From Favolaschia claudopus (Eukaryota > Basidiomycota > Agaricomycetes > Agaricales > Mycenaceae): DNA of 64,000 bases. Positions within the stretch are counted from its first letter, which is position 1. Each line of letters begins with the position of its first letter. The DNA is taken from NCBI GenBank assembly GCA_037176885.1, contig JAWWNJ010000106.1, forward strand, positions 496,001 to 560,000. Direction: 5' to 3'. The notes beneath the pieces are model-generated. The model was given only the letters and a program-made list of their open reading frames with translations, made no database searches and was not told the DNA's origin. Shown in pieces: positions 1 through 64,000 of the stretch. The translations under genes were made by a program, and so were the position numbers.

Positions 1-1630
1 GAAGAAAACAAGGAAACAGAAACGCATGCGCCTCCTCAACACCGTGCTTCCCACACCCTTCCGCGTCAAATATTCAAAGCGTATCGAACCCGCCAACTCG
101 AGCTTGACCCAAGGCGCCAGCGCCAGGACTACTTCAGAAGCATATTGGATAAAAATCACTAGACCGAGCCCGAGAGAAACCTACACAATATTTTTTTCTT
201 CCTCTTTCATACAAGACAAGTCTTTGCGCCGACGAGGGGTAGGATGTTGCAAGGGATGTTCAGGAATCATCGACAGCATACGCCGGCAAGCTGGTCGCGC
301 AGGTGGTTTCTGAGCGCATGGACCGCTAGGGTGGGAAGGTGATGCGGCGGATGCGTCTGGGCCAGCCAGATAAGAAGTAGTATTGGGGAGACGCTGGTGC
401 TGAAGACGTGGTAGAGTGAAAGGTGCAGCGCCGCCCATGGTGTTCTGCACAGACGAAGGAAGCAGTGAGAAAAGGAGATGATGAAAGACACTGGGGACTT
501 ACCAGCGTCGAGCTGAACAAATCACTATTGGGGAGAGATGGCGTCCAGGACGTCGGAGTGGAATTCTAAGGCACATCTTGAGTGAAGCTGAAGAGACTAA
601 GAAGTCAGGGGGGACTTACAGAAGAGGTAAAATCGCCCATCGGCGTGCTCGAGCCCGAATTGACGATAATATGCGACATGTGCATGAGGAACAAGGAAAC
701 AGATAAAGCAAATAAGGTAGGGGAGTAAAAGCAGATATAGCAAGGCAGAAGTATTTCCGGCTCCAGGCAGGAAGATGATGGTAAGGGTGAGAGAAGTGGT
801 AGGATTCCGCTTAGACAGAGTACGCGTAGCTGAAGATGCAGTATCTAGACAGGGGAGTCTGACTCTGAGACGAATCGATCAAGCGGCGACCAGAATTGTC
901 TGAGGCGGAGGAAAATTTTCACCATGCGTCCAGTAGCGTAAGCCGGAGGTATTTGTGGCCCAAAGATCGAGTGGTAGCAACAGAAAGATTCAAATCGGCC
1001 GTAGACTGTCTGAAGTTGCCAGTGCAGAACGGGAAAGAAACGAAGCCTTGGGGAATTTGTTTCGCAAAGCTTGCAAATAGTGCACTGGCAAAACGGCAGC
1101 GGTTTATGGAGTTGTGGTCAAACTTGAAGGAAACAGCGCAGAGCACAGTGGTAACCTCGCCGCAGAGAAGTTGACTGGAAGGTTTGTGGAAGGTGACGGT
1201 CTTGAAAAAGGTTTGTGTTGGGATGTTTACTGCGCCATCACTTTCTCTTGACTCTCAACCAACTAAGAACTTGGTATTTTCATCTTCTTGCTCGAAGAAA
1301 TATTGAAACAAGACGCGCATTCCGTCCTATACACCAGTTGTTCTCGATTAGTATCGATATCGATTAGTTCCGATGTTCCACTGCGCACTGGCGAGTACCG
1401 CTCAAAGTCGAAAGAAATGCAACGAAACCTTGAGGTGCCGAGTTACAACCGTTACAAAGAAGAAATGGAGGGCCATGGCAGTCATACCTGCTGTAGCTGG
1501 CTAGCATACGGTCTCGACAGCCAAAACGCACGAAAGCCGAGTATGTGGGGCTTGATTAGGGCCAGGGCCGAGCAACATTCGTGACCACCCTCTCTCTCTC
1601 TCTCCCTACTTCCACCACCTCACAAATCAA
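1..1630. other. no supported gene; weak spliced-transcript signals
   Basis: I see no recognisable protein here. On the minus strand there are consensus donors near 505 and 620 (GTAAGT on the complement) with matching pyrimidine-rich acceptors, so a spliced transcript reading leftwards is possible, but the joined frames give no family I recognise. A CT-rich tract (about 1591-1612) directly before the next gene is typical of fungal core promoters. Confidence 0.4.
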
Positions 1631-2691
1631 ATGGCCTACTCCCTCAAACGCTCCAACTCCATCGCTCTTCCAGCCTTCCCCGAGGAACTCCTCCTCGAAG
1701 TGACCAACCAGCTAGAACTTGTGGACCTGCTATCCATCTGCGAAACGGATCGCCACATCCGTAAAATACATCTAAAAACGCTTCGGTCGATAACATTCGA
1801 TGATCTCGAGCAGCTTGTCGACTGCTGCAAAATGTTCCTTCTATGTCCCGAGGTTGTTAAATCCGTCAAGGAACTACACATGTATGTCCCCTCTACCCAT
1901 GGCACAATTTTCCTCATCTGAGCGCACCGAGCAGCGTCGGCGGCCCATATACCAGGCTCAAGCAATGGCAACAACTTCTCGCAGACGGAATCCGTAAACT
2001 AACGAATCTCCAATCGCTCAACATCGTCGACTCACAAGAACTCTTCTCCTTCATATCCTACTCCGACGCATACTTCCCCCATCTCACCACCTGCGCCCTT
2101 CCCTGCGGCCCCGGCGTCGACTCCTTCCTAAAACGCCACTCCACCACAATCTCCCACCTCCGCGTGCTCCCCGCCCTAGACGGCCCCGGCTGGCAATGCT
2201 GCGAAGACTACGACGTCGACTGGCACATGCCCGAAGGCTGCCATGCCCAACACCTACACATGCCCAACCTCAAAACCTTCACGGGCCCACTGGTCGTCGC
2301 ATCCTCCGTCATACCATTCTCGAAAGTGCACACCGCGACCATCTACTGGGGAGAATCCCGAACAATGTCCTTCTCAGACGCCTTGGCGGCTTTCGCCCGC
2401 TCGACCGTTCCAATCGTCGAGCTCCGCAACATCATGTGGAGTATGAAAACCGACGTTTTAGTCGCTGTCGCAGAGGAAATCCCGCACCTGAAGCGCCTGC
2501 TATTCCGCAAGCTCTCATCTACCGCGAATGACGAGGTGAGTTGCTGATCGATGCATTCAATGTCCATGTCCTCCCCGCTCATTTTAAATGCGCAGGATTT
2601 TCTCGAGAACATGTACCGAGTCCGAGAACTACCTTCTCTCGAATTCGTCGGGTTCGACACCAAACGGCTCGCGACGTGGTCCGAGCTTTGA
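1631..2691 (+). CDS. F-box protein
   Basis: Predicted substrate-recognition subunit of an SCF ubiquitin ligase. Residues about 15-50 carry the F-box pattern (LPAFPEELLLEVTNQLELVD, then LLSICETDRHIRKI), followed by a leucine-rich, LRR-like body. Three exons: 1631-1881, 1935-2535, 2596-2691; introns of 53 and 60 nt join in frame to 315 residues. The last intron lies directly before a D-F-L motif, the same place as in the F-box gene at 14165-15540, so the two are distant paralogues. Target unknown. The F-box call is firm for the fold; the exact splice acceptor of intron 1 is inferred. Confidence 0.8.
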
Positions 2692-3676
2692 CTTTGACTT
2701 TGACCTTCACCTCGCCGCAAATACAAATCCGAGTAATACAACAACAAAAAAACCCAATAGATATAATAATACAAACTACAATTTCAGTGTGTGATGTGAT
2801 GTGCTGGTGCGTTGGCCTTGCGCGGTACATACATACAATTCTTCTTCTCTTCTCTTCTTCATCGTCAATCGTGGTGATTTCGTATCGTTTCGTTTCGTTA
2901 TGCCGCCGTCCGTCCGTCTATACCTCCATCCTCCATCCTACACCTCCCCTCTCGCAACCCGCCCCAACGAGAGTCCAAAGAAACAAGTAACGCAGAAAAA
3001 ACAGATAACAAAGTAACCCAAACGGTAAACCCAAAGCCAGTCCGTCCGTGAGTCAAGTGCATATGTACATATGTATAGAGACGGCGGCGAAGCGAAAAAA
3101 GGAGGGTGGTGTGTATGGCGTGGCGTGGTGTGGTGTATGTCCATGAAGTGACCAAGAAAAATATGAAAGCATGTATAGTGAAGGAAGGGAAAGAGGGGAG
3201 CGCAAAGACGCGGATGCTGGTGATATACATACAAACAACATGTTGGGGGCGGGCAAATATGTTGGGGGCAGGCAGATATACAGCGTGGGTGGATGGGTGC
3301 CAAGGCGAGTAGGCGGGTGAAGGCGGGGGTTCATAACCGCGAGCCACGGTGCGGCGGCGTGAGGAGTGACGACGAAGAGGCAGCCGGAAGGAAGGGGAGA
3401 ATATGATCGTACAACAACAGAGCTGGAGGTGGAGATGGATGGTGGTGGAATTGATATTGAGATTGAATACGGGAGATCTGAGGTTCGAAAGCGAGAGCGA
3501 GGAGCAGGAGTCGAGATTGAATTGGATTGGAATGGATTGGAGACCGAGGAAAGGATGCATGAGGCGGGTTGGGTGAAATGAGATGGAGATGGAGCGGAAT
3601 GTTGGGGTGCTGGTCGTATGAATGAGAGGACGATGAGGATGGACGGTTGGTCACGATCGGCAAGGGCAGCCAACGC
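2692..3676. other. intergenic, convergent 3' ends
   Basis: Lies between the 3' end of the F-box gene and the 3' end of the minus-strand zinc-finger gene. It holds simple GT/GA-rich and pyrimidine-rich low-complexity sequence. The long open frames on the minus strand are composition artefacts; no gene seen. Confidence 0.5.
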
Positions 3677-5866
3677 TCAATCCATATCCATATCGATATC
3701 ATCCATCTCCTCCATCCCGCCCCACCTCTCACTGCTCCCATACCCACCCCTCCCCTTCTCCTTATTGCCCTGCTGCTTGCTCTTGACCTTACTCGCCCTT
3801 CCACCCACCTCCTCCTCATGATCATCCTCTCCCTCCTCCCGTACCCCATCCAACCCAAAATCAAAATCAAACCCAAACTCCTCCCCAACATCATACACCC
3901 TTGCGCTGGCCCGTCCCCTCCCCCTCCCCCGCGTCCGCATCCCCATATCCTCCTCGTCCTGGTCTTCGTCGTCATCCTCATCATCCTCCTCCTCCTCATC
4001 GTCGCTCGGTGTCGAGCGACTCTGACTCCGACTCTGCTCGCTGCTCGCACTGACACTGACACTCCTCGGCACGCTCCACCCGCCCGCATTCGCATGGCCG
4101 CCCGACGCATGCGAGTACGAATACGACGAAAGCGAATGCGAGTGCGAGTGCGAGTACGAATGCGCATGCGCGTGCCCCCGACCCAAATGCGGCACCTCCA
4201 CGACCCCCTTGCGCTGCTCCCCCGCCCCAACCCCACGCGGAACCTCGTAATCATGCAACCTCGGCCCGTGCCCATGTCCCCTCGCACCAACGCTGGCACT
4301 AGTCCCATGCACAGAAACCGACCCAGACCCAACACTCGAAGGCGGGTACTCCCCCACAGACCCGAACGAGCCGGGCACGACAGCGACCGCGTACGATGAA
4401 CCCTCCTCGCCTTCCAACGCGCCCCCGCTGACCCAGCGCGGCCACATCCCGCGGTCCTCCGGCAGACTCGTCCCCGTCTCGCTGTCCGGCGAGAGGTGCG
4501 AGAGGATCGCGGCGGCTTCGAGGAGTTGTACCTGCGCGTGCTTGCTCAATACGGCGCCCCCGCCAGTGCCGTTTGGGCCCGGGTGTGGGAGCGAGGCGAG
4601 GGTGCGCCAGTGCGGAGTGTGTTCCCAGCGGTGTTTGATGAGGCAGGAGGGGTGGCGGTAGATCTGCGGGGATGGAGTATTAGAGTGAGGAAACGAGGGC
4701 AGGAAAAAAAAGTAGAGTAGAATTTAGAAAAAGGAAGGAAGAATGAATGAACGGAGGAAAGGGAAGATGGGCCGCGCAAACAAAGAACCGAGAAGGCACG
4801 AAGCCAGGCTCCAGGATAGCACAAGCAGTATTGCCCCGAGGACACGCCGCCGAGCGCGAGCCAGCGGGTCCGGGTCAGAAGAGAGAAAGAAAAGTGAAGG
4901 TAAAAATAAAAAGATCCGAGACAGCGCCAGAACAAAAAAAAAATCCGAAGACGCCCGTCTCCACTCCACAACTGCATAGCGCCAACGGACACGGAGCCCG
5001 ACGGGATTACAGGATCGCATCCGCACTCCGCAGCACTTCGTTCGATGGACGCGACGAAATGAGATGAGATAAATGCTGAGACATGCACGATGACGTGGAT
5101 CGGCTGACAAACACTGCGCTCGGTAAATTGTGGGCAGTGGAGTGGCGGAGAAAAAGTGCGAGACAGGGGTTGGTAGGCGCTGGGTGCAGTGCGAAGGCAG
5201 GAGAAGGGGGAAGCAAGGAGGAATGAGACGGGGAAGAGGTCAAAAGGTAAGGGAGGGAGAACAAGGGAGAATGATGGATGTCGAAAGTTATTTTGATCAT
5301 GAAAGTGACGGGTGGGGATGGCTGACTCGACTGGCGACAAGAAGTGCAGAGATGGAAGAGCGAGAGAGGAAAACAAGACAAAGACAGACCTTAGAGCACG
5401 TCTCGCACTTGTGATCCACACCGCGCTTCTTGCCGCTGCGCCCGTTGCCATTCGCTGCCTGAGCGCCTATAGGAATCGGGGTCGTGGTCGTCGGCGGGGG
5501 TGCACTCGCAGGCAGCGCCTTAGTCGCCTCAGGCGGGGTGTTGTCCTGCGGTGGGGGCGAGGCGAGGGAGAGTGCGGCGATGGAGAGGCCTGCTGGGGAG
5601 CCGACTGAGAGGGGGCGTGAGGCCGCATCGCGAGCGTCGCTGAGGCGCCTGCGACGGCCGGTGGAGGAGAGACGACGGTGGTTGAGGGCTGCGGGGTGTT
5701 TCGGGTTGCTGGTGGTGGTGCTGTTGGCGGAGAGGGCGATGGGGATGGGCTGGGCGCTGGACGCCGCGATGGAGAGCGACAGCAGACTCTGCATGGGGGA
5801 TTCCTGGGTCAGGAGGTGAGTAGAGTAGGAGGAGGAGGAGGAGAAGAGTTGGACTACTTGTTGCAT
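3677..5866 (-). CDS. C2H2 zinc-finger protein, His-rich with acidic tail
   Basis: Probable DNA-binding transcription factor. Two exons: 5866-5390 and 4663-3677, joined across a 726-nt intron into about 487 residues. The finger is split by the intron: KCETCSK on exon 1 and IYRHPSCLIKHRWEH on exon 2, giving Cys-x2-Cys-x12-His-x3-His. Exon 1 is otherwise Ser/Pro/Ala-rich. Exon 2 has a conserved KHAQVQLLEAAAILSHLS block after the finger, then a His/Ser run (HAHAHSYSHSHSHS), an acidic stretch of about 25 D/E residues, an RGRGRGR run and a C-terminal DDIDMDMD. A start at 5794 is equally possible. The intron is much longer than the 45-70 nt usual in this window. A single-finger factor of this type is common in Agaricomycetes; its targets are unknown. 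Confidence 0.8.
4664..5389 (-). other. 726-nt intron inside the zinc finger
   Basis: Donor GTCTGT after the SK codons and acceptor CCGCAG before IYRHPS. It holds long pyrimidine tracts on the coding strand and no open frame that continues the protein. About twelve times the typical intron length here, so it may hold a regulatory element or an alternative exon. Confidence 0.7.
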
Positions 5867-8800
5867 GGGAGGAGGGCCTTGAATGGATTAGAGACACATT
5901 GGGTGGACAGAAATTTTGGGCTGTCCAGATCATTCTCACGTGTCATTTCACACCAATCAACCCAAATTAGGCATCTCCGTATCTCAACCTGAACTCCACC
6001 GTCGTGCAAAGATACACGGCGCTCCTCCATGAAGATGGGCCATAGCTTATTCGAAATGCGTAACGGAGCTTGACTCCCGCGCGGTAGATCATTCCGGAGC
6101 TCCACGTAATTTTTGTTTCTTTTTTCTTCTTTTTTTAATTCGAATCTTGCTTTCAACTTCAAGGTCTGACGCCCGACCGCTCAACTCTGCCTTCACGCAC
6201 TTCCAGTTCTGGTGACCCACTTTGGTCTTCCCTTCTCTCCACATGTCTTGTGTCGGATTCCTTGATTGCATCTGCTTCCGACCTCTCGTCTCCAGAAGAT
6301 TCTCCGTTAACCACTGACACGTACTGACAGCCACAGAAGTATACGAAGTCTCAATCAATTCCAACCACACATCCCTCGAGCATCTCGTTCGTTCATATGA
6401 AGAAAGTTCTCTGAAGCAGAAATTTCCAACGAGCGTTGGGGTTCGACCCCCATCGGTGAATTGGCGTCGACTCTGTTCTCTTTTGTTTCTATTCTCCAGC
6501 TTTCTCTTTTCTAATTGAAATTTTAGCAGCATTGCATGCCCCTCCCTCATTATTGGCGACTTGGTGGTGGTGGGACCATCCCGCAACATATTCGACATAT
6601 TGCCCGCTCTCGTTCGAGCAGACTCGGGCTGGCTTTATACTCTAAAATCCTTTCACTCCTTCTGCTGATATCTCGAATCTCAGGCTGTTACAGTTCTACA
6701 ACCTTCTCGCCTGCGACGTCTTGGCAGACACGAGCTTCCCATAATTAGTCTCCGTTCTATCGTTGCCTCTCAACACTTTCCACATTTGCATGAGAAACTT
6801 GCTTGACCCGCCGATCGTGCACAGCTGCACCACGTCTCGTCATTTGCCAGATGTCTTCTGTTCAGTGCGGGGTTCGACTCCCCATCGGTGCGTGCGCTCG
6901 GAAATGCTTTTTCTTCGCAAGTCGTTCTCCCGGTTTTTTATCAACTTCCTACGAGTATAGGAAAACTACCAATGCGCTTGGAATCCCGTCGGTGAAATTT
7001 TCAATGAGATGGCAGGTTCGTCGTGTCGTCCTCGAATCTTCCTTTCTTAGCGATGATGACACTGTGCAGCACTCAAGGTACATCCATCAACCCGGGATGT
7101 ATGCTTACACCCCGCCTTCATATGGCAGTAATGCTCTGGGTACCCATTCGTGAAAACGTGTGGGGGTTCGACTCCCTCCAGCAAATCATTGATCTCAAAT
7201 ACGAGCTGTATTTTTCTTGCCCTCTTCACCACGTCACCGATGCAGGCATCCTTGCCCTCTAGCAGCTATCGACGGTAGTCAAGATGAGTTCCGTATACTT
7301 ACCCAGTCTAGGCCGCTGTCCACTCAACTCAAGAATCTCCGACCCTCGAACTGAGGATTCATACTACTTGGTTTCAAGCCGCCGAATCGTGCGCGGTTGG
7401 ATCCACCTAATCCAAGCCAAATCGAAACTGATGGTACGAAGCGTTCCGGGGTTCGACTCCCTTTCGGTGGATGATAACGGAACGACAGTATTCTCATCTT
7501 TTTTGGTTTGAGAGGTCTTTCGTTCTTCTGCCACTGGTTGTACTTATTACTTGATTATACTGATTCGACTTTTCCAGTGTTATTACAACTCCTAATTTGG
7601 TCGCAAGGGCATTCTATCCGAATTCAAGACAGGTTCCCAGTCATCTCAGACTTAGACGACTAGAAACAGCTCCCTTTCCTCGCGAAAAACAAGCAATCAT
7701 ACGCCCACCGACCGTGCACGGATGCACCTCGCTCCCACATAAAACTGACAATTGTTAATGGGCAAATTCCAGGCGTGTCAGGGTTCAACTCCCTGTCGGT
7801 AAATTTCAAACCTGCGCTTTTGATTTCGCTCTTTTTTGCTCCCTAAGTATTCCCTGTTCGATGGCGCTAGTCTCTATATATCGATATGTTACACTTACAG
7901 TGATCTTCTTATTTTCAGCTCAGACAATCACCGGCACCCGCCATTTCGCGTCATCGCCTTCGACGTCCTCCGGTTTATATCTTCCTTCCTTCCGTCTCGG
8001 ATTAATAAGTATTGCAACACGAAAAGCCACAGGCTGTCCTCGGTGAAATCTGAGTAAATCTTCATTTCGCATCACTCACCAGTCTCTCGAGTTCATAGCG
8101 CTCGTGGTAAGTTGGACTGTGTTCGGTGGGTCATTGCGAGCGAAGCGAGCAATTCTACCCTTCACGTGACTGGCTGGGGGCTAAGCAGAGCATGCAAACA
8201 CGAACAAATGTTTCCGCAGTGGCTGACATTGGTCTCAGCACAGAATGCCCTCAAACTCATTCAGTTTTCTCAATCTCGCGGTAAAAACAGTACCAGAAGA
8301 TGCGCATTGACAAGGCCGTTCGAATGGTGCCAGTTTGAGGATATGCAGAGGAAAAACAACGACCGATGTCCGAGAAAAAGGAGAGAAAATTCTGTCATTG
8401 GGATTACGCTTCGCGAGCACACCGCGCCTGAGCGGATCACTAGTGTTTTTTTCCACAGTGTCAACACTTTCCCGGCCACATAACCCATTCATTTTTTTGT
8501 ATGCACAAGATGGACCCTCTTATCAATCTCACAGGACTCGGGTCGCAATCGCTATTGTGTCCCTGGACCCGAAATATACACCAAAACACTCAGTGGCCGT
8601 CACAAAACACAAATGGCCGACTAAGGGGGGGTGGCCGACTAACCCCTCACTGATAGTAAGTTCAGTGTATGTACAGTTGTTGCGAAAGAGAAAAAAAATG
8701 ACGCAGACACGATTAATTTCCTGCGCGGTGAAGATGAAAATTCGCGACCAAAAAAATAATTGCACAGTTTCTGCGATGTACGCTCGATATTAGACATCGT

Positions 8801-8895
8801 ACAGTGAAGTTGCATCTGGAGTGATTGAGAATGAGATACAATTAGAAAAAAAAGGTTTCACAGACCTGAAAGGAATTTTCGGAACGAGTCCCATG
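5867..8895. other. 3-kb gene-free stretch
   Basis: Upstream of the zinc-finger gene and downstream of the BTB gene. Several open frames exist (for example 6089-6598 on the minus strand) but none shows a domain or believable codon pattern. The one structured signal is the set of tRNA-like repeats listed separately. Confidence 0.5.
6312..7800 (+). repeat. array of tRNA-like (pol III B-box) repeats
   Basis: Five copies of a T-arm/B-box sequence GGTTCRACYCC are found at about 6441, 6871, 7165, 7451 and 7781, spaced 285-430 bp. Four are followed by TCGGT(G), and in those a complementary CACCGA-like 5' arm lies upstream: 6809-6815 pairs with 6884-6890 (7 bp), 7379-7386 with 7463-7470 (8 bp), 7707-7712 with 7795-7800; the pairing in copy 1 (6312-6317 with 6453-6459) is at a longer distance. 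Copies 2 and 5 also have a 4-bp GTGC/GCAC arm where a D-arm would sit. Anticodon arms are not convincing. These look like decayed tRNA genes or tRNA-derived short elements, not functional tRNAs. Confidence 0.45.
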
Positions 8896-10003
8896 TTACT
8901 TCAGTGCGTCAGCCTTCATTTTTCTCAACTCCTTCCAATCGGGGAGCCCGAAAATAGTGGGAAGCTCATTCCACAATTTTTGGCGAGCTTCTTGCAAAGC
9001 GCTTTGAATCTCTTCCGTGCAGTCGTCGCATGCAGGGAGGTCGCTCCAGTGCTCGTCCTGCCATAGCTCCAGGGGCATCACCGCGCCAACATGCGCGTCG
9101 AATCCCTTTCGTTCTTCCAAGTCGGAGTGAATTTGATGTCGCCATTCATCATCCTCTCGACTCCCAATACAGACACGTTGCCCGGCTTCAAGAGCCTCGT
9201 GACAATTCAAGTTGCTCCAAAGCGATTCGTCGAGGAGGAAATTCAGCATTTGCGATGCTCCGGTGGTCTCTAAATAGCGGACACCTTGCAGAAATCTGAC
9301 CTTGTCGGAGGTATCAAGGTGCTTCGTGTTAATGAAACGATCCTCTCGAGTTATTTCGCACGTCCGGTAGAAGGCAGTCGGTAGGATCCAACTTGCACCG
9401 AACTGACGAGCGATAGAGATACTGAGTAGGTTCTGATCGTCGTTTGACTTCGTCCAGGAGGGAGGAGTACTGACAACAGCGTCCCATTCGGATAACGTAG
9501 TTGGATGCGCTTGAGAGAAATGTACCAAAGCCCTCTTACGCAGCTCGTCGACATCGTATTTGTGGCTCATTCGCAGCACACTGCAGATAATGGGGAAAGT
9601 CGTCGGCGCCGGAGGAGGATTGAAGAAACTGCACCATTGATTGATCAATTACCCAAGACATCGAATGAGCCGCAATACAGACTCACCTATAGTGAAAGAC
9701 TGCTTTGAGAAAATTGGTGACGTCTTCCGCACTGTCAGCAAGCAGCACAAAAGGGCATCCATCCATCATGTCCGGTTCGTCGGGTGGAGGCAAGGAAAGC
9801 ATGTCACGGAAAACGACGGAATGCATAGCAAGAATCGCGCTGGAGACCCGGTAGATGGTGTTTTCGGCGCGAATGATCAAGCCGCAGTCTTCAAACCAGA
9901 GGCCTTCTGCCTGCGTCAGTTCGGGCTGGTCGAGGTCTGCAGCTTCAGGCTCGAGAGTTTCGGCAGCAGTGTATGTAGTATCTGAGTCTGAGTTGGCATC
10001 CAT
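8896..10003 (-). CDS. BTB/POZ domain protein
   Basis: Two exons, 10003-9687 and 9628-8896 (58-nt intron), give 349 residues. After a short acidic N-terminus comes the BTB fold: LWFEDCGLIIRAENTIYRV, then SSAILAMHSVVFRDML, and DGCPFVLLADSAEDVTNFL. The second exon continues with MSHKYDVDELRKRALVHFS, a BACK-like helical part, and ends in LPDWKELRKMKADALK. Such Agaricomycete BTB proteins form large families and are presumed protein-interaction adaptors; no catalytic domain is seen. It is the divergent partner and close paralogue of the gene at 10546-11737, but lacks that gene's second intron. Confidence 0.85.
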
Positions 10004-10105
10004 TGTTCTAGCAGGGTGGTCCGTGGGGAGCGACCGTCAGCAAACCGTCAGGGAAGTACGGAAGAGCCAGGGAGCCTTTGCATCTGTATCGACCGAAGGA
10101 AACCG

Positions 10106-10449
10106 CCAAACATCAATTTCTCACGGTTGAATTCGGCATCATGTGGAGAAAATTTTTGGAGAAATTGTTTCAAATTGAGGCACCGCGAGCTCTCCGTGGC
10201 CAAACGTCAACATTGTGCAAAGCAGATGTATAGAAATTTTATGAAAAACACAGATTAGGATGGACGACCGTTCTGGAAAGATTCAGACGGAGCCCAGCTC
10301 AGCGCTGAACGTACGCTGAACTTTGAATGATATTGTGTACCTTTGTGCGCCTGACTCAGTATTTTCACCAGAAAGATTCTAGTGTCTCAAATTTCTCCAA
10401 GTGTTTGCGGCCGTCATGCCGAATTCAACCGTGAGAAACTGGTGTTTGG
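10106..10449. repeat. 344-bp inverted-repeat element between BTB genes
   Basis: Near-perfect 34-bp inverted repeats at 10106-10139 and 10416-10449 share the core TTCTCACGGTTGAATTCGG and its complement. Similarity continues inward in a weaker form (TTGGAGAAATT on both sides). The arms stand 97-103 bp from the two BTB start codons. Either this is a small MITE-like element or, more likely, the mirrored promoter of an inverted gene duplication. No clear target-site duplication. Confidence 0.6.
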
Positions 10450-10545
10450 TATGTTCTACCTATTTCCCACCTTCAAAACAAACACAACGCTCGTCTCTCA
10501 TATAGATCTCATACTGTGGTACTGTACTTTGACTAGTGAGACGCC

Positions 10546-11737
10546 ATGAGACGCAGGAAAACATCACTGTACTCGGAATCGGATCGCTCGTCCACTGACA
10601 GTCCTCTGAGCCTCAGGCTGAGGCGGCGGTCACCGGTCACTGCTGAGCCGAAGCTGACAAGGGCAGAAGGTCTCTGGTTTGAAGACTGCGGGCTCATCAT
10701 ACGCGCCGAAAGCACTATCTACCGGGTCTCTAGCGCAGTTCTTGCCATGCAATCCGTGGTATTCCGGGACATGCTCTCCATGCCTACCCCCATGGATGCG
10801 GAAATGATGGATGGATGTCCCTTCGTGTCCCTGCCTGATAGCGCTGAAGATATCACCAATTTTCTCAAAACCATCTTCTGTTACGGGTAGGCTCAATCTG
10901 CTCACTTTCAACTGCGTGTTCCTGATTCACGTTGAAGTTTTTTTGATCCTGCTCCGGCGCCGACGACGTTTGACATTCTTTGCAGCGTCCTTCGTATGAG
11001 TCACAAATACGAGGTCGACGAACTCAGAAAACGCGCATTAGCTCATCTCTCGCAAGCGCACCCTACCACGCTGGAAGATTGGGATAACTTGGAGGAGCTC
11101 CCCTCCTGGAAAACCGACTCCTCTGAGCCGATGAACTCGGATAGAAATATTGATCAAAACGTGATGACCGTTATAGTCGCCCGTCAGGTTGGGGCAACCT
11201 GGATTCTACCCACTGCGTTTTACAGGATGTGCCAGGTAATTTCTTCGAATAAACAGTTATCACAGTAGTGCCCTTACTAACTCATAGGCCATGTATTAGG
11301 ATAGTCTCGAAGAAAGTGTTGTCATGAATGACGCACTCGACAACTCCGACACGGTTAACTTTATTAAGGGTCTCCGCTATCTGGAAACGACGGGGGTTTC
11401 GGATGTGCTTCAATTTCTCACCAATAAAATCGGGAGAGGTTGCTTCAACATCTGTGGGTTTCAGCAGCATTATGATAAGCGGGATGAAATTCGCCTTGGT
11501 TTGGAAAAGAGAAAGGGTTACAGCGCCGAAAACACACAAGTGATGGCACTCGAGCTGTGGTCTGCAGATGATTGGAACAAATTAGACCCGCATGCCTGCC
11601 AGCTCTGCATTTATGCCATGAAGAAAAACCATAACAGAATGTGCCAGAAGTTGTGGGACAAGCTTCCGGAGACTTTTGGTCTGCCTTCGTGGGAAGAGTT
11701 GAGAAAAATGAAGGCAGATGCACTCGAACTCGAGTAG
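10546..11737 (+). CDS. BTB/POZ domain protein (paralogue)
   Basis: Three exons: 10546-10886, 10938-11235, 11300-11737, giving 358 residues. Residues from about 40 repeat the neighbour's BTB domain almost word for word (LWFEDCGLIIRAESTIYRVS, SVVFRDML, DGCPFVSLPDSAEDITNFL), then MSHKYEVDELRKRALAHLSQ and a C-terminal LPSWEELRKMKADALELE. Intron 1 matches the neighbour's intron in position and phase; intron 2, after the YRMCQ motif, is absent there, so it was gained here or lost there. Function as a BTB adaptor is inferred from the family only. Confidence 0.85.
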
Positions 11738-12745
11738 CCGGCTGAGAATTGGTTTGTTCAATTTTTTACAATACTCGTGCGAGTCACACTAACTTTTTAT
11801 TGCGCACACAGAATTTGACTACTTAGTCCTTCTTGCAGCGTTGAATGAAGTTGCCCTTTTCTCGTCGTCGGCGTTCTCTATATCGTAATCAGATCTATGC
11901 ATATACATGCAGCACAGCTACCTCATGTCTTCCTACAAAGTCTGCTACGTACTGCATACAGTAGATGCTTACTTCCCTTGGTTGCCAGTGAAACCACCAG
12001 TATCCGTACTTACTATCAACCCGGCGAACTTTCCTTCTCATTGAACGCACAATATTCTGCACTACTTACATGCACCGAAAGTCGGTGTTAGCAACTTTTT
12101 GTACGGACCTCACTTACTGAACAGTATCACCTCGTTTTTCTCCTACGTTGTCCCCAGCACTGCGAAACTGCATAAAACAAGTTGAACAATTGAATTACGT
12201 GATCTTGGTTGAATTTCGGGCTACCGTGACTCAGGTTGGCTGATTGCCGCTGATTGCATCAGTTTGAACACATCATTTCCGCCTCTTCCTTGTTTCTTCC
12301 CAACTCAACACAACAACCTGCATGGAGCAATTCATGGCCATTACAGAAGAAAACCTTACTGGAAGGGCCTACAGGACGAGAATCTGAGAGAGAAGGTATC
12401 GCCAAGGACAACCTGAGGCTCCCTCAAACTAGAGCGTGGCATCACCATCCCAAAGCTCTTGATCTCCTTCAAGTCGCGCTGTCGCTCTTATGTTCGTGGA
12501 ACACTGTATTGGCTCAAATTATATTGGTCCGAGATGTAGGTCAACCGGCTCGGACAGCAAAGACAATGTCATAGCTCAAAGCGCCGTCTTCTAACCTTCC
12601 ATCAAAAAGGTCAAAGCATTTGTTCCCAGTTGCGGACGCTAAAGCGTAGCGAGGCCCAAGCGCTGCTTTGACTGCTCTATATAACGTGGGGAGATCTTGG
12701 AACTATCCATCCCTCTTCGTGCCACCGAACGCCACTTTTATCACT
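11738..12745. other. intergenic
   Basis: No gene seen. Short frames at 11897-12091 and 12254-12574 have no domain and no splice context. The right end is the promoter of the next gene. Confidence 0.5.
12677..12684 (+). promoter_or_regulatory. TATA box
   Basis: CTATATAA about 62 bp before the chosen ATG of the next gene. It favours the start at 12746 over the in-frame ATG at 12668, which lies upstream of it. Confidence 0.6.
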
Positions 12746-13909
12746 ATGTTCGCCGAAGAGTTCGCTGCACTGTTCGAGCACAGTACTAGTGCTGACGACT
12801 ACGGCTACTACTACGATACAGAGAATATGATGGATACGAGCTCTATCACCACTGAAGATTCCGCTCCTGTAGACGTCGAGATGACGGATGCCTCTTATGG
12901 CTTTTCAGTCGATGTCAATTTCCAAATGAACGGTTGGTGTTTTTATTGTTTCTTCCACTCGAATGAGTCCGAATTCTTTTTTCTTTAGACCTACCTTTCG
13001 GGTTATATCCCGGGAACCCTGAGTTATTGTGTTTCTCCACTCAGATCAGCGAAGCGAATCGTGCGTTTTTTTCTTCTGACTCCCTCACTTGGTCTTACAA
13101 TGTTTCAAAATAGATGAAGGAGCGGCTGATTTTGTAGACCCCACACTTCCCGTCTTCGAACTTCCAAATGAGCCCCTACCTCCAATCTCAGAGTTGAAGG
13201 CCAACTTCCCCCAACCCCCGCCCTTGTTCGACGCCTACACGATTCCACCAGCCAATATATCCCCGGAGCTGTGGTACCAAGAGTCGCTTCGCGCTCTGGC
13301 TGAAGATACTATCTCTGAAATAGAGCCGCCAAAGGCTGCATCTCGTCCTTCCTTCGTTAGACCCATTGCATCGAATGGGTGGAAGAGGAGGCGTTCACGC
13401 GGACTCTCCGCGAAGATCGTGTTCGATTCGACTTTGCCTCGGGTTTCACCTGAAGAGGCCGGGAACATTCGTAAATTGGTGAGCGCTGAATTCAAGTCTT
13501 ATAATCAGATATGTCGCTCAACGCAGAATTGCAGCAGCGCGAAGCGGAGGCACGCTGGCAATTCAAACGCTTGGGAAACCCCGCCCCAAAACGTCCGCGC
13601 TTGCGCAAGGCAGTCCATTTCGCCGCACCCTCACCCAGTCTCTCATCGCAATCGGACGACACCTCGGAAGAATCTGGGTCTTCCGAGTCCGAGCTCGACG
13701 ACGCGTCTTCTGTCTCTGAGTCAGATTATTCCGTCGACAGCTCATTCGCCTCGGACTCCTCCACGCGCAGTTTGAGCTCGCCCCCTGGACGCAGCCATCG
13801 TCTGATGCGCATGGAAGAACATCGGCGGTGGAGTCGGACTCCTGGGATTGCGCAGACAGTGTTAGAGAATATCGTGGACTTTTGGTTTGCTTTGACCGCT
13901 TCAAGTTGA
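12746..13909 (+). CDS. acidic/Ser-rich protein of unknown function
   Basis: I do not recognise this protein. Four exons (12746-12932, 12989-13060, 13114-13470, 13527-13909) join in frame to 332 residues. The N-terminus is acidic with a run of Tyr (DDYGYYYD), the middle is Pro-rich (PNEPLPPISELK, FPQPPPLFDAY) with a basic patch GWKRRRSRGLSAK that could act as a nuclear signal, and the last third has a QREAEARWQFKRL helix, a basic PKRPRLRK and a long Ser/Asp/Glu stretch (SESELDDASSVSESD). No membrane segment or signal peptide. Intron 3 uses the donor GTAAAT; the better-looking GTGAGC eight bases later would put the last exon out of frame. Confidence 0.65.
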
Positions 13910-14164
13910 ACGCTCAACTCTTTCCATTGGGCGCGTTTTTATTTCTTATTCTATTGGTAATCTGTGTACACACCAAACTGTATTGTATCTTGAACTGCAG
14001 AGTCGCTAGTAGCTCTTGTAATTGAATCTTAGATTTGGCGTTCGATGATCTCTTTTCCGTGCGTGGTATGGAATTTGTATGGAACCATGAGCACATTCAG
14101 TACCAAGAATGAAATTTGATGCATAGTTCGTTCATAATCATGCAAGATAATCGTAGAAGGTCAG

Positions 14165-15540
14165 CTAGAGATTCAACGAAAAATCAATCACAGTCCGCCC
14201 GTCCTCGATGCGTACAAGATCGAAAGGGGGAAGGTCCTCATTCCGCTTCGCAGCCTCTTCCAAAAGCAAAAACCCCGCACTTCCCCCGAAATATCTGGCA
14301 AAGCTACGGTAAATCGCGGGTAGATCAGGCGACCGGGCGATGCGTCCGAGTAGCCATTTGATGCATTCCAAGCTCTCCGCACAGTCTAGGAGAGGATTAC
14401 CGGGGAACCACATGTCGTCCACGACGCGGTGCCAGGTGGTTTTCTCGCTGGAGAGGCAGACGCTGAGGAGGGTGGGGCAGAAGTCGCCCCAGCGACGGAC
14501 CAGGTCAAATTCGGATTCAAGGGCGGAGGCGATGAGATCGATAGGGAAGGAGCGGTGGAAGGATGTCTCGGCGATGACAATGCCTATGAGGCAGGGTAGA
14601 GAACGGAGTGTGATTTCGACAGTGGAGAGGAAATCCTGTCGATACATCAGCGGGGACGCCAAAATCGAGTATGTTATACCGTAGTCACGTTTTTTGAGAA
14701 TGGGGCAGTCAGAGAACCGAGGGGGTTCATGATCTGGAGGTGTTGAATGTTCGGTATGTATTTTCCGACATGCACCACGAGAGCGGGATCCCAGAAGTAG
14801 ATCAGCGTGCTGAGGTGTATGACTTCAGCTGTGGAAGCCGCTATCGACCCAAATCCGCGCAGAAAGTCGACGTTCTCTCGAGCCGGCCAGACGATTCCGA
14901 GAAGAGAAACGGGAGAGCCAGGGACGATGCAGCGCGCGGCCTCGTCTGTACCCTCAAAGCGATGTAATTCCGGCATGACTACCGTAGGATAGGGTGAGCG
15001 CAGAGAGTCGTCTTCCGCAATCATATACAAGCAGGTTATCGTTGAATGGCGGCGGAGGAAGGGGAAGCAGGTATTTCCGGAGGGACCTGGGAGGGTACAC
15101 TCGCGAAGTTTGGGGAAATCGATAGAGGCGACAGCACCGAAAAGCTTGGGTGACCATACGTGCAGAATGCGTAAATTTGTCATTTCTTTGAGGGCGGATT
15201 GAAGGATTTTATAGAATTTTTCGAACACTGCATGTTTTGTGTGGCAGACGCTGGAAATACGCTCAATTGATCTCGTATGCAATGAAAGGTTTAGCACCAC
15301 GTACATTCTCAGTTCGCGCACCAGGGAGCCTGCCTCGGGCCGTGAAAGGATCGACTTGCATGCGCGGAGGATCTTGGGCAAGTTTTCGAGCGTCAAGGAG
15401 CCGTAGATCCTTTCGAGACAGATGGCGTGGAGACGGCGGGCAACACGGCATAGAGATAGATTCTCTTTCAGGTCCAAGTCGCTTGAAATCAAGTGGAGAA
15501 GCTCTGTGGGAAGGTCGGGGAGCCTCTTGTTCGGTGTCAT
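14165..15540 (-). CDS. F-box protein
   Basis: Two exons, 15540-14680 and 14635-14165 (44-nt intron), give 443 residues. F-box at residues about 5-45: KRLPDLPTELLHLISSDLDL, then KENLSLCRVARRLHAICLE. The remainder is leucine-rich with LRR-like spacing and no other known domain. The start at 15540 places the F-box at the N-terminus as usual. The intron precedes a DFL motif, as in the F-box gene at 1631-2691. Presumed SCF adaptor; substrate unknown. Confidence 0.8.
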
Positions 15541-16106
15541 TGCGGACAACAAAATAGACTTCGCTTGGACTTGGTGATTGCCGAAGATGCCGATCACTCT
15601 CAGAACCAAACAAACAAACTGACGCGTTACAAGTTTCCAACAACCATGTTCAAGTCCTTGCAATCACCTTGGATCCAGTGAAATACCGCCATTCGACCAG
15701 TTAACTGCGAGGACATCTAACCCGTATCATTTTGTGTCTTTGGGCCCACCAAACGTAACCCCGAACTTGTGGTACCGACGCTGCGACCCATCTCTTCTCT
15801 GCGGTCTGGAGAGGTCTTCGACCCAAAGACTCTTGATGAAACCCGTTACCGCGCTCTATCTATGCTCTAGAATGTGTTTCTCTTGGCCTTGACGGCCTTT
15901 GTCCTTTGTCACCATTCATATTCCGCTTTTGGCTGCCTAGAACTGCCTAGAACCCAAAACCGGTGTTACAACGAAAGACTCCAAATATCTCGCTAGCATC
16001 TCTCTTTCCTCACCCTACCCTCCCCCCCTCCTTTCCTTGATATTCACGCCGTCTGACTGGATTCAGATCTCGTTCCTTTACTTTCGAAAGATCAACGCTT
16101 TACATT
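15541..16106. other. divergent promoter region
   Basis: Separates the F-box gene from noxA. The noxA side has a strongly CT-rich tract (about 16001-16035), as expected for a fungal promoter. No gene seen. Confidence 0.5.
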
Positions 16107-18300
16107 ATGGGAGAAAGTTGGTTCGCGAAGGAGTTTCTCTCCGCAAAACGCCTTACCTTCAACGTTATATTCTATGGTCTCCACTTCTTTCTCTTTGCGT
16201 ACGGGTGGCACAGCCAGGTGAGTGGACCTCAATTTCCTATGCTCAAATTACTGAATCGCCGCCGCAGGAAACAAACGAGAAGCTGGCTGCCCTCAACTTA
16301 CTCCAATACTCTGTGTGGGTATCGCGTGGCGCTGGCTTGGTTCTCGCGTTTGACGGAGCCCTCATTCTGATTCCGCTGCTGCGAAACATCATTCGAGTGG
16401 TTCGGCCTAAGCTCACATGGCTCTTTCCGGCGGACGAAAACTTGTGGTTCCACAGACAAGTGGCTTATTCTATGGCTTTCTGGAGCATGGTTCACACCAC
16501 GGGACATTATATCAATTTCATCAATGTTGAACGTGCTCGTAAGCGTTTTGTTCCTTAGTGTTCTCAAACCAACACTAACCGTGTGTCGCAGAGGTCCGAA
16601 AACAAACTGCTCTCGATATCCACTACACTCAGCCCGGAGGATTTACTGGCCATTTCATGCTCCTTATCATGCTCTTAATGTACACCACCGCTCAAGCCAA
16701 AATGCGCCACCAGTGCTTCGAAGCTTTCTGGTACACTCACCACCTTGCCTTCTTTTTCATGATCGGTCTTTACACACACGCTACCGGATGCTTCGTCCGC
16801 GACACCGTCGACGCCGCCTACACCAACACATTCCCTTTCTACGACAATAAGCACTGTCTTGGCTACCTCAGCTGGCGGTACACCATCTGGCCAGGTATTC
16901 TGTACTTTGGCGAGCGGGTGTATAGGGAGATTCGCGCCCGCCGAGCAACCCGACTGTCTCGTGTCCTTGTTCACCCGAGTGGTATGACTACTCCTACAAA
17001 CACAACCATCAGCGCTGATATATCGTTTTCCAGGCGCAATGGAATTGCGAATCGTCAAGCCCAGCTTCAAATACGTCTCTGGCCAATGGCTTTTCCTCCA
17101 GGTTCCCGAACTATCTAAGTTCCAATGGCATCCTGTATGTCTATCTCATTTGCCACACGATTGTCCTATTTCTTACGCCTTCGATTGCTCAGTTCACGAT
17201 CACCTCTGCTCCGGACGATCCATACGTCTCCGTGCACGTGAGACAGGTCGGCGACTTCACCCACGCGCTTGGAGAGCGACTCGGTGCCGGTCCTTCGGTG
17301 GTGGCTGCCATGACCAAAGCCGCGATGGCGGGGTCGGAGAAGGATAACAATATCGCAGGCTTCCGCGGTGACTTTGTTGAGCCAGACGCGAGTACGACGG
17401 GCGCTATGCCTCATGTGCGCATCGACGGACCATACGGGGCGCCTGCTGAAGATGTTTTCGATGTCGAGGTTGCGGTTCTTATCGGTGCTGGTATTGGTAA
17501 GCTTGATCTCCCCACATCTACAGTGAGCAAAGAGGTTGACTGTTGGCGTTCAGGTGTCACTCCGTTCGCGTCCATTCTCAAGGACATCTGGTGAGATCTC
17601 TGCTGAGACAGGCGGTGTATATCAGAATGTTAATCAATCCTCAAGGTATAAACAACGCAAAGGCAATCTAGGCTCTCTGCGACGTGTCGAATTCTTCTGG
17701 GTCTGTCGTGATGCCCCCTCGTTCGGGTGGTTCCAGAGTCTACTTGCTGAGGTCGAGGCCTCACAAGCTGATCGTGAGTAACAATCTAAATTCTTTCCTC
17801 CTTCGACACCAATCTAACTTGATTGCTACCCAGCGAACTTCCTGCGCATTAACATCTACCTAACACAAAAAATCAGCGAAGATATGTTATGGAATATCGC
17901 TGTCAATGACGCTGGCGCTGCCTATGACCCGCTTACGCTTTTGCGGACGCGCACGCTGTTTGGGAGGCCGGATTGGATGACGATTTATGGGCAGATAAAT
18001 CAGGCTATTCAGGGTGGGCAGTATGCGCCAGGGACAGCTGAGCAGTTGAGGACGAAGGTCGGGGTGAGTTTCTTGTTTTCCCCACTCACTCAAAGAGGCG
18101 GTATTCTGACAGTAACTTGCTTGATTGAAATAGACGTATTTCTGCGGCCCGACACCACTGGCGAAGGCTATCAAAGAGGCTACAGTGCACCACACCAACG
18201 CCCGCGTTCAATTCACTTTCGATAAGGTAAGGAGGCCTCAGTGCCGTCTATCACTCTCGTCCTTGTTGACGTTTTCTTTCCTCTCTAGGAACATTTCTAA
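16107..18300 (+). CDS. noxA: NADPH oxidase NoxA
   Basis: Catalytic flavocytochrome that passes electrons from NADPH across the membrane to O2, making superoxide; in fungi NoxA works with NoxR and Rac in cell differentiation and fruiting. Ten exons (16107-16217, 16268-16538, 16592-16981, 17034-17134, 17193-17496, 17554-17590, 17646-17773, 17834-18063, 18134-18226, 18289-18300) give 558 residues, normal for the family. Seen: six hydrophobic segments with haem-ligand histidines (HTTGHYINF and FWYTHHLAFF), FAD site HPFTITSAPDD, NADPH site [28 protein letters not shown] and the canonical C-terminal FDKEHF. No N-terminal extension, which separates it from noxB at 58.6 kb. The last exon codes for only three residues. 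Confidence 0.95.
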
Positions 18301-18783
18301 TCTTTCGGTCATTTCGGGGGTTCTTGCATCAATGTACTACATAGACCACATTATTTATTTTGCTGCTCGTATAATAGTTCGAAGAAATTTAACGGTGTAT
18401 TGTACATACATAGAAGAGTATTGTTAGAGTCCAGAAAATTCATTCCGAGTAATCCTTCGCAAAGGCTTCACACTACTTGCCTCCGTTCATCAGTGTTCGT
18501 TCAGGTATTTGTTATGGCAAATTTTCCGCCCATGAGCTTGTTGAAATCGTCCGACTTTCGAGATCTCTTGTTTGTATAAAGAGTTCTTATTGTCGGGGCA
18601 TCTTACTTCCGTTCGTGCTTTAGGTGGAGAGCTATTTGTAGGTACTCTGAAAAAATTGAACTAATGTACAGCCACCCAGTTCGAAAACTAGTCGCTTGGA
18701 CAATTTCATTAAATTTCCCTATCCTTAGCGTAGCAATGATACTGAGTATACCAACGTCGGAATTTAACATTCTGATGCACGGA
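18301..18783. other. convergent intergenic region
   Basis: AT-rich spacer between the 3' ends of noxA and the GMC gene. Nothing else seen. Confidence 0.5.
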
Positions 18784-21209
18784 TTAGTTCTTCTTCTTGG
18801 CATCGTTCAAAATGACTTGAGCAGCTTTTTCCGCGATCTGAGACGGTAGCAAGGGGTTTGAGTCGATTACCCAGTCAACGTTCAGGGAACTAAAGAACTC
18901 ACCATGTAAGTAGGGGATGTAGGGAAGTATCCTGGAGATTCGGGCCAAGAGCTAGCGTCTATCACGCGTAAATCCTGGACGCCGTAAACGTTGAAGTTTC
19001 CGTCAAGGACAGCTTGAGGGTCTAGTTGAGAGAAAGAATGAATGAATCGATCTCAGTCGAGTAGCAGAAGCGATACCAGATTTCAGCCCAATCGGGTTCG
19101 TGCAGCATGCGTGATGCGCTAGGGTATTGAACGATTTGAGTTTTCAACTGTGGAAAACTATAATGATCTCACCAAAGATATTCTCCAAGATATAGTTGTC
19201 TATATCCTTGTCGCTCGTAACATTCGCACCCGGAAGCACCTCTCTCTCGATGAACTTGGCAACTTGAGGGGCCTTCAGAACCTGCCTCCAATGCTTCAGC
19301 CTTTCGCGCAAGTCCACAATATCCTGCTGTCCGCCGGGGCCCTGGAATCGCAATTTGTTGATGTCGAGGAGGTCTTGGGGGTGGGAGCCGGTGAGACGGA
19401 CGTAGCCTGACGAGGATGCTAGGGCTTTGAGATTGATGATAGAGAAGAAGTTGGGTGTGGCGGCTGCGATGGCGACGAATCCTATCATATTTGCGTTAGA
19501 AGAGCTGCATGGAACGTTCCGAGAGAAAGTTCAGACCGTGCCGGTATCCTGTGAACTCCGCAGGAACGAAATACGTGTCGATATCAGGTTCGACGGGATT
19601 TGAGCCATTAGAGGTGGCGAAGACTTCTCCCCAGGAAGTGGTGTCCCCGGGAATAAAGTTGTTTTTGAATTCCCATACAACGGGAAGTTCGTCGTTATCT
19701 TCATGAACGACGGGTTGAATGATTGAGTTACAAAGGAGGAACTCATCGAAGTACCTTGCAAGTTCGATCCAACTCCAGGAAGATCGACAATGGTTTGTAT
19801 CCCGAACTTTTTGAGTTGTGCGGGATCGCCGATGCCGGAGAGCTAGAGAAGATTTTTTCATTGAATGGCTCGCGAAAGACGTTCCAGTATATACCATCAG
19901 CTGCAAACAAACAATTGAGATGTGCATTCACGGAACAGAAATCGGATTCACCAATTGAGGGCTCTGAAAAGCCCCAGCACTGACAATCACTTCCCTCTTC
20001 GCAAAGATCTGCGTTTCCTTCAAATTCTGTTTACCCGTGAACCCTCCGGCAATAGGCAATTTTGCACCCGGAGCAACGGACAGACCATACGCGACCACGT
20101 TGTTCTTAGCTTTACAGAGCAGAACTTTGGTCGCCAGAGTGTCGGTCATGAGTTTAAGTTTATCGGGGTGGTTTCCAGCGACCTGAACCAGGCGATCATG
20201 AACGGATGAACGGTTTCCGGCTAGATCGATGGTGGATGTTGAGAGACCCCGACCGAAGGAAGGGATTGGGAGGTGAGAGTTGATGTCTGGGATGAGAGGG
20301 CCGGAGGCGGGTATGATTGCGGAGCCTAGTGCCGACCATTCGGGATCTAAGCAAGATAGTATCTGACATGTATATTTCAATCCAGGACAAAAAAACAAGC
20401 TTACCCGCCGAGCTGAAATTTTCCGGAGTCCGAGTCGTACTTATATATCCATTGAATCCATGATCGGGGTTCGGAGGGGTGAGGTAGAGGTTTCGTTCGA
20501 TTAGAACCCAGAATTTCTGCATGTTGTCGCGAGTCCAGGTATTGTCGTTGAACATCTTTGCTAGTTTGTCGAATGTGCCGCGGAGGCCGCCGATGTTGTT
20601 TGCCATGGCGTTGTGAATCTTTCATGAGTTGCAGAAACAATGAACGAACGATGTGAATGAGAGCGGCGTACTGTGCACCCTCCGATGGCGGCTGCTCGAG
20701 GGTACCTTGGAATTTGTTTGAGACACTGGAGGATTAAATTCAAAAATGAGCGTACCAAATGTCATTTCGCTGGATAGGAAAATCGGGAGGATATTCTTTG
20801 ATGGTGTAGTTCAGGTCGAGCTTGGTGTCTGAATCGCATCGTGAGGCTCGTTCTTCCCCCATATAATCGTTTTCTAACCTTCAACCACGGGTAGAGCGAA
20901 CGCAGCAGATGTAGTATTGATGTTGTTGCCTTGATCCACACCGGTTTCGACAACGAGCACTTGGACTTGTTCTAGCTTCTTGCTGTTATACAACATGGAA
21001 CGTGACACACCGGAAAACCCATTCTCTGCAAGTCTCGCAGCGACCGGGCCACCACCGGCACCAGACCCAACGACGATGTAGTCGTATGTGCTACTAGCAC
21101 GATTGACAGTCGAACAGTCGGGGAGTTTGCTGGCACCTGCACTGTCGATACTGGCGAACGCGAGTCGGGCGGCGAGAAGTAGAGCAGGAAGGAGAGAACG
21201 GACCGTCAT
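18784..21209 (-). CDS. secreted GMC-family FAD oxidoreductase
   Basis: Glucose-methanol-choline family flavoenzyme, probably an extracellular alcohol oxidase or dehydrogenase of the aryl-alcohol-oxidase type. Signal peptide MTVRSLLPALLLAARLAFAS; FAD dinucleotide motif VVGSGAGGGPVAARLAENG; GMC signature YPRAAAIGGCTIHNAMANN; second signature FQSPQLLMLSGIGDP; C-terminal active-site block HHACCTNPIG and LRVIDASSWPESPGYFPTS, ending AEKAAQVILNDAKKKN. About 12 introns; one of 45 nt after the GFS codons has no stop and is a multiple of three, so it could be retained. The catalytic His of the HHA block is present. Substrate cannot be read from sequence. Confidence 0.88.
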
Positions 21210-21242
21210 TGTGGTCCTGTGGGTGCATTGAGAACGAGAGAC

Positions 21243-21250
21243 CTTTTATA
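21243..21250 (-). promoter_or_regulatory. TATA box of the GMC gene
   Basis: TATAAAAG on the minus strand, 34 bp before the start codon at 21209. Confidence 0.65.
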
Positions 21251-22756
21251 GGTCGGCGGGGTAAATGAATTGATTAGAAGCCGGACGCATATCAAAGAAG
21301 AAAGAAGGAGAACATACCAAGCCAAGACAAGTTGTAGGCAGGTAGTTATTATTACACGGCTGGTGTAGTAATGCATACTATTAGTGGCGCAGAGCGTGAG
21401 ATTGGTTGTAACTTGAATGTTTTTGTCAGCTGCGAGGTATTCGCGAAGGATCTTCATGGTGAACTGGAATCAGCGGGTTTATTTTTGGTCAGTTTGCCGA
21501 AGCGATATAGGGCACCGTCGTTCGTTGGCGGGATTTTGTTGTGTGTCCTTGGCTTTGCTATTTACAGCACGGCAAAATGACCGTGTAGCAAGAATTCGTT
21601 TTCCGACGAGGCATTTGTGTCCACTTCCCAGCGTTGCCAGTCGCTTCATCTTCCGGGCCGGCAGATCGAGGATGAAGGGTTTGCACGGTTGCTTGGCAAT
21701 GCTGATTGACCTCTGGGTTTAATGAGAAGAAGACTCTGAGCCTCTAGGGTAGTCGGTCGGCGTTCGAGCTTGAGTCGTAGATGCCCGTTCGTTCTTCCAA
21801 TAATGCCGGCTCAGTGTTTCCAGTTTCACATTGGTCCATTATCGATGGGCGCTGCTACACATATTGACATCCACATAAGGGCAAGAGCAGGGCACGAGTG
21901 CTGTGAGAAGACTCGGACGGAGTTTTCCAACAACATTGTCAAGGGTCCTTTGTCTTTTTGTGTCGAAAAACTGAGCATGACTGCAGATAAATATGGCTGA
22001 AACGACGAGGAGCAGAGCCGAGGCAAGTGAAAGAAAGGGTCGAGACGCAGCGGGGTTCGAGGATGACGGAAGAGAAACCCCAAGGAATTTTGGAGTACCT
22101 TGTTAGCCCAGTATCTCAGGTAGACCGAGGACATGACCGAAGAGCGGCCCAGCGGGTGGGATGAGATGAATAAATTCTCTTCAGTAACACAAAGACTAGA
22201 TGAAGGGCATTGGCACTCGATTTAGATCAGGGGAAACGCTGGGAGAGTCGCATGGAAGCCTCACGCCTCCAAAGCTAAGTATCGCAGCCCGACACCGTTG
22301 GAATCGTTGGGAAATTGCCCGGGAATGCAGAGGATCGAGGGGTACGAGTTACAGCGTCTCGAGATGACTCCGAAATTTAGTAAACTGTCGAAAGACGGCC
22401 GGAATCAGCTCCGTCGGCGTCGGAATCGCAGTTGGATTGAAAGCATAAATGGTGATGTTGTGGAGGTGGTCGTCGTTGGTGGCGGCGGCGGCGATGTCAG
22501 CAAAGGTTTTGAGCAACATGCGCAAATACGCTCCTCGTCTTCATCTCCGATATGTTCCAACATTACGCGTCTGTGGTGGTTATTCGCGGCCGCGGAAAGT
22601 GTCGGGACAATGAAGAAAGCAAGGGAAACCGAGACAAGAACATCGAAGACGCGTCCTGTCAATCGAAATTTGGCTGCCAAATTGTGACAAAATAATAAAT
22701 AAATATCCCAATAAATTGCTCCCTCTCAGCCCTCTGGTCTCCATTCCTGGCCCCCG
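21251..22756. other. intergenic, divergent promoters
   Basis: Between the GMC gene and the methyltransferase gene. No domain-bearing frame on either strand. Confidence 0.5.
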
Positions 22757-25700
22757 ATGACCTTCGCCGTCCTCCGTGCCCTCCACACCATCCTCGGCGA
22801 CGCTCTCCACGACATCGAGACTGTATATGCCACCGCCCACGTTCCCGAACCCCCTTCCACACACAGGAAGGCAAATTCTCTTTCCCGAGTCTATGCAAGC
22901 CCACCACCGTCGCCCTCATCTTCGTCCTCGTCCACCTTCGATCCTACGAAATCCAGCCTTTTCAGCCTCGATTTTCCTTCTCTAGATGCGCCATGCGACC
23001 CCAATTCTCCGGCCGAGCAGCTCACCACCCATCCGACTGTCGTCGCAGCTATAAATCGCATCGTCGCTGCTGCCGGGCAAATGGCGGCGACCGTACAGGT
23101 CCCGTTCCTGACTCTGTGCGATGCGGGCATGGGATACCACCTGCCTAGCTGTCTACGCGTCTTTGAAGCTGCTCATGTTGTCGAGGTCCTTCGAGATGGT
23201 CCAGTGCACGTCCGAGAGATTGCGGCGAGCACGGGCGTTGAGCAAGCGAAGCTTGGTATTCGCTTATTGCTCTGGTCGACGCGCTCTCGATGCTGACTTC
23301 TTCTTCACAGCACATATCCTTCGTCTGCTCGCGACGCACCACATTCTGCGCGAGACCGCGCCGGACGTCTTTGCCGTCAACCGCATAAGCTCGCTGCTTG
23401 ACTCGGGCAAACCCTTCCACGAACTCGTCGCAAGGTGAGTTTATGAATTCTCATTTTTTCATGTTTTGCGTGCCCCACCGTATTCTCGTATTTTTCCTTC
23501 CTTCGTGCCTTCCCTTCGTTTCTTGCCCCGCACTCGCTCCCGCGGCCGGTCCCTCGCGCGTCATTATCTCGGTGGCACGCGTCTCTTTCTTGGCTGACAT
23601 CCTTCTATTATTCTCATCCTTCCATCGTATCATTCCTTTTTCGGATCCGCACGTATCGTGCCGCTTCGTTCCTGGAACAGAAATTCTTCAGCTATTCTTC
23701 TAATGAAACATTATATTGTGCTTCCTTTTTCGAATTTTTACAAGTCTTGTCATCGTTTCATAACTGATATTTTCTGTCTTTGTAGTCCACAAAACAAATA
23801 CGCTTCGGCCGGCGATACCGACTCGAGTGCAGTCGCTGCCTTTGTGGGATTGAAGTCAGTTTTCCTCCGCTGTATAATCCTGTGATCAGTTTGCTGTCAG
23901 TCAGTTGTTGGACATCTTGTTCATCTCCCCGTTCACTCGAACGCACGGAGTGCGAACTGGGTCCCCCATTTGCTTGTTTCGTCGTCGCTTTTCATTTCAT
24001 GGTGAACCCATCGTCTAAATTGGATTGGGAAGGCATGTAGCTGCTCTTAGCAGCCCTGGCGATCCTACCCGCCCCGCATCGTCCGCCGATCGGCGGATTC
24101 TACATCTATACATCTCGAATTATCTTCATTCTACTTCTTTTGGTCTTCGGCCCATTCGAATTGCTCATACCCTTCCCAGCTGCGACGAGCTTTACAAATC
24201 AAGCGGCTATCTAACCGAATCGGTCTTCCCGGGCCACGCCCGACTCTACCCCACGACCCTCGCTGCACCTGACCCCGACGCCCAAAGCAACAACAAAACC
24301 AGTGGCAGCGGCAGTGATCCCACGCGCGCGCCTTTTAACTATGCGTTTGGATGTGAAGGTGTGGGGTATTTCGGGTGGTTGGAGGGCGAGGGGTGGACGG
24401 GGGAGATGGGGGTGGCGGAGGGGACGAGGGTTGGTGTCGGCACCGGCCGGGAAGGGCATGGGAAGAAGTCGCAGCAGCAGCAGCCGTCGACGCCTACGGG
24501 TGTGAACCCGAATCAGTTTCGGCTGGAGCGATTTGGTAAGGCTATGGCGGGGACAGGAGGGTGGGAGGCCCCGGGGGCTGTTTTGCAAGGTCAGCGTCCT
24601 TTTTTCTGTTACTCCGGTTTTCCATTGTGAATGCGACCATATAGGTTTCGATTGGGCGTCTCTTCCCCAGGGTAGTGTCATTGTGGATGTCGGCGGTGGG
24701 ATTGGCTCGACAAGCATGCTACTGGCCAGCGCGTACGCGGATGTTGACGCTGACGGTACGTTCATTATCACTTGGTACACTCAACTATTGATTCTGATGG
24801 TGTTGCGCGTTTGGAAAGGCAGCGGCGGTCTCCGATTCGTGATACAAGACAGGCCAGTGGTGGTGGAACTGGGTGAAAAGGTTTTATTTACACTCACCCG
24901 TGATAATGCAAAACCTGAGAACGTCGACAGGCCTGGCGTGCAAAGTGTCCTGAGTTGCTTGACTCGGGTGCGGTGCGATTTCAAGGTGGGTTTCTCCCTT
25001 TATTTCCACCGGCTCTGGTCCGATATTCTTCCACAGTGCATGACTTTTTCACCCCCCAACCAATTACCAACGCTGCGGTCTTCTTCCTGCGCGTTGTACT
25101 CCATGATTGGCCAGATGCTTTCGCCCACCGCATCTTACTACGTTTGCGCGAAGCCGCCACGCCTCAGACTAAACTCGTTCTCGGGGACTTCGTGCTTCCC
25201 CTGGCTTGTGTAGATGATTTTGGCGTTGACGATGGCGGGGGCGCAGAAGGTGGGAAAGAGAGGGGAAAGGAGAGAGAGCCGCAAGTGGAAGGGGCGGAGA
25301 AGATGTTGGCGCCGGCACCATTGCTTGCGAATTTGGGCAAGGCCAGCGCGAATGCTTACTGGATGGATCTTACGGTATACATCTCCCTTTCTTCCGCTGC
25401 AAGCAAGCTGACTGTTTTGTTGGTCCGTAGATGCAAGTGACGTTCAACGGACAAGAACGCACCTTGCGCGAGATCGTCGCTCTCGCGCTGTCGGCGGGCT
25501 GGAAGGTTGTCCGCGTCGCGAAAGCACCTGGATCGCTTTTCGGTCATATCACGGCGGTGCCAGTTTCCGTTCCAGCCCAACGCCGTGCTCGTGCTGGGAG
25601 CGGGTCTGCATTCTTCGACGTCCCAGCAGGCGCAGCTGTTGGCACTGGTGCCGCAGAGCCGGCTGAGAAGGAGATTGTGGAACGCGCGAATAGCCGTTGT

Positions 25701-26684
25701 GGGACACCGACGTTTGGCTCGCGCATCCATTTGCCTTCTGTTGCGGAAGCTCGTGCACGGTTTGGCGGAGGTGTCACTGGGAGACGGCCTTTTGGTTCTG
25801 GGTCGGGTGCGCGACCAATGCCGCCGCCGCCGCCCTTGAAGCAGGCTGCAGTGTTGACTGCTCCTCCATTGAGGAAGAAGAAGCCGTCCCCGTTGTCGGC
25901 TGCCCCTCCGCCTCCTTCGCCGTCACCAAATCCATCTCTCTCACGCACGGTTACTTCTCCACGCCAGCAATTTTCCCCGCATCATACATCGCCTATAGCC
26001 CGTCGTGTCACGCAAGCACCTCTACGCTCGCAACCCCAACAACAGCATCAGCAATCCCCGGCGCCATCTCCCGTCCCTCGTCAGGCGCCTCCCTCGCCTT
26101 TGTCACCCCGCAATCCGATTGGCCGTCGTTCATCGTACGCTCACCTTTCGTCAGCCATGCAGCTGTCGAGTCAAAACCACAGTCACGATCAACCTCCAAC
26201 GCCACCACCCCGTCTCACTCATACACTTCGCCATGCCCCATCATCGCCTGTTCTCAAGCAAACTCATCACCAACATCAATCCCAGCCAAGCCCGCCGTCA
26301 CCCGTCCCTTCGCGTATACCTGCACTGACGCGTCGTGCGTCCCATGCGCAGCTTCAGTTCCCCCAGACTGAGCTGCGCAAGCGGTCGGGGACTATCATAG
26401 GGCCAAGCATGGTTCGTGCAACGGGGGGTGGCGCTGACAGCGGGATGAGTACACGTGGGCATGGCTTGGGGAGTCTCCTGCTTACGGGGCGTCCCAGCGG
26501 TGGGGCTCTTGACTTCGGAGTTGGACGGCGGAAGCGAGTGGACGGCGATGGAGACGGAGAAAGTACCGATATGTCAATGGACGATGAGTACATGTCGAGG
26601 GGTCCGTCGCCTGCGGGGGTGCCACTGGGTTCTGTGCTGGCTGCTGCTGCAAGGATCGAGAGTGGGGCTCCACGGTCGTCCTGA
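22757..26684 (+). CDS. COMT-type O-methyltransferase with long disordered tail
   Basis: SAM-dependent methyltransferase of the plant-COMT/fungal OMT class fused to a long low-complexity region. Nine exons (22757-23255, 23311-23434, 23786-23854, 24180-24589, 24645-24755, 24819-24880, 24931-24985, 25037-25374, 25431-26684) give 973 residues. Seen: winged-helix dimerisation part (HILRLLATHHILRETAPDVF), SAM motif I VIVDVGGGIGSTSMLLA, QDRPVVVELGEKAW, and the catalytic-His region RVVLHDWPDAFAHRIL followed by KLVLGDFVLP. After the domain (about residue 600) come some 370 residues rich in Pro, Ser, Gln and Arg with no fold. Introns 2 and 3 (351 and 325 nt) are unusually long. A Gly/Gln-rich insert interrupts the domain near 24.3-24.5 kb. 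The acceptor may be a small phenol or a larger partner recruited by the tail; unknown. Confidence 0.85.
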
Positions 26685-27029
26685 CCAGGACCGTAGTGTC
26701 GCGCTGAAGCGAGAGATGCTTCACTTTCTTATTTGGTTTATGGGAACACCTTCTTGCGCTCAATTAGATCATAGGCTACTTTATAGGCTAAGTATACAAT
26801 CACTGCTTGCTACAGCCCGTTCGTTTCGTAGCACCTTACCACAGAATGTAGAGCAAAGCTCAAAGGAACATTTCCGGATGATTATTGTGCGTGCCATTAT
26901 ATGAACGAGCTTATTCGAGATTCACAAAAATCAAATTGTAGATTAGCTACACTGGCATTCAAGAAATACAGACAATCGCGACATACAGTTAGAACAACCT
27001 CGGACCCGAGTCGAAAACAATTAGCCATC
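26685..27029. other. convergent intergenic region
   Basis: AT-rich 3' spacer between two convergent genes; no gene seen. Confidence 0.5.
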
Positions 27030-29695
27030 TCAGTTATCAGTATATCCCTTCGACTTCCTCCAGATAGGTGTCATCGCCTGTACCACCACATTTCCAGCCG
27101 TTTCAAGCGCTTTCCTCAGCTGCTCATCCATGACAGTATCAAGAAGGCTTCGCGACCTCCATTTATCCGGATGGAATAGTCGATGAACTTTCTCGACCAG
27201 TGCCTTGTACTCCCCGACGTTTTTCGCCAATCGGACTTTGACACTCGCGAAGAACGCTTCCACCGCCTGCCAGTCGATCTGCTCGATATCCAAATCCAAT
27301 GGGTCAACGAGCACTGGCCAGGGGATGACGCGGAACGTCAGCGGCTGCGTCTCGGAGAACTTGATGCTATTGAACTCCTCGATTTGAACCTTCAAACGCT
27401 CCAGCGCGCGAGCATGCGTCCACTGTCCTTGACCCCATAGCTGCGCGTCCCGTTTCTGACACCGCGCTTCCTCTGCGTCTGTCGCGGCTTTCAATCTCTT
27501 CCATCGCTCAAGCTTCTCCCGCTTCTCCCGGACCTTTCGTTCATGCTCCTCCTTCTCGCGGCGCTGTCGCTCGCGCTCCTTCTCCTCTGCCTCCTTCCGC
27601 AGTCGCTCCTTAGCCCTCGCTTGCTCTGCGAGCCGCTGGCGTTCCTTCTCCTTCTCTTGTGCGATGAATTCCTGCATCTTTCTGCGGGACTCCTCCAACT
27701 CTGCTGCCCGCCGACGCTCCGCTTCCTTAGCCCGCTCTTGTCGTTCTTTCTCTTCCCGCTGTTTCTTTGCAGCTTCCCAGATCGGCCGGTCCCGTTCCAG
27801 CTGAAGTATCTTCAGCTGTGACTCGGCCATTTCTAGCGCGCGTGTCGTTGCATCTAATTTCTGCCGCAAGAGTTCGAGCTCCGCCTCGCCCTGCAGCTTC
27901 ACCGACTCAAGTTCTTCCTCCTTCAGCTGCGCGGCCGCAGCGCTCCGCTCTTTCGCGGTGTCGAGCTTCCTGAGGAGAACGTCGTTCTCGACTTCGCCTT
28001 GGAGTTTCACGAACTCGACTTCTTGCCGCAGAACCTCAGCTTCCGCAGCGCTCCGTTCCCTCGTCGCGTCTAGTTTCTGCCGCAGGAGCTCAATCTCTGC
28101 TTCGCCCTGGAGTTTGATGGATTCTAGTTCATCTCGCAGCAGCTGTTTGTCGGCATCGGCCTGCAGCATCATGCACTTCAGTCCTTCGCGCAGGCGTTCA
28201 TTCTCCAGTTCCTGCGCCGCCCGAGCTTCTTTCTCGGCTTCGTACAAGGCCTGTAGGGTTTCGAGGCCGGGAACCCCAGCGTTCTCGATTTTGGATTGAT
28301 TGGGCAACTGAGATTCTTCTGACGACGGTACCGCAGACTCTGCAGTTGAATAAGACGACGTGGCGGCGTTTGAAGCTACCGTGTATAGCGGGGGTGGTCC
28401 ACGTTTCCAGCCGTCTTTCTGAGAAACAACTGTCTTCTGACCCTCAGCGACATCTCCCCATTTTGGTTGTCGTTTTTGATTTTCTTTGGACTTCGACGAG
28501 GCCTTGTGTGGCAACGATTGGTATTTCTTAGCTGGCGCAATTGCCGCTTCTTCGATATGTGATGAGTCGGCTCTTTTGCCACTCTGGTTCCCCTGGGTGC
28601 GGTCTCCCATCTTCAACCAGTGATAAGACAAGGATAAGGCTTTCCACCCGATTTCGACGCCATGCATTGATTTGAGAGCATCCGATGCTGAAGATGTTGT
28701 CAGACGATCTGCTACTCAAATGAGACTGTCGTAGCCCCCACCTTCGGACGCTTGAGAGAATGTGATCGTGCCGCGACCTTGGCTCTGCCCATCGGCATCG
28801 GCGAAAATATGAGCGCTGGTGGAAACTTGTTGATGAAGAACGTAAAGGAGGCAAAGGAAACATATGATAACTCACTGGGTGACATGGCCATACTAAGATT
28901 TATAGAATGATTATCTTTCACGGAAACGAGAGCAACAGGATGACTCACCTGCCCAAAATACGTCCGAAGCGAACAAGCGTCAATGACTGAGTCAATGTTC
29001 TGCGGGGAGAACGATTAGCGCACCAAACCACTCACTGAAGTGAGGGGGGGCAGTAACTTACCGTACAGTACAGCGTGCAAGGATCGAAAGCTTGGAGAAG
29101 CAATTTCGGCGCCTGCGAAGTCTCTGCTTGCTTCGCATCAGCTTCGGTCCAAAACTGCACTATTCCGCCGACAATGGAATGCATTCGGACTGAGTAGACG
29201 GGGCCATATGGGCATAGGAGGTCGTAAAGAGTCGCCGCAGTAGATCCAGGGGGCATGACCTTGATGAGCCTTGGGCGCACTGAGGCATTTGGCATTCCCA
29301 ATGGTTTGTTTGAGCCAGTTGGACCCGCTGAGAATGTCAGGATAACGGTGCTTTCTGCTCCCGGTAGAGGACGTAAGTGGTGCAGCGCGACCGCCTTTTT
29401 AGCTGTAAAAAGGTCGGTGAGGAAGAATGCTTGTTAGGAATCGAAACAATGAATGAAGTGCACCTGATTCGAGGTTTGGGAATTCTAAACGAAGGCGTAG
29501 TGCCCCCCGGTTGCGTCCATTTTTCGTTCGAGAGGCTTCGAAGAGTGGTGATGGCTGAAAGCCTTGAAACAGGCTTGAGACTTGGGATTCGAGAACAGAA
29601 CTCGGTAGGGGACCGAGGAAGAGAGTGGAGGATTTGATTTGAGAATGTAGGCCCGGAATTGAGCTTGTCGAGGCTGGCTTCGTAGTATTTGCCAT
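27030..29695 (-). CDS. RRM / coiled-coil / HPDKW-motif protein
   Basis: Six exons (29695-29464, 29402-29062, 28999-28949, 28892-28876, 28815-28742, 28687-27030) join in frame to 790 residues. The N-terminal third looks like RNA-recognition motifs: TLFLGPLPSSVLESQVSSLF, then RPRLIKVMPPG..LYDLLCPYGPVYSV, then TLYCTNI..LRTYFGQYGHV with an RNP1-type SQGRGTITF and SMHGVEIGWKALSLSY. The centre is a long charged coiled coil with repeats of LQGEAE(I/L)ELLRQKLDAT and a Glu/Arg/Lys-rich helix. The C-terminus has a J-domain-like RLFHPDKW motif seen in basidiomycete proteins of this kind. Exon 4 is only 17 nt. No family name is known to me for the whole; an RNA-binding, scaffold or co-chaperone role is possible. 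Confidence 0.75.
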
Positions 29696-30603
29696 GAGAG
29701 ACAAAGGGAAGCGCCAAAGACGTGTCTAGGTTGGTGCCTTGACAAAGGGGGCGCTAAGTAATGCCCAGGGTTGTCTTTTTAGCTCGTCCATTGCCTGAAC
29801 AGGAGTCATGAAGTAACGGACGCGACTGGATGAGTCAAAGTTGGGTTCCCGCCTAGCCTGATCATGATGTGCCATCAACTGAGTTTGAATTACTACGTTC
29901 GGCAAGCCTTCGTCAGTTGGCTTCGTATCAGGACGCAAGGCTTGTTGCAAGAAATGTGTAAAGTCGATGCAATGCGATTTGAACCCCGTATTTCAGATTT
30001 GATCACTCAAGAGCGCTAATTTTTGGTCTTGGGCAGGTACCAAACTGGTGGCAGGTTCAACCGTGAGAATTCCGCACCAGGCAGTACCCAGAAGACAAGA
30101 AACGGGGAAGTTTGGTCACTGCCAGTCTCCAGATAACCGTACCATAAACAATTGGTTATCAGAGTACTTACGGTTAAGACCGAAGCAAACAATCCACGCG
30201 AAGGGCCTAAGTACCCGACTCGGAGGGTGCTGGCAGCTGATTACGTTGAGCCGAAAAGTAAGTAGCACGCGAAACGCCGCGCATTTATTCCTCTTCGAAT
30301 TCTCCCACCACAAGATGAAGCTTCAAAAAATTCATAGCCTCCTAGATCTTACCAGAAGGCCGTCTGCCGTGCACCAAACGCGCATCAACTCTATATATTA
30401 TCTAAGCGAAACAATTCGGACTCCAAGTTGCGCGATTCGTGGCTCCGGTGTCAATGGAGAGTGGGGCATGCGGTCAAAGAGGCCCGCAGGTGAATAGCAG
30501 AGGTAGGGCGGTGTGATATATAGTATCAGATTTTCTATTTATAACCAAGCACTATAAAATGGAGGCGCTCAACATTGGCTAGAGCATCTCCAAAACCGCA
30601 AAC
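29696..30603. other. intergenic
   Basis: Divergent promoter region. It contains one copy of the recurring TTCAACCGTGAGAA motif (30056-30069). No gene seen. Confidence 0.5.
30553..30559 (+). promoter_or_regulatory. TATA box
   Basis: TATAAAA 45 bp before the start codon of the small secreted protein gene at 30604. Confidence 0.7.
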
Positions 30604-31143
30604 ATGAAGTTCATTCAACATCTCGCTCTAGCAGGATCTCTAGTTTCCTACGTGCTCGCTCAAAGCATCAGGATTGGCTCTCCTGCCAATGGAACTGTAG
30701 TTCAGCCAGGCTCCACCCTCACTGTGCAAATTCAACAGCCGGTTCGTATTCAAGTGTTATGTTTCTTGCTGTTTCAATGTTTGACGTCGACTCCTCCATA
30801 CTAGAGCTCCCTGAGCAACGAAATCGAGGTTGCAGTTGTCATCGGATTCCTGAACTGCCCTTCACCGGATCCCTGCCCGGCGCCTTTGGATCGCATTGGC
30901 ACCGTTCTTTATAACGGACCCTACCACCCGGTTGCCTCACCTCCCGGACTGCCTTATCAGAACATTACCGTCACCATTCCGGACTCCGCGTCGTCCGGAG
31001 ACGCTCAGCTGAATGTCGTTCATTTCGATTTGATCGGGGTGCGTTGTCCGTATTCACAGTTGAGCTCTAGCTCACTTATTGATTTTCAGGCGTTGCCATT
31101 ACCGCGCACGGAAGCTCGTGCTGCCACCCTTGTCGTGAACTGA
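30604..31143 (+). CDS. small secreted protein (family of three in the window)
   Basis: Three exons (30604-30741, 30805-31038, 31090-31143) give 141 residues. Signal peptide of about 19 residues ending VLAQ; the mature part begins IRIGSPANGTVVQPGSTLTV, a pattern like the first strands of an Ig-like or Kre9-type beta fold, then VVIGFLNCPSP with paired Cys, LYNGPYHP and QNITVTIP. Introns match the two paralogues at 61594 and 62672 in number and phase, but the C-terminal exon differs: they end in GP/GQ-F-P-x-x-E-x-x-N-(I/V)-T and this one does not. Function unknown; likely extracellular or cell-wall. Confidence 0.8.
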
Positions 31144-31515
31144 AGACAAGTCGCGCGATCAATTTGTGTCCGGTTATATATCTTGTGATTTTGTCAGTGA
31201 ATCAAATGGACTCTATCTTCGGAGGAAAGAAAGAGAGAAATTAATCCAATCATTAGTTATGCCCCCTTCAACGCCCCCAGTAGCGTAAGATTATTGTATT
31301 TCTCGGCGAAACGGAAAATTCATGAGAAATCGAGAATCTGCTTCAGTTGGACTTGGAAGACAGCAGATCGATTCATTTAAGTTGACCCGCAGCTTCTAAT
31401 CGAGAGTCTCATTGGTCCATTGGTTCTTATAAGCGAAAGCAGGTTGTGTTGGAAATTCGCGAATGTTGAATTTTCACCGGCAATTTCCGAAGACATCACT
31501 TACATCACTTCATCA

Positions 31516-32885
31516 ATGTTGCGTCCTTTGCTTCCATCCTTCATGAGCGAATCATCACAAGGGCCATACACCGTATCCATCTCAGACCTCTGCTCAAAAC
31601 TGGACCTATCGAGTCGATGGGAGGAATCTGACCGCGGCATCTGGTCCGCCTGGGCCGGCTCTTCTCTCAAATTCCATTCCAAAAAACCGGTGTCGAATAT
31701 TTCATTGAAAATCGGACATAAAACTGACCGCAAGGATCGCTGGAATGGCGGTGCTCCTTCGTTCGCTGTGTCCGTCGCTGAGAATATGCATATGGGACTA
31801 AATTCGCCTGTCAAAATCAAGACATTCGAGGCAGAACCCGGCGCGCTCATCAAGCTATGGGAGGAACCCATCCGGGATTGCGATGTCGAAATAATGTTAA
31901 TTGACTGGGCATCGGTTCTAGAGATTGAAGGCTTCAGCATTCCGGTAAGTATTGCACGTCTTTTCATCTCTGCTCGTTCGGAATGAAGCAGTCCTTAGGA
32001 TCATGACCAGTTTGGGATACTGAATCCGTCCCATACGACAGAGCAGATGCTGTTCATCGGGGATTCCATTACTTGTGGATTAGCGCTTGACAAATCCGAC
32101 GGCGGCCAGCCCATCCCTCGGGGTGTTCTGGACGCGTTTGCCTGTCGCGCGTTGTCAATCCTCCAAGAAAAACATTCCCGAGTCATATCGTTTGAAGCTC
32201 TGGCATATCCCGGAATCAGTCTTGTCGGTGGGCGGGAAAATCGAAATTCGGCAAACAATGGTGGACTCGGCATGGTCGACAGATTCTTTCATGCATGTCA
32301 GCCTTCTCCCTGCTAAGAATTTTATCTCATAACATCGAGATTGTATTAGACGAGCCCCTGGGAGGCCGTTCCTTGGAGACCGCGAGGAAGACCTAGGTAC
32401 ATATGTATCGCACTGGGTAGCTTCTTCATGTTTCATTTTTCTTAACGAGATCCGTCTTGCTGACGAGACAAAGGCACAAACGACGAGGCAAACGACGTGT
32501 CTCCGAGCGTATTTCGAGATATACTCATAAAGTTCATCCGAGAACTGGCTGCAGTATTTGACTCTGTCAAGGCGTTTTATATAGTGGTAAGCAACTTGAC
32601 GCATCGAATCTTATCATGGGCGACCAACCAACTCCGGTTTTGCAGCTTCCCTTTCGCGATTTCCACGAGGCCGGTGCAGGGAAGATACACCGCGACCTGG
32701 TTTCGGACCCAATCATCGTGGATAACCTGCTCATCGAAGTCTGCGGCAATATAAATTCCAGAATGATCGCAGAATATACCGTTGATGGGTTACATCCGAC
32801 GGTAGAGGGTCATAACGTTCTCGCCGACAACTTGGCAGAGTTTCTTATGGATCACCTTCCTCATCCGGCTTTCCCCCATGAATAG
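31516..32885 (+). CDS. SGNH/GDSL-type esterase
   Basis: Serine ester hydrolase of the SGNH superfamily. Five exons (31516-31944, 31999-32292, 32350-32416, 32474-32586, 32646-32885) give 380 residues; an ATG at 31543 is also possible. An N-terminal beta-rich part of about 150 residues precedes block I MLFIGDSITCG (nucleophile Ser), block II-like YPGISLVG, block III ALGTNDEAND (oxyanion Asn), and block V DGLHPTVEGH (Asp and His). This two-domain layout resembles carbohydrate esterases of the CE2/AXE type. No signal peptide visible. The second intron would need a GC-AG donor (GCATGT) to keep GMVDRFFH joined to TSPWEAVPW. It ends 76 bp from the tail-to-tail UstYa-like gene. Confidence 0.82.
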
Positions 32886-32960
32886 TTCACAGCGGCACTC
32901 CTTCAAGACAGCTTGTAAGTAATCTCAAAACCCATTTCCGATTTAAACCGACCAACAGTC

Positions 32961-34200
32961 CTACTCTAAACCAGAAATCTTCTTTCCTTCGTACAAATCA
33001 AAATCCTTCGGTATGACGGGAATAACAATATCATCCTCAAGCCTGACGCTCGTGTCGTACGAAGTTTGGATCTTGTGGTCTTTACCCCAGTCGCGAAGCT
33101 TGTCGAAATTCCTGCAGGTATGCGCGACGTCGCCTTGGAAAATCGTCTGGTTCTTCTTCGGATCCCATTGCCAGCTTCGCAACTTGTCGATTAGCTCAAT
33201 GGCCACGGTAAGGATGGCGAGGCTTACACGATGACACTCGTATCCCCAGCGCACATCAGCGCTTGTCTGATCCAATCTACGGTGAAGATATCGGTTCATA
33301 CACGACCCCATATATTCTATGGAACACTCACCAATACAATGGTCAAGATGCTCAATCTCGGGCGCATCGTTGTAATATTCTGCCGAAAACGTCAGCCAGG
33401 TATTCAATTCTCATCATCTCAGCTCACCCGTGTGCAGACCCTTTCTGATCATATTCTGAAAGATGCAGAGCATCAGATAGTTTTCATGATGCGGTTGTGC
33501 GTTGAGGAGGACCTACGAGACAGTGGAGATTATGGAAAACGTCCAGTTCAGCTATCTATTGTGTTTTCCGTTATTCATTTAATCAACTGTCTCGGAGGCG
33601 GGACGCACATAGTTCAGCGGATCCCCTGGGATCGGATGCGTCTTATTTGGCAGAAGGACCGCCTGGCTCTTGGGAATTTGGGAGATCCCAACTAACGATT
33701 CCGAGAAATCAGTAGAAAGAAACGCAACAGCAGCGCTGCAAGTCACTGACAGTTATACAGATCGCTCCACGCCTGATCGAGTGCTGGGGAGGGTGGGATG
33801 TGGAAGCGTTTGTCGCCGCCGATAGTGTAGGTCGTGATACCATATTCCACTGCCTCGTGAGCAGGCGCTAGACAGGCACAAGGTCAGGGTGATGGACAAT
33901 GGGAAGGACGTATGCGATCGAGTTACAGTAAACAAGAGCAGGCCAAGAATATCTGGACTTGGCTCCACCAGAACGAAGGATGAGCCAAAAGAGGAGGATT
34001 GTCTCTACCGCCACTACGACGAGGAGGACGTGTCGCGACGGAGACGAAGAACCATGAGAAGTCTGCAGTGGGGTTGGGGATCGTTCCGCCCCCGAAGCTC
34101 CTTCGGCGTCGTCCAGGAAGGGTTTCAGCTGCTGCTCGTCGTCGGAAACTGAGGTCGATACTCCGCGGTAAGGGAACCAAGTTGAGGATGACTTGGCCAT
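32961..34200 (-). CDS. UstYa-like (DUF3328) oxidase, copy A
   Basis: Member of the family that includes ustiloxin UstYa/UstYb, type-II membrane proteins that oxidatively cyclise ribosomal peptides. Eight exons (34200-33927, 33867-33751, 33691-33609, 33555-33517, 33455-33428, 33379-33332, 33276-33228, 33174-32961) give 283 residues. One TM segment (HVLLVVVAVETILLFWLIL) after a 55-residue cytosolic tail. Family landmarks are all present: APAHEAVEYGITTYT, PPSPALDQAWSDLYN, GISQIPKSQA, first motif DVFHNLHCL, second motif EHLDHCIDWIRQALMC, DTSVIVWQW and VAHTCRNFDKLRDWGKDH. Both HxxHC motifs (presumed metal/catalytic) are intact. Close paralogue of the gene at 35285-36508, with the same length and intron pattern. 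Most likely acts on the repeat precursor at 37353-39995. Confidence 0.9.
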
Positions 34201-35284
34201 GAATGCCAGTAGGAAGAAGATGGCGGGTGAAGGAAGGAAGGAGGTTTGTTCAAACCTCTTTAATTTCGGTCTTGATTCCAGGTGATAAAATCCCAGACTT
34301 TCGGACGGACCTCAACAGGAACATAATAGGTAAGTCCAAAGACGACAGGCACCTCAATCCGCGCAGGCACACACCCAGGCGTTCTGAAATGTTCATTGTT
34401 GAACTTATCCGCAGGCACCCGAGGAATGATACATGTGGGGCGAGGGTGAAAGAGTGTTCAAATTAATCTCGTTGTCCTGTCCGTCAAAACTGACAGGCAG
34501 CGCTTGCTTGCTTGAGCGCAAGTTGTTCAATACACTCGTCGGAGGCGGTTGAGGAAAGCATCAACAACTCAGGGCACAAAAGTCAACCGTGGGAAACTGT
34601 CAGCTGTCTGCCATCCTTATGTCACTCACCGGATTCAAAACTTTCGAAGGCTTGTTGCGAGCGTATTCTGTTAGATTCTGTTGGTGAAGCTGCCTTCCTT
34701 TGATTGTGCTCGCCTTGAGCGTGATTGTAAGTGGCTGAAAAGAGGGTGAAACTTTGACCGACTCGGAATTTCGATTTATGAGAATCTAAAAGCAAGACTG
34801 GAGGGGATTATGGAAGCGGAGTAGGTGGTCACGTCGGACAAACCTCTTCAGCAGAGATTTTTCCCAGTGGCGTAAAATATGAGAAGTCCTGTGACGAAAC
34901 GCGTATTCAAGTTGAAAGAGATGCGCGGCCATGAAATTGTTGTCGGGGTGGAAATGATGCAAGATGGCACGAACATGAGGTATGACGGCGGAAAAACAAT
35001 GCGATATGACCTGTGTCCGAGGATTCCGGTCGAGAAACTGCTATGCAGACTGCCAAGCGATCCGTCATGTTGTCATGTTGATTCGGAAGAAGTGAGAACA
35101 GGAATCAAGTCTAAGTCCTCAGAGGGTTTGTGGCGGCGGATGCAAAACATTTGGCATAACGGTTACTCAAGGTGCTTATTAGATTATGATTAAATCCACA
35201 TGGCAGGCATGGCAAAGGGCAGCGGAATCAAATTTCGAAGGCATCATTACACTCGCAAATATCTACGTTGACGTACGTACATAC
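34201..35284. other. intergenic between UstYa-like genes
   Basis: No supported gene; the plus-strand frame at 34879-35193 has no domain. One copy of the recurring TCAACCGTG motif (34582-34595). Confidence 0.5.
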
Positions 35285-36508
35285 TCAGTCAAAGTCGTTG
35301 TGGAAAATCGGAACGACAATGTCATCCTCGATGTGCACCGTCGGATCGTAGGTCTCGAGTAGCATGCGGTCTTTGGCCCATTGTTGGATCTTGTCGAATT
35401 TGCGGCAGGTATGGGCGACGTTCCCTTTGACGATGCTTGTGTTCAGAGCTCTGTGCCATTGCCAACTTCGGTTTGGGGAGACTGAATGAACGAACAACCA
35501 CATTAGAGTAGAATGCAGGGAACTCACACAATCACACTGGTATCTGAACTGCACATTAGAGATTGACGAATCCAATCTATGCAATGTCCTGGAGAAACCG
35601 CGTTTCAAGGAATATTGAGAAAAATGGAAGCCAAGAGCTTACCGACATGGTCCGTGGCGTTCTTCTGGGAGGGAATATGATTGTTGGTTGTAGAGATTCG
35701 CCAGTCGGGATAATAATCCGGATCCAACGCCATTCGGACTTTGTTCTATTGAAAAGAAGGTCAACAGAGTTTCGAATGACATTGTGTATGGAGCCACCAA
35801 GCAATGAAGATTATGAAATACGTCCAGTTCAGCGATCTATTTACAGGAGGTAAGAGGACATTCTGAGGAAATGCGCTTTAACGAACGTAGTGGCCGTTGT
35901 CTCCGGGAATCGCGTGAGTCTTATTTGGAAGTCGGGCAGCCTCTTCTTTGGTGATTCGCGATATCCCAACTGTATTCGAATATTGAGACACGAGAATTCA
36001 ACTCTGTTCCAACACTTACAGTTATAAAGATTGCTCCATGATTGGTCGAGGGCAGGGGAAGATGGAATTTGGAATGGAGACAAGTCGCCTGGGTGGTTGA
36101 TTGAACTTCCAATTGAAGAGAGTTGTCGAAAACCAGCAAACCTTCGAATCCCACGTTGTATACCCTCACTTCGTGTTCCACCGCGTCGAGTGCCGGAGCT
36201 TGAAGTGTTTTAGTATACTGTAGACAATCAAGTCGACGAGCTCCCATACAATAGAGCACTTCGTGAGACTTGGGATGAATTGTGCATGTCGTGACACGGT
36301 GCGGTGGTTTCATGACCAGCAGTATGATCGCCGCAAGCAAAGCAATAGTTTGAACTGCAAGTATCGCAACCAGAAAAGTGCGCGAGACGTTCGAGAACCT
36401 CGACATCCAGCTGAACCTTGGTGTCGGGCCTAGGGGGAGAGGTTCACCGCGTTCTTCGGCGTCAGCCGGGTCAGCACTCATGAGGGGGCTGTATTCTTCT
36501 TTGGCCAT
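35285..36508 (-). CDS. UstYa-like (DUF3328) oxidase, copy B
   Basis: Second UstYa-family member. Eight exons (36508-36250, 36198-36142, 36088-36020, 35969-35887, 35836-35798, 35745-35643, 35588-35528, 35465-35285) give 283 residues. Short Ser/Pro/Glu-rich N-tail, one TM segment (TFLVAILAVQTIALLAAIIL), then SPALDAVEHEVRVYNVGFEG, SPALDQSWSNLYN, FGISRITKEEAARLPNKTHA, first motif DVFHNLHCL, MALDPDYYPDW, second motif HVGHCIDWIRQSLMC, DTSVIVWQW and VAHTCRKFDKIQQWAKDR. Both HxxHC motifs are complete. It diverges from copy A mainly between the two motifs (a longer exon 6). Two UstY-type proteins per cluster is the rule for ustiloxin and related dikaritins, which supports a joint role with the precursor 0.85 kb upstream. 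Confidence 0.92.
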
Positions 36509-37352
36509 AGTTGGAGTTCGAATGTAGAGGGAAGCAGAAAGCGGCGAAGGCGAAGAATTGCTGGGTCGAAACTTGAAAGCCAAGTGCTAGAAAACAACAG
36601 TCTTTGCCTTTGAGTCGATTTTCGCTCGATAGAACCTTTGATGGTACCTTTCCAAGTTCCCTATGAAGGAAGTATATTGGATTCCGTCAAGATTCGAGTC
36701 GCAATCCGCGTATTGCGTTGCGCCAGCTGTCCATGGTTGACAAGGATGTGAGCCAGGCCTGCAGGTGAGAGTTGGGTGAGAGCCTCGTTCCTCGGCCCGA
36801 GTGTTGACTCTTGTTTGTCGCGTTGTCGCGCCTTGTCATGATATGTACCAACGCACGAGGGCTTTGTATTGACCTTCAAGGACTTGTATCGACCCACCGC
36901 TTGGCATTTGCACCGGCTGGTCCCGTATCTTGCTTTCATTGGACAGCTCTCTGACTTTCAGCTGCCTCGCTTGAGGAATGAATGAATTACTTGGTTCTGG
37001 CTTGATTCTTCCGCCGAGGCTCAGGACTTCCGGACGTCGACATATCTGCCACCGCACGCGAAGTCCATCATTCCAACTTCCTCCCCATTGGGGCATACAA
37101 GTTCGATGCTCTTTCGATTTTATGGCTCCAGTCCGTTTCTGAGTGGGAAAGGTCTGTCAGCTGCAGCTCCAGTTCCGCGTGTAACGAAAGTCTGAGTTGC
37201 GCCGTGCCTGGTTTACTTCCGAAGGGGTAACCCAATGAGTTTCAAGCATGCACGCGCGGAGCTCATAAAAGAGCACAACAACTCAGGAAATAATCCAGAA
37301 CTCTACCTCCGAGTCTACCGATTCTCTCCTAGACCCCCTCTAGACTATCAGG
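36509..37352. other. divergent promoter region of UstYa-like B and the repeat precursor
   Basis: 844 bp between the divergent starts. Nothing coding seen. A TATA-like box lies at 37264-37271. A shared promoter would allow co-regulation of oxidase and substrate. Confidence 0.55.
37264..37271 (+). promoter_or_regulatory. TATA-like box of the repeat precursor
   Basis: CATAAAAG 82 bp before the start codon. Confidence 0.5.
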
Positions 37353-39995
37353 ATGTTCACCTCCAAATTCTCCGCCCTTCTGGCTCTTGCCCTCGTCGCA
37401 GTCGTCACTGCTAGCCCTGTTGCTGTAAGTGCCGGATCTTTCATGCTGAGGTGAGATTACTGAAGCCCAGTTTCCAGGTCAGAGATGCTGGCGTTGATGC
37501 AGGCAACAAAGAGTAAAAACCTCGGATTCAACCTGTAAACCTGATATTTAACTCCTTCATTGTAGTTGGGTGATCAACAAAGCCGAAGCTCGCACAGTTC
37601 CGGATTTGGTGGGTTATATGGATCGTATTTGTGAGACCATAAGCTGACTCTACTATATTCATAGGTGGATCCCAATAACAAGGGGTGGGAGATTGGCTCG
37701 AGAGCGGCTCCCGACTCGGACTTGGTTTGTTATTTTCAAAACGAAAATTACTGCGTGTCACTCAATTCTTTTTACAGGTGGACAGCGACAACACCCACTG
37801 GGTGATTGGCAACAACCGTCGCGAGTCACCCGACTTGGTACGCACAATTTCAAAGACGAAACACGCAGTGAACTAAACCATTTGTTCTTTCATAGGTCGA
37901 CAGCGATAACACGTCCTGGCAAATCGGCCGCTCCCTTCCCACCCCCGTCGCCCGTGCGGCCCCAGAATTGGTATTCACATAAACCTCATTGCCGAACGAA
38001 CTTATATTAATGTTGACCTGTTTCAAAGGTCGACAGCGACAACACTTCGTGGAAGATCGGGCGCTCTCTTCCTACCCCTGTTGCCCGTGCGCCTCCTGCG
38101 GCCGACTTGGTGCGGCGGATTTTACGCCCCACATAACTTGCCGACTAAATGATTGTGCAAAGGTTGACAGCGACAACACTTCGTGGCAAGTCGGGCGTTC
38201 TCTCCCTACTCCCGTAGCCCGAGCGGCCCCCGAATTGGTATTCAACTGACATTGATTCAGACTCAACGAGCATCGCTGATATTCTGTCGAATTTATAGGT
38301 CGACAGCGATAATACCTCATGGAAGATTGGACGCTCTCTTCCAACCCCCGTTGTCGCGCGAGCTGCTCCGGAACTGGTATGTAAACTTTTAAACTATTTG
38401 CTATCAACAACTCATACGCTTGCGCTGGACTCTAGGTTGACAGCGACAACACTTCCTGGAAGATCGGCAGTCGCACTCTGCCCACTCCCATCGTCGCCCG
38501 GGCTGCTCCAGATTTGGTACGCAACGAATGTTAACCTCTAAGAAAAGCGCGTTAGTATCCTTATGTGTTTTCCGGCTTGCAGGTTGACAGCGACAATACC
38601 TCTTGGAAAATTGGCAGTCGCACATTGCCCACTCCCGTTGCCCGCGCTGCCGCGAACAATGTTGACTCAGACAACAAAGAGTCGTACTCTATCTCATACC
38701 GCTGGTCGTGCACATTCTGACAATAGTTCCTTCCACAGCTGGCAGATTGGAAGCAAGCCCGAGGCGGTCGCCCGAGCTGCCGACAGTGTGGATGCGGACA
38801 ACACTAAGTAAGTACTCACTCATCCGCTGAACAACACTCGTATTAAAACCCCGGTCACAGATGGCACATTGGTTCTCCAGCTGTCGAGCGGGCTGTCGAA
38901 GACAGCGTGGACGCCGATAACACCAAGTGATTCCACTAGCTCAAAAGCACCGGGGCAGCACTGACGGTTCATACAGATGGCAGATCGGGAATGCGGCTGA
39001 AGCTGTAAGATTGCTCGGCTTTCAACTTGTTTTTGATCATTAAGTAATTCATGCGTGTTCAGGTGGACGAGAACAATGATACCTGGACCATCAAGGTGGC
39101 GAAGCGAGCTGACCCCACTCCCGCTGTAAGGGAGCTCTCGTTTTGCGTACAATCGAAGCTAACTGTCTCGTAGGCCGTTGACAACAACAACGATAGCTGG
39201 ACCATTAAAGCGGCCGAGAAACGTGCTGGCCCCACTCCTGCTGTATGGAAGCATTCGCTGTCTACCAAAAAAAGCATTTTGAACTCCCTCACAGGCTGTT
39301 GACAATAACAACGATAGCTGGACCATCAAGGCGGCTGAAAAGCGCACAGCCCCCACTCCTGCTGCTGTAAGTTCATTTGCTCCCTGCCCGTTCTGTTGCG
39401 TCTTACTGATTTTTCATTCAGGTCGACGACAACAACGACAGCTGGACGATTAAGGCGGCGAAGCGCGCTGAACCTACCCCGGCTGTAAGCAATGATTCCT
39501 GCCAAGAGAGTCCAACTGATCTTCTCCACAGGCTGTGGACAACAACAACGATAGTTGGACCATAAAGGCGGCAGAGAAGCGCGCCGCCCCTACTCCTGAT
39601 CTCGTGAGTCTCGAAATGTTCACAGGCAAATATCTTTCTATAAGATTCAGGTTGACGGCAACAATGATTCTTGGACCATCAAGCGCAAGCGGGCCGAGGC
39701 TACTGCTGCTTTGGTATGCTTCTGGCTACTCCGAATATTGTTTCTCATCGGAATCGTTCTAGGTCGACCCCAACAACGATTCGTGGACCATCCACCGCAA
39801 GCGTGCGGCTGCTACCGCTGCTTTGGTATACCTCTAGCGCATTTGCCTCGGCGTTTCTCATGAGGAATTTTCCAGGTCGATCCCAACAACGACACTTGGA
39901 CCATCAAAGGCAAGCGTGCTGTCCCTACCCCTGCTGTGAGTCTCGTTCATCCCACTGATCTCATTTCATCGTGCTAATTCGATATTCTCTAGTAA
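37353..39995 (+). CDS. secreted multi-repeat peptide precursor (putative dikaritin-like RiPP)
   Basis: 23 exons join in frame to about 482 residues: signal peptide (MFTSKFSALLALALVAVVTA, then SPVA) and 20 tandem repeats. Exons: 37353-37424, 37478-37512, 37566-37608, 37665-37724, 37778-37837, 37896-37970, 38029-38109, 38163-38237, 38299-38376, 38436-38516, 38583-38680, 38739-38807, 38861-38926, 38977-39004, 39063-39125, 39174-39242, 39295-39366, 39422-39484, 39532-39603, 39651-39713, 39763-39825, 39876-39935, 39993-39995 (stop only). Every repeat has V-D-x-x-N-x-x-W-x-(I/V). Repeats 3-9 carry VDSDNT(H/S)W(Q/K/V)(I/V)G, mostly followed by (R/SR)-(S/T)LPTP(V/I)..ARAA; repeats 13-20 read VD.NN(D)(S/T)WTI(K/H) followed by a dibasic KR and a Pro/Thr spacer. 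KR sites suit Kex2 cleavage, as in UstA/PhomA-type precursors and other Kex2-processed repeat proteins. The two UstYa-like genes next door are the main support for a RiPP role; the product is unknown. Confidence 0.88.
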
Positions 39996-40343
39996 TTCGG
40001 GTTATTTTGTGTGAATAGTCATCCTATGTACTGTATCGAGAAATAACCTTGGCGACTCACTTTTGATGAATGAATATTTTCCTGTTCTGCTTGAATTATG
40101 GACTGTGTGTTCACCGACTTGATAAGTTGATACAGAATTTGAGTGTCCAAGAGGAATATCATGGACCAGAGTCGATACAATCTTAATAGTGAAGCTTGAG
40201 ACCTGAATGATATAATCCCCACGTCAGACCCAGAAGTGTCCCAGTCTGAACCAGACCAAACAGAAGATTTCTCAACCGTGCGAACTTCCTAAAATAACTC
40301 ATGACGTTGATCTTCCCACCTACAGCTCTTACATCCTGCGCTC
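39996..40343. other. intergenic
   Basis: 3' region of the repeat precursor and promoter of the next gene; one CTCAACCGTG motif at 40271-40284. No gene seen. Confidence 0.5.
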
Positions 40344-41741
40344 ATGTCGACCCAGCCCACGAACGAATCCTACCTCGTCGTCGGAGGCGGGACGGCCACA
40401 GGCGAGGCTATCGCCTCTCAACTTTTGTATCGGGGGGAACGCCGAGTCTCAATCTTCGATGGTGTTCCCCTCGCCCCCGAGCAGACTAAGCGATTTGGGA
40501 GTGGTCTCAACGCAGTATTCGTCGGAAACATACTGAAACTGGAGAGTGCGGTGGATGCTGTCAAATCAGTATGTCCTCAGCCCTGTCTGCCTTTCTCAAT
40601 AATGATCCGTCGTAGACTGCAGCGACGTGTATAATTCATGTCGGGGCGATTACGACCCCCGAAGCCTCAGCTGCCGTGTACCCCACCCAACGCCCGCCAA
40701 ACTTGACTCCCGAACAAGGGGGAAAACAACTTGCGGACCATATGGCGTTCCACAAACAGGTAAACATGGAAGGCACTCGGAACTTGCTCTCCGCAGCCTT
40801 AGAAGCCAGTACCGTCAATCAGCTGGTGTATATTGGCAGTGCGGACATCGTTTTCGACGGAAAAGAGCGTCCCATGCTGCGTGAGGTCGATGCGCCGTAC
40901 CCTGACAACTGTTTGGAGCAGTTCGAGCCGCAGCAGCATGCCGAGCGTATGGTCCTCAGTTTCAACGGGGTGAATGACTTGCGCACTGCGGTTATCCGTC
41001 CCGCAATGCCTTTCGGGTATGTCTACTGTTTTTTTTCGCTCCTCTTCTCGATCATCTGCGCTGAGAGCTGACTTTCTCACCTCTATGGCAGACCAAGTGT
41101 GGGCAGCGCCGCAATACTTCGGAAATTTCAATCCGCTCCACAATTTGCAGGAATTCAGCTCGGTGATAATACGAACCTCGCTGACAGGACATACGTCGCC
41201 AACACCGCACATGCGGCCATTCTCGCCGCGGACCGCCTCGCCCTAGCGCATCCGCAACATGAAGTTGTTGCCGGTCATGCGTTCTTTATCACCAACGACG
41301 ACCCGCGTCCGTTCTGGGACTTCTACCGCGCGTTGTGGGTTGCGATTGGGGGAGCGGAGCCGAAGAAGGTCGTCGCGGACCAGACATTCGTGTCCGTGAT
41401 GGCGGGCGTGAAGGATTTCGTGGCCAAGGTCAAGAGAGAGAAGTCGAATGCGCGGATGAAGATCAAGTGTATGTCTGCAACTAGGACGTATGATATCAGT
41501 CTTGCGAAGGAGGCTTTGGGATATAAGCCTATTGTGTCGTATGATGAGGGGATTCGGCAGGTCGCTGAGGTATGCCTGCGTTGCTATTTTCAAAAAAATT
41601 GTGGTCATCGCTGATAAATATTCAACGTAGTGGTGGCTCGAGCAGCAGCTCAGATTGTGCAAAGAGCAAGGCTCGAATGTACCACCGCCATACAGTTACA
41701 ATGAAGCGGTGTTTTTTGCGGAAAAAAGCCCGTTCTTCTGA
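40344..41741 (+). CDS. SDR-type 3-beta-HSD/isomerase-like protein
   Basis: Extended short-chain dehydrogenase related to 3-beta-hydroxysteroid dehydrogenase/isomerase and sterol C4-decarboxylase (Erg26-like). Four exons (40344-40568, 40616-41016, 41092-41569, 41631-41741) give 404 residues. Rossmann motif SYLVVGGGTATGEAIASQLL, CIIHVGAITTPEASA, NMEGTRNLLSAA, QLVYIGSADIVFDG, RTAVIRPAMPFG and GDNTNLADRTYVANTAHA are all family landmarks. Odd: where the catalytic YxxxK is expected, the protein reads CLEQFEPQQHAERMV, so Tyr and Lys appear to be lost. It may bind NAD(P) without normal SDR catalysis. It starts 348 bp from the repeat precursor on the same strand, so cluster membership is possible but unproven. 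Confidence 0.82.
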
Positions 41742-43060
41742 GAGTTGCGCATATCGTTGTTGAGTTCATTTATGTATACGGGCTCACACTTGGAGCGGAT
41801 GAAATCACTGTATATTGTATTTTAAATTAGGCGAAATGGTATGACTGGAGCTTAGAAACATCCGAAACGCGGCCATAGTGAACTATCGGACACAAGAAAA
41901 CGAAATGTCAATACGGGAACAGGTCTGCTATCCGTCACAGGCAAGGATCAAACATTTTGTGGGGTTTCATTTAACAGTCTCGAACAGCAAATACCTGACT
42001 GCTCCTCGACGTCTAAATCTGATCGCTCAGTGTTCCCAAATCTTTGGCAATGTGGGCTCCTTCTGCTACGATCTCAATGCAGGTCCTCGGTGCGCACGGC
42101 TTTTGCACACCGATTGCAAAAAAAGCACGCGCGTCCTCCACTGAGGAAAAATGGAGGCGGAGAATTTTGAGGTTCATGCAGGGCTCGACAAGATTTGGGA
42201 GAGCCAGAGCATCTGAGTCATAAGATATCAGCATTCCACGATTCAAACTTTACCGTAGTGAAGATAGTGAAGGCCCACCGAGCGGATACTGGGCTTCACT
42301 AGCTTCACTACTTAAGCTTCACTAGTCACTCCGGAGTGAAGCTAGTGAAGCATCAACTTCCCATCATGGCGTGTTGAAGTTGCAATACGAAATTCAACCG
42401 TGGGAAGCTAATCGGGCCGGCACTCCGGTGGGTATGTCACGAAGAGCTTGGCGAGTCCAATATTTTTTATGACTGGTCAAAATTGGAGAGGTACTGTAGT
42501 CTCCGAGCGCGTCGACCGAGCGCGCTTTGGTCGCCATTCTTTGTGCTGCACAGTCCACACCATTTTCACGGGACGCTTCGTCGGGAGGTGAAGCGCACTC
42601 TGTCGACTCCCATCGTAGGTTGTCCTTGTTCATTAACGTTCATTCTTACCACTCGTCTCAGTATTCTCTTCTAGTAATTAGCAGTTAGACTTCTGTGGCG
42701 ATACAACGAACGGGATCGCAAGCTGAAAAGTTTTCAACGAATTATCATTGTTACCCTAAAGTCATACTGTCGTTTGGTCTGTATGAATGTTATCTTTTAG
42801 TATGCCTTGAATAAGTGTCTCCAGTAGTGGCGAGTCTAACTAATCCATATTAACTCGAGTCAACGCGGTAAAGATTTTGAAAGAATTACAGTACTTACTT
42901 CACGACTTTCAACAGCAGTTGAACCGTGAGAAAACGGCAGTCGGACCGATCATGGCTCTTTCCGGTGTTGGCTTTGTATGGTGAAGGCTTCCCATTGACA
43001 TCAGTCACACAGTCACACTTCGTAACCGAAACCTCATCCTTCCCAAAACCCTCGTCTACC
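41742..43060. other. intergenic with decayed fragments
   Basis: A minus-strand piece at 42013-42246 (LPNLVEPCMNLKILRLHF) resembles the leucine-rich body of F-box proteins and may be a relic. A hairpin-forming TTCACTAG repeat lies at about 42292-42350, and CAACCGTG-type motifs at 42393-42406 and 42919-42932. No intact gene seen. Confidence 0.45.
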
Positions 43061-44541
43061 ATGGCGGGCTTCCTCCCTTCTCTCGAAACCTTTGCCAAGG
43101 TACTACCTCCACAGGAGAGCTCACCAAAGCTGATCTCAATCGTAGGGGACTCTGGCTACCGCTGCCACGCTTACCACTGTCGGTGAATAAATGCCACCAC
43201 ATACCACACCATTCTTTCGATGATTCACTATGAAAAAAGGCGCAGGGCTGTTATATTATGGGCAGAACTATCTCATTTATCCGTCCGCATTTCCACCGGG
43301 GTCTCGAACAGGTGCTTACGTTCTACGTAATACGCGCGTGAGGCTCATTTCGCAGAAGACGTCCCGATTCCGTCCACATATGGGCTGCCTTACGACGATT
43401 TGGAGCTCAAGACTTCGGACGGTATCACATTGAGATGTTATATGCTCCCTCAAACCAAAGAGTTGTCGAAGAGTCATCCTTCGGCCACGCAGGTGGTCGG
43501 CGAAGAAGACGTAACAGAGGACGAGGTGCGTATAACTTAACGTTTCACTCACTTTCTGTTGATCTTTTACAGTTTATCGCTGCTCGGCCAACTGTCATAA
43601 TGTTTCACGGAAACGGAGGAAATCACGGCCACCGTATTCCTTTAGCGAAAGTCTTTTATATGCGAATGCGTTGTAACGTCTTGATGGTCTCGTATAGAGG
43701 GTCAGACTCTCTTCACTCCCAACGTTCCTTGCTCATCTTATCACCTATCAATAGCTATGGACTTTCCGACGGCTCGCCTTCCGAAAAAGGTCTCAACTGT
43801 TGTACAATCACCCCCGAGAATGGGCTCACATGTCCTCGTCAGGACTTCAAATAGATGCACAAACTGCCCTAGACTATCTCACCTCCCACCCTTTCCTTTC
43901 TCAAACACGAATAGTAAGTTCGATCTTCCGAGACACGAGCGTTCTGCTCATTTTTTGAGATATTATATGGCCAATCGATTGGCGGAGCTGTTTCGATCGA
44001 TCTAGCTAGCCGGAATCCTTCGAAAGTCGGGATTTCTTCTCTGCTTTGGATTCCGCACATTTGACATTCGCTTCAGATAACCGCCTTGATCCTCGAAAAC
44101 ACATTCACCTCCCTCCCGAGTCTAGTCCCGCATGCTCTCCCCCTTCTCGGTCCATTTTCCTTTCTCTGTCACCAGAAATGGGACTCGGCATCCAAGATTC
44201 CACTCATTCCAGCCACAACACCGATTTTGTTATTAAGCGGAGTGGCGGACGAGCTTGTACCGAAGGAGCACATGCGCGCTTTGTGGGAAGCTGTCGCACG
44301 ACGCGGGGAGACAAAGACGCCTGGTGGGGTTGAATTTTCGAAAGGCCTCGAACGTGCAAAGTACATGGAATTCGAGCTGGGCGGCCACAGTTCGTTGTTA
44401 CTTAGCTTTGCGGTTTATTCATATCTGACGAAATTGGCAGATGATACCTGTGTGCAGCCAGGATATTGGACGGCGGTTGCGGATTTTGTAGCGGATCTGG
44501 ATAACACGCCTGAACCTGCAAAACCGGAGACCAAGTTATGA
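43061..44541 (+). CDS. alpha/beta hydrolase, BEM46/ABHD13 family
   Basis: Membrane-anchored serine hydrolase of the BEM46 group. Ten exons (43061-43099, 43146-43182, 43240-43311, 43356-43525, 43573-43700, 43755-43789, 43843-43913, 43960-44025, 44077-44389, 44441-44541) give 343 residues. N-terminal TM region (LATAATLTTVGAGLLYYGQ) followed by the family motif YLIYPSAFPPGSRT; TVIMFHGNGGNHGHR (oxyanion HG), YRGYGLSDGSPSEKGL, nucleophile ILYGQSIGGAVSIDLA (GxSxG), LILENTFTSLPS, VADELVPKEH (Asp) and GGHNDTCVQPGYW (His). The 51-nt intron before NDTC has no in-frame stop, so a retained form would still translate. BEM46 proteins are linked to membrane and polarity functions in fungi; the substrate is unknown. 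Confidence 0.88.
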
Positions 44542-44946
44542 CGGAGTGCGAACTGATGTTCTGTGATATACGTGTACATTATCAGCTCGTCCAGCCACTG
44601 GTATATTCATAGGTTGGATCTGGTTTCCTTGCGGGGAGTCTGAGAGACACAAACTCGACGGAATCAAGTGGTGAGAACTTACAACTTGAAGTAAGGCGCG
44701 TGTCGGTTGGCTTTTCCGTGAGTCGTCCAACTTTCCGCGTCGACAACAACTCTACCGTCAATCTCAGAAATTAGCCACGTTGACAGTCCGCCGGTCCCGA
44801 AAATCGCGAGTCAACACAGCTTTGTCAATCGCCACGTACCTAGTAAAGTGGTCCAGACGTGGACATTGTGCGTGTTCGAAAACTGCGATTTACATAAACT
44901 GAGATGCCTGGACAACTCGCTGCCCGAAATCTTCGCCGCGCCACCC
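44542..44946. other. intergenic
   Basis: Short spacer; no gene seen. Confidence 0.5.
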
Positions 44947-46651
44947 ATGTCGACAAATCCTTTGATCAGTCGCTTGTTGGAACGCTGCTTCCCAGCCAAT
45001 GTTCAGGACAAATACACGATTCCTCTTCTAGGTCTAATGGGTGCCGGAAAGACGTCACTTCTTCGACTTCTCAGTAACGGTGAGCACACGCGAAGTTTCT
45101 GAATTTCGGGTAACTCAGAGTTTCTTTATACAGGAATTTTCCAACAGCGGACGTCGGCCACGGCGCTCTCTCTCGAAGTTGCTGAGGTTCACTTTTCCAA
45201 CATCTCTCCGCATACGATCAAAATTCCGTCCTGGCCGCTTGGGTGTTCTGGAAAGCGGCTCCCTCTTGCGCTCGTCGCGCAAGCTACTGAAAGTCGAGTC
45301 ACGAGTTCAGACGCCCTCATCTGGTCCGTGGCTCTCATTTCTCTTTGCTGAATTGAGTGAACATTGTGTTTTTTTCGTTAGGGTTGTCGACAGCACTGCT
45401 CGTGAATCATTCCCTGACAGCGCGCGCGAATTTGGATCAGCCCTGCGTATCCTCTCATTATCCAAGAGTGGGCAGTTTCCCATTTTGATGTAAGGCTCCG
45501 AAATCGGATTCTATTTTTGCTATTTTCTGTGAAGCTGATTCGGCTTGTTCTTTGAAGACTCGCCACGAAACAGGATTGCCCGGATGTTGCAAATACACGA
45601 GAGATCGCTGACGTGTTTCCTAAGGGGTCAAGTATTTTTGTTCTAGGGATCACCGCACTGGAAGACGGTCTGAACAATGGGCTTCTCTACGAGGCGTTGA
45701 ATTGGCTCATTACGTCGTCTGATGAGATGAGAGCTGGGAAACCTCCTCCCCTCACGCCAGCGAATGATCCGCGTTCCCTGCGTTCCCTGGAAGATGAACT
45801 CACGCGATGGATCGAACGCGTATCGAATGACATGTCGACTATTCGATTCCTGCGCGTGTTCGAGTCGCCGGAATTGTCGCAGTGGGATGGATATACTCGA
45901 ATTCGCGCAATATATTCAATCCTGATCAAGTATGCACGAAGTAACGGTCGGTTGGTTTATCTTCCACGTCATTTCATGTTCTTAGTGCTTGACCGATTCC
46001 AAAACACTGGCATTTAGGACGAGAAAAGATATTCCACTGGTTCCGCAAACACGCTGAATCGTCAGAAGAATGGCCATTTTCGTTCACGATGACATACTTC
46101 TGGATTCAGGTTGTTCATTTTGGCATCTGCAGTCTATCACAGCCCCCCGCATTACAGACGGAAGACGGCGTGGAATACGCGGAATACGCGGCGTACCTCG
46201 AGACGATGCTTGATTCCGAGTCATTATTTGATTCACGCTCCGTGATTTCGCAATGCCCGAGTGATTGGAGCGTCGTGGACGACTTCGAGGAACACGGTGA
46301 TTGTGCGGGTATGAACCTCAAGTTCCCCGAGATCGACATCGCCGACCAGAAATTCTTCGAAAGCGAGGAACAACTTGAAGACGGGGACGAGGGATTCGTT
46401 AGATTTCTATACTTGTGGGTCGTGTTGTCCTCTATTTTCTTTCGGTCGCTGACGGTGGTTGAAGGAATCCGCACGTTGTTGACGACAAGCTCTGGACCGA
46501 ATACTATTCAACCGAGCTGATGACGAGTTCAAAAGCCAGAACCCGAATGATTTTGCCAGATAAAAAGACGCTACCCAATCTTGTTGGTCGAGATATTATC
46601 TTGTCGGCGTTTCAGTGGAAGACGTTAAATATTTCGAGTCGGGAAAGGTGA
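44947..46651 (+). CDS. Arf-like P-loop GTPase-fold protein with C-terminal extension
   Basis: Six exons (44947-45079, 45134-45323, 45382-45489, 45558-45946, 46018-46414, 46465-46651) give 467 residues. The first 200 residues follow the Arf/Arl fold: P-loop IPLLGLMGAGKTSLLRLLSNG, IWVVDSTARESFPDSAREF, and LATKQDCPDVANTREIADVF (guanine-specificity TKQD). The switch II motif WDxGGQ is replaced by SWPLGCSGKRLP, so normal GTP hydrolysis is doubtful. No N-terminal myristoylation Gly. About 260 extra residues follow, including IFHWFRKHAESSEEWPFSF and an acidic tail, with no domain I recognise. A damaged copy of the 3' third lies at 55.5 kb. A start 33 codons upstream is possible. Confidence 0.72.
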
Positions 46652-46798
46652 AGGTCAATTTGTATCAGAAGTGTTTGCGGGCGGCTGTATACTTACAGTA
46701 AATAAAGCAAAGAAAGAAAAAGGGCACAAATCAGAATTCCGTAGGTTACATGACGAACAACGTCCCGACTGAGTACTGCTATCTAACTCATATCTAAC

Positions 46799-48878
46799 TC
46801 ATAATAACATGAAATCGTGGCTGCTTAGAACAGCGCTTGTTCGGGGAAAACGGCAGGTGCCCTGTGCATTCCACTCGTCACTCCCGACTCCGTTCCTGAC
46901 AATGAACAGCCCTTTGGGGTCATATTTCTCCTTGATTGACTTGAGCTTGGGGTAATTATGTCCAAAGAACGTCTCCTCCGGGTGCTTCTCGACCTGAGCT
47001 GCCTCGTTGCTGTAGGCGGCCCCTGGGCCGTCATCGCCGGTCATTTCCTGGATGGCAGCGAGCTGTTTATCCGTCCATAGGGTCGCGATGTGGTTCTGCT
47101 CATCGATGGTCGCCCCGTCTGTCCAAGGATTCTCCATGAGGAGCTGGAGGGGGCTTCAGTGAATGCAACTGGCAAAGAGAAAACGAGAACTACGTGAACA
47201 AGTGCCGTCCTCCAGCCGGGATGGACAGCGGAAGAGATGTTGGGGTTGGCAGCGACTTGACCTCCCGCAACGAGATGCCCAAGGATGCTAATGGGAGAGA
47301 ATTAGTGAAATTCATGGCAGTGAGAAACCTGTATTCACTTCAAAGTACCAAGGTCCAAAAGTGTTTTGTACGCGGGGCCAATTTTCGAAACACGATGCTG
47401 GTACGTCTCCTTCGGAATAAGACGCGAGCCGGTGATGAGATCGATTCCAGAGATATCGTCCGCGAAAAAGACGAGGTCGTTTGTATCGGAGGTCACTTGC
47501 ACATTTGATGTCAGCGTGACACCAGAGATCGCCAGCGCCTTCCTTTGAAAAGGCGCAAGGAGCGCCGTGGTCTGCGGGGTTGTTTGGTTGATGGCAATAG
47601 TATAGAGAGTGAGTATGGGGATCGCGGTCAGGTTCGCCTTCTGGAGGAAGAAGTATTGGGAAGAGCGACTCGCTTCGTAGTCGAATATGTGGGAAGCGTG
47701 AAGCTGCATGAGATCGGCTGCGACCTGGTGTGAGGTGGTTCCGTATGTTTGAACAAAAATGGTTGAGTTGAATGTTTCGTAGGTGCGGAAGGTGGCGGAC
47801 ACAATGACGCCCCAGCTTCCGGCACCTCCGCCACGAATAGCCCAGAAGACTATGATTAGGAAATGTCAGTAGACTCCAAGAGGCTTTTGCTTTAAGATGA
47901 ACGCACGGTCAGAGTTGCTTTGCCTGTTGACCGTGAGGAGATGGCCGCTTGCGTCAACGACCTGGAATTCTATCGAGCGTGTTGACATAGTGGGATTGGA
48001 AGGTATCAATCAAGTATCAATCGCGCGACGTACGGATAGCATTATCTGCGGCTAATCCAAACTTGCGCGACAAGATGCTGTGACCTCCTCCCTGGACGTA
48101 CCCACCTGCCACAGCAACAGTGGAAGCGCTACCTACGACGAGGACTTTGCCAGCCGCTTTCGCCAACTGATAGAGGTCTCCGGAGCCTAGACCGGGACCG
48201 ACGGTCACCGCTGATCCCACGTCTATCGAGCCACACTCGAAGTTGTTGACAAAAGTCGCGTTTCTGAAATTCTTCATGCGAATCATGAGCGAGTCCGCAG
48301 CTGTAGAGCGTCCGAGGAAGTCGTGGCCAGAGGATTTGACAACCAGACGGATGCCATGAGCCGCAGCGAACTTGACGGCAGCCTAGAAGAGATTCTGATC
48401 TAGTCTCAATGGTATGCGGGGCGGCGGACCTGGACATCGGCCACTGTTTGGGCCTCGACGGAGTAGAGAGGGACGTTCGATTTCGCGCAGTTGGCGGTAT
48501 TGTTCCGTAAGCAAACCACCCCGACACCGTCATATGCCTAGCGAAAGCTTAGCAATTCTACATTCAGAAATTTGAACGCAGGAAACCCACTTGTTCGTAG
48601 TTGTACGAGTCCATAGCGCCGGGGATGTTTGAAAGCCGAAATCTAGCGCTACTCCATTCTGCATCGGTACAACCACCACGTTGTTGGCACCAAAAGGCCG
48701 AAGGCACAACGGAAACGAGTCGGCCATTGACAGTCGAGTTCAAGGAAGACCACTGAGACTTGCTCACACTTGCGGCGGCGGGCTTGCGGCAAGCACCGGC
48801 CCCCGCCACTGGGCTGAGGAGAAGTGCAGCGAAAAGAAGGGAGGCAACGTGCAGGGCGTTGAATGGGTCGACCCCCAT
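46799..48878 (-). CDS. secreted BBE-type FAD-linked oxidase
   Basis: Berberine-bridge-enzyme-like flavoprotein, usually oxidising carbohydrates or secondary metabolites outside the cell and releasing H2O2. Signal peptide around LLFAALLLSPVAGAGA; PCMH-type FAD domain with VKSSGHDFLGRS (His for covalent FAD), GSASTVAVAGGYVQGGGHSI and VFWAIRGGGAGSWGVIVSAT; C-terminal BBE motif FFGHNYPKLKSIKEKYDPKG followed by LFIVRNGVGSDEW. Several introns; the junction near 47.15-47.19 kb could not be fixed. The C-terminus extends about 20 residues past the usual end. The Cys for the second flavin bond was not seen. Confidence 0.85.
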
Positions 48879-48939
48879 CGTGTTGCCAGTGCTCGTTTTG
48901 CCAGCGAAAGGCCTGTGGGTCCATTACGCTTCAAGTTGC

Positions 48940-48945
48940 TTTATA
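48940..48945 (-). promoter_or_regulatory. TATA box of the BBE gene
   Basis: TATAAA on the minus strand, about 62 bp before the start codon at 48878. Confidence 0.55.
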
Positions 48946-50448
48946 AGTACCTTGGGAAGCCGCGGTAAAGAACATAGCGTCGCGGCGTTGATGTGCGATG
49001 CATTAGGTCACCGGCGATCGGAACCATCCTGTCTTCAACTCTCTTCAACTCCACAACTCCGAGCCTTGAAACGCGGCGCACCCGACGTCGACCGGACGAG
49101 ACCAATAGTTATACTCAGGTGGACAGCGGACAATATACAGTATTATTTGTTGTAGAATTCAAGCCAGATTTACACTCAAAGCTTGTCAGCCTCAAGTCCC
49201 CCATCGAGTATCCTCAAGACTCACTATTCTGGTAATCAGCAGCCAATAACCTACAGAAACGTCCATGAGCTCTTCAGGAATCAGAAGAACAAACGTGCTG
49301 TCTCGGTAACCCAGCCGTTCATACGACATCATGATCCGCCTGACAGCGGAGATTCAAAACGTAGCGCAGAGAGGCATTCAGGCCTTATGCCGGATTTTTT
49401 TTTTGATCCAATGGATCTGACAGATGATGAACGTTCAATGCAGTAATACACGCGGAGCTGTCAAACGGCTCGACGGCACTGGTCGGCATTGCTGATCGGT
49501 ATCAGCCAGTGGTCTCCAGTGAGGCGTAAATGGCTTCTGTTGAGAGCCGTTGAGTTCCACTGGCTTCCATTGGTTTAGGCTCCGCCGTGCGCCATTGGAG
49601 TCCAGTGGCTTCCAGTGGAATCCATTAATTATCATCATTTTTTCTTCTTCAATCCCCCGACAGGGATTGCTAAATTGAAAGGCCTCTCACGACTTCAAGA
49701 TCAATTTGGGTGTTGAAGCTCAGTAGACCCTTCAACCCTTACATTTATAGTGGATATATTGCTCAAAGCCTTCAACCGGTATGTGTAAAGTTGTAAACGA
49801 TATCAATTTGACAGAGTTCACATTGTTGAACAGCACGGGAAACTGAACCAAAAGGTTTGACGGAAGCCATTTAAACGGAAGGTTATTAGCGTAGGTGATC
49901 ACCCAAGCTATCATCAATTCTTCACAGAGAACGGTGTTAAACCAATGTTAAACCATCCGTAATGGTTGAAATGTTTTTGAATTGCCTGCTTTGGGGTTCA
50001 CTAATGTGTACTGAATAATGTTACATGTATGCTCTGAATAATAGCCAATGTAAAAACAGAGAACCTAGACTCACTGGCTGGATTCAAGCCTTTTCTTGGG
50101 CTCGGAACCCACCAATTTCCATTGTGTTGCACTGGAGTTTGCCGTATTGAATGCCGCTGATGATCACTGGAATTCGTTTGCCGGCACCGACTCACATCAT
50201 CAATCAACGGCCGCCAACAGCCAACGGCGGCCACTGGTGGCCGCCAGTGACTTTCCTAGTGATGGGTGTATTACTCGTTCAATGCCTGTAGTGTACGCAC
50301 ACGGACCTCGGAAACACAACAAAAAGTACAGAAATGAGCACAAACACGGGGTACAGACCTCGAAACTACGTACAAACTTGGAGCATAGCACGCAGTTCAC
50401 ATTCTTCAACCACCACCCACGGTATTTTTCGGCGAAAAAAGACTTTAT
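48946..50448. other. intergenic with CCAGTGG-type repeats
   Basis: No intact gene. From about 49490 to 50250 the sequence repeatedly shows CCAGTGG/CCACTGG and GGCTTCCA words, ending in a palindromic GGCCACTGGTGGCCGCCAGT block (about 50230). A similar, more GC-rich tract lies at 56.5-57.5 kb. Confidence 0.45.
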
Positions 50449-50667
50449 AATCGCGCGGACATTGAGGAGAATGTGCCGGCGAGCGTGAAGGAGGGGATCC
50501 GTTTCGTGTATGTCGAAGATGTGAGGGAGGTGCTTCATGAGGTGTTCAAAGGCGAGCCCATTGTGGAACAGTGGCGCAAGACGCTTCCTGTAGTTGAGCG
50601 TGAGGGTATAACATCGCCCGTCGACTCAGAGTCAGTAAGCAGCCCATCTAACTCAAACGGAAACTAA
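50449..50667 (+). pseudogene. C-terminal fragment of a Lon-type protease
   Basis: From an AAT codon with no start, the frame reads NRADIEENVPASVKEGIRFV, then YVEDVREVLHEVFKGEP and QWRKTLPV, then a short Ser-rich end and a stop. This resembles the last helices of mitochondrial Lon (Pim1) as I recall them. The ATPase and protease parts are missing upstream, so it is a truncated relic, or the end of a gene broken by rearrangement. Confidence 0.5.
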
Positions 50668-50873
50668 TTTAGAATTTAATATCTGGCAAAACACTGTATT
50701 CAATGTACATTTGCATATTGTATCGCTATCTCTTCGTCAAGCTTTTGTTGAATGGTCGGAGTTCGCACTTGGATGGGGAGGCCCAACACTTACGCACTTG
50801 TGAACAATTCAAAGTCACGATTCAAGTCTGTACACGGTAAGTACTTACACGCGAGTAGATACAATCGTCAAGG

Positions 50874-53253
50874 TCAGTTGAAGGTGATCATGACAACCTG
50901 CGTGGCGGGAATGTCGAGACCAACAGAAACAGCGCCTGTTTCTGAAGTTACGGTCCCTCCAACACGCGCATCGCTTGTCTCGTACGTCTGACCGCCCCAT
51001 GTCAGACCAGAAGTATCGTCCGCATGCCTGTGAAAAGACGTCAATCTTGACAGCGATGAAAATGACCGTTTTGTACCCAATAACCAAGCGCTTGATGGAG
51101 AATGAGGTCGGTTTAGTAACAGTGCCACTGAATGACAGGTCTAGGTGAGTGCTCGTTCTACTCGTCGCGCCGCTGAGGAAGGCAAGAGAATTGATGAAGA
51201 CGGCCCTCTTTAACGAGCCCCTCTCGTAGAAGGCATAGCCTGAGATCCTGTGTGCTTTTTAGCGCTGAAGGGCTGCTCTGCCAGTGCTCTTGAAGACCGA
51301 CCTTGGGTCGTTGATGCTAAGTTCGTGAACCTGAGTCTTGTCGCTGTCACCAATGGCCTCGGCTGCGATAATGGCTGCTCATTCGTATGGATATGACCAT
51401 TCAAGTCCGAAAAGTATTAAATCGGGCATACCGGCGTAATATTGCGGTTGAACGTGTGGTTTCAATGGCGTCGCAAGTGGTGAACCATCCAAAGTCGACC
51501 GGGCAAGTGTTACGGGTTGTATCTACTCGGGGAGTAAGAAATGCGCTGTAATGACCCAAGGCGGATTGTCTCGCGAACCAGATTATACTTGAATCCAATC
51601 CCGTCGTGGAAGAACACCTTCGATATTCCGAGTTGCGTTGCGAACAATGCATAGTCGAGCTTGAATATATGTGCATTGAGTGGAAATTTGTATTGTTTGG
51701 GACTACTCACCGTCCAGAGGGCCGCGCCTGCTGCGTTCGAAACTCCGGGAGCTCCCTGTCCACGTTTTCGTTATTCAGTGAGAAACAAATAAATCGGAAG
51801 CGGATAATCACGTGACCTGTTGCACAAGAAACTGTTTTTAGTGTTGTCCTTGAACAAATTACGGATGACATACATGAATAACTGTTTGTTTCGCCGAGCA
51901 CATAGTCGAGACCCATATCTTGCGATGCCTCGATATCTGGCGTGTAAATGGTCAAGTTCGACCGTATAGTGGCTTTCGTCATTAGATCCTGGAGAAGACC
52001 TCCGCTTCCAACGCAGAATGAGCCTCTGGCGGTACGGTGAGAAATCAGAAAATTTGGTGCTTTCAGAACGTGGGCTACGAACGAGTAATGGTGTTGAGAG
52101 ATGGTGGCGATGAAACTGCCCGGTTCTGAGCTAAGGATGTGATTGGCAAATATACCCTGAGGGGAGAAGTCTGTTGATGAATGAGACGATTCAGCGAAGG
52201 ATCCAGCCCAGATCCTCGTGTCAGACCCAGCGAGATTAGCTGTTCGTGACATGTTTGTTGCCAATGTGATCCACCTGCGCGAGTCAAAAACAACACTCAT
52301 CGAATGAAGGAATATATATATACTCGGAAGTGTATTGAGAGACACTATAACTTGAAGGGCGCAAGCCCTTAAGTTTGTATAAATCGGGTTCGTTTCCGAG
52401 TCTGGATTGTATTTCAGACAGTAAAACAGGAAGAGCGACGTATAAATTACTCCAAGAAATCGAGAGTGATACCTGCATTTGCCAGCGCGGGAGAAGCGAA
52501 AGCATCGATGATGGCTTTAGTCTCAAGGAAAACAGCCTGTGTATTGTTCAGTGTGTATGCGCAGTGCGTAAGCTGGTTATAACCGTTAAATTGTTGCCTG
52601 TAGATGCGGAGTCAGGCCATTGATAGCAGGAACGTGAGAAGGGGAACCTCCGAGGTTCACACCCCATGTTACTCCGGTGCCTAAGAAGCATTAAGAAGCG
52701 GAGCTCAACCAGGATTATCTTCAATTACCGGCTGGCAAGAATTGAGCACCCTTCCGACTGTTTAGCATGGCTCTTCCTATATAAATCAACCCACTTGATA
52801 GAATCCAGGGCCGGCGACAATGCTGGTGGCTTCGGGATAAGGAAAAGTCGTGGTCGGCGGGGGGAAGAGCTGTTGCACAAATTGTACGTTTGGGTTGAAG
52901 TTTGTGTGGTCCTCAGAATTTGCACCTGGGGGCGATTTAGTCCATCCAGTATGCCTGGAGCGAAATGCCATACCAATTCTGATCGTGGGGTCCGCTCCAG
53001 TCAACGCAACCAAATTGTCGAGCGCATTGAAGAAAAATGAATTGCGAGTGACATTGCCGACCCATTCAAGCCAACCTGAGGTCCATCTAAAAGACTGCTA
53101 ACGGAAATTCACGCATGACTCACGATCTTGTTCAATGGAAAGCGAGAAGAGATTTCCATCCACAGGAGGAACTGAGTTTCCAGCAGACAGAGGAATAGAC
53201 ACTGAAACTGCAGACACAAGAGGAAAGATGGGAGCGACCAAGAAAGCACGCAT
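50874..53253 (-). CDS. secreted GH79-type glycoside hydrolase
   Basis: Related to fungal beta-glucuronidases of family GH79, which act on glucuronic acid of arabinogalactans. Signal peptide MRAFLVAPIFPLVSAVSVS; N-terminal FSLSIEQD and WLEWVGNVTRNSFFFNALDN; acid/base region GNEPDLYKLKG (near 52390); LATNMSRTANLAGSDTRIWA; ISQHHYSF; nucleophile region LGETNSYSCHGAPGVSNAAG (near 51720-51890), then LDYALFATQLGISKVFFHDG; C-terminal beta domain ending LDIPATQVVMITFN. Many introns; I did not fix every junction. Both catalytic Glu residues are present, so it is probably active. Confidence 0.83.
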
Positions 53254-53287
53254 GACTGTGGGCGGAAGAACCGACGGCTCATATCGC

Positions 53288-53295
53288 TTTATATA
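53288..53295 (-). promoter_or_regulatory. TATA box of the GH79 gene
   Basis: TATATAAA on the minus strand, 35 bp before the start codon at 53253. Confidence 0.65.
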
Positions 53296-53387
53296 CTGCT
53301 AAGAGCCGCATATGGATTCATCGCCGCAGCACAGAAAATTCCCGCCTTTTGTCAGCATTTTTTGCGTAAGCACTTTTCTTGCGTTCA

Positions 53388-53550
53388 TAATCTTTCTTGT
53401 GTCATTCAACCGGAACCTGTTTGCTCAGTGTTTGCTCTGAGTCTTGCCAGGTCTTGCCAAGAGTCTTGCAGGGCTTGCGTAATCTTTCTTGTGTCATTCA
53501 ACCGGAACCTGTTTGCTCTGAGTCTTGCCAAGAGTAAGAGTCTTGCAGGT
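53388..53550 (+). repeat. tandem duplication of about 92 bp
   Basis: The block starting TAATCTTTCTTGTGTCATTC at about 53389 recurs at about 53480, followed both times by AACCGGAACCTGTTTGCTC; inside are smaller AGTCTTGCCA/AGTCTTGCAG repeats. Just upstream of the GH79 promoter. Confidence 0.65.
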
Positions 53551-55501
53551 AGTCTCAGGTAAGTAGTCTGTATTCTCGTATTTTACCGCGGGGGTGATGC
53601 AGTGGTGATGCACGGAGGTGAGCATAATGCCGTAATGTACGGATTGGGAAATAGTTCCCACTCACCCGCCGACTTCACCTATCTCTCACCTCTCAACCTC
53701 CACTTCAATGCACTCGCCTCCACGCCTCAATCCCGTCGTTTCCTCGGTCGTCGAAAACACCGCCGCCACGTCGCCTCCTCACTTCCGACATCGTAGTCGA
53801 CGTTAACCCCCGCCGTCTCTCTCTCCCCCTCGCTTCCCAACCACCTCCGCCATTGACCGACGCATCGGCAGCAACGACGAACGTGCGCCGCTTGCTCTTT
53901 TCTTTAATACCCATGCTAACGTCATTTTTTTTAACCCAGTCACCTCGCCCTTCCTCCACCTACTCTTCCCACTGCACCACCCCGCTCTCGGCTCCACCAC
54001 ATCGCCCACTCGCCGCGCCGCCGGCGCCGACGTATAGGTACATACACGGGTAAATAGGAATTGAGGTGTGTCCACCCTTCCTTCTCCTTCCCGCACCCTC
54101 ACTGACAACACCCACACATTCTCTAGCGCAGCCTTTCCCCATCGACCCGTATCCCCGCCGCCGCCGCCGCCATTCCGCCGCACGGACCTCGACCCCGTTC
54201 CGTTCTGCCCGCCGTCTCCCCGCTCTCTCACCGCCCTCCAGCACCCAATTCAAACAACCCACGCCACTCGATGACGCTTCCGCCGCCAACACCAAGACCA
54301 AGACCCTCGTCGACACCACCCTCGGCATTGCCTTCTCGCCGACACGTGCGCTAATTCAAATTTAAAGCTTACTTATGTGGGGTCAATTCAGATTCAGCGC
54401 CGTCTTGCTCCTCCCCGGCGGGACGGCTTCAGCGTAGGGTAAGGTTTCAGTTATAACGAATTAGGTCGAAACTTACCTGCTCTGGTCAGTTAACGCGCCG
54501 TCGGCGCCGAGTTCTCCGCGACTCGTTTGACTGTAAGGGCGGAACTGCGCAAGGTGAGTCTTTTTTTTGTTCGAATCGATGAAACCCAAGACTTACATAA
54601 TGATGCCTTGAATCCTCAGACGCAAACCCCGCGCCTGCGGCGCCTGAATTCGTCTGAACGCGATCTCGGGACTGTGAGATGGAGTTAGGATGCAAATTTC
54701 GAGGTAATTATATCAGTACACGCGCCTTTGTTTTGTAATTACCTTGAAATAAACCAAAGTTTTGTACTGAGTAAAATGGAAGATGGCGCGAGTTTGCGTC
54801 TGAACGAAAGAGAGTGAGTGAATGAACGAGAACGGATAAGCTTACCATTAAAGCTGAATACTTGAATCTTGCGCCGACTCGGAGTTGAAGTTGAGCAAGG
54901 CCTCGAGTCTCGACTCGTCGAACTCGTGAGGTCAAGCATTTGAAAAGAAGACTCACCTTGAGCTTAAAGCACTTGAAACCAAGTTCAGGCAAAACTAAAC
55001 TAAACAAACTGAAACTCACCGAATTCCTCAACACAATGCATCGCACTCAAACCCGGTTATGGATCTACTCGGTGGGCGGCAACTCAAACGAAAGGAACCT
55101 GGAATACAGAATTTTGCACTCACCAGACTCGCAAGTAGGATTGAACTCGACTGTACGGAACAAGTCAGCAAAATATTGAAATAAAGGAATGTTGAATTTG
55201 AATCGCTTGCTGCGCTAACCAGTCGATAGGTCCATCTCTTTGCATAATCAAGAATCAAGTCAGTCTGTAAGGGATTGGATGAAATGCAATAGATGAACTC
55301 ACTTGAATGCCGCCTCTGCACATCCTGTTGCCATTGGTAAGCTTCTCATTCTCCTTCTCTTGACGATACGTAGCGATACGTCCATGTCCGCATCGAAATC
55401 AGTGTCTAACATTAGTTCTTCTCATATGATACCGCGCCCACACCACCGATACTCAGAAGACGACGATGCTTGAATCAGCTTGATTCGTGTTCCGTAAATT
55501 A
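53551..55501. other. intergenic; minus-strand splice-like ladder
   Basis: 53.6-54.4 kb is C/T-rich with a CCG run (about 54151-54175) and no convincing gene. At 54.47-55.32 kb the minus strand shows consensus donors (complements of ACTCAC/CTTACC near 54474, 54594, 54841, 54954, 55014, 55121, 55298) with matching acceptors. The implied exons are 15-80 nt; translations such as DLILDYAKRW are not recognisable. Possibly a non-coding spliced RNA or a decayed gene. Confidence 0.35.
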
Positions 55502-55960
55502 CTGATTTCGCAATGCCCGGGTGATTGGAAAGTGTGGACGACATCGAGGAACACGGTGATGGTGCGGACATAGACCTCAAGTTCCCCGAGATCGACATGG
55601 CCGACCAGAAATTGTTTGAAAGCGAGGAACAACTTGAAGACGGGGACGACGGATTCGTTAGATTTCTCTGCTTGTGGGTCGTGCTGTCCTCTACTTTCAT
55701 TCGGTCGCTGACGGTGGTTGAAGGAATCCGCACGTTGTTGACGACAAACTCTGGACTGAATATTATTATATATAATATTCAGCCGAGCTGATAACGAGTT
55801 CAAAAGCCAGAACCCGAATGATTCTGCCGGATAAAAAGAGGCTACCCAATCTTGTTGGTCGAGATATTATCTTGTCGGCGTTTCAGTGGAAGACGGGATG
55901 ATATTTCGAGTCGGGAAAGGTGAAGGTCAATTTGTATCAGAAGTGTTTGCGGGCGGTTGA
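55502..55960 (+). pseudogene. truncated, decayed copy of the Arf-like gene 3' end
   Basis: Nearly identical to 46240-46690, including the intron between exons 5 and 6, so it arose by DNA duplication and not from an mRNA. Damage: small indels in the exon near 55530, a 20-bp AT insertion at about 55763-55783, and a changed end. The GTPase-fold part is absent. Not expected to make a protein. Confidence 0.85.
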
Positions 55961-58566
55961 GTAGTACGAACGCTGTAGGATTCGATGTGAATGAACGACA
56001 TAGTTGAAGTGTTGAACCATGAAGTTGGATGAGCATCGTGCGTTTCAACAGTGACGGAGGATTAACGTTGATCGACTTGAATGCTGGGGACCATATCTGT
56101 CCCTGAAGCAACGGGAAGGGGCGATTTTGCCTAGTTCTTTCTTCAGGAGGTATGAAGTATCACCCAGACACGCAGGCCTACGAGTCTTTGTATCCGAGTG
56201 GTTGGGACCCTGGGTGTTGGATGACGAAATGAGGAGACCCGAGTCAATGGATGCAGTAAGGAGTCCGTTTATTTCGGTGGCGAATGTTGCGCGACGACGA
56301 GACGAAATTCATGGAAAGCTTCGTCGCTGGAAGACCTTGATCCATCCATAGCTATGATAGTTCGTGCTTGAATATACTCGGAGCTTTTCTTTCCTCTTTC
56401 CCAAGTCGTAGTCAATGATGCCAAGCTGTTAGGAGTTACGGGGGAGAGTATCGGACACGGGTCGAGCGGACAACGACGCCGGGTAACTAGATGAGTCTAA
56501 GATTAATACGCCCGGAAAACCCGAGGTCAGCCGGGCCGCCACCCGCCACCGATTGACGCCGGTCACCAGCATCACATCCATCAGTTGCCAACAATTACCT
56601 TTTGTAGGCATGAAGTTCAGCGCACACCGCCGACTACCGCTGGACCTCGTTGGTTGTTGCACAAGTGAGGGCCAACGGCGGCCGCTGGTCTCCACCAGAT
56701 AGTATCATAAAAGCTTATCGGGTATGTGGGGCAAAACTGCCGGTCTTCATTGGTTTTCTATGCAAACAAATCCAGCGGCCGCCGCCGGACTTCGCTGGAC
56801 TTCACCTAAAATTGGAGTCTGTTCCTATGTCACAAATCTGCTAGTAAAACTCTCAGTATATACTTGACTATGACATTTAGTGCCAGAGATACAAAACATC
56901 TAGAACTTCAATGCAAGTTACTTCATATACTCAAGTGAGTTACATCAGTGGCACGAAAAAACCGGCGGCAGCCAGCGGTCTTTGCTCAAGTAGCTGAGCC
57001 AGCGGAAGCCGGCGGACTTCAACCAACTACAAAGCCAGCAGCTCCCGGCGGTGTCCGCCAGTCTCTGCCCTCATATTTGTTTATACTTTGCCAGTGAGCA
57101 ACAGTAGAGTAGTACTACTAGTAGAATAGTGACCATTGAATCCGCCTGTTCAGACATATTTATGGCGTGAAAGCGATGTTGTAGAATCCACATTGATTTT
57201 TTGTTTTGGTGAGAGGAACACAATTGCCATTTCAGCGAATTCCCGGTCGCTTACCTTTATGCCTGAGGGGTGAATAACACTTAGAAACATGTCTTTGAAC
57301 GAGCAAACACATTTGCAAATTTTGCTTGACGTATCAAAGCCGGAAAACACTGAAAAGAGGTACAATGCGGAATACCAGCAAGAGCCAGCGAATGCCGGCA
57401 ACGATGGATGGACTGCCGGATTGTTCGCCGGAGCTCATTATCTAAGCTTGGTAATCGTCGATATCCCTCGGCTGCCGCCAGCCAGCGAAAACCGCCGCGG
57501 CCGCCGCTGACCGTGCCCTATGCGGGCATATAACTCTCTAAGATGACCGTTGGCACATGCATTGTATTAATGTTCGAGGAGCGCCAAATGGGACGACCCG
57601 GAGACGAGGTTGGGCGGGAAATGTGAAGCCTGAGGCTGAGCGCGGTGGGATCCCGAAGTGATATAGATTCCAAGTGCGTATTTCGGATTCAAATTCAGAA
57701 TTTGGATGCCAAATGGAAGCTTGAAAACGTTTGGGGAACGCAAGGATGACTCGGAGAATATTCGAACCGAGCGTTGTTGAAGATACGGAAATGCGTATGA
57801 TAAACCAACAACAAGTTGCGCAACGCGATTGTGGAGTCAACAAGGTATCCATCAAGATGATCATCGATCAACGCCAAACAAATGCCAACGCCGCTGTTGG
57901 TGTTTCACGTCTCCCACTGTCGCCGACATTGCGCCGACAACTTGACCAAAACTTGACGCAGTACGACGCTCATCTCAATCTGACATGGCGCAGCGTTCAT
58001 GGGTCTGCATCTTCTGCCGAAACTCTTCGCCTACATCTGGAATTTTTCCTACTTTCAAATATCGAACTCAAACCTCTGGAGTTCAGAATTCTGCAAAGCG
58101 GTTTCCCTCACCATCTGCTCAGGGGTTCTGTGGCCCCGTATGGTAGTATTGACTTGCGTGCGGCTATCAATCGTGAGCGCAGCTCATGAGAGCTCATGAG
58201 GATCCCGTTCTTGGATGGGGAAGGCAACGCCGCAACGGTTGGATCTCTACTCAGGCTGTCATCTCTACGCATTTTGGTGGTAAGGGGAATCAGGGGAAAC
58301 CGAACAGGCGACTGGATCAACCGTCTTGGCTTGGCGTTTGGACCGTACTTTTCGCGGTCCCAAAGTACTGGTCCACTGCGTCACGGAGACATATGTAGGG
58401 GCGCTGTCCGAGGTGAACCCCGAGACGCCGTCGCTCTTCCTCTCGCCCACTCTTCGTTCGTTCTTCTACCTGCCGGTCGGGTCCCTTTGCCAGTCCGCTG
58501 TCCACTCTTTCCCCCAGGGGTCTTTTATCTGTACTCTAGCTTTGCATTCGTTCTTACTATCTTGCG
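55961..58566. other. intergenic with GC-rich CCAGCGG/CCGGCGG tract
   Basis: Between about 56510 and 57510 clusters of CCAGCGG, CCGGCGG and GCGGCCGC words recur every 50-200 bp in otherwise AT-richer DNA. No coherent frame: 56127-56351 and 58196-58759 show no domain. The last 300 bp are CT-rich and form the noxB promoter. Confidence 0.45.
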
Positions 58567-60834
58567 ATGGCCAACAAACGCTCCTCCGGCCTCGATTTTT
58601 CTGACGGCAATCCCACTCTCAATGCATATACCACCGATGCCCCAGCAACGGCCTTCGACCAGCGCAATAAAGCTGAACGCGCCCGGATACAAGGCCTCAT
58701 GTATACCACCAAGCCCCAAGGCAAACTTCGCCACGACCCTACCCGCCCCAAGAAATTAAAGGAGCGATTCAGCCTGTGGCTGATCAACGAGGGACGGCAG
58801 AGAATCTTCTTCGCCACTTTCATCCTTCTCCATCTTCTCGTTGCGGCCCTTGGCCTCGTCCACTACGGTCTAAAGGACAACTTGGTCACCGCGCGACAAA
58901 CATATGGCGTTACTTTCAGTGTGTCCATTGTCCGTTCATCCATGATCAGCCAGCTGAATCTGTATCCATAGCTATAGCACGCGCAGCAGCCCTCGTTCTT
59001 CATGTCGACGTCATCTTCATCCTCCTCCCTGTATGCAGAAACCTCGTATCCATCCTTCGACGCACGCCCCTAGGAGATGTCATTCCTTTCGACAAAGGCA
59101 TCAAACTCCACATGGCCACCGGCTGGGCCATCGTCGTCGGTTCCATCGTACACACACTCGCCCACATCGTCAACCTGGTTCGGCTTACTATGGCCGACGA
59201 GTCTGCTCGTACCACAGGACAACGCATTGCATTCTTCATCAAAGCGAACTTCGTCATCGGCCCCCTCATCACTGGGTGGCTCATGTGGATCTGCCTGGGT
59301 GTCATGGCCTATTTCGCTGTCGCAAAACGGAGGAACGCCAAGAACGGTGGATACGAGCGATTTTGGTACACGCACCATCTCTTCATCCCTTTCTTCATCC
59401 TGTGGCAGCTGCATGGCATGTTCTGTATGATTCAGCCCGACCGTCCGCCCTATTGCTCGTGGAACAGCATTGGTGTCTTCTGGGTGCGTCGCGATAGATC
59501 TTGTAATTATCTTTCGTTGATCGTTTGATGCAGCGGTATTGGATCGTCGGCGGTGTCATCTGGATCATCGAGCGCATCCTACGCGAAGTGCGTTCCAGAC
59601 ACATCACGTATATTTCGAAAGTCATTCAGCACCCGTCCGACATTATGGAGCTGCAGATCAAGAAGGAGAAAATACAAGGCCTGAGGGCTGGGCAGTATAT
59701 CTTTCTTAACTGCCCCGAGCTGTCTTTTTGGCAGTGGCACGCATTCACCATTACTTCGTGCGTCCGGCCTCCTTTTGCAATGGCGTGCTGCCCGACTAAC
59801 TTCCGTATGAAAGCGCGCCGGAAGAGGATTACATATCCGTTCACATTCGCATTGTTGGCGACTTCACGCAAGCCTTGGCGCGCGCTGTCGGGTGCGACTT
59901 CGAGAACGTTCGTGCCTCGCAGACGCCTGTCACGGAAGGAAAGGTGGTCACCACTGCCACCAATCCGAAAATCAATCGTGTTTTGCCCCGCGTCATGATC
60001 GATGGTCCCTTTGGTAGTGCATCTGAAGATGTCTTCAATTATGAGACGATCTTCTTGGTCGGAGCTGGGATCGGGGTTACGCCGTTTGCTTCGTGAGTCG
60101 TTTTCCCCGCTTTCGAAATCCGATTTCGCTTGCTCACAAAGGAGCGAAGGATTCTCAAGTCCATCTGGTACCGGATGAACAATCTGAGTCACGGCAAACG
60201 GACCAGGCTTTCGAAGGCGGGTCTCTTTTTATTCCAAAATGATCACTTCTCGAATGAATCTCGCGGCGAATAGGTCTATTTTACGTGGGTCATTCGTGAC
60301 TTCAACCAGGCCGAGTGGTTCCATTCTCTTCTCCATGCGCTAGAGGAGCAAGACTCGCAAAACAAGATCGAGATCAACATATACCTGACAGGCGGGATAC
60401 AGGAAGACGATATCAACAACATTGTTGTGCGTATCCCATTGATGAACAGCTATCATGAACGGATTCATCTGACGGTCTCGCAGGTGCAAGACGTTGGCGC
60501 AGAGAAAGACGCTGTCACGATGCTTCGCGCGCCAACTCATTATGGCCGGCCAAATTGGGATCGCACTTTTACGTCGCTTGGACAGAAACATTCAGAGTCG
60601 GACATTGGGGTGGTGAGTGCTCCTACATCGATACATCGTCTTCGTCCTGGTGCCTCCGTAATTCATCGCCCGTCGGCTCCAGTTCTATTGCGGCCCGCAG
60701 CAGCTGGCATCCACTCTTCGTTATATGTCCAACAAGCATTCGGACGCTCGAGGAGCACGGTTCTTCTTCGGGAAGGGTTCGTGTCATTGTTCTGCGCTTT
60801 TTCACGGCTGATTGCTTTCGCAGAGAATTTCTAA
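58567..60834 (+). CDS. noxB: NADPH oxidase NoxB
   Basis: Second fungal superoxide-generating oxidase, told from NoxA by its N-terminal extension of about 60 residues ([20 protein letters not shown] before the first TM). Nine exons (58567-58918, 58972-59483, 59534-59757, 59814-60092, 60150-60216, 60274-60426, 60484-60612, 60683-60776, 60824-60834) give 606 residues. Seen: [20 protein letters not shown] and [13 protein letters not shown] with haem histidines; FAD site [19 protein letters not shown] (Ala where Pro is usual); [30 protein letters not shown]; classic C-terminal FFFGKENF. The intron after the TRLSK codons appears to be GC-AG (GCGGGT donor). NoxB acts in hyphal and fruit-body development in other fungi. 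Confidence 0.94.
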
Positions 60835-61593
60835 CGGGTTTGATACGAACGCGACGGTGTCATAAATTATTTTCATTCGAAACTCATCTTAATCCACGCA
60901 CAAAGTGCAACGGAGGTCCGTATCGATTTTCACCGATATTCATGCGGTTACATGCTCGACAGCTTGCATTGTGCCCGACATGCAATTGGTCGTGGCTTTT
61001 TCTACGGTGTCGCGCGCGCGGTTGAAATCATCAATAGAATCGGTCTTGTACTATTACTTCAGAATACTCTGATTTGGCGATTGCGGCCTTCGGGCAGAAG
61101 CAAGATGACGACGAAAACGTTCAGCACACCATGCACGAAGACCTCAAGGTATTCGCACTGGCAAGATCCATTCAGCATTGCTTTCGGCGTCCGCCATCCA
61201 TACAGTGGCTTCAAGTTCGATGTGTTGGGGTAAGGTGGAGCCTCGGCTACTTTCCGCCGTTGATTCCCCACAACACATGCACTGTCACCAGACGTTTTCC
61301 AGTTCTCTCTTCATCGCAGGCTGCTCCCTTCTGACACCAGCTACAGTGGGATTCTGCGAGCGAGAGCTCTATGAATATCTCGACGAGGTCATGACCCACA
61401 CGCGGAGACGATGCGTTGTTGGAGCTTTGCTATGCCGCGACGCTTCTGCGAGCTATGTTTCCGTTCCGGTTGGCAGTGAGCACCACAGAGATGATGTAAT
61501 GGTGGTTCGGAAGTAAGATGGAGTGGTTAAAAACATCGAATGCCGCTTCTGAACTTGCAATTAACCACTATCCACCGTACCCTCCTCCTAGCC
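60835..61593. other. intergenic
   Basis: Frames on both strands but no domain. A stretch at 61065-61230 has some coding-like look on the plus strand, without a family or clear start. Confidence 0.4.
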
Positions 61594-62154
61594 ATGAAAT
61601 TTGCTCAGCTCTTTGCTCTCAGCACCATACTGGTCACTACTGGATATGCGCAGCAGGCCTCCATCGGGGTTCCTTCAGCCGGGGAAGCTGTACAAGCCGG
61701 CTCGAACATTACTGTCGAGATTGATCGACCGGTGCGTTTCGCCCTCATTTCACGCACAACATCCATTAATATGCTTTGCCCCTTGTCTAGAACAGTCTCA
61801 CCCCATCCACCGAAGTAGGTATCGGAATAGGGTTCCTATCCTGTGTCGACTTCAACTCGAGTGCTTGCCCGTCCCCGTCCGAAGTTCTGGGGTCCATTTT
61901 GTACAGCGGGCCTTTCAACCCGCAATACACCAACGTCTCGAGTAGCAAGCCTCCGCACCAGAACTTTACTGTGACGATTCCGGCTACGGCGAAGAGTGGG
62001 CCAGCCCAGATTGCTGTCACGCATTCGAGTTTGGTCGGGGTATGTCGAGTTCTTTTATTCTTGTGAATCCTTCGTCTGATTTATGGTGGCGGCTGGCCAG
62101 GCGGGACCGTTCCCGTTTAATGAGATCTTCAATATTACGGTGAACGTGGCCTGA
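61594..62154 (+). CDS. small secreted protein (paralogue 2)
   Basis: Three exons (61594-61731, 61791-62039, 62101-62154) give 146 residues. Signal peptide ending GYAQ; mature start ASIGVPSAGEAVQAGSNITV, then VGIGIGFLSC with a second Cys (SSACPSPSE), LGSILYSGPFNPQ, HQNFTVTIP and a C-terminal GPFPFNEIFNITVNVA. Same three-exon layout as 30604-31143 and 62672-63233; the nearest relative is the latter, next door in tandem. No enzymatic motif; perhaps a cell-wall or surface protein. Confidence 0.82.
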
Positions 62155-62671
62155 ACAACCATAATCCTTCACGGAAGAGTCTCCGAGACACGAGAAAATA
62201 ATGTTGACCCATGGACTATGTTGTATAACAATGTACATATGAGATTAATGTTCAAACGTTTTGACTAGCGATTCAATTATGCTATGAGTTTACGGCTGAT
62301 GCGTCAAATGCGTCGGGATTGTTCCGATTGTTTCCACCGTTCAATTTCAGACTTGACGGGGGTGAGTGTCCTTGCGAATAAATTTGAACAACCACTGCAG
62401 TCGGCGCTGTGGGCTAAGTATGTTGCGTCTTGTTCGAATTGAATGAGACTTCACTGCCTCGCGTGTAATCTAATTTTGGAGAATTCCAACCGCGGATGAA
62501 TGCGGGCATGAAACGCCCTGTTTCATTCTGGCCTTCATTAAGTTATGGCGGCTGGGACGGTCGATGATGTAAACAGGTCTCTGCGCAAAGTATAAATTGA
62601 ACGCGGGCATGAAAGTCTAGTTTCAAACTTGCCGTCTTCCCTCCCACCAAACAGCTTTAATTTGAATTCCA
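62155..62671. other. tandem-gene spacer
   Basis: Promoter of the third paralogue, with TATAAAT at 62591-62597, about 75 bp before its ATG. No gene seen. Confidence 0.5.
62591..62597 (+). promoter_or_regulatory. TATA box
   Basis: TATAAAT about 75 bp before the start codon at 62672. Confidence 0.6.
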
Positions 62672-63233
62672 ATGAAACTCTTCAGTCTGCTCACTCTCGG
62701 TGCACTGTTTGCCCCCGCTGCTTTGGCTCAACGCGCCGTTATTGGAGCTCCTCAGGATGGCACGACTGTACACCCTGGACAGAACCTAACAGTGGAGATT
62801 GATCGACCGGTACGTTAAAAACGCCCACTCACTGGAAACATCTGAATAAACTGAAATAAATTCAAAGGACTCCCTCACTGGCTCAACAGAAGTCGCCGTC
62901 GTCATCGGGTTCTTCTCCTGCGGCTCCTCCCCTGCAGCGACCTGCCCGCCGCCGACCGACGTCCTGGGCAGCATTCTTTACAATGGGCCTTACGATCCGG
63001 AGTTCCACACCGGTGTTTCGAGGCCGCCGCATCAGAATTTCACGGTGACGGTGCCGCCCTTCGCGCCCGCTGGGAAGGCTCAGCTTGGGGTTGCGCATTT
63101 GAGTCTGGTTGGGGTGAGTGTTTGTTATGTTCGTCGGATATCAGGTTTGAACTGAAATGTTTGTGGCTCTTGATAGGCGGGACAATTCCCTTTGTTTGAG
63201 ACGTTGAATGTTACGCTCAAAGTTGAGGTTTGA
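62672..63233 (+). CDS. small secreted protein (paralogue 3)
   Basis: Three exons (62672-62809, 62868-63113, 63177-63233) give 146 residues. Signal peptide MKLFSLLTLGALFAPAALAQ; mature start AVIGAPQDGTTVHPGQNLTV, VAVVIGFFSC, LGSILYNGPYDPE, HQNFTVTVP, and C-terminal GQFPLFETLNVTLKVEV. Tandem duplicate of the gene at 61594. Strong signal peptide and paired cysteines; function unknown. Confidence 0.82.
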
Positions 63234-63508
63234 TGCAATTTGATGGTTCGGGTTGGATGGTTGTGGTTGATAACTAGAATTTTGGACTCGCATCAAATCT
63301 GAATTTAACGTGTATTATTTCTATCTCTGTGCTTGTAAGGGAAAATCGGCGAAAGCCACTCCCGCAGATCCATTTCCTCAACGGGAATATAATTCATCAG
63401 CAATTTTCGGCGAGACTCAATCGCAACTCAACCGTGAGTATGTTTGTTTTGATCAACTGATTTCGCATCATTCCATCACGCCTCTTGCTCTTGGCCAGTA
63501 CATCGAAT

Positions 63509-64000
63509 ATGGGCCAACTTGAATGCAATGCAGCAGAGTGTAAGGAGGAAGGTCTGTGCGCCTCACATTTTTTTTTGTTCACTCCCACCGGTCTTTTTTG
63601 ACGACGTATCAGGAATAAGTCAATGTGCGCGGTGCAAGCAACGTTTTTATTGCGGGAGCGAGTGTCAATTAAAGGTCAGGTTTGGCCATGGGCTACTACA
63701 ACTCGAAGGGTGGATAGCTTCAGTCTGACATTCTGAAAATATAGGACTGGCCTACACATAAACAAGAATGCAAACGTCTGACCACCAACGCTCAAACCGG
63801 TCCAGCACCCTCAAGCTCTTCGCGGCCGCATTTCTCTCCTTTTGGCCAGGTGTTTAATCCTGATTACCCCGGTGGCTCGATTCCCATGTCCATGAACGCC
63901 AAATTCTTTGATCCCATGTTCGGATACACTGCACAAGACCCGAAACGCATCTACAAAGAACTGGTGAATGCCTATCGCCTCTTGCGGCTTAACGCGCATT
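63509..64000 (+). CDS. MYND zinc-finger protein, truncated by window edge
   Basis: Three exons seen (63509-63551, 63614 minus one base to 63674, 63745 onward, open at 64000). The N-terminus is a complete MYND finger: LECNAAECKEEGISQCARCK, then QRFYCGSECQLKDWPTHKQEC, with the full set of Cys/His ligands. A Pro/Ser linker follows, then GSIPMSMNAKFFDPMFGYTA and PKRIYKELVNAYRLLRL, still open at the window end. MYND fingers bind proline-rich partners; many such genes in mushrooms have no further known domain. Confidence 0.85.

Follow-up and report, generated by a model that had tools for sequence, protein, structure and literature searches.

The locus described here, from the wood-rotting mushroom Favolaschia claudopus, raises the question of whether a long series of short, similar exons forms a genuine gene and, if so, what kind of peptide that gene would give rise to. 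It lies in a stretch of 64,000 nucleotides (the window), corresponding to positions 496001-560000 of contig C106 in an assembly of 264,566,041 bases. An initial annotation had read the exons as a secreted RiPP precursor cut by Kex2, and we evaluated that reading from the gene itself, its copies in the genome, its neighbours and its relatives.

Structure and conservation of the precursor gene

The gene begins with an ATG at 37353 and ends with a TAA at 39993-39995, and its 23 exons join in frame into a spliced sequence of 1449 nt with a single stop, at the end. The leader and 20 repeats proposed in the initial annotation were recovered with exact coordinates, the 3' end being less certain: when the window copy is read through intron 22, a stop also follows after 13 additional residues, so that both this intron and the TAA-only exon 23 are uncertain. 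The parts of the gene are the following:

37353..39995, plus strand: precursor gene, 23 exons, 482 amino acids, 20 repeats VDxxNxxWx[IV]
37353..37424, plus strand: exon 1, hydrophobic N-terminal leader, probably a signal peptide (judged by eye and by the similar leaders of homologues P0136, P0137 and P0140)
37478..37608, plus strand: exons 2 and 3, repeat 1, split before Trp by a phase-2 intron
37665..37837, plus strand: exons 4 and 5, repeats 2 and 3
37896..38680, plus strand: exons 6-11, repeats 4-9 (DSDNTSW type, single-Arg sites only) and the first part of repeat 10
38739..39004, plus strand: exons 12-14, remainder of repeat 10 and repeats 11 and 12, with an intron before Trp in each
39063..39935, plus strand: exons 15-22, repeats 13-20 (N/D-rich, WTI(K/H), a Lys-Arg site in each)
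39993..39995, plus strand: exon 23, TAA alone, optional

The idea of one repeat per exon is correct for 16 of the 20 repeats; in the others (1, 10, 11 and 12), a phase-2 intron interrupts the codon preceding Trp, and the remaining 18 introns are all in phase 0. Within the repeats, V1, D2, N5 and W8 are identical in 20 of 20, bearing out the earlier claim of an invariant Asn and Trp, and I10 is found in 19, the exception having Val. Gly occupies position 11 in 11 repeats and Lys in 7, giving W-x-I-G cores in 10/20 and W-T-I-K in 7/20. After residue 24, the protein has 20 Trp and no Tyr, Phe, Cys or Met, as counted on the C8 copy; counts of Tyr, Cys and Trp over the same region of the window copy had the same outcome. 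No Pfam or NCBIfam family matched the precursor above its cut-off.

Potential cleavage sites are unevenly distributed. Dibasic Kex2 sites (Lys-Arg or Arg-Arg) are present in nine repeats (3 and 13-20), ten have single Arg only (1, 2 and 4-11), and repeat 12 is without any basic cut site. The Kex2 cutting assumed at the outset is thus plausible for the nine dibasic repeats and not for the other 11. Linkers following KR are rich in A/P dipeptides, e.g., KR-A-x-P-T-P-A. An N-x-S/T sequon occurs in 14 of the 20 repeats; we rejected N-glycosylation as a full account of why the Asn is kept, since the 6 repeats that have no sequon retain it as well.

The locus is present three times in the assembly, on contigs C106, C7 (3,309,884 bases) and C8. 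The surroundings of the gene are near-collinear among the copies: alignment of the window to 60-kb stretches of C7 and C8 gave 23 blocks, 14 at 88-98% identity and 9 at 66-83%, some of the latter being repeated stretches or UstYa paralogues that match each other. The copies are most simply haplotypes or duplicates of one region; the available text on the published F. claudopus assembly gives a size of 265 Mbp and reports that 86.8% of BUSCO genes are duplicated (PMC10905254). Other precursor loci were not found in the genome: of 54 matches, 51 belong to these three copies, and the remainder have E values of at least 1.4.

Comparison of the three copies argues for a selected, spliced coding gene, which is the only comfortable reading of these sequences. 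Pairwise divergence is 3.6-4.2% in exons and 11.5-13.5% in introns, i.e., about three times higher in the introns, and each pair of copies differs by 37-49 substitutions at third codon positions versus 9-13 at first and second positions together. With dN of 0.011-0.013 and dS of 0.12-0.16, dN/dS is 0.067-0.098, and the reading frames are open in all copies. All 65 introns of the three copies are GT-AG (64) or GC-AG (1), with lengths in all three mod-3 classes, and the splice sites are kept in the exon-by-exon alignment except for those of intron 11, which is deleted in C7. There, exons 11 and 12 are fused in frame (72 nt net), removing one repeat and one intron and leaving 19 repeats; the C8 copy has one extra codon (3 nt). 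It is the kept splice sites, open frames, excess of third-position changes and low dN/dS that make the case for a real gene under selection. At the level of individual residues, amino acid changes between copies affect 1 of 95 core sites (Val/Ile) and 16 of 364 others, with 25 codons with gaps left out, a difference that runs in the expected direction, towards fewer changes in the cores, and is not significant (Fisher p = 0.22).

UstYa genes and other neighbours

The initial annotation had named adjacent DUF3328 (UstYa) genes beforehand as a point to be checked, and two such genes, A and B, are indeed located next to the precursor in the window. Both lie upstream of it and are intact, with two HxxHC motifs each:

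32961..34200, minus strand: UstYa gene B, 8 exons, motifs HNLHC and HLDHC (first and last codons placed by hand from the flanking frames)
35285..36508, minus strand: UstYa gene A, 8 exons, 283 amino acids, motifs HNLHC and HVGHC (splice model by projection)
36508-36250, 36198-36142, 36088-36020, 35969-35887, 35836-35798, 35745-35643, 35588-35528 and 35465-35285, minus strand: exons of UstYa gene A
36509..37352, no strand: divergent region of 844 bp separating the start codon of UstYa gene A from that of the precursor
40344..41614, plus strand: 3-beta-HSD/epimerase-like gene (approximate limits, from open frames)

The C7 allele of gene A, spliced in the same way, is identical letter for letter to annotated protein P0016; our C7 model of a further UstYa gene, D, is likewise identical to its annotated protein (P0017), and for gene B a visual comparison shows agreement with P0090, its annotated C7 allele. 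These annotated alleles match PF11807 with 175 bits (P0016; E = 2.5e-51), 168 bits (P0090; E = 3e-49) and 168 bits (P0017), the curated cut-off being 25 for all three. In C7 and C8, gene D is situated on the downstream side of the precursor; the window copy, compared over positions 41885-42764, does not have it. UstYa genes are therefore found beside the precursor in all three copies. In the window and in C8 the precursor is followed by the 3-beta-HSD-like gene, to which the 60 kb of C7 under comparison contain no match; the locus can therefore probably do without it. An AlphaFold2 model of P0016 (mean pLDDT 79.9) gave no match in the PDB with E <= 0.001 (best E 0.85), and a sequence search of the PDB gave one match, with E 0.43.

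A six-frame scan of the genome yielded at least 53 exon-level UstYa matches in 264.6 Mb, an undercount, given that of the eight genes we know from the three loci it picked up only two, D on C7 and D on C8; the true number of UstYa genes may be several-fold higher. On these figures UstYa genes are thinly spread in the genome, and even with several times more of them it would seem unlikely that two or three stand beside one precursor by chance. The same scan placed further groups of 3 or 4 UstYa matches within about 5-14 kb on contigs C82, C13, C185 and C70.

The Pfam scans, which covered 18-63 kb of the window and can miss short exons, gave no tyrosinase match, and the genome search found none on C106, the nearest being approximately 795 kb away on C7 and approximately 900 kb away on C8. 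A berberine-bridge-type FAD-dependent oxidase (BBE, FAD_binding_4) at about 46888-48385 on the minus strand of the window is a possible further tailoring enzyme. On the plus strand, there is a weak O-methyltransferase match at about 25042-25200 (PF00891, E 0.0018, below cut-off) and a ferric reductase at about 59000-60620 (PF01794, PF08022 and PF08030). Nis1 is a secreted effector family, and Nis1-like matches below the curated cut-off occur once on each side of the locus, at about 30814-31041 and 61791-62045 (plus strand; E 4e-4 and 7e-4).

Homologues in Mycena and history of the repeat array

Two protein searches, covering lengths of about 265-843 and 102-324 amino acids and each scoring the 7997 candidates that shared most words, returned 24 family members: 20 from Mycena (15 from M. 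olivaceomarginata, 3 from M. leptocephala and 1 each from M. vulgaris and M. albidolilacea) and 4 from metagenome-type sources. The repeat is conserved in Mycena; D-x-x-N-x-x-W-x-I is mostly retained there, and the linkers vary. Within the same length ranges, we found no annotated Favolaschia precursor protein. Since the C7 UstYa proteins are in the database, the precursor itself seems to be unannotated, and C7 illustrates the contrast well, with UstYa neighbours that have models and a precursor for which no model was found. Protein-based surveys may undercount such genes, because 22 (or 21) short introns must be removed before the precursor can be read.

One relative, P0136 of M. leptocephala, resembles the precursor in its leader and in the style of its repeats (E = 7e-46 when compared singly with the first 220 residues). 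It is on a 570,983-base contig, as is a UstYa protein of M. leptocephala, P0046, that shares 79% identity with gene A over 70% of it, and we take the two to share that contig. Among the 120 of 200 UstYa matches listed, P0136 is the only one of four leader-bearing homologues from named species with a UstYa gene on its contig; the other three (P0001, P0004 and P0140), as well as the 16 remaining named matches, have none among these matches, as judged by eye. Over the whole family, the 24 proteins are on 24 contigs, at least one of which is shared with a UstYa gene by the same count. Linkage of precursor and UstYa outside F. claudopus is therefore suggestive, with one of four good cases. The RiPP reading of the initial annotation gains strongly from the adjacent DUF3328 genes and from the repeat in Mycena, and is weakened by this low proportion of linked homologues.

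Several relatives are informative about gene structure. Judging from the protein letters, P0137 has the appearance of a transcript: its frame of 243 amino acids, encoding 8 cores, runs uninterrupted on a contig of 1191 bases. P0142, from a 1019-base contig, has repeats in different frames with intron-like sequence between them and would represent genomic DNA with one exon per repeat. The C-terminal parts of P0136 and P0137 share VNVDEDCCSAW, with paired Cys after the repeats, which is absent in the Favolaschia precursor. Many of the 16 remaining named matches look like chimeric gene models without a leader: many M. olivaceomarginata models (among P0002, P0003, P0006-P0015, P0138, P0139 and P0141) fuse repeats to unrelated parts, e.g., kinase fragments, and P0005 of M. 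albidolilacea is also such a model. These chimeric models, spread over many contigs, look like a dispersed, decayed and perhaps transposon-carried family of copies.

As to how the array grew, exons 6-10 are 72-81% alike among themselves and exons 15-22 are 59-84% alike, with about half identical between the groups, a pattern compatible with exon units having been duplicated in tandem in two rounds. The introns bear no trace of this: their mean similarity is 0.483 versus 0.474 for shuffled sequences, and the best pair reaches 0.61, the same as the best shuffled pair, implying either that the duplications are old or that the introns came later. The sole recent change in copy number, in C7, is a deletion between coding repeats that took the intron with it. 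That copy number changes by exon duplication, as originally suggested, is accordingly plausible but unproven, with two blocks of similar exons in favour and both the dissimilar introns and the C7 fusion against. The exon-sized units and shared intron positions would be consistent with growth by old tandem exon duplication.

Proposed processing, alternatives and known peptide families

Taken together, we consider it probable, at about two chances in three, that the gene encodes a dikaritin-like secreted multicore RiPP precursor whose cores are oxidised by the neighbouring UstYa proteins, with Trp in place of Tyr. The leader would take the precursor into the secretory pathway, where kexin-type proteases and dipeptidyl peptidases would release as many as 20 short peptides from it by cutting at Lys-Arg and single-Arg sites, each core bearing the fixed D-x-x-N-x-x-W-x-I. 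To judge by their position and intact double HxxHC motifs, UstYa A and B, together with D in the C7 and C8 copies, would then oxidise the cores. With no Tyr or Phe available, UstYa oxidation of an aromatic residue would need Trp, and Trp and the Ile at +2 would be the likeliest sites of modification if the Tyr and Ile of ustiloxin (YAIG, YVIG) and phomopsin (YVIP) are taken as a guide. A more specific version, in which UstYa links Trp rather than Tyr to the Ile two residues on or to the invariant Asn, and in which precursors built of one-repeat exons form a family through the Mycenaceae that is under-annotated as short exons defeat gene finders, would make this a mushroom counterpart of the dikaritins; we put it forward tentatively, as possible but somewhat doubtful.

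The main competitor is a plain Kex2-processed repeat protein that releases linear peptides, resembling alpha-pheromone with its Ste13-type XA/XP dipeptides, with the UstYa neighbours serving some other purpose. The A/P dipeptides after KR in the linkers fit such a protein, and the available text of Vogt reports linear, minimally modified KEP peptides from Coprinopsis cinerea, Lentinula edodes, Pleurotus ostreatus and P. eryngii, some of them Trp-ended and with Ste13 motifs (PMC9769878). In addition, DUF3328 genes are reported near only 103 of 1680 basidiomycete KEPs (PMC7329392, in part), and because of these two observations we keep the linear-peptide reading as a serious minority view, unlikely as it is. 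It sits poorly, however, with UstYa genes flanking the precursor in 3 of 3 copies and with an M. leptocephala homologue that shares a contig with a close relative of gene A. KEPs annotated as mating factors or fungal pheromones are described as being without DUF3328 neighbours, with three exceptions (PMC7329392, in part), but since 17 of 76 KEPs resembling putative basidiomycete pheromones do have DUF3328 according to the sections available, these data do not cleanly separate the two readings.

A secreted repeat protein that remains uncut, as a wall, surface or N-glycosylated component, would make sense of the sequons in 14 repeats and of the 11 repeats without a dibasic site; yet the Asn is equally invariant in the 6 sequon-free repeats, no Pfam or NCBIfam family exceeds its cut-off, and the UstYa neighbourhood would be unaccounted for, so that we regard this as improbable. 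A chance or decaying array that has no protein product is hardly credible. The lack of an annotated Favolaschia protein among our matches and the chimeric, degenerate look of many M. olivaceomarginata matches would agree with it, but a dN/dS of about 0.07-0.10, the threefold higher divergence of introns and the open frames in three copies do not, and we rejected both a pseudogene and a chance array on the selection and frame conservation seen over these copies.

The dikaritin-like reading can be placed among known systems. Dikaritin cores contain Tyr in ustiloxin, phomopsin and asperipin, and victorin uses Phe. In the sources available in part, dikaritins come from secreted multicore precursors that are cut by Kex2 and oxidised by DUF3328 proteins, the ustiloxin and phomopsin cores being cyclised between Tyr and Ile (PMC7329392, PMC9233826 and PMC9769878), and DUF3328 genes are located alongside these precursors, usually occupying the very next position (PMC7329392). 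The Favolaschia locus resembles the ascomycete dikaritins (ustiloxin/UstA, phomopsin/PhomA and asperipin-2a) in its secreted precursor with repeated cores, its adjacent UstYa genes with two HxxHC motifs and its aromatic-x-Ile core (here W-x-I-G in half of the repeats). It differs in having Trp for Tyr, incomplete Kex2 sites, no tyrosinase found nearby, a basidiomycete host and 22 introns with mostly one repeat per exon, and in being known from genes alone. Tyrosinase was part of the original five-gene definition of dikaritins, and later definitions, in the text available, do not require it (PMC12048977). We would refrain from classing the locus among the true dikaritins before a modified product has been observed.

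Other families share single features. Plant burpitides, some of which have Trp cross-links, are ribosomal peptides made by a different enzyme family. Their cyclases are BURP-domain copper enzymes that, like the enzymes proposed here, cross-link side chains (PMC12186524, in part). The epichloecyclins (GigA) also have a secreted multicore precursor and an aromatic-Ile cross-link, but are Tyr-based, with an N-terminal Ile, and ascomycete (PMC9233826, in part). Closest in host are the basidiomycete KEPs (Le Marquer 2019; Umemura 2020; Vogt 2022), which have a leader, repeats and basic cleavage sites; the available parts of these papers describe a 6.1% subset with DUF3328 neighbours and a W-containing type, P-3 (including Galerina, Psilocybe and Coprinellus), with DUF3328 neighbours in some members, and contain no match to the present repeat type or exon-per-repeat architecture. 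Umemura 2020, in the same partial text, leaves open whether KEP cyclisation hardly occurs in Basidiomycota, and the 16 UstYa-like genes of Pleurotus are credited with a probable role in making dikaritins (PMC8893723, in part). In the open-licence PMC literature, we found no mushroom precursor-enzyme pair with a described DUF3328 product.

What appears to be new, as far as gene sequences can tell, is a mushroom gene set of precursor and enzymes that resembles those of the dikaritins, with Trp for Tyr and an exon-per-repeat build. The locus offers a concrete precursor-enzyme pair to express, in which Trp is the sole aromatic residue of the core, and it suggests an uncharacterised class of peptide products in mushrooms.
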